A stretch of 64,000 bases of DNA from assembly GCA_003554105.1 (NCBI GenBank), contig PWFQ01000060.1, positions 62,001-126,000 of the forward strand, in the 5' to 3' direction. Position 1 is the stretch's first letter; each line of letters opens with the position of its first letter. This DNA is from Clostridiaceae bacterium (GTDB taxonomy: Bacteria; Bacillota; Clostridia; Peptostreptococcales; T1SED10-28). Positions 1 through 64,000 of this stretch are shown in pieces. Below the pieces are notes generated by a model. It worked only from the letters and a program-made list of their open reading frames with translations, had not been told where the DNA came from and did no database searches. The translations under genes and the position numbers were made by a program.

Positions 1-1
1 A

Positions 2-733
2 GTTCCCCGGGAAAAGATTGGAGTTTTCTATATTTCAACATGTCCAGCCAGAAGCTACAGTTTTAAGTATCCGGTAGGTCGGGATGAATCAAATATCGAT
101 GGAACATTATCGATTAAAGATATTTTTCTAAAGATCAGTTCGATGGATTCCGCCTCGAAACCAGAGAATGACTATAATCCTGAGTTTTATCCAAATGGCA
201 GCGCTATAGGATGGGCGCGCCTGGGTGGTCAGGCTCAAGCGTTAAGCATTAAAGATTTTTTAGCCGTCGACGGAATCGAAAATGTGATTGATATTCTTGA
301 GGAGGTCGAGGATGACAAACTTGAAAATTTAAGGTTCCTGGAATGTCAAGCCTGCAAAAATGGATGTGTAGGTGGAAACTTTTGTGTTGAAAATTCTTTC
401 GTGGCAAGAAACCGGATTAGGATTTTAACAGAAAAATATCAAAATTATTCAACTGAAAGCACACATGAAATCCTGGATCGATATTTAATTCAAAATCCTA
501 TTGAACCCTTCAGTGTGTCCTCACTGGATCATGACTTGTCAAAAGCCTTGGGGAAAATGGAAGAAATCAATGAAGTGTTCAGCTCATTGCCTGATATTGA
601 CTGTGGAGCATGCGGTTCACCTTCCTGTCGAGCTTTGGCCGAGGATATAGTGATGGGTTATGCATCATTAAAAGACTGTATTGTTCTTCTTAAAGAAAAT
701 GATAAAGATGAGGAAAATAATAGTGAAGAATGA
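2..733 (+). CDS. [FeFe]-hydrogenase large-subunit-like / 4Fe-4S protein, C-terminal part (5' end outside window)
   Basis: Frame is open from base 2 (VPREKIGVFYISTCPARS...); CQACKNGCVGGNFCVENSFVARNRIR resembles the hydrogenase C-terminal cysteine motif; C-terminal CGACGSPSC...DC matches the FeS (RnfB-like) four-Cys domain. Confidence 0.75.
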   Translation, partial: VPREKIGVFYISTCPARSYSFKYPVGRDESNIDGTLSIKDIFLKISSMDSASKPENDYNPEFYPNGSAIGWARLGGQAQALSIKDFLAVDGIENVIDILEEVEDDKLENLRFLECQACKNGCVGGNFCVENSFVARNRIRILTEKYQNYSTESTHEILDRYLIQNPIEPFSVSSLDHDLSKALGKMEEINEVFSSLPDIDCGACGSPSCRALAEDIVMGYASLKDCIVLLKENDKDEENNSEE

Positions 734-852
734 GTTCTTTGTCAAATAAATGACAGAGTTCTTTTCTTGTCTTCCGCTGTTTCTCTACATTAGGTTTGGG
801 TAATTAATATAAGAGCATTTTCTATTTCAACATACTACTAGGAGGGAAGCTT

Positions 853-1827
853 ATGGCATCATCAAAATCATTTTTTATGAAACAGGCACTTATGAGAAAA
901 GTGCTTATCAGTACAATCCCTATCACAATCGGAGCAATTTATTTGTTCGGGCTTCGTACCATTCCACTTATGATTACATCTATTGTCGCTGCTGTTGCAA
1001 CAGAATACCTGTTCAGGAGAAAAGACGGTAAGCCTGTCAGTGAGGCTTCAATTGTCTCAGCGGTTTTGTTCACTCTTGCTCTACCTGTCGCAACACCTTA
1101 TTGGGTGGCGGCAGTGGGAATGATTTTTGGGGTTGTCTTTGCAAAAGAAGTATTTGGAGGATATGGTCGAAATGTTTTTAATCCGGCCTTAGCAGGACGA
1201 ACTTTTCTTTATGTTTCTTTCCCCGGTTACCTGACAAACAAATGGAACCTTCCTGCAGAAGGTTTTCCCGGCGGCTTTGGCAGATTTATCACTCCTTCGA
1301 TTGATACTGTTTCGGGTTCAACCCCCTTAGGGCTTGTTGCCACAAGCGAGGGTCCCGAAGTGATGGAATTGGTCATCGGAAATGTATCAGGTTCATTAGG
1401 CGAAACCAGTATCGTTCTTATACTGCTTTCTGCTATTTATTTACTTGTAACGAAAACGGCAGATTGGAAACTTATGGTTGCGCCCTTACTAGGCTTTGTA
1501 GTATTTAATTCCCTCTTCTATTTTGCAGGAATTGAGGGTGTTCCACAGCCTTTCTTCGGACTTATTTCAGGGAGCATTATATTTCTTGCTGTGTTTTTTG
1601 TTACTGAGCCGGTTACTGCTCCAAAAACAACAGAGGCAAAATGGATTTACGGCTTCCTGATCGGGATGATTACCGTCATTATCCGCACATTTGGAATCTT
1701 TATTGCAGGTGGTATGTTTGCCGTCTTAATCATGAATTCTTTTGTTCCTATTTTAGATGAGGCGGTAAAAGAAATAAAACGCCGAAAGAAAGACATATCT
1801 AACGAGAAAGGAGAAACTCCAGCATGA
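853..1827 (+). CDS. nqrB: NqrB/RnfD-family membrane subunit
   Basis: GRNVFNPALAGRTFLY and SGSTPLG flavinylation-type motif, multi-TM, RBS aggaggg upstream, first gene of an nqrBCDEF-like order. Confidence 0.85.
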   Translation: MASSKSFFMKQALMRKVLISTIPITIGAIYLFGLRTIPLMITSIVAAVATEYLFRRKDGKPVSEASIVSAVLFTLALPVATPYWVAAVGMIFGVVFAKEVFGGYGRNVFNPALAGRTFLYVSFPGYLTNKWNLPAEGFPGGFGRFITPSIDTVSGSTPLGLVATSEGPEVMELVIGNVSGSLGETSIVLILLSAIYLLVTKTADWKLMVAPLLGFVVFNSLFYFAGIEGVPQPFFGLISGSIIFLAVFFVTEPVTAPKTTEAKWIYGFLIGMITVIIRTFGIFIAGGMFAVLIMNSFVPILDEAVKEIKRRKKDISNEKGETPA

Positions 1828-2420
1828 AAAAAATGTCTCCAAAACCTGTTTTATTTATGATGATTGTAACGATACTTTTTACAGGTGTATTGGCAACAAT
1901 TAATGAAGTCACTGCAGAACGCATCGAGCTCAATGAAGAAGCTGCAGAACAAAGATCATTTCTCTTTGTCGTCGATGTTTCCACAGATGATCTGACAGCT
2001 GAAGAAGTGAACCAGCTGTTCAACGAAATCTTCGAGGAACGTGAAGTATCCGGCAGACTTATCTACGAAGCATCGATTGATGGTGACTTAATAGGATATG
2101 TATATCCTATGGTGGATAATGCAGTTTGGGGTGAAATTCGGGGAATCATCGGTATTGATATTAATTTCGAGACAATTTTAGGAGTCGATTTTTTATCCCA
2201 TAACGAAACACCGGGGCTAGGTGGCCGAATTGATGAAGAAGAGTTTAAAGAACAATTTCGTGGCCTTGACTTAACTGAAATACAAGATGCTAATTTTGTC
2301 GATTATTCCAGAGAGGATATCGATGCGATCTCCGGAGCCACTGGAACCTCCAATGCTGTACGAAGAATTATCAACGAACATCTTGATGAATTTTTCACTG
2401 AAGTAAAGGGGGACTTATAA
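1824..2420 (+). CDS. nqrC: NqrC/RnfG-family FMN-binding subunit
   Basis: N-terminal TM, ETPGLGGRI and DAISGATGTSNAV flavin-attachment motif; overlaps preceding gene by 4 nt. Confidence 0.85.
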   Translation: MKKMSPKPVLFMMIVTILFTGVLATINEVTAERIELNEEAAEQRSFLFVVDVSTDDLTAEEVNQLFNEIFEEREVSGRLIYEASIDGDLIGYVYPMVDNAVWGEIRGIIGIDINFETILGVDFLSHNETPGLGGRIDEEEFKEQFRGLDLTEIQDANFVDYSREDIDAISGATGTSNAVRRIINEHLDEFFTEVKGDL

Positions 2421-3040
2421 TGGTTAAAGGCTTAGGAAATATTTTCAGAGACGGAGTTTTTCAGGATAATCCTGTCTATCGACAGATCTTAGGAATCTGT
2501 TCCGCTCTAGCTGTTACAAATCTATTAATCAATTCTTTCGTTATGGGTATGGGATTAATCTTTGTAACTTCTTTTTCAAGTCTGACAGTGTCTTTGCTAA
2601 GAAATCATACTCCCAGCCATGTTCGTATGATGGTACAAACTTTAATAATTTCCGCTTATGTGATTATTGTTGATATAGTCCTGAAAGCATATTGGCCTGC
2701 AATGAGTGATGCACTTGGGCCATATGTCGGCTTGATCATTACAAACTGTATTATAATGGGACGCTGTGAAGCCTATGCCCAAAAGAATAAACCTCTACCA
2801 TCTTTCTTCGACGGAATTGCATCAGGAATCGGGTATATGGTGGTACTTTTAGCAATCGCTGTTTTTAGAGAATTCTTAGGATTTGGTACACTATTCGGTA
2901 TATCCGTAGTTGGAGATTGGTGGACTAACTGGATTTTCATGGTAATGCCCCCGGGAGCATTTTTTATGCTCGGTATTTTAATTTGGATTGCCAACACTTA
3001 TATTCCTGCAAAGGATGAAAAACTGGGAGGTGCTAAATAA
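2420..3040 (+). CDS. nqrD: NqrD/RnfE-family membrane subunit
   Basis: Multi-TM, VGLIITNCIIMGRCEAYA motif typical of NqrD/RnfE. Confidence 0.85.
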   Translation: MVKGLGNIFRDGVFQDNPVYRQILGICSALAVTNLLINSFVMGMGLIFVTSFSSLTVSLLRNHTPSHVRMMVQTLIISAYVIIVDIVLKAYWPAMSDALGPYVGLIITNCIIMGRCEAYAQKNKPLPSFFDGIASGIGYMVVLLAIAVFREFLGFGTLFGISVVGDWWTNWIFMVMPPGAFFMLGILIWIANTYIPAKDEKLGGAK

Positions 3041-3627
3041 TGGAGATTAATCCTTTTACCATTCTGATCGCTTCAATTTTCACGAATAATATGATTTTAG
3101 CTAATTTCTTGGGTATGTGTTCATTTATTGCTGTTTCAAAAGAAATCAAAACCTCCCTTGGACTTGGACAGGCAGTGACATTTGTACTTACAGGTACCTC
3201 TGTAATTAATTATCTTGTTTATACTTACATTCTAGAGCCTTATGGTCTGGAGTATCTACGATTCATTGTATTTATTATCACGATAGCCACTTTTGTTCAA
3301 CTGGTTGAAATGATTATTGAGCGATACGTACCGACATTATATTATTCCTTGGGAATCTTCCTTCCCCTGATCACGGTAAATTGTGCAATTTTGGGTGTGT
3401 CTTTATTTATGGTAATTCGAGAGTACACTCTTTTACAGTCTCTTGCCTTCGGAATCGGATCAGGTCTAGGCTGGACACTAGCAATTGTTGCACTGGCAGC
3501 AATCAGACAGAAAATTAAAAACGCACCGATTCCCAAAGGTCTTCAAGGTGCAGGTGTCACATTAATCATTACGGGGTTAATGGCATTGGCTTTTATTGGT
3601 TTGTCCGGTGTAGTAACCATTCAATAA
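3040..3627 (+). CDS. nqrE: NqrE/RnfA-family membrane subunit
   Basis: Multi-TM, LGIFLPLITVNCAILGVSLF motif typical of NqrE/RnfA. Confidence 0.85.
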   Translation: MEINPFTILIASIFTNNMILANFLGMCSFIAVSKEIKTSLGLGQAVTFVLTGTSVINYLVYTYILEPYGLEYLRFIVFIITIATFVQLVEMIIERYVPTLYYSLGIFLPLITVNCAILGVSLFMVIREYTLLQSLAFGIGSGLGWTLAIVALAAIRQKIKNAPIPKGLQGAGVTLIITGLMALAFIGLSGVVTIQ

Positions 3628-3640
3628 CGGAGGTGATTCG

Positions 3641-4747
3641 ATGACAACCATTCTATCAACAGTTTTTATCATAACCGGAATTACAACGGGGTTAGCAATC
3701 GTAATTACCTTTGCCAACGCCTTTATAGCAGATTATGGTGAGAAAAAGATGATCATTAATAATGATAAGGAATATATTGTTGAGGGTGGAAAAAGTATTT
3801 TATCTGCTCTTGTGGACCAGAAGATTTTTATTCCTTCAGCCTGCGGCGGTAAAGGCAGCTGCGGGTATTGCAAATGCAAAGTTAATGAAGGCGGTGGCCC
3901 TGTTCTTGCAACAGAAATGTCCTATCTCACTGAAGAAGATGTGGAAAATGATATACGATTATCCTGCCAGGTGAAAATCAAAGAAGACGTGAAAATCGAA
4001 ATTCCTGAAGAGCTCTTTAACGTAAAGCAGTTTGAAGGAAAAGTTGTTTTTTCTAAGGATCTTACCCCTAAAATCAAACATCTCCGTATTGACATTACTG
4101 ATGGACAGGAAATTGAATTTAAGGCAGGTCAATACGTTCAGTTATTAGCTCCTCCCTATCCAGGGAATGCTGAGGAGGTTTTCAGGGCTTATTCCATTGC
4201 TTCTTCTCCTTCCGAGACAAAAAGTATTGATTTAATCATCGGTTACGTGGAGGAAGGCATTGTCACAACTTATGTTCATGAACATCTTTCTGAGGGCGAT
4301 GAAGTGCTTTTCAATGGGCCTTTTGGTGATTTTTATCTTAATGAAGAAACTGGATGCGACATTTACATGGTGGCTGTAGGAACAGGTATAGCTCCTATAC
4401 GCAGTATTTTACACTATATGAATGAAAAAAAGATAGAAAGAAAAGCCCGGTTTTTCTTTGGTGCCAGAACTCAGGATGACCTTTTTATGGTCGAAGAAAT
4501 GAAACGGTTGGAAGAAGAAATGTATGACTTTGAATACATCCCTGTCCTCTCCCGTGCCGATGACGATTGGGAGGGTGAGCGTGGAAGAGTAACGGATCTT
4601 GTTGATAAGCTAATGGAAAAAAGCGACAGTGGAGAAGGGCGCGAAGCATATCTCTGTGGTGGAGCTCCGATGATTGATTCTACTGAAAAGGCCTTGCTTG
4701 GAAAAGGTCTCCCCGAGGAAAAGATCCTCTATGATAAATTTGATTAA
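3641..4747 (+). CDS. nqrF: NqrF-like NADH-oxidising subunit (TM + 2Fe-2S ferredoxin + FAD/NAD domains)
   Basis: CGGKGSCGYCKCKV...LSCQV 2Fe-2S motif; RAYSIASSP FAD motif; GTGIAPIRSI NAD motif; YLCGGAPMI. Confidence 0.87.
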   Translation: MTTILSTVFIITGITTGLAIVITFANAFIADYGEKKMIINNDKEYIVEGGKSILSALVDQKIFIPSACGGKGSCGYCKCKVNEGGGPVLATEMSYLTEEDVENDIRLSCQVKIKEDVKIEIPEELFNVKQFEGKVVFSKDLTPKIKHLRIDITDGQEIEFKAGQYVQLLAPPYPGNAEEVFRAYSIASSPSETKSIDLIIGYVEEGIVTTYVHEHLSEGDEVLFNGPFGDFYLNEETGCDIYMVAVGTGIAPIRSILHYMNEKKIERKARFFFGARTQDDLFMVEEMKRLEEEMYDFEYIPVLSRADDDWEGERGRVTDLVDKLMEKSDSGEGREAYLCGGAPMIDSTEKALLGKGLPEEKILYDKFD

Positions 4748-4792
4748 GAGCTTCCTTAGTATTTTATCATGTATATTTGGCTAGGTACTAGC

Positions 4793-4838
4793 AAAAATAA
4801 AACAAGGATTCCCTTGAGGATATCCTTGTTTTATTTTT
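4793..4838. terminator. Bidirectional rho-independent terminator between nqrF and aminotransferase
   Basis: aaaataaaacaaggat...atccttgttttattttt inverted repeat between convergent genes. Confidence 0.8.
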
Positions 4839-4841
4839 ATG

Positions 4842-6059
4842 TTATGAAGCCGAGTAATCTGCTAACAATTCTCCAAAAGTTTTCACAAACTCCTGAATCT
4901 CTTTCATTTCAATAATTAGGGGAGGCAGTAATCGAAGAATGTTCCCTTGTGTGAAATTCACAAGAATCCCTTTTTCAATAAAATTATACTGGATTTTTTG
5001 TATATAATTCATTCCATCATAATCCTTCTTAGAACCTATGAGCATTTCAACACCAATCATCATTCCAAGGCCTCTTATTTCACCGATCTGCTCCGGGAAT
5101 TTTTCTTTAAGTAATTGAAGCTCTTTTATCAGTTTTTGGGATTTTGATTTCACATCACACAAAAATTCATCATTGATTACTTCCAAGGTCTCCAAACCCA
5201 TAGCAGTGCTGAGGGGGTTTGGTCCAAAAGTGGTTCCATGATCTCCCGGAGAAAAATATCCGTCAAATTGATCTCTTACTATGATCCCCCCTAATGGATT
5301 ACCTCCACCGATACCTTTTGCAAAGATAAGAATGTCCGGATCAATCGGAAAATTTTGATATGCAAAGAACTTTCCGGTTCTTCCAATACCGGTTTGAATT
5401 TCATCAACGACCATTATCACATCATATTTTTTGCATAATCTTTGAATCTGCAGCAACTCTTCCTCTGGAAAAACTTGAATCCCCCCGCTTCCGCTGATGA
5501 TCTCAAAGAGGATCCCTAAAGGTTGTTTCTCAATAAAAAGGTCCTCTATTTCGTCAATTTGCCTTCGGGAGATTTCATAAAAAGGATATTCAATAGAAGG
5601 AAAATCCTGTGAAACTCCATTCATTTTCGTTGCACTCAAAGCGCCTAGAGTTCTTCCGTGGAAGCTGTTTTTAATAACCACAATTCCCCTTCGCCCTTCC
5701 TTTACTCCAATCTTAAACAGATATTTTATTGCTGCTTCAGTTGCCTCAGCTCCTGAGTTGCAAAAGAATACTTTTCCCGGAAAACTTCGATCAATGAGTT
5801 TTTCCCCTAATTCAATTGCATTTTTACAATAGTAGAAGTTTGATATATGAAGATATTTATCCAACTGCCTCTTTCCTCGATTAATTAATCGGGGATGACA
5901 GTGACCCAACACATTCACTGCTAAGCCGGAGAATAGATCCAGGTATTCCTTTCCTTTATCATCATAGAGCTTTGTCCCTCTCCCTTTTTCTATAACAACA
6001 GGATACCTGCTATATGTAGGCAGAAGGACGTTTTTCTCACGTTCAAGCCATTCACTCAT
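4842..6059 (-). CDS. Class III pyridoxal-phosphate aminotransferase (acetylornithine/N-acetyl-diaminopimelate aminotransferase-like)
   Basis: NSGAEATEAAIK, VVDEIQTGIGRTGKFFA, FAKGIGGGNPLG motifs; start at MSEWLER preceded by ggagggg; last gene of lysine operon. Confidence 0.85.
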   Translation of the reverse strand: MSEWLEREKNVLLPTYSRYPVVIEKGRGTKLYDDKGKEYLDLFSGLAVNVLGHCHPRLINRGKRQLDKYLHISNFYYCKNAIELGEKLIDRSFPGKVFFCNSGAEATEAAIKYLFKIGVKEGRRGIVVIKNSFHGRTLGALSATKMNGVSQDFPSIEYPFYEISRRQIDEIEDLFIEKQPLGILFEIISGSGGIQVFPEEELLQIQRLCKKYDVIMVVDEIQTGIGRTGKFFAYQNFPIDPDILIFAKGIGGGNPLGGIIVRDQFDGYFSPGDHGTTFGPNPLSTAMGLETLEVINDEFLCDVKSKSQKLIKELQLLKEKFPEQIGEIRGLGMMIGVEMLIGSKKDYDGMNYIQKIQYNFIEKGILVNFTQGNILRLLPPLIIEMKEIQEFVKTFGELLADYSAS

Positions 6060-6072
6060 TGTATCCCCTCCA

Positions 6073-7293
6073 TCACGAAAAATCATTGGAAAGCTGAAAC
6101 TCTTTGCCTACCAAATCAACAGCTCTGTTTTCATGCTCTTCATCTACAATCCATGTAATACTGATTTCTGAGGTTGTCACCATTTTGATTGGAATTCTAT
6201 TGACAGCCATGGTTTTAAAAACCCTCGCCGCCACTCCTGAATGGCTTCTCATTCCAAGACCGATTACTGAAATCTTTGCAATACCATCATTATATTCTAC
6301 TTTAGAATTTTCATTTCCATTCAGCCAGCTATACATAATCTCTTTTGCAGTTTCTAGCGCGGTTTTCGGAATTGTAAAGCTGACATTCATTAAGACTTCA
6401 GAAATTACCATTTGTGATATCATATCGATATTTACTTCTCCTTCTCCCAACCTTGAAAAAAGAGAAGAAAGATTTTCAACTGCGGGGTTTAGATTTTTAA
6501 TTGTAATCTGCACATCTTCAAGACTTGAGGTGATCCCTGTAACAACTGCTTCTTCCATAACTTCCTCCCTTTTGGTAATCCACGTGCCTTCCTCTTCTGA
6601 AAAAGTGGATGCGATATATATTGGAGTCTTATATTTGCTTGCGAGTTCAACTGCTCTGGGATGAATTACTCCCGCTCCCAAACTGGCCATCTCCATCATT
6701 TCATCATAGCTGATTCTTGAGATCTTTTTTGCTCCATTCAATTTTCTCGGATCCCCTGAAAAAATACCGTCAACATCCGTATAGATTTCACAGGGAGCAT
6801 CTAAAACTGCCGCTAATGCAACTGCAGATGTATCACTACCCCCTCTTCCTAATGTTGTGTATTCCTGATTCCTGTTTATTCCCTGAAATCCTGCAGCTAC
6901 AATTACATCATATTTTTTAAATACTTGAAGTATTTTTTCGGAATTAATTTTTTTAATCTTTGCATTTTGATGAAAAGAAGTTGTTTCAATTCCCAGTTGA
7001 TGCCCTGTATAAGAAATCCCACGACATCCCTGATCAACCAAAGCCATGGTTAATAAGGATATCGATGCTTGTTCACCAGTTGTCAATAGCATGTCAAGCT
7101 CTCTGGGAGACGGTTTTTCGCTTACTCCTTTAGCCAACTCGATTAATTGATTTGTGGTGGTTCCCATTGCTGAAAGAACAATCAACAGCTTTTCACCCTG
7201 CTGTACTTTTTGAATGATCATATCACGTATTTTTTTTATTTTATCAACGTCACCAACAGAAGTTCCACCATACTTTTGCACTCTTATATTCAT
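6073..7293 (-). CDS. lysC: Aspartate kinase
   Basis: VQKYGGTSVGD start, GRGGSDTSAVALAAVL, C-terminal ACT domains. Confidence 0.92.
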   Translation of the reverse strand: MNIRVQKYGGTSVGDVDKIKKIRDMIIQKVQQGEKLLIVLSAMGTTTNQLIELAKGVSEKPSPRELDMLLTTGEQASISLLTMALVDQGCRGISYTGHQLGIETTSFHQNAKIKKINSEKILQVFKKYDVIVAAGFQGINRNQEYTTLGRGGSDTSAVALAAVLDAPCEIYTDVDGIFSGDPRKLNGAKKISRISYDEMMEMASLGAGVIHPRAVELASKYKTPIYIASTFSEEEGTWITKREEVMEEAVVTGITSSLEDVQITIKNLNPAVENLSSLFSRLGEGEVNIDMISQMVISEVLMNVSFTIPKTALETAKEIMYSWLNGNENSKVEYNDGIAKISVIGLGMRSHSGVAARVFKTMAVNRIPIKMVTTSEISITWIVDEEHENRAVDLVGKEFQLSNDFS

Positions 7294-7298
7294 AACGA

Positions 7299-8012
7299 TT
7301 AATCCTCTTCCATTCTTCTCAAATCTGCAACGATTTCCGTTTTACTTTTCGTTTGCTCATCGATTGTTTTAATGACTTTTGCAGGCATACCCGCAGCCAC
7401 GGAATTTTGCGGAACATCCTTTGTTACGATTGCACCTGCAGCAATCACTGAACCTTTTCCAATTGTAACACCTTCCAGAATTACCGCATTTGCTCCTACC
7501 ACTACACCATCTTCAATCGTTACAGGTTTTGCAGAGGGAGGCTCTATAACCCCTGCAATAACAGCGCCTGCACCTATATGACAATCTTTCCCGATCATGC
7601 CTCTTCCGCCGATGACTGCGTTCATATCGATCATGGTTCTTTCGCCGATCACTGCGCCAATGTTAATTGTTGCTCCCATCATGATCACGGCACCTTCACC
7701 AATCATCACTTTTTCACGAATGAATGCACCCGGTTCAATTCTCGCTTTTTGGTTCGTATAATCCAGTAGAGGGACTCCTGATAGACATCGATCAGCTTCC
7801 ACCTTGTAGGTTTCAATTATTTCCCGATTGTCCTCCAGCCATCGCTTAACCTCTTTCCAATTTCCAAAAATAATGCCCGTGTTCTCATTAAGGTATGCTT
7901 CAATCTTGTAATTTTCGACAGTGTTTTCTTCCAACGTTCCCTTAACGTAAACCTTAACAGGTGTTTGTTTTTTACTGTTTGCTATATATTGTATAATTTC
8001 TTTTGCGTCCAT
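7299..8012 (-). CDS. dapH: 2,3,4,5-tetrahydropyridine-2,6-dicarboxylate N-acetyltransferase
   Basis: Left-handed beta-helix hexapeptide repeats; N-terminal [25 protein letters not shown] typical of DapH; operon context. Confidence 0.9.
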
Positions 8013-8033
8013 TGTTCTCTCCTTTAGGTTTAA

Positions 8034-8762
8034 TTAGTTCTCCTTCAATCCCAAAACATCTTTCATGGAGTAGAGTCCGGCCTTTTGACCGATTAAATAC
8101 TTTGCACCTTCAATTGCTCCGCTTGCAAAGACTTTCCTGTCCATTGCCTCATGGCTTAAGGTGATTTGTTCTAAATCATTGATAAAATAAACATGATGTA
8201 CTCCTTTAATGTCTCCTCCACGTATGGCATGTATTCCGATTTCATCCTGTTCCCGAAGGCATTCTCCTCTGCGCCCATAGACAGATTTTCTGTTTTCTTC
8301 CAGACCCTCTTCAACTTCATTTTTAAGACTCAGGGCACTTCCAGAGGGTGCATCTTTCTTTCTTCGGTGATGGCTTTCAACAATTTCTATATCCATATTT
8401 TTACCAATTGCCTTTGCCCCCTGCCGAACCAAACTAAATAACAAATTCATTCCCAGGGATGTATTAGAAGCATGAAGAATCGGAATTTTGCCGGAGGCTT
8501 TGTTTATGGCATCCACTTGTTTTTCGTCATGACCTGTCGTTCCGATAAGAATCGGCGTTTGATTTTTCAGAGCAAATGACAACAGATCCTCAAGACTTTC
8601 GGGCTGTGAAAAATCGATAATTATATCCACTTCTTTCGGCAAATCATTCAATGCAGTTTTCGAGTTTACACCGATGATTTCTTTCCAAAATGAATCCTCA
8701 GAAGCCAACTCTTGAATGTGCCTCCCCATGATTCCGCTAATTCCCCATATAATCATGTTCAA
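8034..8762 (-). CDS. dapB: 4-hydroxy-tetrahydrodipicolinate reductase
   Basis: GISGIMG, ESHHRRKKDAPSGSAL motif, IHAIRGGDIKGVHHV. Confidence 0.92.
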   Translation of the reverse strand: MNMIIWGISGIMGRHIQELASEDSFWKEIIGVNSKTALNDLPKEVDIIIDFSQPESLEDLLSFALKNQTPILIGTTGHDEKQVDAINKASGKIPILHASNTSLGMNLLFSLVRQGAKAIGKNMDIEIVESHHRRKKDAPSGSALSLKNEVEEGLEENRKSVYGRRGECLREQDEIGIHAIRGGDIKGVHHVYFINDLEQITLSHEAMDRKVFASGAIEGAKYLIGQKAGLYSMKDVLGLKEN

Positions 8763-8777
8763 TCGTTTTCCCCTCCT

Positions 8778-9779
8778 TTACTGTTTTTTTAAACTTTCCA
8801 TATAAAGCATCACTTCAACGGCGTTGGTTGCTGCCCCTTTCCTTAAATTGTCAGCAACGATCCACATTGAAAGACCCTTGACATTGAAGAGATCTTTTCT
8901 CAATCTTCCAATAAAAACTTCATCCCTCTCGTCAGCATCGAACACAGTAGGATATATCAAAGATTCCGGCTCATCCATAAGAACAATGTTACTTTGAGAT
9001 TGAAGGATTCTTCTTGTTTCTTCAATATCCGGCGCCTTCTCAAATTCAACGTATACTGACTCACTGTGACCGTTAAACACAGGAACTCTAACCGCTGTAG
9101 GTTGAACCTGTATCTTTTGATCATCTAAAATTTTCTGTGTTTCAAAGATCATTTTATGCTCTTCTTTCGTATATCCGTCATTCTGGAAAACATCGATATG
9201 AGGCACGCAGTTTCCGGCGATTTTAACAGGATAGGTGCTTGGTTTATGCTCCCCATCCTTTAATTGCCCTTCCAATTCTTCAATGCCTGCAGTTCCACTT
9301 CCGGAAACCGCTTGATAGGTTGAGACCACAATCCGTTGTATTTTATAAGCCCGGTGAAGAGGATATAAAGCTGAAACCATTTGTATGGTGGAGCAATTGG
9401 GGTTTGCTATGATTCCCCGATAGTTTTTTAAAAGGTCTCCATTAATTTCAGGGACAATCAAAGGCACATCCACATTCATCCTCCATTGTGATGAATTGTC
9501 GATTACAATATTTCCCGCTTCAGCAGCAATTTTTCCGTATTTCTCTGAAATACCTCCACCTGCTGAGAAAAACAGATAGTCAAAGGATTCTTTCATTGCT
9601 TCTTCAGTCAAGGCCTCTATGGTGAGTTCCACTCCCTTAAACTCAACCTTTTTTCCTAATGAACGTTCCGATGCGAAAATATGCAAAGATGAAATTCCAA
9701 CCTCTCTTTCCTCTAAAATCTGAAGAATTTTCCGTCCTACGTTTCCTGTACCGCCCACAACACCAATTTTTAATGTCAA
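8778..9779 (-). CDS. asd: Aspartate-semialdehyde dehydrogenase
   Basis: GGTGNVGRKIL, ANPNCSTIQM active-site Cys, VSTYQAVSGSG. Confidence 0.93.
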   Translation of the reverse strand: MTLKIGVVGGTGNVGRKILQILEEREVGISSLHIFASERSLGKKVEFKGVELTIEALTEEAMKESFDYLFFSAGGGISEKYGKIAAEAGNIVIDNSSQWRMNVDVPLIVPEINGDLLKNYRGIIANPNCSTIQMVSALYPLHRAYKIQRIVVSTYQAVSGSGTAGIEELEGQLKDGEHKPSTYPVKIAGNCVPHIDVFQNDGYTKEEHKMIFETQKILDDQKIQVQPTAVRVPVFNGHSESVYVEFEKAPDIEETRRILQSQSNIVLMDEPESLIYPTVFDADERDEVFIGRLRKDLFNVKGLSMWIVADNLRKGAATNAVEVMLYMESLKKQ

Positions 9780-9830
9780 TACAAAAACCTCCTGTTTAAT
9801 TTTAGTTTCTCTCTTTCTTTATTATAATAT

Positions 9831-9860
9831 AAAAGCGCTCCGGGAAATACCAGGAGCGCA
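9831..9860 (-). terminator. Intrinsic terminator of the lysine riboswitch expression platform
   Basis: On minus strand GCGCTCCtggtatttcccGGAGCGCTTTTATAT directly upstream of asd. Confidence 0.85.
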
Positions 9861-9877
9861 CAATCACAAAAATGAAT

Positions 9878-10080
9878 GTATAGGTGTTTCATAACCTATA
9901 CCTTCTATCAAATAGCCCTCCATGGTTCCCCATGACAGTTGCAGGATTATTCATCCTACACCCAGCACCAATTGTTCAGCAACAATTGACACTTCGGCAC
10001 CTTCGCCTTTCCTATAGATTCAAGTCGCTGAAACCCATTGTTCTATAGTACTCTTCTCAAGTGCACCTCTATTTACTATG
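9878..10080 (-). promoter_or_regulatory. Lysine riboswitch (L-box) controlling asd-dapB-dapH-lysC-aminotransferase
   Basis: Minus strand reads TAGAGGTGCACTTGAGAAGAGTA...AGGCGAAGGTGCCGAAG...GGTGCTGGGTGTAGG...CTGTCATGGGGAACCATGGAGGGCTAT, matching conserved L-box core blocks, followed by a terminator and a lysine-biosynthesis operon. Confidence 0.92.
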
Positions 10081-10136
10081 AAGTTTTAACTTTAATGTAT
10101 AATACTATACCACAAATTTTTTGTTTGTCAAAGCAT

Positions 10137-10949
10137 TTAATAAAGATCCTTTCTTCTGTTTTTACGGACCGGAAGTTCCTGTCGAATTCGTAGCCTTTCC
10201 TCCAAATCAATTTCACAATACAAAAACCCTTCTTTCTCGTCCAACTCTTTTAACGTCGTACCCCATGGATCTACTACCATACTATGTCCATACGCATGAT
10301 ATGGTGCCTGTAAATCCCGTGCAGGGGAAACAGCCATTATAAAGGCTTGGTTGTCCAGTGCTCTGGATCTCATCAAAAGTTTCCAGTGTGCCGGCCCTGT
10401 AGTAAGATTGAAAGCACCGGGCACAATGATGATTTCTGCTCCCTGTTTATCCATTTCTATAAACAACTCAGGGAAACGAACATCATAGCAAATCGCAACA
10501 CCGATTTTCCCGAAACTTGTATTGATCACGGTGATGTTGTCCCCCCTGGTCAATACTTCCGACTCACGAAAGGTAATTTGTCCAGGTATATCAATGTCAA
10601 ACAGATGGACTTTCCGATGCTTTCCTAGGATCTTTCCAAACTGGTCGAATATATATGAGGTGTTGTAGATTTTACTGCGGGACCTTTCAGGTATACTTCC
10701 GGCAATGAGAAGAATCTGATTCATCTTAGCAAACATTCTTAATTCTTTTACGGCAGGTCCATCTTCAGGTTCCGAAAAATCAGCAAAATAAGAATTGTGA
10801 TACGGGGTATTAAACATTTCCGGCAGCACGATAAGATCCGGATGATACTCATTAATTCCCTCTTTCATTCGTTGCAATGCTTTTTGAAGATTTTCCTCTT
10901 TGTCCATCCCGACTGTCATTTGAACTCCTAATAATTTTAATTTCTTCAT
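10137..10949 (-). CDS. Carbon-nitrogen hydrolase (nitrilase superfamily, omega-amidase-like)
   Basis: Glu/Lys/Cys triad context: LPEMFN, HRKVHLFDID, GVAICYDVRFPE. Confidence 0.88.
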   Translation of the reverse strand: MKKLKLLGVQMTVGMDKEENLQKALQRMKEGINEYHPDLIVLPEMFNTPYHNSYFADFSEPEDGPAVKELRMFAKMNQILLIAGSIPERSRSKIYNTSYIFDQFGKILGKHRKVHLFDIDIPGQITFRESEVLTRGDNITVINTSFGKIGVAICYDVRFPELFIEMDKQGAEIIIVPGAFNLTTGPAHWKLLMRSRALDNQAFIMAVSPARDLQAPYHAYGHSMVVDPWGTTLKELDEKEGFLYCEIDLEERLRIRQELPVRKNRRKDLY

Positions 10950-11044
10950 GAATGTCCTCCTTCTTTATAGAAAATTTTTAATCCTTATGATATGATTATA
11001 AATGGATTTCGAAAGAAAACTCAAGTAATTAAGGAGGTTTTCCC

Positions 11045-11779
11045 ATGCGTCATGTCATCTTTGTTATTTTTTTTGTCATTTATTCCCTTTTTATCGGACT
11101 CATGTTGCCTGTTTTTTATCTTTACGAGAAAAGAGGACTTCTTAATAAGAAAAGAGATCTTTCTTTTCGAATAAACCAGCATTTTTCCAAACTGATTGTT
11201 CAGTTCAGCGGATGCGATCTTGAAGTGATCGGCAAAGAGCACATTCCCCAAGATGAAGCGGTCCTTTTTGTTGGAAATCATCAAAGCTATCTGGACATTC
11301 CTTTTCTTGTCTACGCTCTTGAACAGCCGGTTGGATTCGTTGCAAAAAAAGAGCTGGCTAAAATTCCAATTATTGGACGTTGGATTTACTATACTGATAG
11401 TGTCTTCATTGATCGAAAAGACATTCGCCAGTCATTAAGAGCAATTAATGAAGCTGCTGACACTATAAAAAGCGGACATTCAATGGTAATTTTTCCTGAA
11501 GGAACCAGAAGCAAGTCGGATGAGTTAGCGCCCTTTAAACCCGGCAGCTTAAAGCTTGCTCAAAAGGCAAAAGTATCAGTGATTCCTGTAACAACTATCG
11601 ACTCATACAGGCTCTACGAGGCAAACGGAAGTCGAATCAAACCTGGTAAAGTCCGTATCGTTATTAATCCGCCACTTTCCTCTACGAAGGAAGAGGGAAA
11701 TAAAACGATGGATAATACAATGGCTGTATATCAAACCATCAAAAGGCAACTCAATGAGTATAAAATAAAAAAACACTAA
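11045..11779 (+). CDS. plsC: 1-acyl-sn-glycerol-3-phosphate acyltransferase
   Basis: NHQSYLDIP (HX4D-type) and FPEGTRSK motifs; RBS aaggagg. Confidence 0.9.
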   Translation: MRHVIFVIFFVIYSLFIGLMLPVFYLYEKRGLLNKKRDLSFRINQHFSKLIVQFSGCDLEVIGKEHIPQDEAVLFVGNHQSYLDIPFLVYALEQPVGFVAKKELAKIPIIGRWIYYTDSVFIDRKDIRQSLRAINEAADTIKSGHSMVIFPEGTRSKSDELAPFKPGSLKLAQKAKVSVIPVTTIDSYRLYEANGSRIKPGKVRIVINPPLSSTKEEGNKTMDNTMAVYQTIKRQLNEYKIKKH

Positions 11780-11800
11780 CGGTCCCGTTAGTGTTTTTCT
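11768..11800. terminator. Rho-independent terminator (convergent genes)
   Basis: aaaaacactaacggtcccgttagtgtttttc hairpin. Confidence 0.85.
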
Positions 11801-11802
11801 GT

Positions 11803-12747
11803 CTAATAGCCTTTATCAAGATCAACAATATTTATTAATGGTCGTCCATCTCTGTAACGTTTTAAATTCTCATATATTGTATCATACCTTCTTTGATTCC
11901 GCATTTCAGAAATCCACGAGTTATGAGGGGTAATAACTGCATTTTTAAAGTTCCATAGGGGATGCTCTTTAGAAAGCGGCTCCTTTTCAAATACGTCAAG
12001 TGCCGCACCATGAATTTCCTCTTTTTTCAATGCATTGATTAATGCGCTTTCATCAATAATGCTCCCTCTGGATACGTTAATTAATAGTGCAGACTCTTTC
12101 ATTAAATCAAAGGATTTTTCTCCCAGGAGGTGATGAGTGTCTTCTGTATAAGGGATGGTGAGTACAACAACATCACTAAATGCCAAAACCTTATTCAGTT
12201 CCTTTATCGGATGACATCGATCAAAATATTCAACCGGTTTCCCCGCTGTATTCACTCCGTGAATCTCCACGCCAAAGCCTTGAAGACGTCTTGCTCCCTC
12301 AATTGCGATACTCCCTGTTCCAATAAAGGTGACTTTTTTGTTGTACAATTCAAGCAGCGAAGTATCCATCTTCCATTCTTTTTTCATCTGCTGTTCTCTC
12401 AGCTGATGGGATTTCTTGTAAAACTCTAAAATTTTCAATACGATAAATTCTCCCATGGGGATACTATACCCCCCTTTATTGTTTGTAAGGGTAATCCCCT
12501 TTGCCTTCAGGAGTTCTCTCGGAACCTGATCAATGCCGATGCTGGATAATTGAATCCATTTCAGGTTGATCATTTTAGACAACTCAAGCGAGGAAAAAGG
12601 ATCATAGCATACAAGCACCTCAACATTTTTCAAATCCTCAGTGTATTCCAATTCCTTTTCTTTTTTTATTATTGTGTCGTATCCTAAATTTTGTATTTCT
12701 TCCATTTCACGTTTTCCATAATCATAGGTAAACAGTGCTCTCATCAA
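11803..12747 (-). CDS. D-isomer-specific 2-hydroxyacid dehydrogenase family protein
   Basis: GTGSIAIEGARRLQGFG Rossmann motif, LINVSRGSIIDESALI, ALDVFEKEPLSKEHPLW, TPHNSW. Confidence 0.88.
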   Translation of the reverse strand: MMRALFTYDYGKREMEEIQNLGYDTIIKKEKELEYTEDLKNVEVLVCYDPFSSLELSKMINLKWIQLSSIGIDQVPRELLKAKGITLTNNKGGYSIPMGEFIVLKILEFYKKSHQLREQQMKKEWKMDTSLLELYNKKVTFIGTGSIAIEGARRLQGFGVEIHGVNTAGKPVEYFDRCHPIKELNKVLAFSDVVVLTIPYTEDTHHLLGEKSFDLMKESALLINVSRGSIIDESALINALKKEEIHGAALDVFEKEPLSKEHPLWNFKNAVITPHNSWISEMRNQRRYDTIYENLKRYRDGRPLINIVDLDKGY

Positions 12748-12867
12748 ATCAACTCCCTTAATCTATTCTTTCTACAATATACCCAACATCTTAACCAATT
12801 ATCAATAGTCATGAAATACATCCTATAGTATACTATTGCAAGAAGGTTAAAATTAGGAGGAACAAAT

Positions 12868-13386
12868 ATGCTCTATAGAGTGAAACAATTCTTTCATGCT
12901 CTATTTCCCAAAATATCAGAGGATGATCTGCTCTGGGTGAATCGTATTCTTGGCCCAAATGAAGTGGAGCTGTTTAAGAAGCTGCCAGTTCACGAACAAC
13001 AGCATTCGATCGCAGTGGGAAAGGATTGTATGCGGGCAAATGGCTCTGAAGAATTACTTAAAGCGGCTCTTTTACACGATATCGGAAAAATCGAAAGCAA
13101 CTTGACTATACTTAATAAGTCACTTGTGGTTCTGTTGTCTCCATTCGAAAAGCATAAAAAACACATGGCCCGCTTTATACGGGATGCTTTTTATTACAAG
13201 GAATATCATCCTTTAATCGGTGCCAATCTTTTAAAAAATATCTACATCGAAATAAACCAAGGGGAATCTTTCTCTTTGACACAAAGTCAAGAACGTGTAA
13301 TCGAATTAATTGAAGCCCATCATCACGGTAACGATTCCCGGGACAATGAGCTCCAGCTCCTTAAAAAATCTGATGCAAATAATTAA
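12868..13386 (+). CDS. HD-domain hydrolase-like protein
   Basis: ALLHDIGK HD motif, HPLIGANLL, EAHHHGND. Confidence 0.8.
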   Translation: MLYRVKQFFHALFPKISEDDLLWVNRILGPNEVELFKKLPVHEQQHSIAVGKDCMRANGSEELLKAALLHDIGKIESNLTILNKSLVVLLSPFEKHKKHMARFIRDAFYYKEYHPLIGANLLKNIYIEINQGESFSLTQSQERVIELIEAHHHGNDSRDNELQLLKKSDANN

Positions 13387-13387
13387 T

Positions 13388-14995
13388 TTACAGGTCTTCA
13401 AAGTCTTTTTTATACAACTCCCTGAGTATTACGCCGGGGTTGCGATCTGCAATTTTGCCTACAGCCCATTCATTCTGTAACAGGATTGCAGGACTTCCAA
13501 TATGATCCTCCACTAGCATACTATCCATTGTCGTGCTGAAACGGTCCGGATCATAATTCTCCATTTCTATCCAACGGATGTAACGATGTGACAGCCCTTC
13601 CATAGTAACATTAACGCCGTACTCATGCTCTAGACGATACTCTAAAACTTGGAACTGCAATACTCCAACAACTCCAACAATGTATTCTTCTATTCCAATA
13701 TTGGGCCTCTTAAACACTTGAATTGCCCCCTCTTCAGCAAGCTGGTTGATCCCTTTTAAAAACTGCTTTCTTTTCATTGAATTTTTGGGAAGAATTTTCA
13801 TAAAATGTTCCGGAGGAAACATCGGAATTCTTTCGAATTTCAATGTTGCATCTTCCTCTGACAATGTATCGCTGATCCGGAACACACCGGGATCATGAAG
13901 GCCGATGATGTCTCCGGGATATGCCTCCTCTACCACTTCCCGGTCCTGAGCCAGAAACTGTTGAGGTTGAGAAAGTCTTATCTTCTTTCCGGTTCTTGAG
14001 TTATAAACCGACATTCCCTTTTCGAATTTTCCTGAACAAATCCTCAAAAATGCCAAACGATCGCGATGAGCAGGATTCATATTCGCTTGAATTTTAAAAA
14101 TGAACCCGGAGAAATTCGGATTCTCCGGTTCAATGACTCCTTGATTGCTCAACCGAGGTTCAGGACGATAAGTAAGATTTAAAAAAGACTCAAGGAATGG
14201 TTCAACGCCAAAATTGGTCATTGCGCTTCCAAAAAACATCGGAGTTAAATCTCCGTTTTGCACTGCATCCTTATCAAAATCATCTCCAGCCATATCCAGC
14301 AATTCAATTTCGTCTTTTAACTGATTATGATAGGCTTCTCCGAGGAGATCAGTCAGCTTTTGATCTTCGATATCAACATTGACGATCTGTGCTTTATTTT
14401 GTCCATGGTCACCATCTTCGTACAGTTCAATCCGGCCTTTTGTTCGATTATAAACCCCTTTAAAGTTTCCGTCCGTACCGATGGGCCAATTCATCGGATA
14501 AGACCGTATCCCGAGTACTTTCTCAATTTCTTCCATCAGAGAAAAAGGATCTTTCCCTGCACGGTCAAGCTTGTTTACAAAGGTAAAAATCGGAATTCTC
14601 CGCTCTTTACAGACTTTGAAAAGCTTTTTTGTCTGAGGTTCCACTCCTTTGGCACAATCAATCACCATCACTGCACTATCGGCTGCAGTAAGTGTTCTAT
14701 AAGTATCCTCACTGAAGTCCTGATGGCCTGGTGTGTCCAAAATATTGATACAGCAGTCCTTATAATTAAATTGCATCACTGAGGAAGTAACTGAAATACC
14801 CCGTTGCTTCTCGATTTCCATCCAGTCGGAAACCGCATGCTTTTGAGCCTTTCTGGACTTGACTGAACCTGCCATCCGTATCGCTCCTCCATACAAAAGA
14901 AACTTCTCTGTAAGAGTGGTTTTTCCTGCATCGGGATGAGAAATGATGGCAAAGGTCCGTCGTTTATTAACTTCTTCTATAAATTTTTTATTCAT
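13388..14995 (-). CDS. prfC: Peptide chain release factor 3
   Basis: SHPDAGKTTLTEK, RGISVTSSVMQF, LDTPGHQDFSEDTYRTL GTPase motifs and RF3-type C-terminus. Confidence 0.95.
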   Translation of the reverse strand: MNKKFIEEVNKRRTFAIISHPDAGKTTLTEKFLLYGGAIRMAGSVKSRKAQKHAVSDWMEIEKQRGISVTSSVMQFNYKDCCINILDTPGHQDFSEDTYRTLTAADSAVMVIDCAKGVEPQTKKLFKVCKERRIPIFTFVNKLDRAGKDPFSLMEEIEKVLGIRSYPMNWPIGTDGNFKGVYNRTKGRIELYEDGDHGQNKAQIVNVDIEDQKLTDLLGEAYHNQLKDEIELLDMAGDDFDKDAVQNGDLTPMFFGSAMTNFGVEPFLESFLNLTYRPEPRLSNQGVIEPENPNFSGFIFKIQANMNPAHRDRLAFLRICSGKFEKGMSVYNSRTGKKIRLSQPQQFLAQDREVVEEAYPGDIIGLHDPGVFRISDTLSEEDATLKFERIPMFPPEHFMKILPKNSMKRKQFLKGINQLAEEGAIQVFKRPNIGIEEYIVGVVGVLQFQVLEYRLEHEYGVNVTMEGLSHRYIRWIEMENYDPDRFSTTMDSMLVEDHIGSPAILLQNEWAVGKIADRNPGVILRELYKKDFEDL

Positions 14996-15008
14996 TTTTA
15001 CAACTCCA

Positions 15009-15947
15009 TTAACGTGCTAAGATTTCGATGCTTGCTTTGAATATTTCATCTCCGGTCAGTCCATACTTTTCCATAAGTTCTTTAGGTTTTCCGGATTCTC
15101 CAAAAGTGTCTTTTACTCCGATTCTTTTCATAGGGACCGGGGCTTTTTCCGAAAGAACCTCTGCAACGGCAGAGCCCAGTCCCCCAATGATGTTATGTTC
15201 TTCTGCCGTGATCACTGCGCCTGTCTCTTTTGCGGCTTTTACGATTAACTCATCATCAAGTGGTTTGATGGTATGGATATTAATCACTCTGGCTTCTATT
15301 CCTTTTTCTTTCAAACGTTCTGCGGCAATTAGTGCTTCTGAAACCATTATTCCTGTCGCAATAATTGTAATATCTTTTCCTTCTCTTAAGGTAACGCCTT
15401 TACCGATTTCGAATTGATAGTCGGGGCCATCGTTAATCGTCGGTACTCCTGAACGTCCAAGGCGAAGGTATATGGGACCATAATATTCAGCTGCAGCTTT
15501 CACAGCCTCAATTGCTTCAGGACCGTCAGAAGGGACAATGACAGTCATATTGGGAATTACACGCATGCATGCAATGTCTTCCAAGGCTTGGTGAGATGCT
15601 CCGTCTTCCCCCACTGTTATGCCTGCATGTGTCGCGCAGATTTTCACGTTTAGGTTTGGGTATCCGATGGAATTACGGATAATTTCAAAAGCTCTTCCTG
15701 TGGCAAACATAGCGAATGTACTGGCAAAAGGAATTTTTCCAGTTGTCGATAAGCCTGCTGCCAACCCCATAAGGTTCTGTTCTGCAATTCCAACATTGAA
15801 GAAGCGATCAGGATAAGTTTTTCCGAACTCCGCTGTTTTGGTGGATTTAGAAAGGTCAGCGTCCAAAACAACCACTTGCTCATTTTTTTCTCCCAGTTCC
15901 AGAAGAGCCTTCCCGTATCCGTCTCTGGTTGCCATCATTTTACTCAT
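15009..15947 (-). CDS. Transketolase, C-terminal subunit
   Basis: DADLSKSTKTAEF, FNVGIAEQNLMGLAAGLS; adjacent N-terminal subunit. Start at MSKMMATRDGYG. Confidence 0.9.
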   Translation of the reverse strand: MSKMMATRDGYGKALLELGEKNEQVVVLDADLSKSTKTAEFGKTYPDRFFNVGIAEQNLMGLAAGLSTTGKIPFASTFAMFATGRAFEIIRNSIGYPNLNVKICATHAGITVGEDGASHQALEDIACMRVIPNMTVIVPSDGPEAIEAVKAAAEYYGPIYLRLGRSGVPTINDGPDYQFEIGKGVTLREGKDITIIATGIMVSEALIAAERLKEKGIEARVINIHTIKPLDDELIVKAAKETGAVITAEEHNIIGGLGSAVAEVLSEKAPVPMKRIGVKDTFGESGKPKELMEKYGLTGDEIFKASIEILAR

Positions 15948-16764
15948 TCGTTGTCCCTCCAATCTCTCTGATTGCCTGGTCTCTCTCATCCTTGCTTGGG
16001 GCTTTTCCATGCCATCCGGCTTCGTCCTCCATAAAAGATACTCCTTTGCCCTTAACGGTCTTTGCTACAATCATTGTAGGTCCTGCCTTATAGGCTTTTG
16101 CTTTAAGAATTGCTTCTGATAGTTCATCAAAAGAATGTCCGTCAACGCTTAGCACATTCCAGCCGAAGGCACGAAATTTATCCGTTACCGGATCAACTGT
16201 CATAACTTCATCATTCGATCCGTCGATTTGTAATCCGTTATAGTCCAAAAAAGCTGTAAGGTTCCATAATTTATAATGATTTGCAGCCATCGCTGCCTCC
16301 CACACAATACCTTCTTGGAGCTCACCATCACCAAGAAGTGTATAGACTCGGCTCTCCGGTGATTCAGAGGCAAGACCAAGGGCCATTCCCACAGCCGCTG
16401 AAAAACCCTGGCCAAGAGAACCGGTTGACATATCAACACCGGGTACATTTTTCATTTCAGGGTGTCCTTGGAGGAAGTGCCCGATTTTTCTCAAATTAGC
16501 TAACTCCTCTTTAGGAAAAAAACCTTTTTCAGCCAATGCTCCATAAAGGACCGGTGCTGCATGACCCTTCGATAAAACAAATCGATCTCTTTCCTTCCAG
16601 ACAGGATTTTTCTCGTCAATCTGCATTTCCTGAAAATAGAGGACTGTCATAATTTCAACAGCAGACAATGATCCTCCCGGATGGCCTGACCCCGCATTAT
16701 AAAGCATTTCGATAATGTCTTTACGTAATGTTTTTGCTTTCCCAACAAGTACTGATTCCGTCAT
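15940..16764 (-). CDS. Transketolase, N-terminal subunit
   Basis: AGSGHPGGSLSAVEIM, GDGELQEGIVWEAAM TPP-binding motif; start at MTESVLVGK; overlaps C-subunit by 8 nt. Confidence 0.9.
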   Translation of the reverse strand: MTESVLVGKAKTLRKDIIEMLYNAGSGHPGGSLSAVEIMTVLYFQEMQIDEKNPVWKERDRFVLSKGHAAPVLYGALAEKGFFPKEELANLRKIGHFLQGHPEMKNVPGVDMSTGSLGQGFSAAVGMALGLASESPESRVYTLLGDGELQEGIVWEAAMAANHYKLWNLTAFLDYNGLQIDGSNDEVMTVDPVTDKFRAFGWNVLSVDGHSFDELSEAILKAKAYKAGPTMIVAKTVKGKGVSFMEDEAGWHGKAPSKDERDQAIREIGGTTNE

Positions 16765-16786
16765 AAATCGTAAGCCTCCTGTTTGA

Positions 16787-17662
16787 TTAGTTTTTATCTT
16801 CCTTAAAGCCTTCTCCAAGAACTTCATGGGTTGTTGTCACCATCATAAAAGCCCTTGGGTCAACTTCATGAACAATTTTTTTCAGTTTTAACACCTGAGA
16901 CCGGTTTACTACACAAAGAAGCACATCCCTGTTTGTTCCCGTATACACCCCTTTACCTGCTAATGCAGTTACTCCCCTGTTCATCTCAATTGTGATTCGC
17001 TTGCTGATTATTTCAGGATTATTGGATATAATATAAAATGCCTTTGCATAACTGAGACCTTCTACGATAAAATCAATTAGTTTTACTAAAATGTATAACG
17101 CAATAATCGAGTAAAGAGAAGTTTCCACTCTACGTTCAACAATTCCAGCCGCGACCACAACCATTAGATCCAGGCCCATCATCAGTTTTGAAGTGCTGAG
17201 TCCGGGAAAGTATTTATTTAATATTGCTCCGCCTAAATCTGTTCCTCCGGTTGTACCTCCATAACGAAAGACAATTCCTAATCCAATTCCGGAGATTACT
17301 CCCCCGTAAATTGCTGCCAGGAGCAGATCATCAGTAACAGAAATGTTTTCACCAAAAAAAATATAGAAAAAGCGTATAAACGCTGACAGCATAATTGTTG
17401 AAAAAGCTGTTTTAGCGCCAAATGCTTTTCCTAACAGCAGAATCCCGATGATAAACAACGGGATATTTACCGCCAAGTTCGTAAAGTCAATGGGTATTCC
17501 CAGCATCCTTTGCAAAAGAATTGCAAATCCTGTAACTCCGCCGGGAGCAATTGTGTTCGGTTCCAGAAAAAAGACCAAAGAAAAAGCCAGTAGTCCGGTC
17601 CCAACTGCCAGCCCAAAGTATTCGATTACAATCCTCGCTTTTTTGTTTTGAATCATCATCAT
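16787..17662 (-). CDS. YitT family membrane protein (DUF161/DUF2179)
   Basis: Multi-TM with APGGVTGFAILL and GGTTGGTDLGGAIL; C-terminal DUF2179-type VYTGTNRDVLLCVVNRSQ. Confidence 0.88.
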   Translation of the reverse strand: MMMIQNKKARIVIEYFGLAVGTGLLAFSLVFFLEPNTIAPGGVTGFAILLQRMLGIPIDFTNLAVNIPLFIIGILLLGKAFGAKTAFSTIMLSAFIRFFYIFFGENISVTDDLLLAAIYGGVISGIGLGIVFRYGGTTGGTDLGGAILNKYFPGLSTSKLMMGLDLMVVVAAGIVERRVETSLYSIIALYILVKLIDFIVEGLSYAKAFYIISNNPEIISKRITIEMNRGVTALAGKGVYTGTNRDVLLCVVNRSQVLKLKKIVHEVDPRAFMMVTTTHEVLGEGFKEDKN

Positions 17663-17672
17663 TTTATCACTC

Positions 17673-18779
17673 CTAGTACTCTTGAAAATTATCTAAAATA
17701 TCTTTAAATAAATTAAAATTTTTCACAGCTTTTTTTTGCAGACTCAACCTTTTCTTTTCCATTTTATCCAATTGCTCGCTTTTGTGTTGAAATAGTCCTT
17801 CAATGGTTGTGAGCAGATGAATCACGTCGAGTTTTTTCCCGTCCAGTAAAGATCCATCGATGGATTTCATAAACGATGCGACTTTATCATTCCCTTTAAT
17901 GCCCATATTGGGAACACCACAAATCGTCGCAAAAATCAGAGCATGTAAGCGCATACCGATGAGAAGATCCAAACCATTGATTTCTCTCAAAATCTTCATC
18001 CACCGATATTCACTATCGATAAACTTCGGTACACGGTCCATACGTGTAATAATTTCTTGAATAATTTTTTGATCTTTTTCTATTTCCATTGGTATAAATA
18101 CCACTTCATAACCTTCCCCTATAAGATGGTCCGAGGCCCTTGCCAGAGTTTCGATGTAGTCCGTACTTTCTCCCCAGGCTTGAGGGACAATACCAATTCT
18201 TTTTCCATTATTACTGTGTTTATCTTTAATGCCATTATGATCCTCACTCAAAAAATACTCTTCAAATATGGGACAATCGATAACAAAGGCTACATCACTT
18301 GTGATTGTAATTTCTTTGTTAACTCCGATTTTTTGCATTCTCTCTTTTGAATTTTGATCCCTTACAGTCAATAAATCCATTTGATTTAAAACATCCTGAG
18401 CAATTCGACGATCAAATGAGTTCAGTAACGAACCGAACCCGTTGCCGTAAAGAATTGTCTTTTTTTTAAACTTTTGGGCAAGAAAAAAAATGAACATATC
18501 AAAGCGGGAACTTTTACCCTGATCTTCTTCTTGAAATAGTGAGCCACCAAGTCGTATAACAACATCTGCAGATTTCAGCGCATGGTAGATCGCTTTGTAC
18601 TGATTTCTACCAATCGCATTGATATGATGATTATTTTCCGTTTTTCTTTTGCTATGGGAGAGAACTGTGATAACCGTGTGCGGATCGGATTGGTTTAAAT
18701 ACTCCATAAAAGCTCTTAAGCCCATTTCGTTCCCCACATTGTCCCTGCCATAGTGACCAAAAACAAGGATTTTTTTCAT
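17673..18779 (-). CDS. csaB: Polysaccharide pyruvyl transferase family protein (CsaB-like)
   Basis: GHYGRDNVGNEMGL start, LGGSLFQ, GMRLHALIFA motif. Confidence 0.82.
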   Translation of the reverse strand: MKKILVFGHYGRDNVGNEMGLRAFMEYLNQSDPHTVITVLSHSKRKTENNHHINAIGRNQYKAIYHALKSADVVIRLGGSLFQEEDQGKSSRFDMFIFFLAQKFKKKTILYGNGFGSLLNSFDRRIAQDVLNQMDLLTVRDQNSKERMQKIGVNKEITITSDVAFVIDCPIFEEYFLSEDHNGIKDKHSNNGKRIGIVPQAWGESTDYIETLARASDHLIGEGYEVVFIPMEIEKDQKIIQEIITRMDRVPKFIDSEYRWMKILREINGLDLLIGMRLHALIFATICGVPNMGIKGNDKVASFMKSIDGSLLDGKKLDVIHLLTTIEGLFQHKSEQLDKMEKKRLSLQKKAVKNFNLFKDILDNFQEY

Positions 18780-18933
18780 CGATAACATCCTTCCGACTCT
18801 TCATTCCATAAATTAAGACCTCATTCTACAATATCATCTAAGTCATGAGAATGAAAGGTCTTATTCCGTCGCTCTATGTAGTTGATAAGATCTGAGCTTT
18901 TTAGAAGCAAGTACGTATGTACTGGTTAAAAAT

Positions 18934-19287
18934 TCAATACCCTGATATAATTCCCAAGCTGATGGAAAGGGCCACGTTGACATCCATCATTGTTTTCTCA
19001 TCAAGTGATCCGATTTTTTCTTCCAATCGACGTTTATCGATTGTTCGAATTTGCTCCAATAGAATTACGGAGTTTTTAGGAATATTGTAATGACTGGTTT
19101 CTATTTCCACATGGGTGGGAAGCTTTCCTTTATTGATTTTCGAAGTAATGGCCGCTACAATCACTGTAGGACTGTACCGGTTGCCGGTATTATTCTGTAC
19201 AACCAAAACCGGTCTTACGCCGCCTTGCTCAGAACCGATAACCGGACTGAGGTTTGCGTAAAACATATCTCCTCTTTTTATCGCCAA
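18934..19287 (-). CDS. ndoA: Type II toxin endoribonuclease MazF/EndoA
   Basis: [32 protein letters not shown]...[21 protein letters not shown], canonical EndoA; acpS-alr-antitoxin-toxin order. Confidence 0.95.
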
Positions 19288-19289
19288 TT

Positions 19290-19523
19290 TTAATCCTCCT
19301 CTGCAATAGAGCCTTCATAATCTTCCAAGGAAGATAAATCCAGGCACATGCCTAATTCTGCAAGGGCAGTATTGATTGTTGCCATTTCCTGATAACCGAT
19401 TTTCATATCCAAATCAGCTTGATAAACATCATGCGATTCACACAAATGACAATCTTCCATAGGATAGGCTTTCTCTGCTAAATCCTTAGGCAGGTTCACG
19501 GACAATTTTCGGATATCTTTCAT
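19290..19523 (-). CDS. EndoAI-like antitoxin with divergent/shortened ribbon-helix-helix region
   Basis: Directly upstream of ndoA; C-terminal [17 protein letters not shown] matches the EndoAI toxin-binding region; N-terminal [14 protein letters not shown] beta-strand retained. Confidence 0.75.
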
Positions 19524-19575
19524 ACTGCACCTCCTGATTAAGAATAGTTTGCCCTTTATTATAGACGATAATACC

Positions 19576-20751
19576 TTACCGTGTCAATAAATGATCGATT
19601 ACATGAAGGATTCGTCCGTTTTTTCTGTACACACGGGGAACTCTTCTTCCCACCATGCATACAATCTCATAATTAATTGTTCCTAACTGTCGTGCAAAAT
19701 CATCTGCCGTATTCGGGTGGGAGTCATCGCTGCTCATGATTACAACCTTGTCTCCCTGTACCGGATTGGTGCCGGTTAAGTCAGCCATAAATTGATCCAT
19801 GCAAATTCTGCCAATTACAGGGTAAGGATTCCCTTGGTAAACAATTTGAGCTTTCCCTGTTAACATTCTGGTAAACCCATCAGCATATCCTGCCGGGATC
19901 GTTCCAACGATAGTATCTTTACTAGTGTGGTATGCGTGACCGTAACTTACCCCGCGTCCCGGTTCTAATTCTTTAACATGCGCTAGTCTCCCATGAACTT
20001 CCATCACCTTTTTAAGCTTTATATTGTTTCGATTAACGTCCTCCGATGGATACAAACCGTAGAGCATAATTCCCGGCCGTACCATATCGAGGTTCATTTC
20101 AGGCAGATCGATTATTGCAGCACTGTTTGATACATGCTTAACCGGTATTTCATGGGAATGATCTCTTTCAAGCCAATTAATCATTTTTTGAAATTGATTC
20201 CATTGTGAATAGGTATAGGCTTTGTCTTTATCGTCAGCCATGGCAAAATGGGTGAAAATCCCCTCAATTTCAAGATTCGGCAATTTAAAAAGCTCAAGAA
20301 TTTCATCAACTGTCTCTTCATTAACCTGAAAACCTAAACGGGACATCCCTGTATCGATTTTTAAATGCACTTTCATCACTTGATTTCTTCTTTTTGCAAA
20401 CTCATTAAATGCTCTTCCCTGTTTTAAACTGTCAATCGTTTGAATGATCTCATGATCAAGAACAGCATCACCAAATTCCTCCGGGGTATACCCCATGACA
20501 TGAACGGGAATTTCTATTCCACCACGCCGAAGCTCTATGGCTTCGGTTAGAGTTGCAACTGCAAACCGTCTAGCTCCTGCTTCCCGTAAAACACCGCTTA
20601 TTTCTAATGCACCATGTCCATAGCCGTTTGCTTTAATCACCGCACAAGGGATCGTGCCTCCTGAAATGTTTTTAACAACTTCCTCCATATTATGGGCCAG
20701 GTGGTCTAGATTAATCTCCGCCCAGACCGGCCTTTTAACAGTATTTACCAT
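19576..20751 (-). CDS. alr: Alanine racemase
   Basis: AVIKANGYGHGA PLP-lysine motif, HLKIDTGMSRLGF, GRICMDQFMADLT. Confidence 0.95.
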   Translation of the reverse strand: MVNTVKRPVWAEINLDHLAHNMEEVVKNISGGTIPCAVIKANGYGHGALEISGVLREAGARRFAVATLTEAIELRRGGIEIPVHVMGYTPEEFGDAVLDHEIIQTIDSLKQGRAFNEFAKRRNQVMKVHLKIDTGMSRLGFQVNEETVDEILELFKLPNLEIEGIFTHFAMADDKDKAYTYSQWNQFQKMINWLERDHSHEIPVKHVSNSAAIIDLPEMNLDMVRPGIMLYGLYPSEDVNRNNIKLKKVMEVHGRLAHVKELEPGRGVSYGHAYHTSKDTIVGTIPAGYADGFTRMLTGKAQIVYQGNPYPVIGRICMDQFMADLTGTNPVQGDKVVIMSSDDSHPNTADDFARQLGTINYEIVCMVGRRVPRVYRKNGRILHVIDHLLTR

Positions 20752-20767
20752 GAAACTTCCCTCCTCG

Positions 20768-21136
20768 TTATTCCATCACAACATAGGCGATGGCAGTAGT
20801 TCTGTTATGAGAGATGCTAAGATGGATATGATTGACACCTGAAGTCTTTGCGATGGATTTCGCCTCACCGTGAAGAATAATTGAAGGCTTATTTACAGCA
20901 TCTTTCGTAACTTCGATATCTTTAAAAGAAAAATTGCGGAAACCGGTGCCTAAGGCTTTGCTCGTTGCTTCTTTTGCTGCAAAATAACCGGCCATTGTTG
21001 CAAATTTAAAACCGGTGGAACGCAAGTATTCCCTCTCCTGTTCTGTGAAAATCCTCGGGAAAAATTTGTTTGAAGAGTTAAATGCTCTTTCAATCCGATC
21101 GATTTCAATAATATCGGTTCCCATTCCCTTAATCAT
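20768..21136 (-). CDS. acpS: Holo-[acyl-carrier-protein] synthase
   Basis: GMGTDIIEIDRIERAF, FAAKEATSKALGTGF, HLSISHNRTTAIAYV. Confidence 0.95.
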   Translation of the reverse strand: MIKGMGTDIIEIDRIERAFNSSNKFFPRIFTEQEREYLRSTGFKFATMAGYFAAKEATSKALGTGFRNFSFKDIEVTKDAVNKPSIILHGEAKSIAKTSGVNHIHLSISHNRTTAIAYVVME

Positions 21137-21161
21137 TTCATTTCCTCCGCCTCTAAACGAT

Positions 21162-22994
21162 TTAAATGCTGAATACCACGAGCATACCCAGTATAACGGT
21201 TAATAAAAAAGCATAAATCAGTACATCACCAAAGATGATCCTTTTTTCATATCGCTGCACACAAAAATCCGGGAATTTCTCGCAAGCAGTTGTAACCGGT
21301 TTATAAATATACCGTTCAGCATTAATCCATTTCGGCAACGGAAGACTGAAAAGATGAAACTTCACACCAACTGCAAACATTCCTAGTCCAAGAGTATAAA
21401 TTCCGATCATGCTGACAATTTCTTCAGCAACGAAAAATTCCAGACCAACCAGATAAGATTCTATAAACTCAGGACTAAATGTGAAACTTTGAACAGCCGG
21501 CACAAGATACCCCTGGAAAAAGAAACTGGGATTGATACCGATTGCAATTACAAAGAACGCTAGAATTCCCATTGCCGCATTCATTCGTTTGTGATCGCCT
21601 TCAATATCCTTAAACTCTTCTTTGCTTTTTCCGAGGAAAATATACCCGAAAAACTTTAAAAATGAGCATACCGTTCCTGCACTAACAATATTGAAAAGCA
21701 TTTCCGCATATCGAAAAGAATAGTGTCCATACTCGTATGCTTCAATAATCGCATGGTGAAGCACCGACTTACTGGCAAAACCGTTAAAACCGGGCATTCC
21801 AGTAATCCCAAATACTGCAATAAGACAAAGAGCTGCTGTAATGGGCATCTTTTTCCACAATCCGCCCAAATGATACATGTTCCAGTCCTTAGTTCGCATA
21901 TAAACAAGGCCTGCGACCATGAACAAAACAATTTTAAAGAAAGCGTGATTAATCATGTGGAAAATTGCCCCTGTAAAGCCCATGGCTCCTTGATAGCCTA
22001 AATAGCCGGCTACTCCAATACCCATTATAATATAGCCCATTTGGCTCACACTATGGTAGGCAAGCATTTTTTTCATATTTCCTTGTTGAAGTGCCATAAA
22101 CACTCCTACCACCATAGTCAAAATTCCAACCCAGATTATGACAAAACCGATGTTTTGTGATACTCCCCATAATAAATCAAGAGAAGCCCTCCCGGGTTGG
22201 TCCGATAAAGAAAATACAACAGAAACTACGCGGATAATTCCGTATGCCCCGATTTTAATCAAGATTCCCGACGATAATGCCACGATGGAGATCGGACCGC
22301 CCTCGTAGATCTTTGGCATCCAGAAATGGAAGGGAACCATCCCGGCTTTTATACCGAATCCGACAATAAAAAATGCGGCAATAACATACTTAATCATTCC
22401 CATTTCACTGAATTGCACAGCCATGGGAGCCCATTCAAAGGTACCAGTGTATGCAGATAGCATTATAATTCCGCTGAGGATTGACAAACCTCCAAGAATT
22501 CCCATATAAATATAGACTTTCCCCGCTTCAAGCTGGTCATCCCCTCTATGATAAACCATTAAAGCGTAGGATATAAAGGTCATCGCTTCAAAGAAAAGGA
22601 AAAAACTTAATAAATCACCGGCCATCAAAGCACCGACAATTGCAAAGTATGTGAGGGTATAAAAAACATAGTTAATATCCTCTAAAGAGTAAATCCCAAT
22701 AGCAAGCCAAACTATTCCTGTTAAAATGATAAACGAGTAATTAAGCATATCGATACGAAAAAAAGCCCCAATTCCGAAAATATTGTCCAACTCATAAACA
22801 ATGGGCCCTCTTTGCAGTTCCTGAAAAATCACTAGCATAAACAGTGTTGTCAACACAACGAAAATTTTAACTGCGTTTCGACGAACTTTTCGATCTTTGT
22901 CTCCAATAGAAGGTATAATAAGGAGTTCGAAAACGATGAACAGAACCACCGATAAAGGACCCCATATCTGAATAATTCCCCTAGTGATATTCAC
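21162..22994 (-). CDS. NuoL/M/N-like antiporter subunit (Mrp cluster, third copy)
   Basis: MKKMLAYHSVSQMGYIIMGIGVAG, FFLFFEAMTF, IKAGMVPFHFW; strong similarity to 23058..25115. Confidence 0.85.
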   Translation of the reverse strand: MNITRGIIQIWGPLSVVLFIVFELLIIPSIGDKDRKVRRNAVKIFVVLTTLFMLVIFQELQRGPIVYELDNIFGIGAFFRIDMLNYSFIILTGIVWLAIGIYSLEDINYVFYTLTYFAIVGALMAGDLLSFFLFFEAMTFISYALMVYHRGDDQLEAGKVYIYMGILGGLSILSGIIMLSAYTGTFEWAPMAVQFSEMGMIKYVIAAFFIVGFGIKAGMVPFHFWMPKIYEGGPISIVALSSGILIKIGAYGIIRVVSVVFSLSDQPGRASLDLLWGVSQNIGFVIIWVGILTMVVGVFMALQQGNMKKMLAYHSVSQMGYIIMGIGVAGYLGYQGAMGFTGAIFHMINHAFFKIVLFMVAGLVYMRTKDWNMYHLGGLWKKMPITAALCLIAVFGITGMPGFNGFASKSVLHHAIIEAYEYGHYSFRYAEMLFNIVSAGTVCSFLKFFGYIFLGKSKEEFKDIEGDHKRMNAAMGILAFFVIAIGINPSFFFQGYLVPAVQSFTFSPEFIESYLVGLEFFVAEEIVSMIGIYTLGLGMFAVGVKFHLFSLPLPKWINAERYIYKPVTTACEKFPDFCVQRYEKRIIFGDVLIYAFLLTVILGMLVVFSI

Positions 22995-23057
22995 CTAAAC
23001 CATCCTTTCTTATGTAGAAATAGCTCTTCATCGATTCTGATCAAGAGTTCTATCCTC

Positions 23058-25115
23058 TTATAAAAATCTTGTGAGAATTAACAAAGCGCTGGCAAGAACA
23101 ATCGTATAGATTATAACGTCTTCCTTTATCAGGGAAAGCTCAAATCGAGATGTAATCTTCAGCGAAGATTTATAGACAAAAGAATAAATCGGTTTATACA
23201 GACTTGTTTCCGTATCCATCCATTTTGGCATATTAAGGTGAAAGAGATGATACTTGCTACCAATGATAAAGATTCCGGCTCCCATTAAATAGATCCAAAA
23301 CATAATATAGATATCATCAAAATTAAAGAAATTCATACCGACAAGATAATTACTGATAAAATACGAATCATATGCAAATCCCTGTGCTGAGGGGATCAGA
23401 AAATTATCTAAAAAGTAGTTTGGAGCTTGACCAATCGCAACAATTAATACTGCCAATCCACCCATGGCCATATCCATCATTCCATTATCACCTTTGATAT
23501 TCTCATATTTTTCCGGTAGTTTGCCAAGGAAAACATACCCGAACAATTTAATAAACGAACATACTGTTCCTGCACTTACAATTGTAAAGATCATTTCAGC
23601 ATATCGAAATGAATAATGTCCGTATTCGTAAGCCTCCACAATCGCATGATGAAGCATAGACTTGCTGGCAAAGCCATTAAAACCGGGCATACCGGTAATT
23701 CCCAAAGCAGCTACGATAAAAACAAATGTGGTAAAAGGAAGCTTTTGCCAAAGACCTCCCAGTTTATACATGTCCTGCTCTCGGGTCCTCATATAAACCA
23801 GCCCAACTGCCATAAAAAGCAATCCTTTAAATAGAGCGTGGTTGACAATATGAAAAACACTTCCTGCAAAACCCATTGCTCCATAATCACCCAAATATGC
23901 TGCTACTCCAATCCCCATTACAATATATCCCATCTGTGAAATACTATGGTAAGCAAGCATTTTTTTCATATGGGATTGCTGCAATGCCATAAAAACACCT
24001 ACTGCCATCGTTGCAATACCTACCCAGATAATCACTGCGCCGAGATTCGCCGATACTTCCCACAAAGTTGGGTCCGGATCCACAACATTTGTCAAGTCGG
24101 GAGTAAAAAAGCTAGTTACAATCCTTAATAGTCCAAAAGCGCCCATTTTGATTAAAATCCCTGACAAAAGTGCACTGGCAGGTGTTGGTGCTACCGGATG
24201 TGCTTTCGGCAGCCATATATGGAGCGGCAGCATTCCGGCTTTAATTCCAAAACCGATTACAAAGAGCATGGTGATTAAATATTTAGTATTACCGATTTCA
24301 TTGAGTTCAGCTGCAAGTGGTATAAACTCTAATGTTCCGGTATAAACATACAGTAAAACAATGCCGAGAAGAATGCTTAAACCACCGGCGACCCCCATAT
24401 AGATATAGTTGTTTCCAGCAAGCATCGATTCCTTTGATTGGTTATGGGCAACCAGCATATAGGATGCAAAGGTCATTGCCTCAAAGAATAAGAATAAAGT
24501 AAGAATATCCCCTGCAAAAATAGTTCCTAAAATTCCACTAAAGGTAATTGCCATCCATAAAGAAAATCGACTTCTGTGTCTTTCAATTTTCATGTAGTCT
24601 CTGGTGTATATTGTAACCATAAGCCAAAGAACACCGGAGGTTACTGCGAAAATAAATCCGAGCATATCCACTTTGAAATTCAGACCCAGTCCGAAAACAC
24701 CTGGAATATGATAAAAAATCTTGTCTGCTGCGATTTGCGGATACATTGCTAAAATAACTATAAAGGTTACAAATGTTGTGTTAACAACCATTGAATCTCT
24801 TAAAACTTCCAGTTTTCTCGCTCCGATGTAGGCTTCCAGCGGGCCTCCGATTAAGGGTATGAAAATTGCAACTATCGGAAGGTAAGGGATGTTGTTTAGT
24901 AGATTAATAAAAGAGTCCGCAATAACAAACTTGAATCCTAAAAATTCGAGTCCCAGGGAGGTGCTTCCTGTACTGTACGCAGTAAGATAGACAAAAACTC
25001 CAACCAGAAATGCAGTTAGAATAAACACCAAGATACAATTTACACAAAAAGAATCAAGATGTTCACCGATCTTTTGAAATATACTTTTATTTCTTTGTTC
25101 ATGTAGGTCTTTCAT
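23058..25115 (-). CDS. NuoL/M/N-like antiporter subunit (Mrp cluster, second copy)
   Basis: LPLHIWLPKAHPVAPTPASALLSGILIK, MKKMLAYHSISQMGYIVMG. Confidence 0.87.
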   Translation of the reverse strand: MKDLHEQRNKSIFQKIGEHLDSFCVNCILVFILTAFLVGVFVYLTAYSTGSTSLGLEFLGFKFVIADSFINLLNNIPYLPIVAIFIPLIGGPLEAYIGARKLEVLRDSMVVNTTFVTFIVILAMYPQIAADKIFYHIPGVFGLGLNFKVDMLGFIFAVTSGVLWLMVTIYTRDYMKIERHRSRFSLWMAITFSGILGTIFAGDILTLFLFFEAMTFASYMLVAHNQSKESMLAGNNYIYMGVAGGLSILLGIVLLYVYTGTLEFIPLAAELNEIGNTKYLITMLFVIGFGIKAGMLPLHIWLPKAHPVAPTPASALLSGILIKMGAFGLLRIVTSFFTPDLTNVVDPDPTLWEVSANLGAVIIWVGIATMAVGVFMALQQSHMKKMLAYHSISQMGYIVMGIGVAAYLGDYGAMGFAGSVFHIVNHALFKGLLFMAVGLVYMRTREQDMYKLGGLWQKLPFTTFVFIVAALGITGMPGFNGFASKSMLHHAIVEAYEYGHYSFRYAEMIFTIVSAGTVCSFIKLFGYVFLGKLPEKYENIKGDNGMMDMAMGGLAVLIVAIGQAPNYFLDNFLIPSAQGFAYDSYFISNYLVGMNFFNFDDIYIMFWIYLMGAGIFIIGSKYHLFHLNMPKWMDTETSLYKPIYSFVYKSSLKITSRFELSLIKEDVIIYTIVLASALLILTRFL

Positions 25116-25131
25116 GTCTTTCTCCCTTCAG

Positions 25132-26631
25132 TTAAATAAAGGTCAATACTGCTTTTTCAATGATATTTAAAATAATTTGAGGGAAAAACCCAATCAGGAC
25201 CACTAAGCCAGCAATAATTGCCATCGGTCCAATCATACTCTTCGGGATACCATCTCTCGTCATTTCTTCGCTTCCATCTTCCCTCGGCTTCAAAAATGCT
25301 GAGATAATAATGGGCAGATAATATACCGCATTTAAGAAACTGCTGATCAGGATAACAACCAAGTATAATGGTTGTTCAGCTTCGAGAACCGCTAATGCCA
25401 AATACCACTTGCTCATAAATCCACTCATGCCCGGTATGCCGATCATCCCCAAAGCAGCAATAGAAAATACTAACATCGTTATCGGCATCTCGTATCCTAT
25501 TCCTGCAAGATCATCCACATTTCGTTTTTCTGTTTTGTAGATAATTGCGCCGGCACTAAGAAATAATGCAGTTTTCATCAAACCGTGAGAAATCACGTGG
25601 AACAATCCTGCTGTCAAACCGGCTGCAGTCCCCATACCAATTCCGAGGAAAATGTAGCCTAATTGCGCAACACTGGAGTACGCTAATAAGCGCTTTATAT
25701 CTTTTTGACCAATTGCAAAAACTGAACCTGCCACCATACCGACAGCAGCAAAATATGCAATAAAATTGTTTATTCCCAAGTTATCCAAGGTAATGTCTGC
25801 TCCAACCACCCTGAATACAATTTTTAATGAAACGAAAATATATACTTTCACAACCAAACCCGAAAGCAAAGCACTTGACGGTGTAGGCGCATTAGAATGC
25901 GCATCGGGCAGCCATGTGTGGAGGGGGAATACCGCGGCCTTGATCCCAAGTCCCGTTGCAATAAAGCCCAGAGCTAAAAGAATATTTGTCGGATATAATT
26001 CCCACGCTTCGCCGATCACATTTCCGATTTCATTAATGTTTAGATATCCCGTTGCCATGTAAAGAAGGGCGATTCCCAAGAGAAAAGAGATTGACGCAAG
26101 AGTATTCAGCATAAGATATTTAAACGCCGCCATATAATTTGCCTTTTTCCGTTTAATTGAAATTATCGCGCAGGAAGTCATCGCTAGAATTTCCATAAAT
26201 ACATATGTATTAAACAAGTCATTTGTAAAAGTAATCCCTACCATTCCCAAGAGCAAAAGAAATACTAAGCTGTAATACACAGGGATTTGCAATGGAAAAA
26301 TTTCATGTTCTATGTCTCTTATTGAGTAGATAATAATTAAAAACGCCAAAAGAATAATAAAGAATGCCATAAATGTTGAAAACTCATCGATGTTAAATTG
26401 AATTCCGATTTTCGGATCCCAGTTCCCAATATTGTAAAGATAGGCACCATTCTGAAAGACATCAAAGAGCAGATACCCACTCATTAAAACCGCAAGGCTC
26501 ATTATGCCAATGATCATCCTTTTCCCAATCCAGTTGAATTTCTTCATGATGAGAGGAGTGATGATTGCACCGATTAATAGAGTAATTAAGAGTATAAGAG
26601 GTAATTGTGTGCTATCCATTCGCCTGTTCAC
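25132..26631 (-). CDS. mrpD: Na+/H+ antiporter subunit D
   Basis: FPLHTWLPDAHSNAPTPSSALLSGLVVK, KRLLAYSSVAQLGYIFLGIG; between MrpC and paralogs. Confidence 0.9.
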   Translation of the reverse strand: MNRRMDSTQLPLILLITLLIGAIITPLIMKKFNWIGKRMIIGIMSLAVLMSGYLLFDVFQNGAYLYNIGNWDPKIGIQFNIDEFSTFMAFFIILLAFLIIIYSIRDIEHEIFPLQIPVYYSLVFLLLLGMVGITFTNDLFNTYVFMEILAMTSCAIISIKRKKANYMAAFKYLMLNTLASISFLLGIALLYMATGYLNINEIGNVIGEAWELYPTNILLALGFIATGLGIKAAVFPLHTWLPDAHSNAPTPSSALLSGLVVKVYIFVSLKIVFRVVGADITLDNLGINNFIAYFAAVGMVAGSVFAIGQKDIKRLLAYSSVAQLGYIFLGIGMGTAAGLTAGLFHVISHGLMKTALFLSAGAIIYKTEKRNVDDLAGIGYEMPITMLVFSIAALGMIGIPGMSGFMSKWYLALAVLEAEQPLYLVVILISSFLNAVYYLPIIISAFLKPREDGSEEMTRDGIPKSMIGPMAIIAGLVVLIGFFPQIILNIIEKAVLTFI

Positions 26632-26998
26632 TCCTTGCTTCCATTATTTCATCGAGCTCTATTGTGCCATATGCTTCATATATTTTAATAATCAGGCTTA
26701 GAGCATATGCAGTGATACTCACAGCCACAACGATCCCTGTGAGAATCATAGCCGTTGGCAACGGGTTAACGTATGCACCCACAATCGGCTCTTTTACTGT
26801 TCCAAGGATCGGTGCTTTACCTCCGGAGACGTAGCCTACTGAAACCATAAATAAAAACACCGAAGTCTCCATAATATTTAATCCGATCACCTTTTTAAGA
26901 AGGTTCGGATGGGTGAGAACCGTATAAAGACCAATAACAAAAAGAGTAGCGGCCCCAACATAGTTGATTCGATCCAAAATCATTGTTAATAGCTCCAT
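26612..26998 (-). CDS. mrpC: Na+/H+ antiporter subunit C (NuoK-like)
   Basis: GLYTVLTHPNLLKKVIGLNIMETSVFLF, PLPTAMILTGIVVAVSITA. Confidence 0.9.
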   Translation of the reverse strand: MELLTMILDRINYVGAATLFVIGLYTVLTHPNLLKKVIGLNIMETSVFLFMVSVGYVSGGKAPILGTVKEPIVGAYVNPLPTAMILTGIVVAVSITAYALSLIIKIYEAYGTIELDEIMEARSEQANG

Positions 26999-27420
26999 TA
27001 GTAATCCTCCTTTATAAATACATGGAAAAGACTAATCAGAGTTACCGCTACCTTCATTGCAATCCCTATGTTCACTAGATTCAATAAGTCCACCTTCACA
27101 ACCTGTCCCATCTCTAGTGCATATGCTCCCGCTTCACGTAGCTTAAGCACATCATAACCCATAAAGATGGTTACAAATCCCATGAATAAGAAGCAAAGAA
27201 GAACTTCTCTTTGCCATTTAAAGATCCGGTTTGGAACTTTCTTTTCTGCTTTTTCAAGTCCAAATGCAATCGTATATAATACAAGAGCAGAACCCATAAT
27301 CGCTCCTCCGGCGAAACTGCCTCCAGGGGAAACACTGGCATTCAAAATTATATATACGCCATAAAGGTAAATAAATGGTGTGACAATTCGTATGATCGTT
27401 TTAACGATTAAATCATCCAT
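26998..27420 (-). CDS. mrpB: Na+/H+ antiporter subunit B (MnhB domain)
   Basis: NASVSPGGSFAGGAIMGSALVLY MnhB motif. Confidence 0.88.
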   Translation of the reverse strand: MDDLIVKTIIRIVTPFIYLYGVYIILNASVSPGGSFAGGAIMGSALVLYTIAFGLEKAEKKVPNRIFKWQREVLLCFLFMGFVTIFMGYDVLKLREAGAYALEMGQVVKVDLLNLVNIGIAMKVAVTLISLFHVFIKEDY

Positions 27421-27432
27421 AATAAAACCCCT

Positions 27433-27729
27433 TTACCCTTCATTTGTTTCATTTTTAGGCTTGTTCCCTCGCAAAACCGAGATAACAGCAACAATTGATG
27501 TAAAAAGAACACCAGCTTCCAAAAACGTATCAACGCCCCGGTAATACTTTAAAACCGCTGTTACCGTGTTTGGTGACATCGTATCGTCAATCGCATTGTT
27601 TATATAATATTGGGCAACTTCATTCTGACTGGGATTATCAGGGTTCCCAATTGCAGGAAGCTCAAGAACACCGACAATCATTATTGCAAGCAGCCCACCT
27701 AAAATAAGAATGGATGAAAGTTTTTTCAC
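27433..27729 (-). CDS. MbhE-like subunit (split MrpA C-terminal/MnhB N-terminal-type domain)
   Basis: YYRGVDTFLEAGVLFTSIVAVISVLR motif. Confidence 0.78.
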   Translation of the reverse strand: MKKLSSILILGGLLAIMIVGVLELPAIGNPDNPSQNEVAQYYINNAIDDTMSPNTVTAVLKYYRGVDTFLEAGVLFTSIVAVISVLRGNKPKNETNEG

Positions 27730-27965
27730 TTTTCCAACCTCCTAATCCGACTTACTGTGGCAACCAAAAGGATTGTTGTAACCCCTGCTCCGATAGCAGC
27801 TTCTGTCAATGCAATATCCGGAGCCATAAGAATCAACCATAGAATCGCCATTACAAGACTGTAAGAAGCGAATATAATAATTGCACTAAGTAAATCCTTT
27901 GTACGTTCCACTGCTACAGCACAAACAATAAGAAATATGATTAGAATAATGTTTAGTATTTCCAT
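27726..27965 (-). CDS. MbhD-like subunit (DUF4040; split MrpA C-terminal domain)
   Basis: LMAPDIALTEAAIGAGVTTILLV motif. Confidence 0.85.
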   Translation of the reverse strand: MEILNIILIIFLIVCAVAVERTKDLLSAIIIFASYSLVMAILWLILMAPDIALTEAAIGAGVTTILLVATVSRIRRLEK

Positions 27966-27977
27966 AATACCCGCTCC

Positions 27978-28286
27978 TTATTCCAATGATTTTAGATCTG
28001 AGTTTTGTTTTTCACTGTTGTACTTGGATTTTGCAATAATATGGGCAGCTGTCGGGTTTGTGATCCAAATAAAAACGATCACAAGAATGCTTTTCACACT
28101 GATAATGCTGATGCCGTTATATAATGCGATGGCCAATAGAGCAAGTCCGGCACCCAAGGTATCGCATTTAGTGCTTGCATGCATTCTGGTATAGGTATCG
28201 GGCATCCTTATAAGCCCAAGTGTTCCAACGGCAAAGAAAAAGCCGCTGCTGACTAACAAAAGTACGATAAGAATCTGCATAATCAT
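27978..28286 (-). CDS. mrpG: Na+/H+ antiporter subunit G
   Basis: GLIRMPDTYTRMHASTKCDTLGAGL motif. Confidence 0.92.
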   Translation of the reverse strand: MIMQILIVLLLVSSGFFFAVGTLGLIRMPDTYTRMHASTKCDTLGAGLALLAIALYNGISIISVKSILVIVFIWITNPTAAHIIAKSKYNSEKQNSDLKSLE

Positions 28287-28298
28287 AATTTTCTCCCC

Positions 28299-28562
28299 TT
28301 AATAAAGCTTCCCTTTTTCTAAATATTTAGATACTGCAATTGTCATAACAAACCCGATCATAGCATAGACCAAAGCAACATCAATAAAACTCTCCTGACC
28401 GGTAAGAATTGATAAAAAAGCTATCAAGACTGCCACCTTCGTTGAAATTACATCAATGGCCACGACTCGATCAGCAGCTGTCGGCCCAGCATACGCCCTA
28501 TATAAACAGATGAATGTGAGAACAGCTAAGAAAATGGTTGTTGCAAGGAAAACAGTATCCAT
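28299..28562 (-). CDS. mrpF: Na+/H+ antiporter subunit F
   Basis: RAYAGPTAADRVVAIDVISTKVAVLIA motif. Confidence 0.9.
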   Translation of the reverse strand: MDTVFLATTIFLAVLTFICLYRAYAGPTAADRVVAIDVISTKVAVLIAFLSILTGQESFIDVALVYAMIGFVMTIAVSKYLEKGKLY

Positions 28563-29054
28563 CTATTTCACCTCCAGATGATCAACTGATTTTTCAATAA
28601 TGCTGTCTTTAAGTCCTTCAGCAGCCTCGTTTGTCAGTGCGTGCACAAGAAAGCCCTCTTCATCTACATCCACCGTAAGCGTTCCGGGTGTAAGTGTAAC
28701 CGAATTCGCATAAATCACTTTGTGAAGATCCTTTTTAAAAGTTTTTTTGACTTTCACAAAGGATGGTGAAATAGGCAAAGAAGGACTTAAAACAATTTTT
28801 GCTACCTGAATATTGGACTTTAGAATTTCGATAAGCATAATCAGAACAAATTTGAAAAAAAACATTAGTTTCCTTGGTTGAAATAGTGAAGTATCTTCCG
28901 TGCCATAAAGCATTGACCGGGAATATAACATAATAAGCACAGCTGCTCCGGATCCCACAAAAAGTATTTCGATAGAAATCCCTTGAGATAAAATAAGCCA
29001 AAAACCCAAAAGCAGCACAAAATAAAAGCCATGACTTACTGACAAACTTTTCAT
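28563..29054 (-). CDS. mrpE: Na+/H+ antiporter subunit E
   Basis: YANSVTLTPGTLTVDVDEEGFLVHAL motif; first gene of Mrp operon. Confidence 0.9.
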   Translation of the reverse strand: MKSLSVSHGFYFVLLLGFWLILSQGISIEILFVGSGAAVLIMLYSRSMLYGTEDTSLFQPRKLMFFFKFVLIMLIEILKSNIQVAKIVLSPSLPISPSFVKVKKTFKKDLHKVIYANSVTLTPGTLTVDVDEEGFLVHALTNEAAEGLKDSIIEKSVDHLEVK

Positions 29055-29155
29055 TCTTACACCTCCCGGACTGTTATTATTTTAACAACGCGTCCCTTTA
29101 AAAGTATTTTGAGTGCTTCCGCATCATTACAATCTCTATTGTACTCCTATTAATT

Positions 29156-29242
29156 TTAGATTTCAACACCAAATCCGGCAATTTCGATGATTCCCGACAA
29201 ATCTTCATTTTTCTGATATTCAAATCCTTTGAATTTCAACAT
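29156..29242 (-). CDS. Possible 28-aa small ORF (MLKFKGFEYQKNEDLSGIIEIAGFGVEI)
   Basis: ATG with purine-rich AAAAAGGAATAATAACG upstream, in the leader ahead of mrpE; not in supplied track (<60 aa). Confidence 0.3.
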   Translation of the reverse strand: MLKFKGFEYQKNEDLSGIIEIAGFGVEI

Positions 29243-29295
29243 CGTTATTATTCCTTTTTAATAATCTTTATAAATTTCAAATATTAAGAATTCAA

Positions 29296-29340
29296 CAAAA
29301 AAGCTCTATATTCAATGAAGAATATAGAGCTGGCTCTACG
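29296..29340 (-). terminator. Hairpin after 29358..29780 gene
   Basis: aaaagctctatattcaatgaagaatatagagctggctc inverted repeat with T-run on the minus strand. Confidence 0.75.
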
Positions 29341-29357
29341 ATTGTGTTGATTCAACT

Positions 29358-29780
29358 TTATTGCATGCGACTTGCGGTCCGTTGCGAGGCCTTTTCTTTT
29401 CTTTGCACGAAAGTCATCTCATAGGCCTTTTTCATTCCGATCCAGGTCAAGCAGGCAATTGCACCGATGACTCCCAATTTTCCCCCGACACCGAGGTAAA
29501 CCGGCTGAGCTAGGATGAATACAACTCCCGTGATTAATCCAACAACTCCCATTTCCACCAGGCTAGGAACATTTTTTCCCGCTACCATGCCCGCATAGGA
29601 AGCTGTTGTCGCGACAACAGCCAATAGTGATCCGTTTTCAAAGAAGTGCGGCAGAAAAAGACCCGAAAGCAATACCACAACAGCAGATCCAAATACTGCA
29701 CCTTTTTCCAGTTTAATACTGATAACATATGTTAACAATCCTGCCAAAATTGCAGTGATGACGATTTGAATGTTTTCCAT
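29358..29780 (-). CDS. Small multi-TM hypothetical membrane protein (paralog of 29796..30161)
   Basis: Hydrophobic ORF with RBS ggagggg; GVGGKLGVIGAIACL parallels GIGGKGGTTAAFSV of upstream gene. Confidence 0.75.
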   Translation of the reverse strand: MENIQIVITAILAGLLTYVISIKLEKGAVFGSAVVVLLSGLFLPHFFENGSLLAVVATTASYAGMVAGKNVPSLVEMGVVGLITGVVFILAQPVYLGVGGKLGVIGAIACLTWIGMKKAYEMTFVQRKEKASQRTASRMQ

Positions 29781-29795
29781 TGAACTTTTCCCCTC

Positions 29796-30161
29796 CTATA
29801 CAAACAGATTAAGTATGAACCTAGAAACCTGAACAGAGAATGCGGCAGTAGTTCCACCTTTTCCCCCAATTCCTGCAAAAACCTCCGCCGTATACATAAG
29901 AGTGATTCCCACAACCACGCCCGCAAGGCCCGCGGCTCCGATACTTGGCAGAACTGCACTTGAGGACATACCGACAAAAGAAGCTGCATAGGCGGCTCCG
30001 GCCAGTGGTCCCGGCAGGAAAATTGCCGCCAGCACACCCACAACACCATTGGAAATTATAGCGGAATAACCCATTTCATGTTGTATATACCATGTAATCA
30101 CAGTAGCCACTACTGCAGCAGCAAATACCTTCAACTTGTTTTTATCAATTTTATCGAACAT
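29796..30161 (-). CDS. Small multi-TM hypothetical membrane protein
   Basis: Hydrophobic ORF with good RBS (aaggtgg) and tandem arrangement with a related ORF. Confidence 0.75.
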   Translation of the reverse strand: MFDKIDKNKLKVFAAAVVATVITWYIQHEMGYSAIISNGVVGVLAAIFLPGPLAGAAYAASFVGMSSSAVLPSIGAAGLAGVVVGITLMYTAEVFAGIGGKGGTTAAFSVQVSRFILNLFV

Positions 30162-30175
30162 ACTCTACCACCTTT

Positions 30176-30346
30176 CTATTTTTTCAATTCTTCGAAATGT
30201 TCCTTTAATCCTAATGCATAAAAAGCCGCAATTAAGGCGAATAATAAACCGTGGATTGCATAATCTGTCTCGATCACTGAAAGAATAATTAACGCAACGC
30301 CGGTGGCTACGAAAAGTCCAAATCCGATCATTTTTCTTGTCATCAT
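30176..30346 (-). CDS. 56-aa membrane protein (MMTRKMIGFGLFVATGVALIILSVIETDYAIHGLLFALIAAFYALGLKEHFEELKK)
   Basis: Not in track (<60 aa). ATG preceded by gaggaggg RBS; two predicted TM segments; 14 nt upstream of 29796..30161 on the same strand. Confidence 0.75.
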   Translation of the reverse strand: MMTRKMIGFGLFVATGVALIILSVIETDYAIHGLLFALIAAFYALGLKEHFEELKK

Positions 30347-30444
30347 TAACCCTCCTCTTATGTTTGTTAATTATTTATTATATAATTTCATAGTCTATTC
30401 TAACCCTTTGTCAAATGATTGTCAATTCTTATGCGTAAAATGGA

Positions 30445-30487
30445 ATAAAAGAAGGCTCTATTCCAATTGTTGGGAATAGAGCCTTAT
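30445..30487 (-). terminator. Hairpin terminator downstream of CBS-domain gene
   Basis: aaaagaaggctctattccaattgttgggaatagagcctta inverted repeat. Confidence 0.8.
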
Positions 30488-30502
30488 GACCATCAATGTA
30501 TA

Positions 30503-30949
30503 TTAGCTTGAATAGGACCGGATAATATCTCTGCGACTAATTATTCCAACCAAAATTTTGTTTTTAACAACAGGAACACGATTAATGTTTTCTTTTGTCA
30601 TTACGGTCGCAACATCCTCCACGGTCGCGTCTTCTTCTACAGTGATGACATCCTTCGTCATCACATCCTCTACTCGGTAGCCTACCATCTTTTTTAACTG
30701 CTGCTCAATTGTTTTTGTACTCTCTAAAAACACATATCCGTCCAAAATACTAAAAAACGTTGGGATTTTAAGCTTTTTACTTCGGTAGATCAAGTCTCCT
30801 TCAGTAACAATGCCAATCACATGATCCTTGTCATTCACAACAGGAACTCCACTGATATTTTGATCCATTAAAATTTTAATGACATTTTCTACCAAATCTT
30901 CTTTCTTCACACTAATAACGTTTTTTGTCATAATGTCCTTCGCCAACAT
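30503..30949 (-). CDS. CBS-domain pair protein
   Basis: KDIMTKNVISV...ISGVPVVNDKDHVIGIVTEGDL and VEDVMTKDVITV...INRVPVVKNKILVGIISRRDI repeats. Confidence 0.92.
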   Translation of the reverse strand: MLAKDIMTKNVISVKKEDLVENVIKILMDQNISGVPVVNDKDHVIGIVTEGDLIYRSKKLKIPTFFSILDGYVFLESTKTIEQQLKKMVGYRVEDVMTKDVITVEEDATVEDVATVMTKENINRVPVVKNKILVGIISRRDIIRSYSS

Positions 30950-30999
30950 GAGATCACTCTCCTCTGCATTTTATATGCTTTTTCATATATTACCCTAAT

Positions 31000-31857
31000 T
31001 TATTCATCTTTAACAGAGTCCTCTCGCCTCTGTCCCTGATCAATAATTATAAGCATATAGACATAAATCAGAATGACGGATATAACTGCAGGAATGATGT
31101 TTATAAGGATTGGATCAGCAATCAGAAATTCAGAAACTCCCACTCCCACAAACAAATTCATGAACCATCCCAGAAGATTCAAAACCAGGAATGCACCTAA
31201 AACACTCCAAAATACAACTTTTCCCGATGAAAAGGCTTCTTTCAAGCCGTCCATCACACCGAGTCCTCTAACCACCATAGCCGGAAACCAGAGTTTAAGT
31301 AAAATATGTAAAGCGATTCCGGCAATCCCTCCTGCTAAAAAGATCAGAAAAAAAAGAATGACTGCTACTCCTTCATCAACTCGAGATCCTAAAAAGATTA
31401 CAGCGATAGATACTATGCTGAAGATAATTCCGAAAAAAATCCACAATGCCAATTTGCTGATTCGATACAGAATATATTTTAGTCCATATTTCTTGAACTC
31501 TCGAAAAAGATGATAAAATTCAGGTTTTTCTCCATCAATTAATTGGTTTCGAATCATGCCGAAGGTTGCGGATTCCATAATCACGTTCATAATGACTCCA
31601 AAAAAAGTAACAAGGGCACTTAGACGAAGAAACTCCATGGTGGGTCCATAGAGATCATCCCACAAATCCTGAAAATTCAGAATCATATCCTGGTTCTCGA
31701 TCAATTGATCCGTATCGATTACGTCCAAAAAAGATCCTGACATTTCGGCAAATATGAAAACCCCCAGTAAAGCCGGGATTGCTCGGGAAAGATAGAGCGG
31801 AAGTATGATTACCCAATTTGATCTCAGCTTATTAAAGCTTTCTTTAATATAGTTCAT
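31000..31857 (-). CDS. Multi-TM hypothetical membrane protein
   Basis: Hydrophobic ORF; start at MNYIKESFNKLRSNW preceded by aaggaggg. Confidence 0.7.
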   Translation of the reverse strand: MNYIKESFNKLRSNWVIILPLYLSRAIPALLGVFIFAEMSGSFLDVIDTDQLIENQDMILNFQDLWDDLYGPTMEFLRLSALVTFFGVIMNVIMESATFGMIRNQLIDGEKPEFYHLFREFKKYGLKYILYRISKLALWIFFGIIFSIVSIAVIFLGSRVDEGVAVILFFLIFLAGGIAGIALHILLKLWFPAMVVRGLGVMDGLKEAFSSGKVVFWSVLGAFLVLNLLGWFMNLFVGVGVSEFLIADPILINIIPAVISVILIYVYMLIIIDQGQRREDSVKDE

Positions 31858-31966
31858 GATATCCCTCCTTAAATACTCATTATAATCAATTTTTACCCTT
31901 TTGTCACCGTCCGGATTGGGTATAATGTTATGTGAAGAAGAATAATGAAGAAAGGATGTGCAGATC

Positions 31967-33406
31967 ATGGAATATAAAAACTTTATAAATGGAAAATGGG
32001 TCGATGATCATCATCAAAATCATTTCCCTGTATACAACCCCTCAACGGGGGAAATATTGGGGAATGTACCGAAAATATCAAAAGAGCAGGTTTCAGAGGC
32101 AATAGACAGCGCTTCAGCTGCGTTTCCCGCCTGGTCAAAACTGACCGCTGAAAAAAGGGGGAAATATCTTAAAAGGCTTTATCAGCTGATCCTGAATCAT
32201 AAAAATGAGTTGGGTGAGTTAATTACCCTTGAGCAGGGCAAACCTCTTAAAGAAGCAATTGGTGAAGTTGTATACGGGGCCGGGTTTGTGGAATGGTATA
32301 GTGAAGAAGCTAAGCGAATTCGTGGTGATATGCTTCCCTCTTCCCATACCGACAAGAGAATTATGGTTATCAAACAGCCCGTTGGAGTCGTTGCGGCCAT
32401 TACTCCCTGGAATTTCCCTTTTGCCATGATCACTCGTAAAATTGCACCTGCACTCGCCGCAGGCTGTACAGTAATTATAAAGCCCGCAAGCCAAACCCCG
32501 CTTTGTGCAATTAAATTGATTGAATTGCTGGATGAAGCCGGTTTTCCTAAGGGTGTAGTCAATCTGGTCACTGGTGACTCGAAAGAAATTGGTGAAACTT
32601 TTCTGGAAGATTTTCGAGTCCGTAAAATTACCTTTACAGGATCGACTGCAGTGGGAAAACACCTCTATAAATCCTCAGCTGCCACCATGAAACGTTTATC
32701 TCTGGAGCTTGGGGGGCATGCTCCCTTTATACTTTTCGACGATGGAAACATGAATAATGCAGTAGCTGGAGCAATTGCATCAAAGTTCAGGAACTGTGGA
32801 CAGGTTTGTATCGCCTCTAATCGTTTTTACATTCATTCATCAATCAGAACCGAATTTATTGAAAAACTGGTCACAGGAATTCAACTGCTTAAGCAGGGTG
32901 ATGGCTTAGAGAAAGATATTGACCTGGGACCTTTAATTGATGGAAAAGCTTACGAAAAGATTTCCAGCCAGATTAAGGATGCAGTAAGTAAAGGTGCTGT
33001 AATCGAATGCGGCGGTAAAGGAAAGTCACCTGATCACCCAGGAAATGGAGGGTATTTTTACGAGCCTACTGTACTCAGCAATGTAACACCAGACATGAAA
33101 ATTTATCAGGAGGAAACTTTCGGACCTGTATTGCCGATTATTGAATTTAAAAACGACAATGAGGTCATTGAAATGGCCAATGCAACAACCTATGGTCTTG
33201 CAGCCTATTTATATACTGAAAGCCTTTCCCGAGGAATTCAGGTTTCGGAAGCTCTTGAGTATGGAATCGTCGGATTGAACGACGGTGCACCTTCTTCTGT
33301 ACAGGCTCCTTTTGGAGGTTTTAAAGAAAGCGGCCTTGATCGTGAGGGTGGTCACTATGGGATCGAACCTTTCCTTGAAACAAAATACATTTCCATCGGT
33401 CTCTAA
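31967..33406 (+). CDS. NAD(P)-dependent aldehyde/succinate-semialdehyde dehydrogenase
   Basis: TPWNFPFAM, LELGGHAPFIL, GQVCIASNRFYI active-site Cys, EETFGPVLPI. Start chosen at ATG with RBS gaaagga. Confidence 0.9.
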   Translation: MEYKNFINGKWVDDHHQNHFPVYNPSTGEILGNVPKISKEQVSEAIDSASAAFPAWSKLTAEKRGKYLKRLYQLILNHKNELGELITLEQGKPLKEAIGEVVYGAGFVEWYSEEAKRIRGDMLPSSHTDKRIMVIKQPVGVVAAITPWNFPFAMITRKIAPALAAGCTVIIKPASQTPLCAIKLIELLDEAGFPKGVVNLVTGDSKEIGETFLEDFRVRKITFTGSTAVGKHLYKSSAATMKRLSLELGGHAPFILFDDGNMNNAVAGAIASKFRNCGQVCIASNRFYIHSSIRTEFIEKLVTGIQLLKQGDGLEKDIDLGPLIDGKAYEKISSQIKDAVSKGAVIECGGKGKSPDHPGNGGYFYEPTVLSNVTPDMKIYQEETFGPVLPIIEFKNDNEVIEMANATTYGLAAYLYTESLSRGIQVSEALEYGIVGLNDGAPSSVQAPFGGFKESGLDREGGHYGIEPFLETKYISIGL

Positions 33407-33475
33407 ATGGAAAAAATATCAGTCTATGGGTAAATTAACTAGGCAATTACTATGCATCATGAGAGGAGAATTAAC

Positions 33476-33988
33476 ATGTCAAGAGAAAATATTACAATGA
33501 AAGGAAATCCCCTTACTTTATTAGGAAAGGAAATCAAAGTCGGAGATAAAGCACCGGAGTTTACTGCTCTTACCAAAGAAATGAAGCTTTTCGGTTTAAA
33601 GGATATGGATGGGAAGAACAAAGTAATCAGCATCATGCCTTCCATCGATACAGGTGTTTGCTCCTTACAGGGAATTCGCTTTAATGAAGAAGCCAAGGAC
33701 TTAACGAGTACCATCACAGTAACAATTTCCATGGATCTTCCCTTCGCTCTGAATCGCTATTGTGAAAATAAAGGAATCGATAATGCAATTACATTGTCGG
33801 ATCACAGAGATGCATCTTTCGGAATGACCTACGGTTTCTTGGTTGAAGAATCCCGCCTTCTTGCTCGAGGTGTCGTGGCTATTGATAAGGAAAATATTGT
33901 TCGTTATGTTGACTATGTGAAGGAAAATAGCGAACAGCCGGATTATGAAAAAGCTTTAAAAGTAATTAAAGACTTGGATAAACAGTAA
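33476..33988 (+). CDS. tpx: Thiol peroxidase
   Basis: SIMPSIDTGVCSLQGIRFNEEA peroxidatic Cys motif of Tpx; start at MSRENITMKGNPLTLLG. Confidence 0.92.
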   Translation: MSRENITMKGNPLTLLGKEIKVGDKAPEFTALTKEMKLFGLKDMDGKNKVISIMPSIDTGVCSLQGIRFNEEAKDLTSTITVTISMDLPFALNRYCENKGIDNAITLSDHRDASFGMTYGFLVEESRLLARGVVAIDKENIVRYVDYVKENSEQPDYEKALKVIKDLDKQ

Positions 33989-34004
33989 TCCTTTCTTTCA
34001 CAAC

Positions 34005-34046
34005 AAAAAAAGTGCTTAACCCTCAATGGGTTAAGCACTTTTATTT
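34005..34046. terminator. Rho-independent terminator between tpx and yajC
   Basis: aaaaaagtgcttaaccctcaatgggttaagcactttta. Confidence 0.85.
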
Positions 34047-34069
34047 TTCATAAGTATAATCCCGTGGGA

Positions 34070-34333
34070 TCAATCCTGATTTAAAACGTTACCGATCGCC
34101 CACTTCGCCATCGTTAATTTAATCTTATCAGCTCCTACTTCAATAATGACGATATCTTCCTTCACAGAAATAATTTTACCGTGAATACCGCCAATGGTTG
34201 CAACCTCATCGCCAATTTTAAGGTTGCCTCTCATTTCCTTAATCTTTTTTTCCTTCTTTTGTTGAGGTCGGATAATTAAAAAATAAAATATGGCTAAAAA
34301 ACCTAACATCAACAGTAATCCTGAATACTCCAT
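34070..34333 (-). CDS. yajC: YajC-like preprotein translocase subunit
   Basis: Single TM then FYFLIIRPQQKKEKK...LKIGDEVATIGGIHGKI. Confidence 0.92.
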   Translation of the reverse strand: MEYSGLLLMLGFLAIFYFLIIRPQQKKEKKIKEMRGNLKIGDEVATIGGIHGKIISVKEDIVIIEVGADKIKLTMAKWAIGNVLNQD

Positions 34334-34491
34334 TGTCATCCTCCTTTTCATTTGTTCTATTACATTTTAAACCATTTTGGAAAAAAATCAAATGGTAATA
34401 CTCAAGTTTATCAAAATAGTTTTTAAATTTTTCAGAATATCTGATACAATAACGATGAGATAGAGTATTTTTATTGATTGGAGGTACCGCT

Positions 34492-36390
34492 ATGGAGAAG
34501 AATTTTATCGAAAAATCCCACCATCGAAGCAAGGCTTTTGGAGTAAATGACGATCGTATACAAAGCTCAAAGATTTTGAATGTTGAAGCCCTTGAAAAAA
34601 AACTGCAAAACAATAAAAATCTTATTGCACTGGCCGAGCCTGTGATCAATCGCTTGTATAATTTTGTTAAGGGTTCAGGCTTTTTTGGAATTCTCACCGA
34701 TGCCAGCGGTTGTATTCTTAATATTATGGGTGACGAGAACGTGCTTGAAATCGCTTTCAGCTTAGAAATGGTTCCCGGAGCATATATGAGTGAAAAACAC
34801 ATTGGCACTAATGCAATGGGGACTGCCTTGTGGGAGGAAATGCCTGTGCAGATCTCCGGTGAGGAGCATTTCGTGAAAGTATACCATCGCTGGACCTGCT
34901 CAGCTGCTCCCATAAAAGATCCAAAAGGGCAAATCGTCGGCACCCTTAACTTGACGGGTTTTAGTGATCTTGTCCATCCCCACACCCTTGGTATGGTTGT
35001 ATCCGCAGTTCATTCTATTGAACTTGCTTTAAATTATCAACAGGCACAGGATAAATTGCTTTGGGCAAAACAGCAATCTTCAACGATTATAGACTCCATA
35101 CCAAAAGGAATCATCACCATTAGCCCGAAAGGGTATATTAAATCCTTGAATCGAAAAGGTGAGCGGATTGTCGGGACAAAGCAGGAGCAGCTCATTGGAA
35201 CTCCTGCAAAAGATTTTTTCCAGTCCTGGAATAAGATTGAAGAGCTGTTTTCCCACGAAAAACTAAAACAGAAATTCAAGACAACAATCCATCATGATGG
35301 AAGAAATCTGGAAGTGATTGTGGAAGTTTATCCAATATATGATAATCAGGAAAAAACCAACGGAATGATTTTTATTATAACGGACATTCCTGAAATTCAA
35401 AAGCACAATACCACCAGGAAAAACAAAATGTACACCTTTGATCGGGTAATCGGCCGCAACAAAAAATTTCTTAATACTCTGGAGTATGCAAAGCAAATAG
35501 CAAACAGTCCTTCCACAGTTTTAATAACAGGAGAAAGCGGAACAGGTAAGGAAGTTTTTGCTCAATCCATCCACTGTGCCAGCGATCGGCATGATCAGCC
35601 CTTTGTTGCACTGAATTGCGGTGCAATTCCTAAAGATTTAATTGAGTCCGAACTCTTTGGTTACGAAGAAGGCGCATTTACAGGTGCAAAACGGGGAGGA
35701 AATATCGGAAAGTTTCAGCTGGCCAACAATGGCACTCTTTTTCTTGATGAAATCGGTGAGATGCCCCTGTTTATGCAGACGAACTTGTTAAGAGTCCTTG
35801 AGGATCGTGAATTTTATAAAATCGGAGGAAACAAAAAAATTCCTGTGAATATAAGAATTATTGCAGCCACGAATAAGGATTTAAAAGAAGAGGTTGAGAA
35901 AGGGAATTTTCGAAAAGATTTATATTACAGGCTGAATGTTCTTCCCCTCTATTTAGCTCCGCTCCGAGAGCGTAGAGATGATATCCCTCTGTTTCTCGAT
36001 TATTTTATGACCACAAAGTCCCTACAGCTCGGCAAAGAACCGATTGCTTTGTCAAAAATAAAAATGGACGAGCTGGTTCATTATCATTGGCCGGGAAACA
36101 TCCGGGAGTTGGAAAATGTTATTGAACAGATGGTCAATTATCAACAAAGTATTTCTCTTGAGGACGAGTCTTTACCCTCACCTCCACCTCTTTCTAACAA
36201 CATTTCAAAAGGAGTTAAAAAGAGATTCAACCAACATGATTCATTAAAATCTCTTGAAGACATGGAGAAGGAACTGATCGAACAAACCTTAGATTATTGT
36301 GATCATAATATTACTTTCGCAGCAAAATCCTTGCAAGTGGGAAGAAACACATTGTATCGAAAAATAAAAAAATATGGAATTTCCCTTTAA
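34492..36390 (+). CDS. Sigma-54-dependent transcriptional activator (GAF/PAS-AAA+-Fis-type HTH, AcoR-like)
   Basis: GESGTGKEVFAQSIH Walker A, GAFTGAKRGG sigma-54 contact motif, RIIAATNKDL, Fis-type C-terminal HTH; start MEKNFIEKS. Confidence 0.92.
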   Translation: MEKNFIEKSHHRSKAFGVNDDRIQSSKILNVEALEKKLQNNKNLIALAEPVINRLYNFVKGSGFFGILTDASGCILNIMGDENVLEIAFSLEMVPGAYMSEKHIGTNAMGTALWEEMPVQISGEEHFVKVYHRWTCSAAPIKDPKGQIVGTLNLTGFSDLVHPHTLGMVVSAVHSIELALNYQQAQDKLLWAKQQSSTIIDSIPKGIITISPKGYIKSLNRKGERIVGTKQEQLIGTPAKDFFQSWNKIEELFSHEKLKQKFKTTIHHDGRNLEVIVEVYPIYDNQEKTNGMIFIITDIPEIQKHNTTRKNKMYTFDRVIGRNKKFLNTLEYAKQIANSPSTVLITGESGTGKEVFAQSIHCASDRHDQPFVALNCGAIPKDLIESELFGYEEGAFTGAKRGGNIGKFQLANNGTLFLDEIGEMPLFMQTNLLRVLEDREFYKIGGNKKIPVNIRIIAATNKDLKEEVEKGNFRKDLYYRLNVLPLYLAPLRERRDDIPLFLDYFMTTKSLQLGKEPIALSKIKMDELVHYHWPGNIRELENVIEQMVNYQQSISLEDESLPSPPPLSNNISKGVKKRFNQHDSLKSLEDMEKELIEQTLDYCDHNITFAAKSLQVGRNTLYRKIKKYGISL

Positions 36391-36395
36391 TTCAG

Positions 36396-36462
36396 TGTTC
36401 CATTTTAGATCTGTGTTCTGTTTTAGACCATTTGTATTTTCTGCATGTTCCATATAGGACCA
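36396..36462 (+). promoter_or_regulatory. Three putative enhancer (upstream activator) sites
   Basis: TGTTCCATTTTAGATC (36396), TGTTCTGTTTTAGACCA (36414), TGTTCCATATAGGACCA (36446): repeated TGTTCy-N-GA(t/c)C elements about 150-210 bp upstream of a -24/-12 promoter. Confidence 0.55.
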
Positions 36463-36495
36463 CTTATTGTTTACTGATAAGTGGTTCTTTTTCTT
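36457..36495 (+). terminator. Terminator of the sigma-54 activator gene
   Basis: ggaccacttattgtttactgataagtggttctttttctt. Confidence 0.8.
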
Positions 36496-36604
36496 CCGAC
36501 AGAAGGTATAAAAAGGAATTTGTGTCTGAATATTTCAACACTTCATTGTATTACCTTGCCAAATTTGAATTTCTTGATTAAATAATCCCTTCAACTTTAT
36601 ATAT

Positions 36605-36622
36605 TTGGCATAAGTCTTGCAC
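36605..36622 (+). promoter_or_regulatory. Sigma-54 (-24/-12) promoter of aldehyde ferredoxin oxidoreductase gene
   Basis: TTGGCATAAGTCTTGCAC: GG and GC separated by exactly 10 nt, matching TGGCAC-N5-TTGCA consensus, ~50 bp upstream of the AOR start. Confidence 0.85.
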
Positions 36623-36671
36623 ATAATTACTGTGTAGGCAAAGTTTTAAAACTATCTAAGGAGGGAATAAC

Positions 36672-38462
36672 ATGTACGGTTATCGCGGAAAAATTTTACG
36701 GATTAATTTGGACGACAAAAGCATCAAAAAAGAAGATTTAAACATGGAATGGGCAAAAGCTTACTTAGGAGGTAGAGGTCTTGCCACGAAATATTTTTAT
36801 GAAGAAGTCGACCCGATGGTGGATGCCCTTAGCAAGGAAAATAAGCTTATTATAGCTACAGGACCCTTAAGCGGCACCCCTACTCCAACCGGTGGACGCT
36901 ATATGGTGATTACAAAATCTCCTCTAACGGATACCATCGCTTCTTCAAACTCCGGTGGTCGATGGGGAGCAGAGCTTAAGTTCGCAGGATACGATATGAT
37001 TATTTTAGAAGGTAAATCAGACACACCTGTGTATATCGATATTCAAGACGATCAAGTAGAAATTAAAAATGCTGATCATCTTTGGGGTCAGGTAGTTTCA
37101 AAAACTACGGAACTTCTTAACAAAGAAGTGGGAGAAAAATCCAAAATTCTTACAATCGGTCCCGCAGGAGAAAAACTTTCCAGAATTGCTTCAGTGATGA
37201 ATGATGTCGACCGAGCTGCAGGCCGATCCGGCGTCGGCGCTGTAATGGGTTCAAAAAATGTCAAGGCGATTTCAGTTCGCGGCACAACCAAACCGGAAGT
37301 TCATGATAAAGAAGCGCTAAAGGAAGTTGTTTCCACAATGAATAAGCAGATTAAAGACAACGGAGTTACCGGTGAAGGACTGCCTACCTACGGTACTGCT
37401 GTACTTGTTAATATTATTAATGAGCTGGGCGCATTCCCGACAAACAATTTCCAGACCGGAGTATTTGACAAAGCTGAAGAAATCAGTGGAGAAACCCTTG
37501 CTGAAAAATATCTTGTAAAACGAACAGGATGTTACGGATGCCCAATAGCATGCGGCCGTCACTGTAAAGTCGATGATCTTGAAGCCGGCGGGCCGGAGTA
37601 TGAAACAATTTGGGGATTTGGAGCAGACTGTGGAGTATCAGACTTGGGAAATATTATTAAAGCCAATTACTGGTGTAATGAAATGGGTCTTGATACGATC
37701 TCTGCATCTACAACAATTGCTGCAGGCATGGAGCTTTATCAGCGTGGCCTTATTAAAGACGATGAGTTGGATGGAACTCCTCTTGAATTCGGTAATTCTG
37801 ATGCCATTATTGAATGGACAAAGAAAATGGGACTTAGAGAAGGACTGGGAGATAAACTGGCAGAAGGATCCTATCGTTTAGGAGAATCCTATGGGGCAGC
37901 AGATGTTTCCATGGCGGTAAAAAAGCAGGAGTTGCCGGCATATGATCCCCGCGGAATTCAAGGACAGGGGCTTGCCTATGCAACATCTAACCGAGGCGGA
38001 TGTCATGTACGGGCGTATCTGATTTCTCCTGAAGTACTTGGTCTTCCTGAAAAACTGGATCGTTTCGAGTTGGACGGTAAGCCACAATGGGTGAAAACTT
38101 TCCAGGATTTAACCGCATCCATTGATTCTTTAGGACTCTGTTTATTTACCTCCTTTGCTATGGGAGCCGGGGATTATGCAGCAATGTACAACCCTGTAGC
38201 AGGTACAGACCATACAGCCGACAGCATCCTTGAAACGGGAGATCGAATCTGGAATATTGAGAGACTCTTTAATATGAAGGCCGGACTCAAAAAAGAAGAT
38301 GATACCCTTCCCAAGAGACTCTTAAAAGAAGCATTGCCTGAAGGAGGTTCAAAGGATCGCCTTGCACTTCTTGATCAGATGCTCCCTGAATATTATCAGT
38401 TGCGTGGATGGGATGAAAGCGGAGTGCCCACTGAAAGCAAGCTGAAAGAATTAGGTGTATAA
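36672..38462 (+). CDS. aor: Tungsten-containing aldehyde:ferredoxin oxidoreductase
   Basis: MYGYRGKILRINLDDKSI, GGRGLATKYFYEEV, GCYGCPIACGRHCKV 4Fe-4S motif, SIDSLGLCLFTSFA. Confidence 0.93.
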   Translation: MYGYRGKILRINLDDKSIKKEDLNMEWAKAYLGGRGLATKYFYEEVDPMVDALSKENKLIIATGPLSGTPTPTGGRYMVITKSPLTDTIASSNSGGRWGAELKFAGYDMIILEGKSDTPVYIDIQDDQVEIKNADHLWGQVVSKTTELLNKEVGEKSKILTIGPAGEKLSRIASVMNDVDRAAGRSGVGAVMGSKNVKAISVRGTTKPEVHDKEALKEVVSTMNKQIKDNGVTGEGLPTYGTAVLVNIINELGAFPTNNFQTGVFDKAEEISGETLAEKYLVKRTGCYGCPIACGRHCKVDDLEAGGPEYETIWGFGADCGVSDLGNIIKANYWCNEMGLDTISASTTIAAGMELYQRGLIKDDELDGTPLEFGNSDAIIEWTKKMGLREGLGDKLAEGSYRLGESYGAADVSMAVKKQELPAYDPRGIQGQGLAYATSNRGGCHVRAYLISPEVLGLPEKLDRFELDGKPQWVKTFQDLTASIDSLGLCLFTSFAMGAGDYAAMYNPVAGTDHTADSILETGDRIWNIERLFNMKAGLKKEDDTLPKRLLKEALPEGGSKDRLALLDQMLPEYYQLRGWDESGVPTESKLKELGV

Positions 38463-38506
38463 TTTTAATACAGGTTTAGTGTAGATAATGGATATTAAGC
38501 AATAAA

Positions 38507-38540
38507 CGGAGAGAGCCTAAACGCTCTCTCCCTCTTTTAA
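38507..38540 (+). terminator. Hairpin terminator between aor and MoaD-like gene
   Basis: ggagagagcctaaacgctctctccctctttt. Confidence 0.8.
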
Positions 38541-38584
38541 AGTGTCTGTGTGTTTACAGCATTGAAATAGAAAGGGATGATCAG

Positions 38585-38809
38585 GTGAAACTTACAATCA
38601 AGCTCTTTGCTACGCTTCGAGAAGGCAGAGGAAAAATTCTGGAAGATGAATATCCTGCTGATACCACCCCGAAAGATATTCTCGCCTCCCTTAAAATTGA
38701 AGAAAAAGATGTGGCCATTCTCCTCGTTAACGGAGTAGACGGCGAACTGGACAAACCACTGAACGATGGAGACACTCTTTCGATTTTCCCTCCGGTCGGT
38801 GGTGGCTAG
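38585..38809 (+). CDS. MoaD/ThiS-family sulfur carrier protein
   Basis: Beta-grasp-like sequence ending LSIFPPVGGG (C-terminal GG), GTG start, downstream of tungsto-enzyme gene. Confidence 0.85.
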   Translation: MKLTIKLFATLREGRGKILEDEYPADTTPKDILASLKIEEKDVAILLVNGVDGELDKPLNDGDTLSIFPPVGGG

Positions 38810-38825
38810 CAGCTTTATTTTTAGA

Positions 38826-38886
38826 CAATAAGAAAAACCCTCTTGCAATGATTTACTGAAAACCATTGTAAAAGGGTTTTATTTTT
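38826..38886. terminator. Bidirectional terminator (convergent genes)
   Basis: aaaaaccctcttgcaatg...cattgtaaaagggtttta inverted repeat. Confidence 0.75.
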
Positions 38887-40549
38887 ATTCTTCTGGTAAA
38901 AGGAGTTCCTCACCGATATAAATCGGTTCATCCTCCCCTTTTTCATTGTATTCCCGAATTTTTTCAACCATGGAGGAATCATTGTAATAACGCATTGCAA
39001 TTGCGTACAACGTATCACCTTCCACAACAACATGCACTTGTTCAGAATCAGCAGAAGGTTCTTCGGACGTCTCTTCCTCTTCAGGATCTTCGTCAGTAAT
39101 AGCTTCAGTATCCTCCTCTGTATCTTCCTGATCTTGTTCTTCATCATCGGACTCAATTTCATCGTTTTCTTCATCGATTATTCTTTCTTCATCTTGCCCA
39201 TTGTCATCAATAACAGAACCATTTATTGCCGTTTCCTGCTCCCGGCCTGTCAGGCGCTCTCTCAAACCTCGAAAAGTTGTCATAGCAGCAATAATCAGAA
39301 TCAAAGAGAGGAAAAGTATGGCAACTGCAATCAATTTGTTTCTGTTCATTTGCGCTATTCCTGTTTTCTTAAAGAATTTACCCTTTTTTTTGACCGGGGC
39401 TGAAGCTTTTGCAGTATGCTCTTTTCTATTGCTTTCCTGGAACTTGGAAAACAGCGCTTGACTTTCATTAAACCGTTCCTCCAAAATTTTCTCCCGTTCC
39501 AGCTCTTCTTCCGTTCTCTCTATTTCTTCCTCATCGGACAATAGATCATTTAAGTCTGCCGCGGTTTTCTCATGTCCGTTTCTCAGAGGACTTGGGACAA
39601 TCGGATCATCCTGAAAAACCTTTGCTTCCGATCTGCGCTCTTTTTGTAAAAAATCCTCTTTTTCCAGATGATCAATTTCACCATTCTCAGAGTTTTGATT
39701 CGAATCAATTTCTTCATCAATTTCTTCATCATTTTCTTTAGCAGGATAAGCGGCAATCTGCTTATCGCTTATAACATCCTTTGCTGCATTGACAATTTCC
39801 ACCACTTTAACCCCAAGCAGGGTTAAATTATCATGACCCTCATAGAGTAGCGCTTCCCTCAATCCTTCCTTTACCGCATCCTTTAAAGGATATTCTTTGA
39901 AGATTGATTTGAAGATCTCCTCCTGGGTTGGTTGATATACCTGATCCGTTGATAGGAAATACAGGTCGTTCTCTTTTAACTGAAAGGCTTCAGAAAAGCT
40001 CAAAACCTCTTTTACAGGGTACTCTCTACAGTAGAATCCTTTTGAATCCCGGAAGGATACTTCATGAATTTCGTCGTTTCTTTGAATAAAAAGCCCCCTG
40101 TAACCAAGTGAGAAGCCAATGAGGATGTCACGATCAATGATGATCCCGATCATTTTTGCACCTAAAGGAACTTCCTCATTTCCCTCCGGTGTGATGAAAT
40201 CCGCATCCATCTTATTGAATTTTTCCAGACCTTTTTCAAGGTGTTTTTCCAGAAGCTTCATTTTCTCATCCAATGAAAGTTCGGGATTTTCCTCAATATC
40301 CAAGTGATAACGACTAAGAGCATCGATTGCATAAAAAGCGGCTTTTTCACCAAGCTCTCCTTCTATGCTTCCCCGTGCAATTGCATAAACACTTTGCTGA
40401 AAACTGTGCCTGGTGAACTTCACTGTCGAATCCTTTTTTTGGTGCAAGTCCATGTACTGCCCGTTCAGGTAGAACTTGTCTCGATTTCCTTGGAGTACAT
40501 TGCCCTTATGACTTGCTACCGAGGCTTCAATTTTTGCAAATTCATCCAT
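38885..40549 (-). CDS. PP2C-phosphatase-like domain / TM / acidic linker / LysM protein
   Basis: N-terminal PP2C-like fold pattern ending GHDNLTLLGVKV; TM KLIAVAILFLSLILIIAAM; Asp/Glu-rich linker; C-terminal LysM VVVEGDTLYAIAMRYYNDSSMVEKIREYN...IGEELLLP. Confidence 0.75.
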   Translation of the reverse strand: MDEFAKIEASVASHKGNVLQGNRDKFYLNGQYMDLHQKKDSTVKFTRHSFQQSVYAIARGSIEGELGEKAAFYAIDALSRYHLDIEENPELSLDEKMKLLEKHLEKGLEKFNKMDADFITPEGNEEVPLGAKMIGIIIDRDILIGFSLGYRGLFIQRNDEIHEVSFRDSKGFYCREYPVKEVLSFSEAFQLKENDLYFLSTDQVYQPTQEEIFKSIFKEYPLKDAVKEGLREALLYEGHDNLTLLGVKVVEIVNAAKDVISDKQIAAYPAKENDEEIDEEIDSNQNSENGEIDHLEKEDFLQKERRSEAKVFQDDPIVPSPLRNGHEKTAADLNDLLSDEEEIERTEEELEREKILEERFNESQALFSKFQESNRKEHTAKASAPVKKKGKFFKKTGIAQMNRNKLIAVAILFLSLILIIAAMTTFRGLRERLTGREQETAINGSVIDDNGQDEERIIDEENDEIESDDEEQDQEDTEEDTEAITDEDPEEEETSEEPSADSEQVHVVVEGDTLYAIAMRYYNDSSMVEKIREYNEKGEDEPIYIGEELLLPEE

Positions 40550-40567
40550 TCCCTTCACCCTCTTTAT

Positions 40568-41212
40568 TTATTCTAGAGCTTTCTTGGCAAGCTGATCTGC
40601 CAGCTCATTATATTCATCGCCTGAATGGGCTCGAACTTTAATAAATTTGACAGGAAAGCGGTCAGCAATCTTCTCAAGATAGTATTTCCTGTAATTCATC
40701 GTCCCCTCTTGTTTTGCTTTCCATTCTCCGGTGCACCATTTGGCAATACCTTCATAGTCATGATAGATCCAAAGCTCTTTGAACTTCCCTTCATTTTTCA
40801 GGGCAAAGGCCATAGCGTATTGTGCGCCGAGAAGCTCTCCTGCAACGTTTCGCATATGTGCCAAATCCTCACGGTCTCCTTTTTTTGAAAAGTGAAGCTC
40901 TTTACCGTTTATGATTAGAACAACACCACAACTATACTCCATTTTCTCCTTATTGAAACTGCCATCAACGTAGGCTTTAAGAATATTTCTCTCTCTATTA
41001 GTATGTTTCGACATAGTCGGAGTTTTTTCCTTTTTCATCGCTGATTTTTTCTCGGAATTATTGGAAAAATATGCTTTTGCTTCCTCAAGTGTTACAAACC
41101 CTTTATATTCTGCATTAGGGAATCTTTTTATTTGTTCTTCACATTCCTTCCAAGTGGTATAAATTCCCGGAACCATTCCAACTTTTACAGCATAATAGTT
41201 TTTCTTTGCCAT
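40568..41212 (-). CDS. Ribonuclease H family protein with N-terminal viroplasmin-like domain
   Basis: YYAVKVGMVPGIYTTWKECEEQIKRFPNAEYKGF domain then AYVDGSFNKE...KVRAHSGDEYNELADQLAKKAL. Confidence 0.92.
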   Translation of the reverse strand: MAKKNYYAVKVGMVPGIYTTWKECEEQIKRFPNAEYKGFVTLEEAKAYFSNNSEKKSAMKKEKTPTMSKHTNRERNILKAYVDGSFNKEKMEYSCGVVLIINGKELHFSKKGDREDLAHMRNVAGELLGAQYAMAFALKNEGKFKELWIYHDYEGIAKWCTGEWKAKQEGTMNYRKYYLEKIADRFPVKFIKVRAHSGDEYNELADQLAKKALE

Positions 41213-41216
41213 CTTC

Positions 41217-42812
41217 TCACCTGCTTTTCAACAGTTCTTGTGCTACTCTGACTCCATCCACCGCTGCAGACATAATGCCTCCCGCATAACCGGCTCCTTC
41301 TCCTGCTGGATAGAGTCCTTTTATCGACGACCGGAAGTTCTCATTCCGTTTTATCCGAACGGGGGAGCTGCTTCGTGTTTCCACGCCTGTCAGGATACTG
41401 TCAGCATCTGCAAAACCCTTTAGTTTATGATCCATATGAGGTAAAGCCTCTTCAATTGCTTTAGACACATATTCCGGGAGAATCCTTCGAAGATTTGTGC
41501 CTTTCACTCCCGGAAGATAAGAAGGCTGGACTTTGCCAATTTCAGAGGTTTCCTGATTTAATAGAAAGTCTTCAACTCTTTGAACTGGAGCATAGTAATT
41601 TTTTCCTCCCAGTTCAAACGCCTTTTGTTCCAATTCTCGCTGAAGCTGAAATCCCGCAAGAGGATGCTCCCCGGGAAAATCCCTTGGATCAATTCCAACA
41701 AGTAAAGCTGCGTTTGCATTGACCTCATTTCTTTTATAACGACTCATCCCATTGGTGACTAAACGATTCGCTTCCGAAGAAGCTCCGATGACTTCTCCTC
41801 CCGGACACATACAGAATGTATACACCCCGCGACCGTTCCTGCATCGATGCGACAATTTATAATCAGAAGCTCCCAACTTCGGATTTCCGGCATATTTCCC
41901 ATACTGGACTTTGTCAATTTCTTTTTGCAGATGTTCAATCCTGACGCCAAGGGAAAACGGTTTTTGCTCCATGAAAACTCCCCGCTCATGAAGCATTTCT
42001 AGGGTATCTCTTGCGCTATGGCCTAGAGCAAGTATAATTTGATCACTTCTGATTTCATAATCATCATTTACAATCAATCCTCTAACTTCATGATCCTCAA
42101 TGATGAGATTCGTTAATTTATGCTGAAATCGCACCTCCCCCCCCAAGGAAACAATCTTTTCCCGTAAATTTCTTACAACAATCTTAAGAATGTCCGTGCC
42201 AATATGGGGTTTGTTAAGATAGAGGATTTCCCTCGGTGCCCCTGCATTCAAGAGTTCTTTCAACACAAATCCGCATCGGGTATCATTAATCTGAGTGGTC
42301 AGTTTTCCATCAGAGAAGGTTCCCGCTCCCCCTTCACCAAATTGTACATTGGATTCCTCATCAAGCTTCCCGGTAATCCAAAACTTGTCCACATCGACAG
42401 CACGCTCATCAACCCTCTTTCCTCTTTCCAAAAGAATAGGGTTTTTACCCCCAAGTGCCAAAATCAATGTGGCAAACAAACCTGCAGGTCCAGAGCCCAC
42501 TACAACAGGCCGTTGATCCTCCGCTATACTGCCAACAGGGAATTCGATCTCATCAGTACCTTGGTTCTCACTGATTTTTTTTAGCTGAATTCTTTTCTTT
42601 CCTGCCATTTGACGATAGGTTTTTTCTTCATTTTTTACTTTTACGTCAAAACTATAGACAAATAAGATTTTGTTCTTTCTTGCATCGAGGGATTTCCTGT
42701 GAATTTGAAAGTCAAGCAGTTCCTCCTCTTTTAGATTAAGAGCGTAACATATTTCTTTTTTCAGATCTTCCTTCTTACGAAGATCAACTGTAATATTTGA
42801 TAAGCGCAGCAT
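41217..42812 (-). CDS. FAD-dependent oxidoreductase
   Basis: VVVGSGPAGLFATLILA, EGGAGTFSDGKLTTQ, GRGVYTFCMCPGGEV, YPAGEGAGYAGGIMSAAVDG. Confidence 0.9.
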   Translation of the reverse strand: MLRLSNITVDLRKKEDLKKEICYALNLKEEELLDFQIHRKSLDARKNKILFVYSFDVKVKNEEKTYRQMAGKKRIQLKKISENQGTDEIEFPVGSIAEDQRPVVVGSGPAGLFATLILALGGKNPILLERGKRVDERAVDVDKFWITGKLDEESNVQFGEGGAGTFSDGKLTTQINDTRCGFVLKELLNAGAPREILYLNKPHIGTDILKIVVRNLREKIVSLGGEVRFQHKLTNLIIEDHEVRGLIVNDDYEIRSDQIILALGHSARDTLEMLHERGVFMEQKPFSLGVRIEHLQKEIDKVQYGKYAGNPKLGASDYKLSHRCRNGRGVYTFCMCPGGEVIGASSEANRLVTNGMSRYKRNEVNANAALLVGIDPRDFPGEHPLAGFQLQRELEQKAFELGGKNYYAPVQRVEDFLLNQETSEIGKVQPSYLPGVKGTNLRRILPEYVSKAIEEALPHMDHKLKGFADADSILTGVETRSSSPVRIKRNENFRSSIKGLYPAGEGAGYAGGIMSAAVDGVRVAQELLKSR

Positions 42813-42962
42813 AATTCACCTCGGTTTGATTTCATAGTTTCCTCAATATTATACACCATGAAGAACATTCTTTACACTATATTCCTCCATCTATTTAGAT
42901 TCTTTCCCTGATCTTCAAAACTATGATAAAATGATGGATACGAAGAAGTTAGGAGGGACATC

Positions 42963-44753
42963 ATGCAAGAGTCATTACTGCCCGTTAAAAAGCATGAAGC
43001 TATAGCAAGAGGATGGGAACAGCTTGATTTTATCATCATAACCGGGGATGCCTATGTGGATCACCCTTCATTTGGCACTGCAATTATTTCCCGCTTTTTG
43101 GAGGCGGGAGGGTATCGTGTAGGCATTATAGCTCAACCTGACTGGAAATCAGATGTTGATTTTCAAGAGTTCGGAAAGCCAAAATACGCTTTCTTTGTCA
43201 CTGCCGGCAATGTGGATTCAATGGTGAACCACTATACCGCATCAAAAAAAAGAAGGAGAAAGGATGTCTATTCTCCCGGCGGCAAAGGATTTCAAAGACC
43301 GGATCGTGCAACAATTGTATACACCAATCGATTAAAAGGAATCTATAAAGATACGCCGATCATTCTTGGGGGCATTGAAGCAAGCCTTCGACGACTGGCC
43401 CACTATGACTATTGGGATAACACAGTTCGCAGGTCTCTCCTGCTGGATGCTAAGGCCGATATGATCGTATACGGAATGGGGGAAAAAACTGTTCTGGAAG
43501 TTGCCGAATCTTTGGAGGCGGGTATACCAATGGAACACCTCACCTATCTGAGAGGAACTGTTGTGAAATCAACTTCTCTTGACTCCGTCAGTGATTACAT
43601 TCTTTTGCCTTCTTTTCATGCTATTAGTGAAAGCAAGGAGTTATATGGGAAGAGTTTTATGAGTCAGTATCAAAACACGGATTCGATTAACGGTAAAACC
43701 CTTGTTGAAGCCTACGATGATGTCTATATTGTTCAAAATCCTCCCCGGGAAACCTTATCTCAGGAAGAGTTTGACCAGATCTACCGACTCCCTTTTACAA
43801 GAAAGGCGCACCCTGAATATGATGAATCGGGAGGGATTCCTGCCCTATCAGAAGTCAAATTCAGCATTATCAGCAACCGAGGATGTTTCGGCGGCTGCAG
43901 CTTCTGTGCCCTGACCTTCCATCAAGGCAGAAAAGTTCAGTCCCGAAGCAAAGAGAGCATCCTTGATGAAGGACGTTTGATTACTAAAATGAATGATTTC
44001 AAAGGGTATATTCACGATGTAGGCGGTCCCACAGCAAACTTTCAGGCACCGGCCTGCAAACATCAGGAAAAATATGGAGTCTGCAAAACCAAGCAATGTT
44101 TGCATCCTTCTCCCTGCAGGGAGCTGAGGGTTGGTCATCAGGAGTACCTGAATACTCTAAGAGCATTACGCTCTCTCCCCGAAGTGAAGAAAGTATTCAT
44201 TCGTTCAGGGATTCGTTATGATTACCTCATGTATGATGAAAACCGGACTTTTTTCAGAGAATTAATCCGCCATCATATCAGCGGACAATTGAAAGTTGCG
44301 CCGGAGCATGTTTCTCAGTCTGTTCTGGAAAAAATGGGAAAACCGAAGTTTTCTGTTTATCAACAATTTAAAAACGAATATGAGCGGGAAAATATACGGG
44401 CCGGTAAAGACCAGTATCTCGTACCGTATTTTATTTCCGGCCATCCCGGTTCCAGCCTGGAAGATGCAATTGAGTTAGCGGAGTATATCAGAGATCTCGG
44501 CTATATGCCTGAACAGGTACAGGATTTTTATCCAACACCGGGAACTCTCTCCACCTGCATGTACTACACGGGGATTGATCCAAGAAACCAAACCGAAGTT
44601 CATGTCCCGAAGAGTCCTGAGGAAAAAGCCATGCAAAGGGCTTTGATTCAGTTTCGAAATCCAAAAAATCGTCATCTGGTTCGTAAAGCACTCTTAAAAG
44701 CAAATCGTCCTGACCTGATTGGAAAACATGGAAAAGCACTGATTCCCGAATAA
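42963..44753 (+). CDS. YgiQ-family radical SAM protein
   Basis: ITGDAYVDHPSFG, RGCFGGCSFCALTFHQGR radical SAM CxxxCxxC, FYPTPGTLSTCMYYTGIDP. Confidence 0.93.
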   Translation: MQESLLPVKKHEAIARGWEQLDFIIITGDAYVDHPSFGTAIISRFLEAGGYRVGIIAQPDWKSDVDFQEFGKPKYAFFVTAGNVDSMVNHYTASKKRRRKDVYSPGGKGFQRPDRATIVYTNRLKGIYKDTPIILGGIEASLRRLAHYDYWDNTVRRSLLLDAKADMIVYGMGEKTVLEVAESLEAGIPMEHLTYLRGTVVKSTSLDSVSDYILLPSFHAISESKELYGKSFMSQYQNTDSINGKTLVEAYDDVYIVQNPPRETLSQEEFDQIYRLPFTRKAHPEYDESGGIPALSEVKFSIISNRGCFGGCSFCALTFHQGRKVQSRSKESILDEGRLITKMNDFKGYIHDVGGPTANFQAPACKHQEKYGVCKTKQCLHPSPCRELRVGHQEYLNTLRALRSLPEVKKVFIRSGIRYDYLMYDENRTFFRELIRHHISGQLKVAPEHVSQSVLEKMGKPKFSVYQQFKNEYERENIRAGKDQYLVPYFISGHPGSSLEDAIELAEYIRDLGYMPEQVQDFYPTPGTLSTCMYYTGIDPRNQTEVHVPKSPEEKAMQRALIQFRNPKNRHLVRKALLKANRPDLIGKHGKALIPE

Positions 44754-44756
44754 GAA

Positions 44757-44790
44757 AAGGATCCTACGGAGAGTAGGATCCTCTTTTGAT
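44757..44790. terminator. Bidirectional terminator
   Basis: aaggatcctacggagagtaggatcctctttt. Confidence 0.85.
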
Positions 44791-44791
44791 T

Positions 44792-45649
44792 TTAGAAAAA
44801 ACCCTCCATAAAAGACTTGGCATTATCAGGATTAAGGTCTCTTTTTACAAGGGAAGGCTGATCTTTCAAATACTCGATTCCTTCCAGAAAAGAAGGTTTC
44901 TCTTTCTTATAGATGACACCGATGGGAATTCCGTCATCATATTCCTGAGATTTTTGAAAAGCGGCGATTTTATCCGTTGGATCATAATCGTCATCCAATT
45001 TATAAGTATTCTCTTTATACCATTTAAAGGTATTAATTTTGTTAAAGACAACGCATGGCTGAAAGATGTCGACCAAAGCATATCCCTTGTGCTGAATGGC
45101 TTCCTTCATGATCTTAACCATGTGTTCCTTGTCACCCATAAACGTACGGGCAACAAAGCTGCAATCAAGAGAAATGGCAAGTGCAATTGGGTTGAAAGGC
45201 TCAAGCTGGACTCCTTCGGTTTGTATCCCTGTGACATGACCCTGTCGTGTGGTCGGAGAAGCCTGACCTTTTGTTAAACCGTAAATTTGATTATCATGGA
45301 CAAAATGAGTGATGTCCGGATTCCTTCTGATATTATGAATCAAATGGTTTCCGCCCTCACCATAAGAGTCTCCGTCACCGGAATGAATAATCACTGTAAG
45401 ATCGGGATTAGCAACCTTAATTCCCAATGCAGGTGGTATAGATCGTCCGTGTAATCCGTTAAAACCATTAGCATTTATATAATGCGGAAGCTTTGCTGCC
45501 TGACCGATACCTGAGCAGACAACAACTTCATGGGGGTCTTTCTCCAGCTGGTCAAGGGCTTCTTTTATTCCCTCCAGCAATCCGTGATTTCCGCAACCGG
45601 GGCACCACGCTTTTTCTTCCTGACAATGAAAAGGGTTTTGTCGATCCAT
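44792..45649 (-). CDS. 2-oxoacid:ferredoxin oxidoreductase, beta subunit
   Basis: WCPGCGNHGLLEGIKEAL, GDGDSYGEGGNHLIHNIRRN TPP motif. Confidence 0.92.
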   Translation of the reverse strand: MDRQNPFHCQEEKAWCPGCGNHGLLEGIKEALDQLEKDPHEVVVCSGIGQAAKLPHYINANGFNGLHGRSIPPALGIKVANPDLTVIIHSGDGDSYGEGGNHLIHNIRRNPDITHFVHDNQIYGLTKGQASPTTRQGHVTGIQTEGVQLEPFNPIALAISLDCSFVARTFMGDKEHMVKIMKEAIQHKGYALVDIFQPCVVFNKINTFKWYKENTYKLDDDYDPTDKIAAFQKSQEYDDGIPIGVIYKKEKPSFLEGIEYLKDQPSLVKRDLNPDNAKSFMEGFF

Positions 45650-47337
45650 CAGATTACCTCCTTTACTCGAGCAATAACTTCTTCTAAATCAATTTGTCTT
45701 CCGTCAAACTTCAAAATTGACTCATCAAAGGATATACCGGTCTCCTGACGAATCAGTTTCGCCAGTTGACCCGTGTAGTTCTGTTCAACATTGATGGTTT
45801 TTTTCGCGTATTTCCGTTTTTCATTAAACGCTTTACGGGGTAATGGATACAAATCTCCAAAACTAAGGGCTCCTACAGAAACACCTTCATGATTTAGAGT
45901 TTCTACAGCCTCCTTTAATACACCGTAAGTGCTTCCCCACCCAACAAGAAGGGTTTCGGGTTCTTCGCTTCCCATGTACCATGGTTCTTCAACTTCTTTT
46001 TCCAACATACTCAACTTTGACATTCTTTTTTCCACCATTTTTACTCTGACTTCCGCAGACTCGGTAATATTGCCATTTTCATCATGCTCATCACTATCCG
46101 AAAGAACCGTCTGTCCTTTAACCATTCCGGGAACAATTCTTGGAGAGATACCGTCTTCCGTAAATTGATAGCGTTTATACTCTCCTACATCATACCCTTC
46201 ACCATTATCCAGGTTTCTTTCAATGGCCACTTTATCAAAATTGTAAGGATTGATGGTTTGATTTGCATCAGCCAGATATTGATCATTAAGAATGATGACC
46301 AGAACCTGATATTTTTCAGCGAGATTAAATGCTTTCGCAGTTTTATAAAAGGCTTCTTCAGCATTCCGTATAACGGTAATCATACGGGGAATTTCTCCAT
46401 GGGAAGCTGTAAGAATAAAGCTTAAGTCACTTTGTTCCGTTCTGGTGGGAAATCCGGTTGCAGGGCCGGGTCTTTGAACATTCGCAACCACCAATGGAGT
46501 TTCTGTAATTCCTGCAAGACCTAATGCTTCGGTCATAAGAGAGAAGCCCCCTCCCGAAGTCCCGGTCATTGATCGTATTCCTGCATATGAAGCCCCTATT
46601 GCCATATTGATGGCTGCAATTTCGTCCTCCGCCTGCTCAACAACAATCTTTGCTTCCCTCTGATTTGAGGCAAGAAAATTCATAATGCTGGTGGAAGGAG
46701 TCATAGGATATGCGCTGTAAAAGCTCACTCCTGCCGCCATAGCTCCAAGGGCAATTCCCTGGTTAGCGTTGATTAAAATCTTCTGTTCCTGCTCTTCGGG
46801 TTTTGCAATAGAGAAATGATCCATGTTTATTTCATAACCCTGAAGGATGGCTTTATGATTTACTTCAAGTATTTCATCCTTAAAATATTTACCTAAAACT
46901 TTTTTGCCGATTTTGAGATCCAAATCATAAATCCTGATTAATGCACCTAGGAATACTGTGGTAAACACTTTTGGATTTCCAACCTCTTTTGCCCCCTTTT
47001 TTACAGGAAGATAAATAACTTTCCGGTGAGCCTCTCCAATCCTTTCCCGCAGATCCTCATCGGCAAAAATGATTCCATCCTCAGTTAAACGATCCTGATG
47101 TTCTTTTACTGTGATTTCATCAAAGGCAACAAGGAAATCCAAAGTCGATTTATGACAGTAGACAGGCTTTGTACTGAACCGGATTTGGATAAAATTGTGC
47201 CCTCCCCGAATCCTGGACATATAGTCCTTGTTGGAAAAGATTGAGTAGCTGCACCTTTGCAGTACTTTTTCCAGCAACGTTCCAAGAGTATCAATCCCCT
47301 GACCTGCTGATCCGCCAATCAATAAATTATAATCCAT
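45649..47337 (-). CDS. 2-oxoacid:acceptor oxidoreductase, fused gamma-alpha subunit
   Basis: GGSAGQGIDTLG gamma domain; YPMTPSTSIMNFLA, EDEIAAINMAIGASYAG alpha domain; 1-nt overlap with beta subunit. Confidence 0.92.
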   Translation of the reverse strand: MDYNLLIGGSAGQGIDTLGTLLEKVLQRCSYSIFSNKDYMSRIRGGHNFIQIRFSTKPVYCHKSTLDFLVAFDEITVKEHQDRLTEDGIIFADEDLRERIGEAHRKVIYLPVKKGAKEVGNPKVFTTVFLGALIRIYDLDLKIGKKVLGKYFKDEILEVNHKAILQGYEINMDHFSIAKPEEQEQKILINANQGIALGAMAAGVSFYSAYPMTPSTSIMNFLASNQREAKIVVEQAEDEIAAINMAIGASYAGIRSMTGTSGGGFSLMTEALGLAGITETPLVVANVQRPGPATGFPTRTEQSDLSFILTASHGEIPRMITVIRNAEEAFYKTAKAFNLAEKYQVLVIILNDQYLADANQTINPYNFDKVAIERNLDNGEGYDVGEYKRYQFTEDGISPRIVPGMVKGQTVLSDSDEHDENGNITESAEVRVKMVEKRMSKLSMLEKEVEEPWYMGSEEPETLLVGWGSTYGVLKEAVETLNHEGVSVGALSFGDLYPLPRKAFNEKRKYAKKTINVEQNYTGQLAKLIRQETGISFDESILKFDGRQIDLEEVIARVKEVI

Positions 47338-47376
47338 AGAAACACTCCTCTCCTTCTTTCAATAATTTATGTTCAT

Positions 47377-48120
47377 TTATAGATTCATCCTTCGAAAAAC
47401 TTCTCCGATCGATCCTTGTATCACAAGGTCGGCTTTCTGATCGTATAACGTTGTTTCTTTATTGATGATAACCATATCCGATCCCCGGAAAAACTCGATG
47501 AAACCTGCTGCGGGATAAACAACTAAGGATGTCCCTCCAATAATCAAAGTGTCTGCATTAGAAATAGCATTAATGGCTTTGTCAATCACTTTGATATCAA
47601 GAGGTTCTTCATAAAGAGTCACATCCGGTCTAACCATTTTACCACAGACATTGCAGATTGGAACGTTATTATCCTCAAGAATTTTTTCCAGATGGTATTC
47701 TTTTTTACACTCTGTACAATAATTCCGATAAATCGATCCATGAAGTTCCAAAACGTATTTGCTGCCTGCCTTTTGATGAAGACCATCGATATTCTGTGTG
47801 ATAATTGCCTTTAACTTCCCTGCCTTTTCCAGCTTTGCTAATCCATAGTGAGTTTCATTGGGTAAAGCATCGGGATGAATAAGATTTTGTCGGTAGTATT
47901 GAAAAAATACTTCAGGTTTTTTCCGAAAAAAACTTCGACTTAGAAGAATTTCAGGTGATAAGCCTTTTTCATTCCACTGATTGTAAAGTCCATTTCTTTT
48001 GCTTCGAAAATCAGGAATGTTACTTTCTGTTGATGTTCCTGCACCTCCAAAAAAAACAATTCGATTCGAGCGGAGAATGATTTCATTTAATTGATCAATT
48101 TTTTCCTGGGGAATCTTCAT
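47377..48120 (-). CDS. cobB: NAD-dependent protein deacylase (sirtuin)
   Basis: GAGTSTESNIPDFRS, ITQNIDGLHQKAG, CxxC zinc pairs; start MKIPQEK after aaggaggtga. Confidence 0.93.
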   Translation of the reverse strand: MKIPQEKIDQLNEIILRSNRIVFFGGAGTSTESNIPDFRSKRNGLYNQWNEKGLSPEILLSRSFFRKKPEVFFQYYRQNLIHPDALPNETHYGLAKLEKAGKLKAIITQNIDGLHQKAGSKYVLELHGSIYRNYCTECKKEYHLEKILEDNNVPICNVCGKMVRPDVTLYEEPLDIKVIDKAINAISNADTLIIGGTSLVVYPAAGFIEFFRGSDMVIINKETTLYDQKADLVIQGSIGEVFRRMNL

Positions 48121-48185
48121 CGTAGTCACCTCCTTCTTGTACATGTACCCTATTTGGTAATCATTTTAACGGGAAAAATTAAAAA

Positions 48186-48216
48186 ACCGACACCTTTGAT
48201 CAATCAAAGATGCCGG
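48186..48216 (-). terminator. Hairpin terminator downstream of pgeF
   Basis: ccgacacctttgatcaatcaaagatgccggg inverted repeat. Confidence 0.65.
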
Positions 48217-48229
48217 GTAGGCCGATTAA

Positions 48230-49045
48230 CTATTTTAATGCAATAAGCCCGGCGAGAGTCCCTCTCAAATTCCCTTGAACACGATGACTGTAAAACTCAT
48301 CAGAGTTGCATTTTGTGCACCGATGAGTCTTAACGACATTGTTTCCAGGCACTCCCGCCTCTATTAATTGCTGTTTGTTTAGTCCCCAAAGGTCAAGAAG
48401 ATACTTCCCCTCACTCAATGGTTTAATATATTCACTTAATCCTTTCAGCTTGTTATAAAATAAAATAGCAACATCCTCACCTATTTCATAGCAACACGGA
48501 CCGATTGACGGTCCGATTCCTGCAACAACATGCCTTGGATTAGTTGAAAATTCTTCATTCATTTTATGAACCATTTTCTTCCCAATAGAATTCAGTGTGC
48601 CTTTCCATCCGGAATGGGCAATTCCTATGGCCTTATTCTCCGGGTCAAAAAAGAAAAGAGGGACACAATCTGCATGATGGGTAACTAAGCCGATCCCGCG
48701 CTCATTTGTAACCAAACCATCAATTGATGAATAGTCTTGCCTTGTAACAATACCTTTCCCCCGGTCTATGCTGCTTACCCTTTTGATCTGATCGCTATGG
48801 GTTTGGTCGCTCAAAACCAGATCATCAGGTGTCAAATCGAAAACCGAAGCAAACCGGTGATAATTTTCCAGCACAAGATCGTCATGATCCCGGGAATTGA
48901 TTCCGAGGTTCATTGTTCCGTATGGTCCCTTGCTTACTCCTCCAAACCGAGTACTGAACCCATGGGATACAAGCGATTGAGGAAAATGAGAAAACTGATA
49001 ATAAACGATTTCCTTATAAACTGTTCTGATCATTTTTTCTTCCAT
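48230..49045 (-). CDS. pgeF: PgeF/YfiH family multi-copper polyphenol oxidase-like (purine nucleoside phosphorylase)
   Basis: HGFSTRFGGVSKGPYGTMNLG, THHADCVPLFF, AHSGWKGTLNSI, THRCTKCN...FYSHR; start MEEKMIRT after gggaggag. Confidence 0.92.
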   Translation of the reverse strand: MEEKMIRTVYKEIVYYQFSHFPQSLVSHGFSTRFGGVSKGPYGTMNLGINSRDHDDLVLENYHRFASVFDLTPDDLVLSDQTHSDQIKRVSSIDRGKGIVTRQDYSSIDGLVTNERGIGLVTHHADCVPLFFFDPENKAIGIAHSGWKGTLNSIGKKMVHKMNEEFSTNPRHVVAGIGPSIGPCCYEIGEDVAILFYNKLKGLSEYIKPLSEGKYLLDLWGLNKQQLIEAGVPGNNVVKTHRCTKCNSDEFYSHRVQGNLRGTLAGLIALK

Positions 49046-51206
49046 CTTTCTTGTCTCCTCCCTCCAAGAGCAATTGCTTGTCAACAAGGTAGTGGGTCAG
49101 TAAAGTTTTCTTTCCGACTTTTTTAAAATCAACAGTGATTCGCTCCTGACTGATCACATCGACAATCACGCCTTCTCCAAAAGTTCGATGCTGTATCCGT
49201 TGGTGGAGCTTAAACGTCATTCCCAGGCGATCGATTTTTTCCTTCACTCTCGTTTTCCATTGGTTGCGCCAGTGCTCCTCTTTCACACTTCCTCGGATCT
49301 CCGAAAGAAAAACCGATGGCTCTGTCCATTCATTAAACCGTTGTTCCATTGTAGAGAGAATCAAAGATTCTTTTGCTCTGGTTACACCAACATAAAATAA
49401 GCGTCTCTCCTCTTCCATGATTTGAAGGTCACTCTCCGGATTCTTCCCTTTTGCTTTTCCGGGAAAAATCGAATCAATCAGATCAATCATATAGACATTT
49501 GAAAATTCAAGACCCTTGGCAGCATGCAGTGTGCTTAGTGTAACTCCCTTCCCTAGATTGTTTTTCCCTTTTTCCAACAGTTTAATAAACCCTTTGATCG
49601 CATCTTCATACTCTGAAATTGAGGTGATCCCATCAGTAAGATCCTTCAAAGTTTCCAAAACTCCCCTTCCACTATCCGAGGAGGACTCCTGCAAATTTCC
49701 TTTTCTTTTTAAAAAATCACCGTACCCCAGAGTTTTCTCGATGTACTCTGCAATTGAAACATCTTTAAGACAGGTCAGTTTCTTAAACTTTTCTTCCATT
49801 TCCTCAATTTTTTGACCTTGATAACGTTTCAGATGAGGATACATAAGCATCCCCTGAAAAATCGAAGTGATCGAAGAACGCTTCCTCAGCATCGATTCAC
49901 CATAACAGAAAAGTTCTTTGGAGATGTAAGCATTGTTTTTGTAGTAAATTTTAGAAAATGCAGTACTGTTTTTTGGATCTTTTGCAACCGTTATGAAAGC
50001 GTCGATATCCCGTATGACCCAATGCTTAAAAAATTTAAGATTCCGATCCTTAAAGTAAAAAGAAATTCCTGCATCATCCAGTACTTTTATAAGCGGGATG
50101 GCGGAAACATTGTTTCGATATAATACCGCCCAATCTTTGGAATTCCCATCCTTTTTTATAACGTCTACAATACTTTTGTACTGGGATTTTTCATTTTTCT
50201 CCACCTGAACCCTGGGCATTAAACCAGGGGCCTTCCTGGTTAACAGTTTCTTTTCATAGCGGGCTTTATTGTAGGTGAGAATTTTATTTGCTAAGCGTAT
50301 AATCTCTCCCTTGCTCCGAAAATTTTCTTCCATAAAGTATAACCCTGAATCAGGATACACCTTCGGAAAGTCCATCATAATGCGGGGTTCTGTCCCTCTC
50401 CATTCATAGATCGCCTGATCATCGTCTCCTACCACGAAAAGATTCTTTCGTGATGAAGCCAGAAGGTTTATGATTTCCAATTGGAGAGGACTGGTGTCCT
50501 GGAATTCGTCAACCTGAATATAAGGATACTGATTGCGGAACTTTTCCAAAAGGATCCGATTATTTTGAAGGATCTCCAAAGCCACAATTAGTAAATCATC
50601 ATAATCAAGAAGGTTTTTTGAACGTTTATATTCCTCATATCCTTTGAAAATATTCTTAAATCCTTTCTCTGTCCTGATATTTTCAACGGTATCAAAGGCA
50701 TCGCTTGAAATTCGTCGGTTCTTGACAAAACCGATCAGTGTATGAATCTGATCCAGTTTTTCTTCCGTGGGGTACTCATTGCAATGCTTTAAATAGAGCT
50801 TTCCAAGAATTGCTGTTTTCGTGAATCCCTTATCATTCATCCCTTGTCCTTCAATCATAGTGATTTTATTTTGACTTTTCCGATAAACCATGCTCACTAA
50901 GCGATAAGCGAAGCTGTGGATCGTTGAAAATTTTGGATGGCTTTTGATCTTGTCTCCAAAAAGTTTTCTGAATCTCGACTCCATGTCCCTGGCTGCGCTC
51001 CTGGAGAAAGTCATTGTGTAAATATTTTCCGGTATAACTCCATGATTAAGGATTAAATTTGCTGTCCTTGAAACCAGGACCGTTGTTTTTCCAGATCCCG
51101 CTACTGCTAAAACAATTCCAGGCCCCTCTGTGTGACAGATTGCTCTGATTTGTTGAGAATTCAAAGGAATCTTGAATGATTCACCCAAATATCCTGCGAT
51201 GTCCAT
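49014..51206 (-). CDS. UvrD/PcrA-like superfamily 1 ATP-dependent helicase
   Basis: VAGSGKTTVLVSR Walker A, VDEFQDTSPLQ, GDDDQAIYEWRG, TLHAAKGLEFSNVY, YVGVTRAKESL. Confidence 0.93.
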   Translation of the reverse strand: MDIAGYLGESFKIPLNSQQIRAICHTEGPGIVLAVAGSGKTTVLVSRTANLILNHGVIPENIYTMTFSRSAARDMESRFRKLFGDKIKSHPKFSTIHSFAYRLVSMVYRKSQNKITMIEGQGMNDKGFTKTAILGKLYLKHCNEYPTEEKLDQIHTLIGFVKNRRISSDAFDTVENIRTEKGFKNIFKGYEEYKRSKNLLDYDDLLIVALEILQNNRILLEKFRNQYPYIQVDEFQDTSPLQLEIINLLASSRKNLFVVGDDDQAIYEWRGTEPRIMMDFPKVYPDSGLYFMEENFRSKGEIIRLANKILTYNKARYEKKLLTRKAPGLMPRVQVEKNEKSQYKSIVDVIKKDGNSKDWAVLYRNNVSAIPLIKVLDDAGISFYFKDRNLKFFKHWVIRDIDAFITVAKDPKNSTAFSKIYYKNNAYISKELFCYGESMLRKRSSITSIFQGMLMYPHLKRYQGQKIEEMEEKFKKLTCLKDVSIAEYIEKTLGYGDFLKRKGNLQESSSDSGRGVLETLKDLTDGITSISEYEDAIKGFIKLLEKGKNNLGKGVTLSTLHAAKGLEFSNVYMIDLIDSIFPGKAKGKNPESDLQIMEEERRLFYVGVTRAKESLILSTMEQRFNEWTEPSVFLSEIRGSVKEEHWRNQWKTRVKEKIDRLGMTFKLHQRIQHRTFGEGVIVDVISQERITVDFKKVGKKTLLTHYLVDKQLLLEGGDKKDGRKNDQNSL

Positions 51207-51218
51207 TATACATCCACT

Positions 51219-51282
51219 CTTTTCTTTATTGATTCTTTTCTTTATTGATTCTTTTCTTTATTGATTCTTTTCTTTATTGATT
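51219..51282. repeat. 4 perfect tandem copies of 16-bp unit (cttttctttattgatt)
   Basis: Copies at 51219-51234, 51235-51250, 51251-51266, 51267-51282, read directly. Confidence 0.97.
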
Positions 51283-51347
51283 ATTTTCTGTTGTGACATT
51301 ACTTGATGTTAACATGAATGTTTGGCAATTTTACTCATTATAACATA

Positions 51348-51382
51348 GGAAGAACCCGATGAAAAATCATCGGGTTCTTCCC
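51348..51382. terminator. Bidirectional-type terminator with 13-bp stem
   Basis: ggaagaacccgat-gaaaaatc-atcgggttcttcc. Confidence 0.85.
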
Positions 51383-52492
51383 TTATCGTATTCGTATGTT
51401 CCCATGACGATTGGAAATTCGGATCATCGGGTGCTCTCTTATGATTGTTCCCGAAACCTTTACCTCGTTCATTCTCTCTACGGAATCAAGGGCCAATCGA
51501 TGGTCAATTTTACCAAATGTTGTCTCAAGCAGATAGCTGCCCTCCTGGTCATCTAATATCGACAATCGTATATTGCCGAACTCATTTTCAATTTCCAGAT
51601 TTTCCTTTATCTCCTCCGATGCAGTTATAGTAATATTCCCGTGACGATTTTCGATCCTTGCTCCATCTCTGATGTCTGAAACCGAAATATCTCCGAAGCG
51701 ATTACTGATTCCAATGGGTCCATAAGTGTTATCCAGCCGGACATTCCCATGACGGTTCGTAATGTCCACTTCTCCTTCAGCTCCATCTACATCAATATTT
51801 CCGAACTCATGACTGATTCTGATATCAGCATTTTCAGGTAAGTACACTTGATAATTCACTCTGAAACTGTGGACGGTTCGGGGCTCCAAATATTTTCTTG
51901 TATTAGATTGGATCCGTAAGACTCCATCATCAAAATCCTCATCAAACAAGTCATTTTTGCTGCTTAAAACGAACTCTTCATCGTCATTTTCTGACAGGAC
52001 CGAGAGTTCAAGCTTTACGTAATCCTCGTCCCATGTATTGATGGTGATGTCCCCAAAGGAATGTGTTAAATGAAATTCTTCAATTTCTTCTTCATCAAAA
52101 ATTCTTTCCTCGTCAAATCTTGTCCTGTAGTCTCCCCTTCCGGAAAAATTAAACCTGATCTCTCCATCAAAAAGGTTTTCAAAAAATACTCTGTCAATCA
52201 GGATACCGTTTTGATTCAGGCCATAGTAGGGACCCATTGAAGTAAAGGAAAAAAGATTAAGTAAAAAGAACAGGAAAATCAATAAGAATATGATCCCTCC
52301 ATCTAAACTGATCTTGTCCTCTTTTCTTAGAATCGCCTTAAGAATCAACTCAACTCCCAGGATGATTAATATTAAAGGATAGTACCTCAGTATTGAAATG
52401 GGTTGACTGCTATGCATATTCTATAGGATACTGCTGCCTAGCAGAATGAATGTACACGCTAAAGTGATTTTTCCCACTCGATGCTTTGCCAT
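51383..52492 (-). pseudogene. Membrane-anchored DUF4097/LiaF-like beta-strand-repeat protein interrupted by in-frame TAG (downstream ORF 51383..52417)
   Basis: MAKHRVGKITLACTFILLGSSIL-TAG-N-MHSSQPISILRYYPLILIILGVELIL... in one frame; TAG at 52421-52423; strong RBS ttaggagg before 52492; repeated NRHGNI/EFGNI units in C-terminal half. Confidence 0.7.
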
Positions 52493-52632
52493 GTTTAAAC
52501 CTCCTAACTTCAAAAATTGAATTCTTTCATCTATATATACGTACAGCAAAAGAATTAAGTCTTAACTTTTATAATTTTTTTTGATTTTTCACCGATGAGT
52601 CTTTACAATGGAACAAAGGAGTTGATTAAAGA

Positions 52633-54603
52633 ATGCAGACAGAAGAACTCTATGAGGGTTTGGAAAACATGAACCAAAAATCAACAAAGGACTGGCTTGA
52701 TGAACAGCGTCTCCGTTCAGCACAGTATTTTTCCGGTATTAATGAAAGAGAAGAGTTTCGGAGCAGCCTGTCCAATCATATGAAATATGTACGCTATATG
52801 GTTCCAAAGAAAATCGGAGGCAGGTTATTTTTTGAAAAAGCTGAAGAATACGATCACCAGCCCCGCCTATACATGCGGAAAGACTACGAGGGGGAAACCT
52901 CCCTTCTCATTGACCCCAACAGTTTAAGTAAAGAAGCAACCCTCTCAATCACCAATTACTATCCCAGTCACTGCGGCAAATACGTTGCATATACTCTATC
53001 ACTAGATGGCAGTGATTGGCAGCAAATCCGTGTTTTAGCAACGGATACAATGCTAGAGGATGATCCTATTGAAGGTGTGAGGTTTACCCATATTGCTTGG
53101 GCTCCTGATTCATCAGGTTTTTATTATGCAGGCTATGGAAGAGAATTGGAGGAGAATCAGCGGGAATCACCTGGAATCTACTTTCATCAGTTAGCTCAGT
53201 CATATAAGGAGGACCGGATTGTTTTCTCCGACCCTGAGGAAAATCATTACCATTATCAGCCCTTTCTGAGTGATGATCATCGGTTTATATATCTTTATAA
53301 GAATCAGGGCACTTCAGTGAAAAACGGCTTTTTAGTAAAAGATCTTCATCATTCAGATCAGGAATTTCAAGAGATTTTTCCTGTGGGAACAGCAGAAATC
53401 AGGTATGTGTCAAATGTTGGCCACCGCTTTCTCTTTTTAACGGATTTGGATGCGGACAAAAAACGAATCATTGAGTTTTCAATTGATCACCCCGAAGAAA
53501 CCCTGGTAGAAATTATCCCGGAACTACAATCTCCCATTCTTCGTGCAGACATGGTTCATCATAAGATCCTGCTCACCGTCATGAAGGATTGTTATCATGA
53601 GGTTTTCATCTATTCAAGAGAGGGTGAGTACTTGAATAAGCTGGATCTTCCATCCTATTCTTCAGTTTCAGAAATCTCAGGAAAAAGAAATCACTCAACC
53701 CTGTATTTGGGTCTGGAAAGCTTTTTATCACCCTTGAAGGTATATAAAGTTGATCTTTCCTCCAATCTTCAAACCCTCCTTTGTCAAAGTAAAACCATTT
53801 TTGATGAAGAGGAATACCTCGTTGATCAGGTTTTTGTCAAATCAAAGGATGAGACGGAAATTCCCATGTTTCTGATCAAAGGAAAAAACATCCCCGAAAG
53901 AGAATTCATGCCGACAATTTTATACGGATACGGAGGATTCAACATCTCTCTTACTCCGAAATATCAGCCTTGGTTTCTTCCATGGTTGGAAAATGGAGGA
54001 TTAATTGCAGTTGCAAATCTTCGTGGTGGTGGAGAATATGGGGATAATTGGCACAGAATGGGGATGCTGGAGCAGAAACAAAATGTATTTGATGATTATA
54101 TCGCCTGCGGTGAATGGTTGGTTAACCACTCCTATACTAGACGAGACAAACTGGCACTATATGGACGAAGTAACGGCGGGTTATTAGTGGCAGCTACGAT
54201 GATTCAGCGGCCGGATTTAGCAGGGGCTGTGATCTGCAGTGTTCCGGTTCTGGATATGATGAGATATCATAAGTTCACCATCGGTCATTATTGGATACCC
54301 GAATATGGCAATCCTGATGATCCCGGTGATGCAGAATATTTAAAACGCTATTCGCCTCTTCACAATGTTAAGCCCAAAAATGCTTATCCCCCGATTCTTG
54401 TTTCAACAGCAAAGGGTGATAATCGTGTGGTTCCCGCTCATGGTATGAAGTTTGCCGCAAAGCTTCAGGAAAATCACAGGGCTGTCTTTCGACTTGAGGA
54501 CCAGGCAGGTCATGGTCATGGTAAACCGGTATATAAAACCGTTGAAGAGTGGACGGACTTCTATTCGTTTTTATGGAAAGAGCTTGAAATGGGTGACTTT
54601 TGA
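52633..54603 (+). CDS. Prolyl oligopeptidase (S9A family peptidase)
   Basis: YGYGGFNISLTPKY, YGRSNGGLLVAATM catalytic Ser, DNRVVPAHGMKFAAKLQ, AGHGHGKP catalytic His. Confidence 0.93.
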   Translation: MQTEELYEGLENMNQKSTKDWLDEQRLRSAQYFSGINEREEFRSSLSNHMKYVRYMVPKKIGGRLFFEKAEEYDHQPRLYMRKDYEGETSLLIDPNSLSKEATLSITNYYPSHCGKYVAYTLSLDGSDWQQIRVLATDTMLEDDPIEGVRFTHIAWAPDSSGFYYAGYGRELEENQRESPGIYFHQLAQSYKEDRIVFSDPEENHYHYQPFLSDDHRFIYLYKNQGTSVKNGFLVKDLHHSDQEFQEIFPVGTAEIRYVSNVGHRFLFLTDLDADKKRIIEFSIDHPEETLVEIIPELQSPILRADMVHHKILLTVMKDCYHEVFIYSREGEYLNKLDLPSYSSVSEISGKRNHSTLYLGLESFLSPLKVYKVDLSSNLQTLLCQSKTIFDEEEYLVDQVFVKSKDETEIPMFLIKGKNIPEREFMPTILYGYGGFNISLTPKYQPWFLPWLENGGLIAVANLRGGGEYGDNWHRMGMLEQKQNVFDDYIACGEWLVNHSYTRRDKLALYGRSNGGLLVAATMIQRPDLAGAVICSVPVLDMMRYHKFTIGHYWIPEYGNPDDPGDAEYLKRYSPLHNVKPKNAYPPILVSTAKGDNRVVPAHGMKFAAKLQENHRAVFRLEDQAGHGHGKPVYKTVEEWTDFYSFLWKELEMGDF

Positions 54604-54637
54604 GGAATTCAGGAAAAGCAGTTATTAAAATCTAAAT

Positions 54638-54676
54638 AACAAAGGCACAGTGTCACTACTGTGCCTTTTCTCTATG
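54638..54676. terminator. Terminator between S9A peptidase and methyltransferase genes
   Basis: aacaaaggcacagtgtcactactgtgccttttc. Confidence 0.85.
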
Positions 54677-55247
54677 GTTTTTCTGCAATCACCATATAAT
54701 ATCTGTCATTCAGTTTTTCTCTTGATAGGAGATTATAGCCCGCACTTTTCAGAAGCTTTTCAGATTCTTCCAGGGAAATTCTGTGATGAACCGGCGGACC
54801 CTCCTCCATTTCTTCTTTCACCCAGTCAACAATGATAATCCTTCCCTTGCTTTTCAATACTCTTTTCCCTTCCAGCAGAAAGCGTGAGGGATTGTCCACT
54901 TCATGAAGTACTGAAGACATTAACAGAATATCTCCGAAGTCTGACTGAATCAAAAAATCGTATTCATCGGACAGAACGGTGGTTAACTGTTCAGCATTTT
55001 GATGATCCACAGCTGATGATAAATCTTCAATCATTTCCGATGAAGTATCTACAGCTAAGACCATTCCTTGAGAACCTACGATTTCCAGGGCAGGAACACT
55101 GAAGTGCCCGACACCGCAACCGATATCAATAAACACGTCCTGTTTCCTGAGACCCGCTTTTCTGAGAAGCTCATCAGGAGGAAGGTGCTTTTCCCGCTCC
55201 TTAGATTTCAGGACGTCCTTATTCTTCGGATTAAATTTATGTGCCAT
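54672..55247 (-). CDS. Class I SAM-dependent methyltransferase
   Basis: VFIDIGCGVGHFSVPAL, DTSSEMIEDL, LLMSSVLHEVDNPSRFL. Confidence 0.9.
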   Translation of the reverse strand: MAHKFNPKNKDVLKSKEREKHLPPDELLRKAGLRKQDVFIDIGCGVGHFSVPALEIVGSQGMVLAVDTSSEMIEDLSSAVDHQNAEQLTTVLSDEYDFLIQSDFGDILLMSSVLHEVDNPSRFLLEGKRVLKSKGRIIIVDWVKEEMEEGPPVHHRISLEESEKLLKSAGYNLLSREKLNDRYYMVIAEKP

Positions 55248-55259
55248 TTCCCCACCTCC

Positions 55260-55514
55260 TTACGAAACTTTTTTAACCGATGTGAAGCTTTCCATTAAGT
55301 ACAATCCTTCAAAATAGATCTTCAATTCCTTTAGTATTTCTTTCAGATGGTTTCCATTTTCGAAGTTCAATTTAATCGATAAGCCGCAATTCGCAGTAAT
55401 CTGTCTCGGTGTCGGTATAATGTAAAGGGTATAACCGGCTTCCTGAAGCTTTTTCTCCCCTTCAATTGCACAGTGGGTGCTTTCAAATGTAATTACGTAA
55501 GAGTTCACCTTCAT
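55260..55514 (-). CDS. DUF3343 (putative Se/S carrier-like) protein
   Basis: YVITFESTHCAIEGEKKLQEAG...IIPTPRQITANCGLSIKLN. Confidence 0.85.
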   Translation of the reverse strand: MKVNSYVITFESTHCAIEGEKKLQEAGYTLYIIPTPRQITANCGLSIKLNFENGNHLKEILKELKIYFEGLYLMESFTSVKKVS

Positions 55515-55609
55515 CGTCTCCTTTGTTTCAGTATAGTTTCATTTTAGCACGATTCCAGAGGTTATAATACCTTAACCCCTGTGAATAGAAAAATACGATG
55601 AAAGTCCAG

Positions 55610-56074
55610 TTATGCATTGATTCCTTCAATAGCAAGGAGCTTGATTTTCTTCTCGATTCCACCATTGTACCCTGCTAGTTTTCCGTTTGCTCCAATTACC
55701 CTGTGACAGGGGACTACAATCGGAACCGGGTTTTTGCGATTTGCTGAACCCACTGCTCGAAAAGCCTTAGGATGACCGATCTGTTCTGCAATTTCTTTAT
55801 AACTTCTTGTTTCACCATAGGGAATGTTTTGGAGCGCTTCATATACTTTCTGCTCAAAGGGAGTGCCTGTCAATTTCACCTTCATTGAAAAAGTTATCCT
55901 CTGCCCGGCGAAATATTCATCCAGTTCTTGAATTACCTGTCTCATTGAGTCTTCGATTGGATCAGACTTATGATTCCCCGGCCTGTCCAGAAAGACTATT
56001 TCTGCTAACATCCTGTCTCTCATTACGATTTCAAGAAATCCGAGATCACAGTGATACAGTGTTCTTTTCTCCAC
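55610..56074 (-). CDS. ogt: Methylated-DNA-[protein]-cysteine S-methyltransferase
   Basis: GTPFEQKVYEALQNIPYGETRSY, PIVVPCHRVIGANGKLAGYNGG active-site PCHR; GTG start after gaggag. Confidence 0.94.
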   Translation of the reverse strand: MEKRTLYHCDLGFLEIVMRDRMLAEIVFLDRPGNHKSDPIEDSMRQVIQELDEYFAGQRITFSMKVKLTGTPFEQKVYEALQNIPYGETRSYKEIAEQIGHPKAFRAVGSANRKNPVPIVVPCHRVIGANGKLAGYNGGIEKKIKLLAIEGINA

Positions 56075-56094
56075 AATAGGATCTCCTCTCAGAA

Positions 56095-56128
56095 AAAACA
56101 CCTTTCCTTAGAAAGGTGCAAACCCCTG
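56095..56128 (-). terminator. Hairpin overlapping the ferritin-like gene stop / ogt leader
   Basis: aaaaaacacctttccttagaaaggtgc. Confidence 0.6.
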
Positions 56129-56614
56129 GTCAAACCAGTTTTCTTCCATCGCCTTTTGATACTCTTCATAAAATACCTTCCGATGATCATTTTCCCAATA
56201 ATAGAGGGTTTCCAACATCTTCTTTCCTTTTGGATCCTCTGTATTTTCCATCGCTTTTTTGTAGAATTCCGCAAAGTCATTTTCAATGAGGTATGCCATT
56301 CGAAGGATCGAAATGTCTGAGGTTGAAGATTTCAACTGAAGATCAGATAGTTTTTCTGCATCCTTCCTTACCTCAAAGATGCTCTTTTCCCCTTCCAGAC
56401 CCATTGTGTCAGGATCCGACCATTCCTGATTCTTTTCGATTGCGTCATATTCCTTTTTCAGTATATCATAATGACGCTCCTCTTCCTTTGCCAAAGATTC
56501 AAAAAGCTTCTTTGAGACAGGATTTTCCACCTTCTCTGCAAAGCTGATGTAAAAATTTTGTCCCTGCTTTTCCATATTCATTGCGAATTTCAAAATTTCC
56601 AGTGCATTTTTCAC
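56108..56614 (-). CDS. Ferritin-like/rubrerythrin-family protein
   Basis: AMNMEKQGQNFYISFAEKV...LAKEEERHYDILKKEY, IENDFAEFYKKAMENTED...ENDHRKVF Exx(H)-type diiron motifs. Confidence 0.85.
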   Translation of the reverse strand: MKNALEILKFAMNMEKQGQNFYISFAEKVENPVSKKLFESLAKEEERHYDILKKEYDAIEKNQEWSDPDTMGLEGEKSIFEVRKDAEKLSDLQLKSSTSDISILRMAYLIENDFAEFYKKAMENTEDPKGKKMLETLYYWENDHRKVFYEEYQKAMEENWFDQGFAPF

Positions 56615-56712
56615 AATAATCTCCTCCTCATGCTGGTTATAGAGTACGGTATTGTTATACCCAAGGCTTTATAATTTAATCAATCTCCGAGAGGTGCCTG
56701 TTATAAAACCAG

Positions 56713-57534
56713 CTATTCTTTAGGTGCATCTATCCGATTCATATGAACGTCCATTTGCGGATAAGGGATACTGATACCGGCATCATCAAACTGAATCTTT
56801 ACTTCTTCCTGGATATCATAAAAAATAGACCAATAATCCTCTTTTTTGCTCCATGCCCGTACAGTAAAGTTCACTGAACTGTCCCCATGTTCGATAACAC
56901 GAATTAATGGCTCCGGTTCTTTTAGTGTAAGCGGGTGACCTTTGATGATCTTCTCTAAGATTCCCTTCACTTCACGAATATCATCCTCGTAGCTCACACC
57001 AAATGTAAAATCCACACGTCGAAGCTCTTCGGCGCTGAAGTTGGTGATGTTACCGTTAGCAAGAGAGCCGTTTGGAATGACAACCCACTTGTTGTCCGGA
57101 GTGGTCAGTCTTGTTTGCAAAATTTGAATTTCCTTTACTGTACCCATTTCGCCCTGCGCTTGGATAAAGTCGCCCACATTAAAGGGCCTTGTAGTTAATA
57201 TGATAATACCTCCAGCAACATTCCCCAAACTATCTCTCAGTGCAAAACCAATAGCTAATCCTGCTGCACCGATAATCGCAGCAAAAGTTGTCATTTCAAT
57301 TCCAAAATAGGATGAGAGTACTGTAATAACAAGAATCACATACAAAGCGAACTTCACTAAAGAGCGAATAAAACCATGTAACGAGATATCCACTTTGCTT
57401 TTTTGAATCGATCGCTCCAATCCATTTACGAGATACTTAATGATCAATAGACCAATAAATAATACCACCAGGCCGATGATCATAACTAATGCTCTTTCCA
57501 AAATCGTTTCCATTAAATTTTCCGGTATGTCCAT
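56713..57534 (-). CDS. MscS-family mechanosensitive ion channel
   Basis: AAIIGAAGLAIGFALRDSLGNVAGGIIILTTRPFNVGDFI pore/beta-domain motif. Confidence 0.94.
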   Translation of the reverse strand: MDIPENLMETILERALVMIIGLVVLFIGLLIIKYLVNGLERSIQKSKVDISLHGFIRSLVKFALYVILVITVLSSYFGIEMTTFAAIIGAAGLAIGFALRDSLGNVAGGIIILTTRPFNVGDFIQAQGEMGTVKEIQILQTRLTTPDNKWVVIPNGSLANGNITNFSAEELRRVDFTFGVSYEDDIREVKGILEKIIKGHPLTLKEPEPLIRVIEHGDSSVNFTVRAWSKKEDYWSIFYDIQEEVKIQFDDAGISIPYPQMDVHMNRIDAPKE

Positions 57535-57775
57535 TGACAGACCTCCTTCTCAATAAATTCTCCTTCCGTCTTATACCCCAATCAGATTCAATTATTCAAT
57601 ACGATCGCTATTTCTTAAATCCCTATATATGAATGTATTGATATTATTTTTTATTTGATATTCTTTCTTTTTTATGTTTATTTCTACAAACTATGTGTAT
57701 CAATAAGATAGAGCTGAATGATGTATTTTATCTTTTGTATAGCTTTGCTCTATTCTTAGTGAAAGGAGGTTTGCC

Positions 57776-58480
57776 ATGTCAGAAAAACCGATTTCCTGTG
57801 TAAGCAACAACCCAAATCCCCTGCGGGAAAAAGCTCGGGATGAGGGACAACTTCAATCAATTGATAAGGAGGAAAATAAAATGGTAGCAAAAGTAGGAGG
57901 ACAAGCTCCGGAATTTCAAGCCACGGCATATCTTGATGGTTCGTTTAAAGATGTTAAGCTCTCTGATTTTAAAGGGCAGTGGACAGTACTCTGTTTTTAT
58001 CCCGGTGACTTCACCTTCGTGTGACCGACTGAACTTTCAGCAGTTGCTGAACGAAAAAATGATTTTGACCGCTTAGGTGTACAGGTTCTTGCGGCCAGTA
58101 CAGACAGCCATTTTACTCACAAGATCTGGCAGGAAGTGGAGCTGTCGAAAATGGTTGATGGCGGTTTCCCTTACCCCATGTTAAGTGATTCCAATGGCAA
58201 TATGGGAAAATTATACGGTGTATATGATGAAAACGGCGGTGTGGATATCCGCGGAAGATTTATTATTGATCCCGACGGCGTAATTCAAGCCATGGAGGTA
58301 ATGACTCCACCGGTAGGGAGAAATGTAGAAGAACTGATTCGACAGGTTGAAGCGTATCAACACGTAAGAGAGACCGGAGAAGTGACTCCTGCCGGATGGA
58401 CAAAGGGTAAGAAAACTTTGAAACCGGGACCTGAACTTGCAGGTAATGTATGGAAAGTATGGAATCCCAAGGATCGATAA
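57776..58480 (+). CDS. prxU: Selenocysteine-containing peroxiredoxin (AhpC/Prx family); UGA(Sec) at 58022-58024
   Basis: Track ORFs 57776..58024 and 58136..58480 are one frame: ...[49 protein letters not shown]...; TGA occupies the peroxidatic Cys position of FTFVCPTE. Confidence 0.92.
58025..58053 (+). promoter_or_regulatory. Putative bacterial SECIS hairpin
   Basis: TTCAGC-AGTT-GCTGAA (58036-58051), 6-bp perfect stem, loop begins 17 nt after the UGA and has G at its second position. Confidence 0.7.
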
Positions 58481-58500
58481 CAGTTTCTTTCTTTCAGGAT

Positions 58501-58538
58501 CAACAAAGCTCCTCGAATACGGGGAGTTTTGTTTTTGA
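58501..58538 (+). terminator. Terminator of peroxiredoxin gene
   Basis: aacaaagctcctcgaatacggggagttttgttttt. Confidence 0.75.
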
Positions 58539-58607
58539 ACTCCTTTTTAATGGGTATTTATTTGTTAACGTATTGTCTGATATAGGTTATGAAATGGAGG
58601 ATTTACT

Positions 58608-59999
58608 ATGGAAAGTCGCATTGTAAAAAGTTATAATATCGGTTCATTATCTTCAGGAAATAGCCACCAGGAACCTGTTCTGTATTGGATGAGCAGAGAA
58701 CACCGCGTTCATTATAATTTCGGACTGCTTTATGCTCAAAAACTTGCCCGTAAGAACAAGCAGCCCCTAGTGATTTGTTTTACACTGTTTACCGATTATC
58801 TGGAAGCCAACTGTCATCATTTTCAGTTTATGCTTGAAGGGTTAGAAGAAGTACAGAAAGAATGTGAAAATCTTAAGATCCCCTTTTATATAATTAAATA
58901 TCGAAAGGAAGAAGATTTTCTGCAGTTTCTAAACCATTATAAAATTTCCCAAATTGTCACAGACTTTGATGCGTTAATTGAAAAACGCTCCCTGCAGAAA
59001 ACCATCAGTTCTTCTTATAATAAACCCTTTTGGGTTATTGACAGTCGTAATATTGTACCTGTTCACATTGCTTCAAGCAAACAGGAGTATGCCGCTTATA
59101 CCCTCCGGCCAAAGTTGCATAAAAAACTGGATAATTTTCTGGTTTCCCCCCTAGAAGCAGATACACAATCGATCTCTTTTCAGGGAGACTGTCCATCAAT
59201 CAATTGGAGCCGGCTGTTAAATGGATTAAGGCTCAAAAAAAATCCTGAATACCGGGGGAATCCATCTGCAGGAAATAAAGTGGCAAAGGGTGTCTTAGAA
59301 GAGTTTATATCACACTCATTATCATCTTACAGCGAGCACAGCAATAACCCCAATAAAAAAGTATTATCCGGGCTATCACCTTATCTCCATTTTGGACATA
59401 TTTCAAGTCTGGAAGTTCTTATAAAGCTGGAGAAAGTCCCTAAGGGAGGATCAAATACCGAAGATTTCGTGGAACAGATTTTTGTGCGTCGGGAGCTTTC
59501 AGATAATTACTGCTACTATAACAAAAATTATAAAAACTTTGATGGATTTCCGAACTGGGCTAAGGAAACTCTCAATGCACATCGAAAGGATTCCCGTGAG
59601 TATCTTTACTCTTTTGAAGATCTGGAAGAGGGAAAAACCCACGATCCCCTTTGGAACGCCGCTCAATTTGAGCTTTTAAAAAAGGGAAGCATTCACAGTT
59701 ACATGAGAATGTACTGGTGCAAAAAAATTCTGGAATGGACTCCTTCTCCCGAGATTGCAATGGAATACAGTGTTAAATTAAATGACAGCTATAGCTTGGA
59801 TGGAAGAGATTCCAATGGATATACAGGGATAGCATGGAGCATTGGAGGTGTCCACGACAGAGCGTGGAAAGAACGCTCAATTTACGGTAAGGTTCGATAC
59901 ATGAATGACCGTGGAGCAAAAAGAAAATTCGATGTGCAAAAATATATTGATTCAATGAAAGGAGAGGACATCATTGAGCAGAGGAAAATGGAGTTTTAA
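58608..59999 (+). CDS. phr: Class II CPD photolyase
   Basis: PVLYWMSREHRVHYNFGLLYAQ start; EQIFVRRELSDNYCYYN, DPLWNAAQFELLKKGSIHSYMRMYWCKKILEW, DSNGYTGIAWSIGGVHDRAW. Confidence 0.92.
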   Translation: MESRIVKSYNIGSLSSGNSHQEPVLYWMSREHRVHYNFGLLYAQKLARKNKQPLVICFTLFTDYLEANCHHFQFMLEGLEEVQKECENLKIPFYIIKYRKEEDFLQFLNHYKISQIVTDFDALIEKRSLQKTISSSYNKPFWVIDSRNIVPVHIASSKQEYAAYTLRPKLHKKLDNFLVSPLEADTQSISFQGDCPSINWSRLLNGLRLKKNPEYRGNPSAGNKVAKGVLEEFISHSLSSYSEHSNNPNKKVLSGLSPYLHFGHISSLEVLIKLEKVPKGGSNTEDFVEQIFVRRELSDNYCYYNKNYKNFDGFPNWAKETLNAHRKDSREYLYSFEDLEEGKTHDPLWNAAQFELLKKGSIHSYMRMYWCKKILEWTPSPEIAMEYSVKLNDSYSLDGRDSNGYTGIAWSIGGVHDRAWKERSIYGKVRYMNDRGAKRKFDVQKYIDSMKGEDIIEQRKMEF

Positions 60000-60819
60000 A
60001 TATCTTTTCCAAATACTTCTTCATTTAAAGTCTCAGTTTAAAAAGAATGAGTTGACCGCTCTCGGAGCACAATTGAGCTATTATTTGATTTTGTCTTTTT
60101 TCCCATTTCTTATTCTCCTTATTGTTCTGTTGAATTTCACACCTTTAACCGAAGCACAAACAATCAGGCAGCTCTCTTTGATACTTCCTGATGAAGTGTT
60201 TTCATTAGTAACGGAAATTCTAAGAGAAATCAGTATGGGTCTCAATGCCACATTAATCTCTTTCAGTGGGCTGGGAACAATCTGGGCCGCTTCAAGAGGT
60301 ACCTCTGCTTTGATAAAAGGATTAAATAAGGCTTACAATGTAGCTGAATCAAGACCTTTCTGGAAGTTGAAAATCATGGGTGTCCTCTTGACTTTCGCAT
60401 TAATTCTCATGATTCTGATCTCACTGATTCTCCTTGTTTTCGGCCAATTAATCGGTTACGGTATTGCGTATTACTTAGGACTCGAAGAATTTTTCATTAC
60501 GGTATGGGATTTTGTCAGATATGTTTTCCCCCTTGTTTTTCTTTTCCTGGTTTTTTCATTTTTCTATATCATCGGACCTAATGAAAAGCTTCGTTTTCGC
60601 GATGTGTATATTGGTGCTTTATTCTCAACATTCGGCTGGATTATTATTTCATTGGCTTTCTCATATTATGTGAATCATTATGGAGCATTTTCCAGACTTT
60701 ATGGGAGCATCGGTGCAGTCATTGCTCTTCTTATATGGTTGAATATCAGCAGCCTGATTGTGCTCATTGGTGGAGAATTAAATGCAACCCGGCTATGGGC
60801 GATTAATGGATTCAAATAG
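59974..60819 (+). CDS. YihY/BrkB family membrane protein
   Basis: ALGAQLSYYLILSFFPFLI, WAASRGTSALIKGLNKAYNV, YGSIGAVIALLIWLNISSLIVLIGGELNA; TTG start after aaaggag. Confidence 0.92.
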   Translation: MSRGKWSFKYLFQILLHLKSQFKKNELTALGAQLSYYLILSFFPFLILLIVLLNFTPLTEAQTIRQLSLILPDEVFSLVTEILREISMGLNATLISFSGLGTIWAASRGTSALIKGLNKAYNVAESRPFWKLKIMGVLLTFALILMILISLILLVFGQLIGYGIAYYLGLEEFFITVWDFVRYVFPLVFLFLVFSFFYIIGPNEKLRFRDVYIGALFSTFGWIIISLAFSYYVNHYGAFSRLYGSIGAVIALLIWLNISSLIVLIGGELNATRLWAINGFK

Positions 60820-60820
60820 A

Positions 60821-60848
60821 AAAAGCCCATTAACTAATGGGCTTTAAT
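60821..60848. terminator. Bidirectional terminator
   Basis: aaaaagcccattaactaatgggcttta. Confidence 0.8.
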
Positions 60849-61226
60849 CTCGAACTCCGGCGAGTTTATTATGTGTTTTTTCACTGTACATAAGTTCATC
60901 GACCGAACAATGGCTTTCTCATATTTCTTAGGAAAATTTCTCGGAAGAGTGAGATTTAAAGAAATTTTTCCGATCAATCCTTTCTTCTCATCAAACTCCG
61001 TGTCCAACTCCATTTTCATCCCTTTCATTTCGATCCCCTTGCTTTCACAGAACCTCAGGGCATAAAAGCCAGTGCATGTTGCAATTGAGGAGAGAAAAAG
61101 GTCAAAGGGGGATGCAGTCTCTCCATCTCCACCCTCATTGACCGGCTGATCCGTGATAATTTCAAATTCCTTTATTTTTGCACTGACCTTTTTACCCTCA
61201 GGAAAACCTACTTCAATTAATGCCAT
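60834..61226 (-). CDS. OsmC-family protein
   Basis: NEGGDGETASPFDLFLSSIATCTGFYALRFCESKGI, CTVKKHI. Confidence 0.88.
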   Translation of the reverse strand: MALIEVGFPEGKKVSAKIKEFEIITDQPVNEGGDGETASPFDLFLSSIATCTGFYALRFCESKGIEMKGMKMELDTEFDEKKGLIGKISLNLTLPRNFPKKYEKAIVRSMNLCTVKKHIINSPEFEIKAH

Positions 61227-61288
61227 TCTACCACTCCTTTTTTGCTTCTTATCTTATTGTACCACCCCTGCCCCCATGGGGTAAAGTG

Positions 61289-61975
61289 TTATCTCAACAA
61301 ATCCAAATGAATTTTTCCATCTCTTAACTCAATAACTCGATCTGTTCGTTCCGCTATTTTTTTATCATGTGTGATAACAATAAAGGTCGAACGGTATTTC
61401 TCATTGATTTCTTTTAAAAGCTGATAAATATTATCTGTGGCTTCCGAATCCAGGTTTCCTGTTGGCTCGTCCGCCAGAATAAGCTTCGGACGGTTCATTA
61501 GTGCCCTGGCGATAGCTGTACGTTGTTGTTGCCCTCCTGACATATCATTTGCTTTATTATTTTTAACTTTCTCAATGCCTACAATCTCCATCAATTCCTC
61601 TGCCCGTTTTTTCACCTCCTGTGAAACTCCCTTATTTTGCATCATAACAGGCAGCAAAATATTTTCCATAGCTGTAAACTCCGGTAATAAATAATGGAAC
61701 TGAAAGACAAATCCTAATGATTTGTTTCGAAGCTCAGCCAAGTCCCTTTTACTCATTTCCACAGTATTTTTTCCCATAATTTCGACAATGCCTTCCGTAG
61801 GACGATCTAAGGTTCCCATAATATTCAATAATGTACTTTTTCCGCTGCCGGATTGACCGATGATTGAGTTAAAGGAACCGGGTTCGAAGGAAAGATTTAA
61901 ATCGAAGAGAACCTGGGTTTTTATTTTGGTTCCATAGACTTTATTTATGTTTTTTAATGTCAGAATCTTATCCAT
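61289..61975 (-). CDS. ABC transporter ATP-binding protein (LolD/MacB type)
   Basis: [44 protein letters not shown]. Confidence 0.94.
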
Positions 61976-63125
61976 TTCGAATCACCTCGATGGGTTCCAG
62001 CCTTGATGAACGTCTAGCTGGAATCAGTGCAGCTGAAGTGGAAGCGACGACAGCGATAACAAAAGACAAGATTACAAACTGATAATTCATTGAAATTGCA
62101 ACGACAGGTGAACCATCCGGATTTGTCGCGAATAGAGTAAATAGATAGGTAATGGTAAGCCCAAGGCTGACTCCAAGGATCCCTCCAAGTAAACCAAGGA
62201 TCAATCCCTGATAAAGAAAAATATTTCGGGCCATTCCATCGTTGACTCCCATTGCCTTTAATATTCCAATTTGCTTTGATCGTTGAATTACGGAAATCGC
62301 AAGTACACTGGCGATACCCAATACGACAGCGATCACTACAAACACCTGGATCATGATGCTGGAAATGTCCTGGCCACGTAGACCGCTGAGCAATTCTTGA
62401 TTTTCCTCTTTCCAGTTTGTTACAACATAATTCCCCCCAAAAAGAAGATCAATTTCTTCCCCGATCAGATCCGCATCAAAAACCCGCTCAACCTGGATTT
62501 CAATAGCAGTTACAGTATCATTGCGGTCAAAGACTTCTTGTGCTGTAGGAAGATTGCTGATGATCCAGGAATCATTTAACATGGTAATTTTAAAATCTAC
62601 AAATCCAACAACTGTTACATCTCCGCTTTGTCCCTGAAAATTAAATAGATTTAAAGAGTCTCCCAAAATCAGGCCCAGATTATCTCTCATTCCAATCCCA
62701 ACAATCACTTCCCCCTTTTCCTCCGGCAGACTGCCTTCAACAAGGTTTTGATCAAACTTATATATCTCACTTCCGCGTTCCAGATCGAACCCTCTAAAAA
62801 GAGTGGATTCCGTCTCATCATCAATGCTGATAAAAGAAGGAAGTGTGAGTGTTGGTGAGATGAATCGAATTCCATCGACGTTTTGATTGATGCGGTGAAC
62901 TATGTTTTCCCAATCCTCAATTTCTCCGTAGTTTTCTTCGGTTCCCACAGTTACTTGGGAATTGCTTCCAATAGTTGTGTCAATCAAAGTCGTTTGAAGT
63001 CCTTGAATCAGTAATCCGATAAATACCTGTACAGAAATTCCGATCGCAATTCCCGCGAGAATTAAGATAGTTTGGCCTTTCCCGGATCGCAAAAATCGCC
63101 AAGCGGTTTTAAGAGAAAACATCAC
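61968..63125 (-). CDS. ABC transporter permease (FtsX/MacB type)
   Basis: N-terminal TM, periplasmic domain, C-terminal QRSKQIGILKAMGVNDGMARNIFLYQG...[13 protein letters not shown]. Confidence 0.92.
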   Translation of the reverse strand: MMFSLKTAWRFLRSGKGQTILILAGIAIGISVQVFIGLLIQGLQTTLIDTTIGSNSQVTVGTEENYGEIEDWENIVHRINQNVDGIRFISPTLTLPSFISIDDETESTLFRGFDLERGSEIYKFDQNLVEGSLPEEKGEVIVGIGMRDNLGLILGDSLNLFNFQGQSGDVTVVGFVDFKITMLNDSWIISNLPTAQEVFDRNDTVTAIEIQVERVFDADLIGEEIDLLFGGNYVVTNWKEENQELLSGLRGQDISSIMIQVFVVIAVVLGIASVLAISVIQRSKQIGILKAMGVNDGMARNIFLYQGLILGLLGGILGVSLGLTITYLFTLFATNPDGSPVVAISMNYQFVILSFVIAVVASTSAALIPARRSSRLEPIEVIRNG

Positions 63126-63789
63126 CGTAATCCTCCCTTGCTAAAGCTTGTATATCTTCAAAAGTATCTAAGATATAATCGACTCCTAATTCATTCTTTG
63201 ATTCTTTCTTTTTCCTGATAGCATAGCCCCCCACAATAACTTTTGGTGTATATGAAAGTTGAGCTTTCATTTTTTCAACCATTTTTTTTGCTGTGACAAT
63301 ATTGTAGTAGTTTGCCACACTGACAGCAATATACTCCGGTTTTATCTCTTCAATTAAAGTCATTAAGTCTTCTCTTGGAGTATTGCCTCCTAGGAATATG
63401 GGCTCATAATGATTTAGTGTAAAGAAGTCCTCCACCATTCTGGGACCAATTTCATGATACTCATCTTCAGGACATAAAATTATAACTTTTTTTCTGTTTT
63501 CTTTCTTAATTGTATAGTTAAGGTTTCTCTCAACCACCACATAAGGATAACAACATTCAATGATCGTTCTGATGATTGAAGTGCGGATATGCTCCTGACT
63601 GATTGTAATCTTTTGCTCCAAGTTATCACCTGCAATAGAGTAAAGTGCAGGTGTTAAGATTTTGGTATAAAGGTCGATGATATCAATTTCCCGTCCGGAT
63701 ACAATTTGCATAACTGTATTAACGCTGTTTTCTTTATCTTCTTTTTCGAAATGAGTCATAAATTTTTCATAAAATTCCTGGTAATCCAT
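63109..63789 (-). CDS. Cobalamin-binding-domain protein (B12-binding cap + Rossmann domain, no HTH)
   Basis: Helical cap LYTKILTPALYSIAG...ITISQEHIRTSIIRT; PEDEYHEIGPRMVEDFF (x-x-H-x-x-G type); VGGYAIR. Confidence 0.8.
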   Translation of the reverse strand: MDYQEFYEKFMTHFEKEDKENSVNTVMQIVSGREIDIIDLYTKILTPALYSIAGDNLEQKITISQEHIRTSIIRTIIECCYPYVVVERNLNYTIKKENRKKVIILCPEDEYHEIGPRMVEDFFTLNHYEPIFLGGNTPREDLMTLIEEIKPEYIAVSVANYYNIVTAKKMVEKMKAQLSYTPKVIVGGYAIRKKKESKNELGVDYILDTFEDIQALAREDYGDVFS

Positions 63790-63946
63790 AGCTTTCCCTC
63801 CTAGGTATTTTTACTTATATCTACCCTTTTATTTCCGCGGTAACCGATGATTTTAAACACATTAAATACCCCCCTTAAAGTAGGCGGTCTCGTTTCAAAT
63901 CTACTCAAAGAGGAGTATCCCAATTCGTAATGGGTTAGTTCGTTTT

Positions 63947-64000
63947 TTATGCACTTTGTTTCTCTTTTTTTATCTGATCTATCTCTTTAATTTTTTCCTC
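63947..64000 (-). CDS. Possible C-terminus of a CDS entering from beyond the window (...EEKIKEIDQIKKEKQSA*)
   Basis: Minus-strand frame open from 64000 to TAA at 63947; too short to identify. Confidence 0.3.
   Translation of the reverse strand, partial: EEKIKEIDQIKKEKQSA

Follow-up and report, generated by a model that had tools for sequence, protein, structure and literature searches.

The window (the whole 64,000-nucleotide stretch of DNA analysed here) encodes a 554-aa protein on its minus strand (38885–40549) in which a PP2C-like pseudophosphatase domain, a transmembrane (TM) helix, an acidic ectodomain and a LysM domain follow one another. Related proteins across Clostridia form a conserved family of predicted dead phosphatases joined to LysM under strong selection, pointing to a role as an adaptor or sensor linked to the wall and not as an enzyme. 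We give about half of our confidence to the reading that the window protein is a LysM-anchored, non-catalytic PP2C adaptor or sensor that ties contact with the wall to the binding of proteins in the cytosol. It plausibly acts in PrkC/Stp1 signalling, although both the partner and the pathway are guesses.

The gene runs from an ATG at 40549, preceded by the Shine-Dalgarno-like GAGGGTGA, to a stop codon ending at 38885. It starts 18 bases past an RNase H gene (40568–41212, minus strand) that lies immediately upstream, outside the system, and is probably co-transcribed with it. The PP2C-like domain (aa 1–252; 39794–40549, minus strand, as are all features below) is supported by the Stp1 HMM, hhalign, a motif table and the fold of an ortholog. 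A charged cytosolic linker of about 150 aa (aa 253–404; 39338–39793) leads to a TM helix (aa ~405–424; 39278–39337; Kyte-Doolittle peak 2.95), whose K/R-rich N-side flank predicts an N-in/C-out topology under the positive-inside rule. Beyond it lie an acidic low-complexity ectodomain (aa 425–501; 39047–39277), with 34 D/E and 2 K/R among 68 residues counted between TM and LysM, and a LysM domain (aa 506–552; 38894–39034; Pfam PF01476, E 4.4e-7) that passes the gathering score (30.2 bits vs 20.9). LysM domains bind peptidoglycan or chitin glycan, and from this family knowledge the window LysM presumably does the same. The earlier note had correctly read one TM, an acidic stretch and a LysM, in the right order; it overlooked the cytosolic linker. 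Within this otherwise fast-evolving linker, a 20-aa helical motif seen by eye (aa 352–371, REKILEERFNESQALFSKFQ; 39437–39496) has been conserved in both the window protein and the sister genus, where by-eye comparison reads it as ERxRIFEQRYAESxxLFNKK; it is a possible docking site.

When about 390 genomes of the class were searched with profiles and proteins, the order PP2C-like, TM, low-complexity, LysM appeared in eight family-level groups (f1, f17, f26, f36, f50, f72, f86 and f92), across which the active sites are variously eroded. Each of five same-family genomes has a single ortholog (34–43% identity), and the gene is present in 28 of 32 genomes of f17 (23 of the 24 good-quality ones), in all 11 of f36 and in all six of f1. 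A relative in f23 ends with its contig before any LysM position. The degenerate LysM members outside f1 form one clade (97/97), and a single clade that takes in f1 as well is neither supported nor rejected (AU p 0.29). Four named database matches are from metagenome-assembled Clostridiales or Clostridiaceae. Beyond the class, a phylum-wide search with one member returned little other than Stp1-like proteins; one protein found there (L143) is a TM-bearing PP2C whose catalytic motifs are intact and whose covered sequence contains no LysM. The earlier note did not recognise the architecture as standard and suggested looking for its conservation in Clostridia. That conservation extends to eight family codes, and neither Pfam and NCBIfam nor a search of openly accessible papers yielded a description of a PP2C–TM–LysM family; with at least eight family-level groups, the combination is not rare. 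The modules and the PP2C pseudoenzyme trick are known, whereas this widely conserved, receptor-like combination is undescribed in these sources.

Both the PP2C-like domain and the LysM are under purifying selection. Within the sister genus, pairwise dN/dS is 0.07–0.08 for the PP2C-like domain, which is therefore not decaying, and 0.2–0.6 for the two linkers; most LysM comparisons give 0.03–0.06, and one gives 0.12. Three residues of the PP2C-like domain (D40, E77 and E232, window numbering) are conserved across the degenerate lineages and variable in catalytic relatives, a pattern to be expected if a function other than catalysis is retained. These data weigh against a rather doubtful alternative, a passive wall tether or structural protein in which the LysM and acidic ectodomain would provide spacing, wall charge or localisation, with the cytosolic fold serving only as an anchor. 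Such a role would suit the recurrence of acidic or low-complexity plus LysM modules with different cytosolic domains, for example in f5, but would not predict a PP2C-like domain nearly as constrained as the LysM, far more so than the linkers, and with conserved positions of its own across lineages.

The f5 family belongs to the same taxonomic order as the window, and its proteins (L007, L009–L012, L127–L133) have an N-terminal domain that resembles a kinase N-lobe, followed by a TM, an acidic/Pro linker and a LysM; the gene adjoins a transketolase gene. Their N-terminal domain reaches only 22% against PrkC in hhalign and has no kinase match in Pfam or NCBIfam scans, and it is possible, though suggestive only, that f5, which lacks the PP2C form, carries a pseudokinase as its counterpart. 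In f2, two proteins (L134, L136) have a related N-terminal domain and a TM with a different, PKD/jelly-roll-like ectodomain.

The description of the window protein as a mirror of PASTA-kinase signalling, offered in the earlier note, is a hypothesis. PASTA kinases (PrkC/PknB) likewise join a cytosolic signalling domain through one TM to a wall-binding ectodomain, but they have a kinase and PASTA repeats in place of the PP2C-like and LysM domains. Pfam, NCBIfam and hhalign found neither kinase domain nor PASTA repeats in the window protein, and its cytosolic domain has no homology to that of PASTA kinases (hhalign 0.2%). In its own genome, a canonical Stp1 gene lies adjacent to that of the PASTA kinase PrkC, and this co-occurrence is the sole PrkC link found for the window protein. 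Direct regulation of PrkC, as a TAB1-like co-activator or as an Stp1 decoy at the septum, would fit this adjacent pair and the precedent of TAB1, itself a pseudophosphatase of the PP2C type that binds a kinase (PMC12002173). We nevertheless consider it unlikely, given that the protein has no PrkC-specific operon or co-distribution link and that many genomes have PrkC/Stp1 without a PP2C-like–TM–LysM protein, among them those of f5, where PrkC and Stp1 are both present.

Gene neighbourhoods likewise single out no signalling partner. The order FAD protein, RNase H, PP2C-like–TM–LysM gene is kept in f1 genomes; in other families the neighbours vary and are housekeeping genes, which we take to be polA/coaE and ffh in f50 and dnaJ/clpB-like genes in f72 and f92, and the neighbourhood comparison yielded no partner gene fixed across families. 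One candidate pseudokinase partner conserved in f1, G000:C5, had a weak kinase match and was rejected because its sequence is of the UbiB/ABC1 type, an assignment we make from family knowledge.

Loss of catalysis in the window protein is very probable from its motifs. In an alignment of 68 domains, catalytic motifs are near-invariant across 18 Stp1 sequences and 14 further catalytic PP2Cs, and active-site motif residues are altered in every LysM-linked sequence save L049. The motif readings in the earlier note (YAIARGSIEGE, NRDKFYLNG and GHDNLTLLGVKV) all agree with the translation: in the window protein Arg replaces the DGMGG Asp and Tyr the GDSR Asp, NED reads NRD and SDG reads TDQ, and the DN Asp is kept. 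Alongside these degraded motifs, the flap segment (HPxRNxLTxxLG) is deleted, as in all f1 orthologs, and the clade-typical FYxNG hairpin is retained. The claim of catalytic death made in that note therefore gains support from motif loss but needs qualifying, for Asps survive at three catalytic positions of the window protein (NED D24, SDG D202 and DN D240), so that the call draws on the whole pattern together with the orthologs. In all five sister-genus orthologs A/S stands in place of the DGMGG Asp, K/R in place of that of SDG and K/E in place of that of DN, and every metal-site Asp is lost. With three Asps kept in the window protein, and those of DGMGG and SDG in the f17, f36 and f26 lineages, the domain could possibly still bind metal. 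Different lineages have lost different active-site residues; erosion therefore continued after the architecture was set, or occurred repeatedly.

One member, in f31 (L049/L099), has a complete active site, a TM and two LysMs, and matches Stp1 with E 1e-55; as L099 (G250, 3269–4873) it keeps all catalytic residues and is a predicted wall-binding active phosphatase. A PP2C–TM–LysM protein that is predicted to be active therefore exists, and this intact-site relative allows a direct comparison with the pseudophosphatase members. Together with the DGMGG, SDG and DN Asps retained in some lineages, it is what speaks for a cryptic or atypical phosphatase, whose rearranged metal centre would still hydrolyse phospho-Ser/Thr under the control of LysM contact with the wall. 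For the window protein this is quite improbable, given the Arg and Tyr substitutions, the TDQ motif, the absent flap and the replacement of the DGMGG, SDG and DN Asps in all five sister-genus orthologs.

The PP2C ancestry of the N-terminal domain, proposed in the earlier note, is secure. Of the domain searches that the note had suggested, Pfam returned the LysM above its cut-off and no PP2C match on the window protein; the NCBIfam Stp1 model (NF033484) matched the window protein weakly (E 9e-4, 18.8 bits vs a cut-off of 230), orthologs in all five same-family genomes with E 4e-8 to 1.5e-4, and most N-terminal domains of the wider family with E 1e-3 to 4e-21. Profile–profile comparison with hhalign gave a probability of 99.8% for catalytic clostridial PP2Cs and of 98.9% for Stp1 (kinase control, 0.2%). 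Structure prediction, also suggested there, agreed: for an ortholog, AF2 gave a model (pLDDT 65, pTM 0.70) whose 50 best Foldseek matches in the PDB were all PP2C-fold chains (E from 5e-11, prob 1.00), among them S. agalactiae Stp1, PstP, tPphA, SpoIIE, RssB and TAB1, with matches to 2pk0, 2cm1 and 2j82. The opposite view, that the domain is no PP2C and resembles one by chance, could point to the missing Pfam match and to the low pLDDT (41) of the model that AF2 built for the window domain from five sequences, unusable for fold matching; these HMM, hhalign and Foldseek results effectively refute it. The most degenerate group is f50, tied to PP2C by profile comparison alone (97.6%). In its members L110 and L111 only the NFYINGK hairpin is strongly kept, and in two genomes the gene has coaE on one side and ylxM/ffh on the other.

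Within the PP2C/PPM fold superfamily, the window domain shares fold and ancestry with Stp1/PrpC/PstP (NF033484), but its family forms a separate clade in the tree (support 100), is membrane-bound and fused to LysM, and has lost the active site. Its closest relatives by HMM and tree are clostridial NEDNFYxNG PP2Cs (L044–L059, L106, L107), which have the FYxNG hairpin in common with it and differ in having intact motifs and in being free-standing or carrying other ectodomains, as in PP2C–TM–BIG2 proteins. Descent from an active clostridial PP2C of this NEDNFYxNG clade is the best explanation for the PP2C-like domain. Some of these PP2Cs adjoin Ser/Thr kinase, FHA-like or WXG100-type genes, and the catalytic same-clade relatives L107, L106 and L142 have Ser/Thr kinase and FHA-like genes as neighbours, a hint that their common ancestor with the window domain had a role in kinase signalling. 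L106 and L107 combine intact PP2C motifs with a TM and a BIG2-like ectodomain, adjoining FHA-like and Ser/Thr kinase genes, and the L106 locus additionally has WXG100-like and FtsK-size genes.

Non-catalytic PP2C folds have precedents. In gammaproteobacterial RssB, the effector domain adopts the PP2C fold, is devoid of the active-site residues and serves as an adaptor (PMC7226468; PMC5468089), which makes it a bacterial likeness to the window domain; RssB differs in being soluble, with a receiver domain and neither TM nor LysM, and Pfam and NCBIfam scans found no N-terminal receiver domain in the window protein. Among eukaryotes, the PP2C 'chassis' has repeatedly lost activity, in PHLPP and Cyr1, and TAB1 is another pseudophosphatase; TAB1, PHLPP1/2 and Cyr1 resemble the window protein in having lost metal ligands while retaining the fold, serve as adaptors or scaffolds, and differ in their partner domains (PMC12002173).

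On the adaptor or sensor reading, the window protein would be a single-pass membrane pseudoenzyme whose PP2C-fold domain, having lost catalysis, sits in the cytosol, and whose flexible linker, one TM and long, mostly acidic spacer would carry the LysM into the cell wall. There the LysM may engage GlcNAc-containing peptidoglycan glycan, and this engagement would place or gate the cytosolic PP2C fold, working as a protein-binding adaptor. The adaptor might hold phosphoproteins or PrkC/Stp1-network partners near the wall or, alternatively, act as a decoy for Stp1.

A bolder extension of this reading, which we hold to be less likely than not, is a class-wide receptor family of Clostridia in which a retired PP2C fold, driven by the binding of peptidoglycan to the extracellular LysM, would relay wall status to cytosolic phospho-signalling, with the kinase-like–TM–LysM version replacing it in f5. 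Reporting of wall state to the cytosol in Gram-positive bacteria is known mainly through PASTA kinases. A conserved family that has a pseudophosphatase inside and a LysM outside would add a second link from wall to cytosol in Clostridia, one as yet without a name, and strong selection would here maintain a retired PP2C fold, of which bacteria offer few examples.
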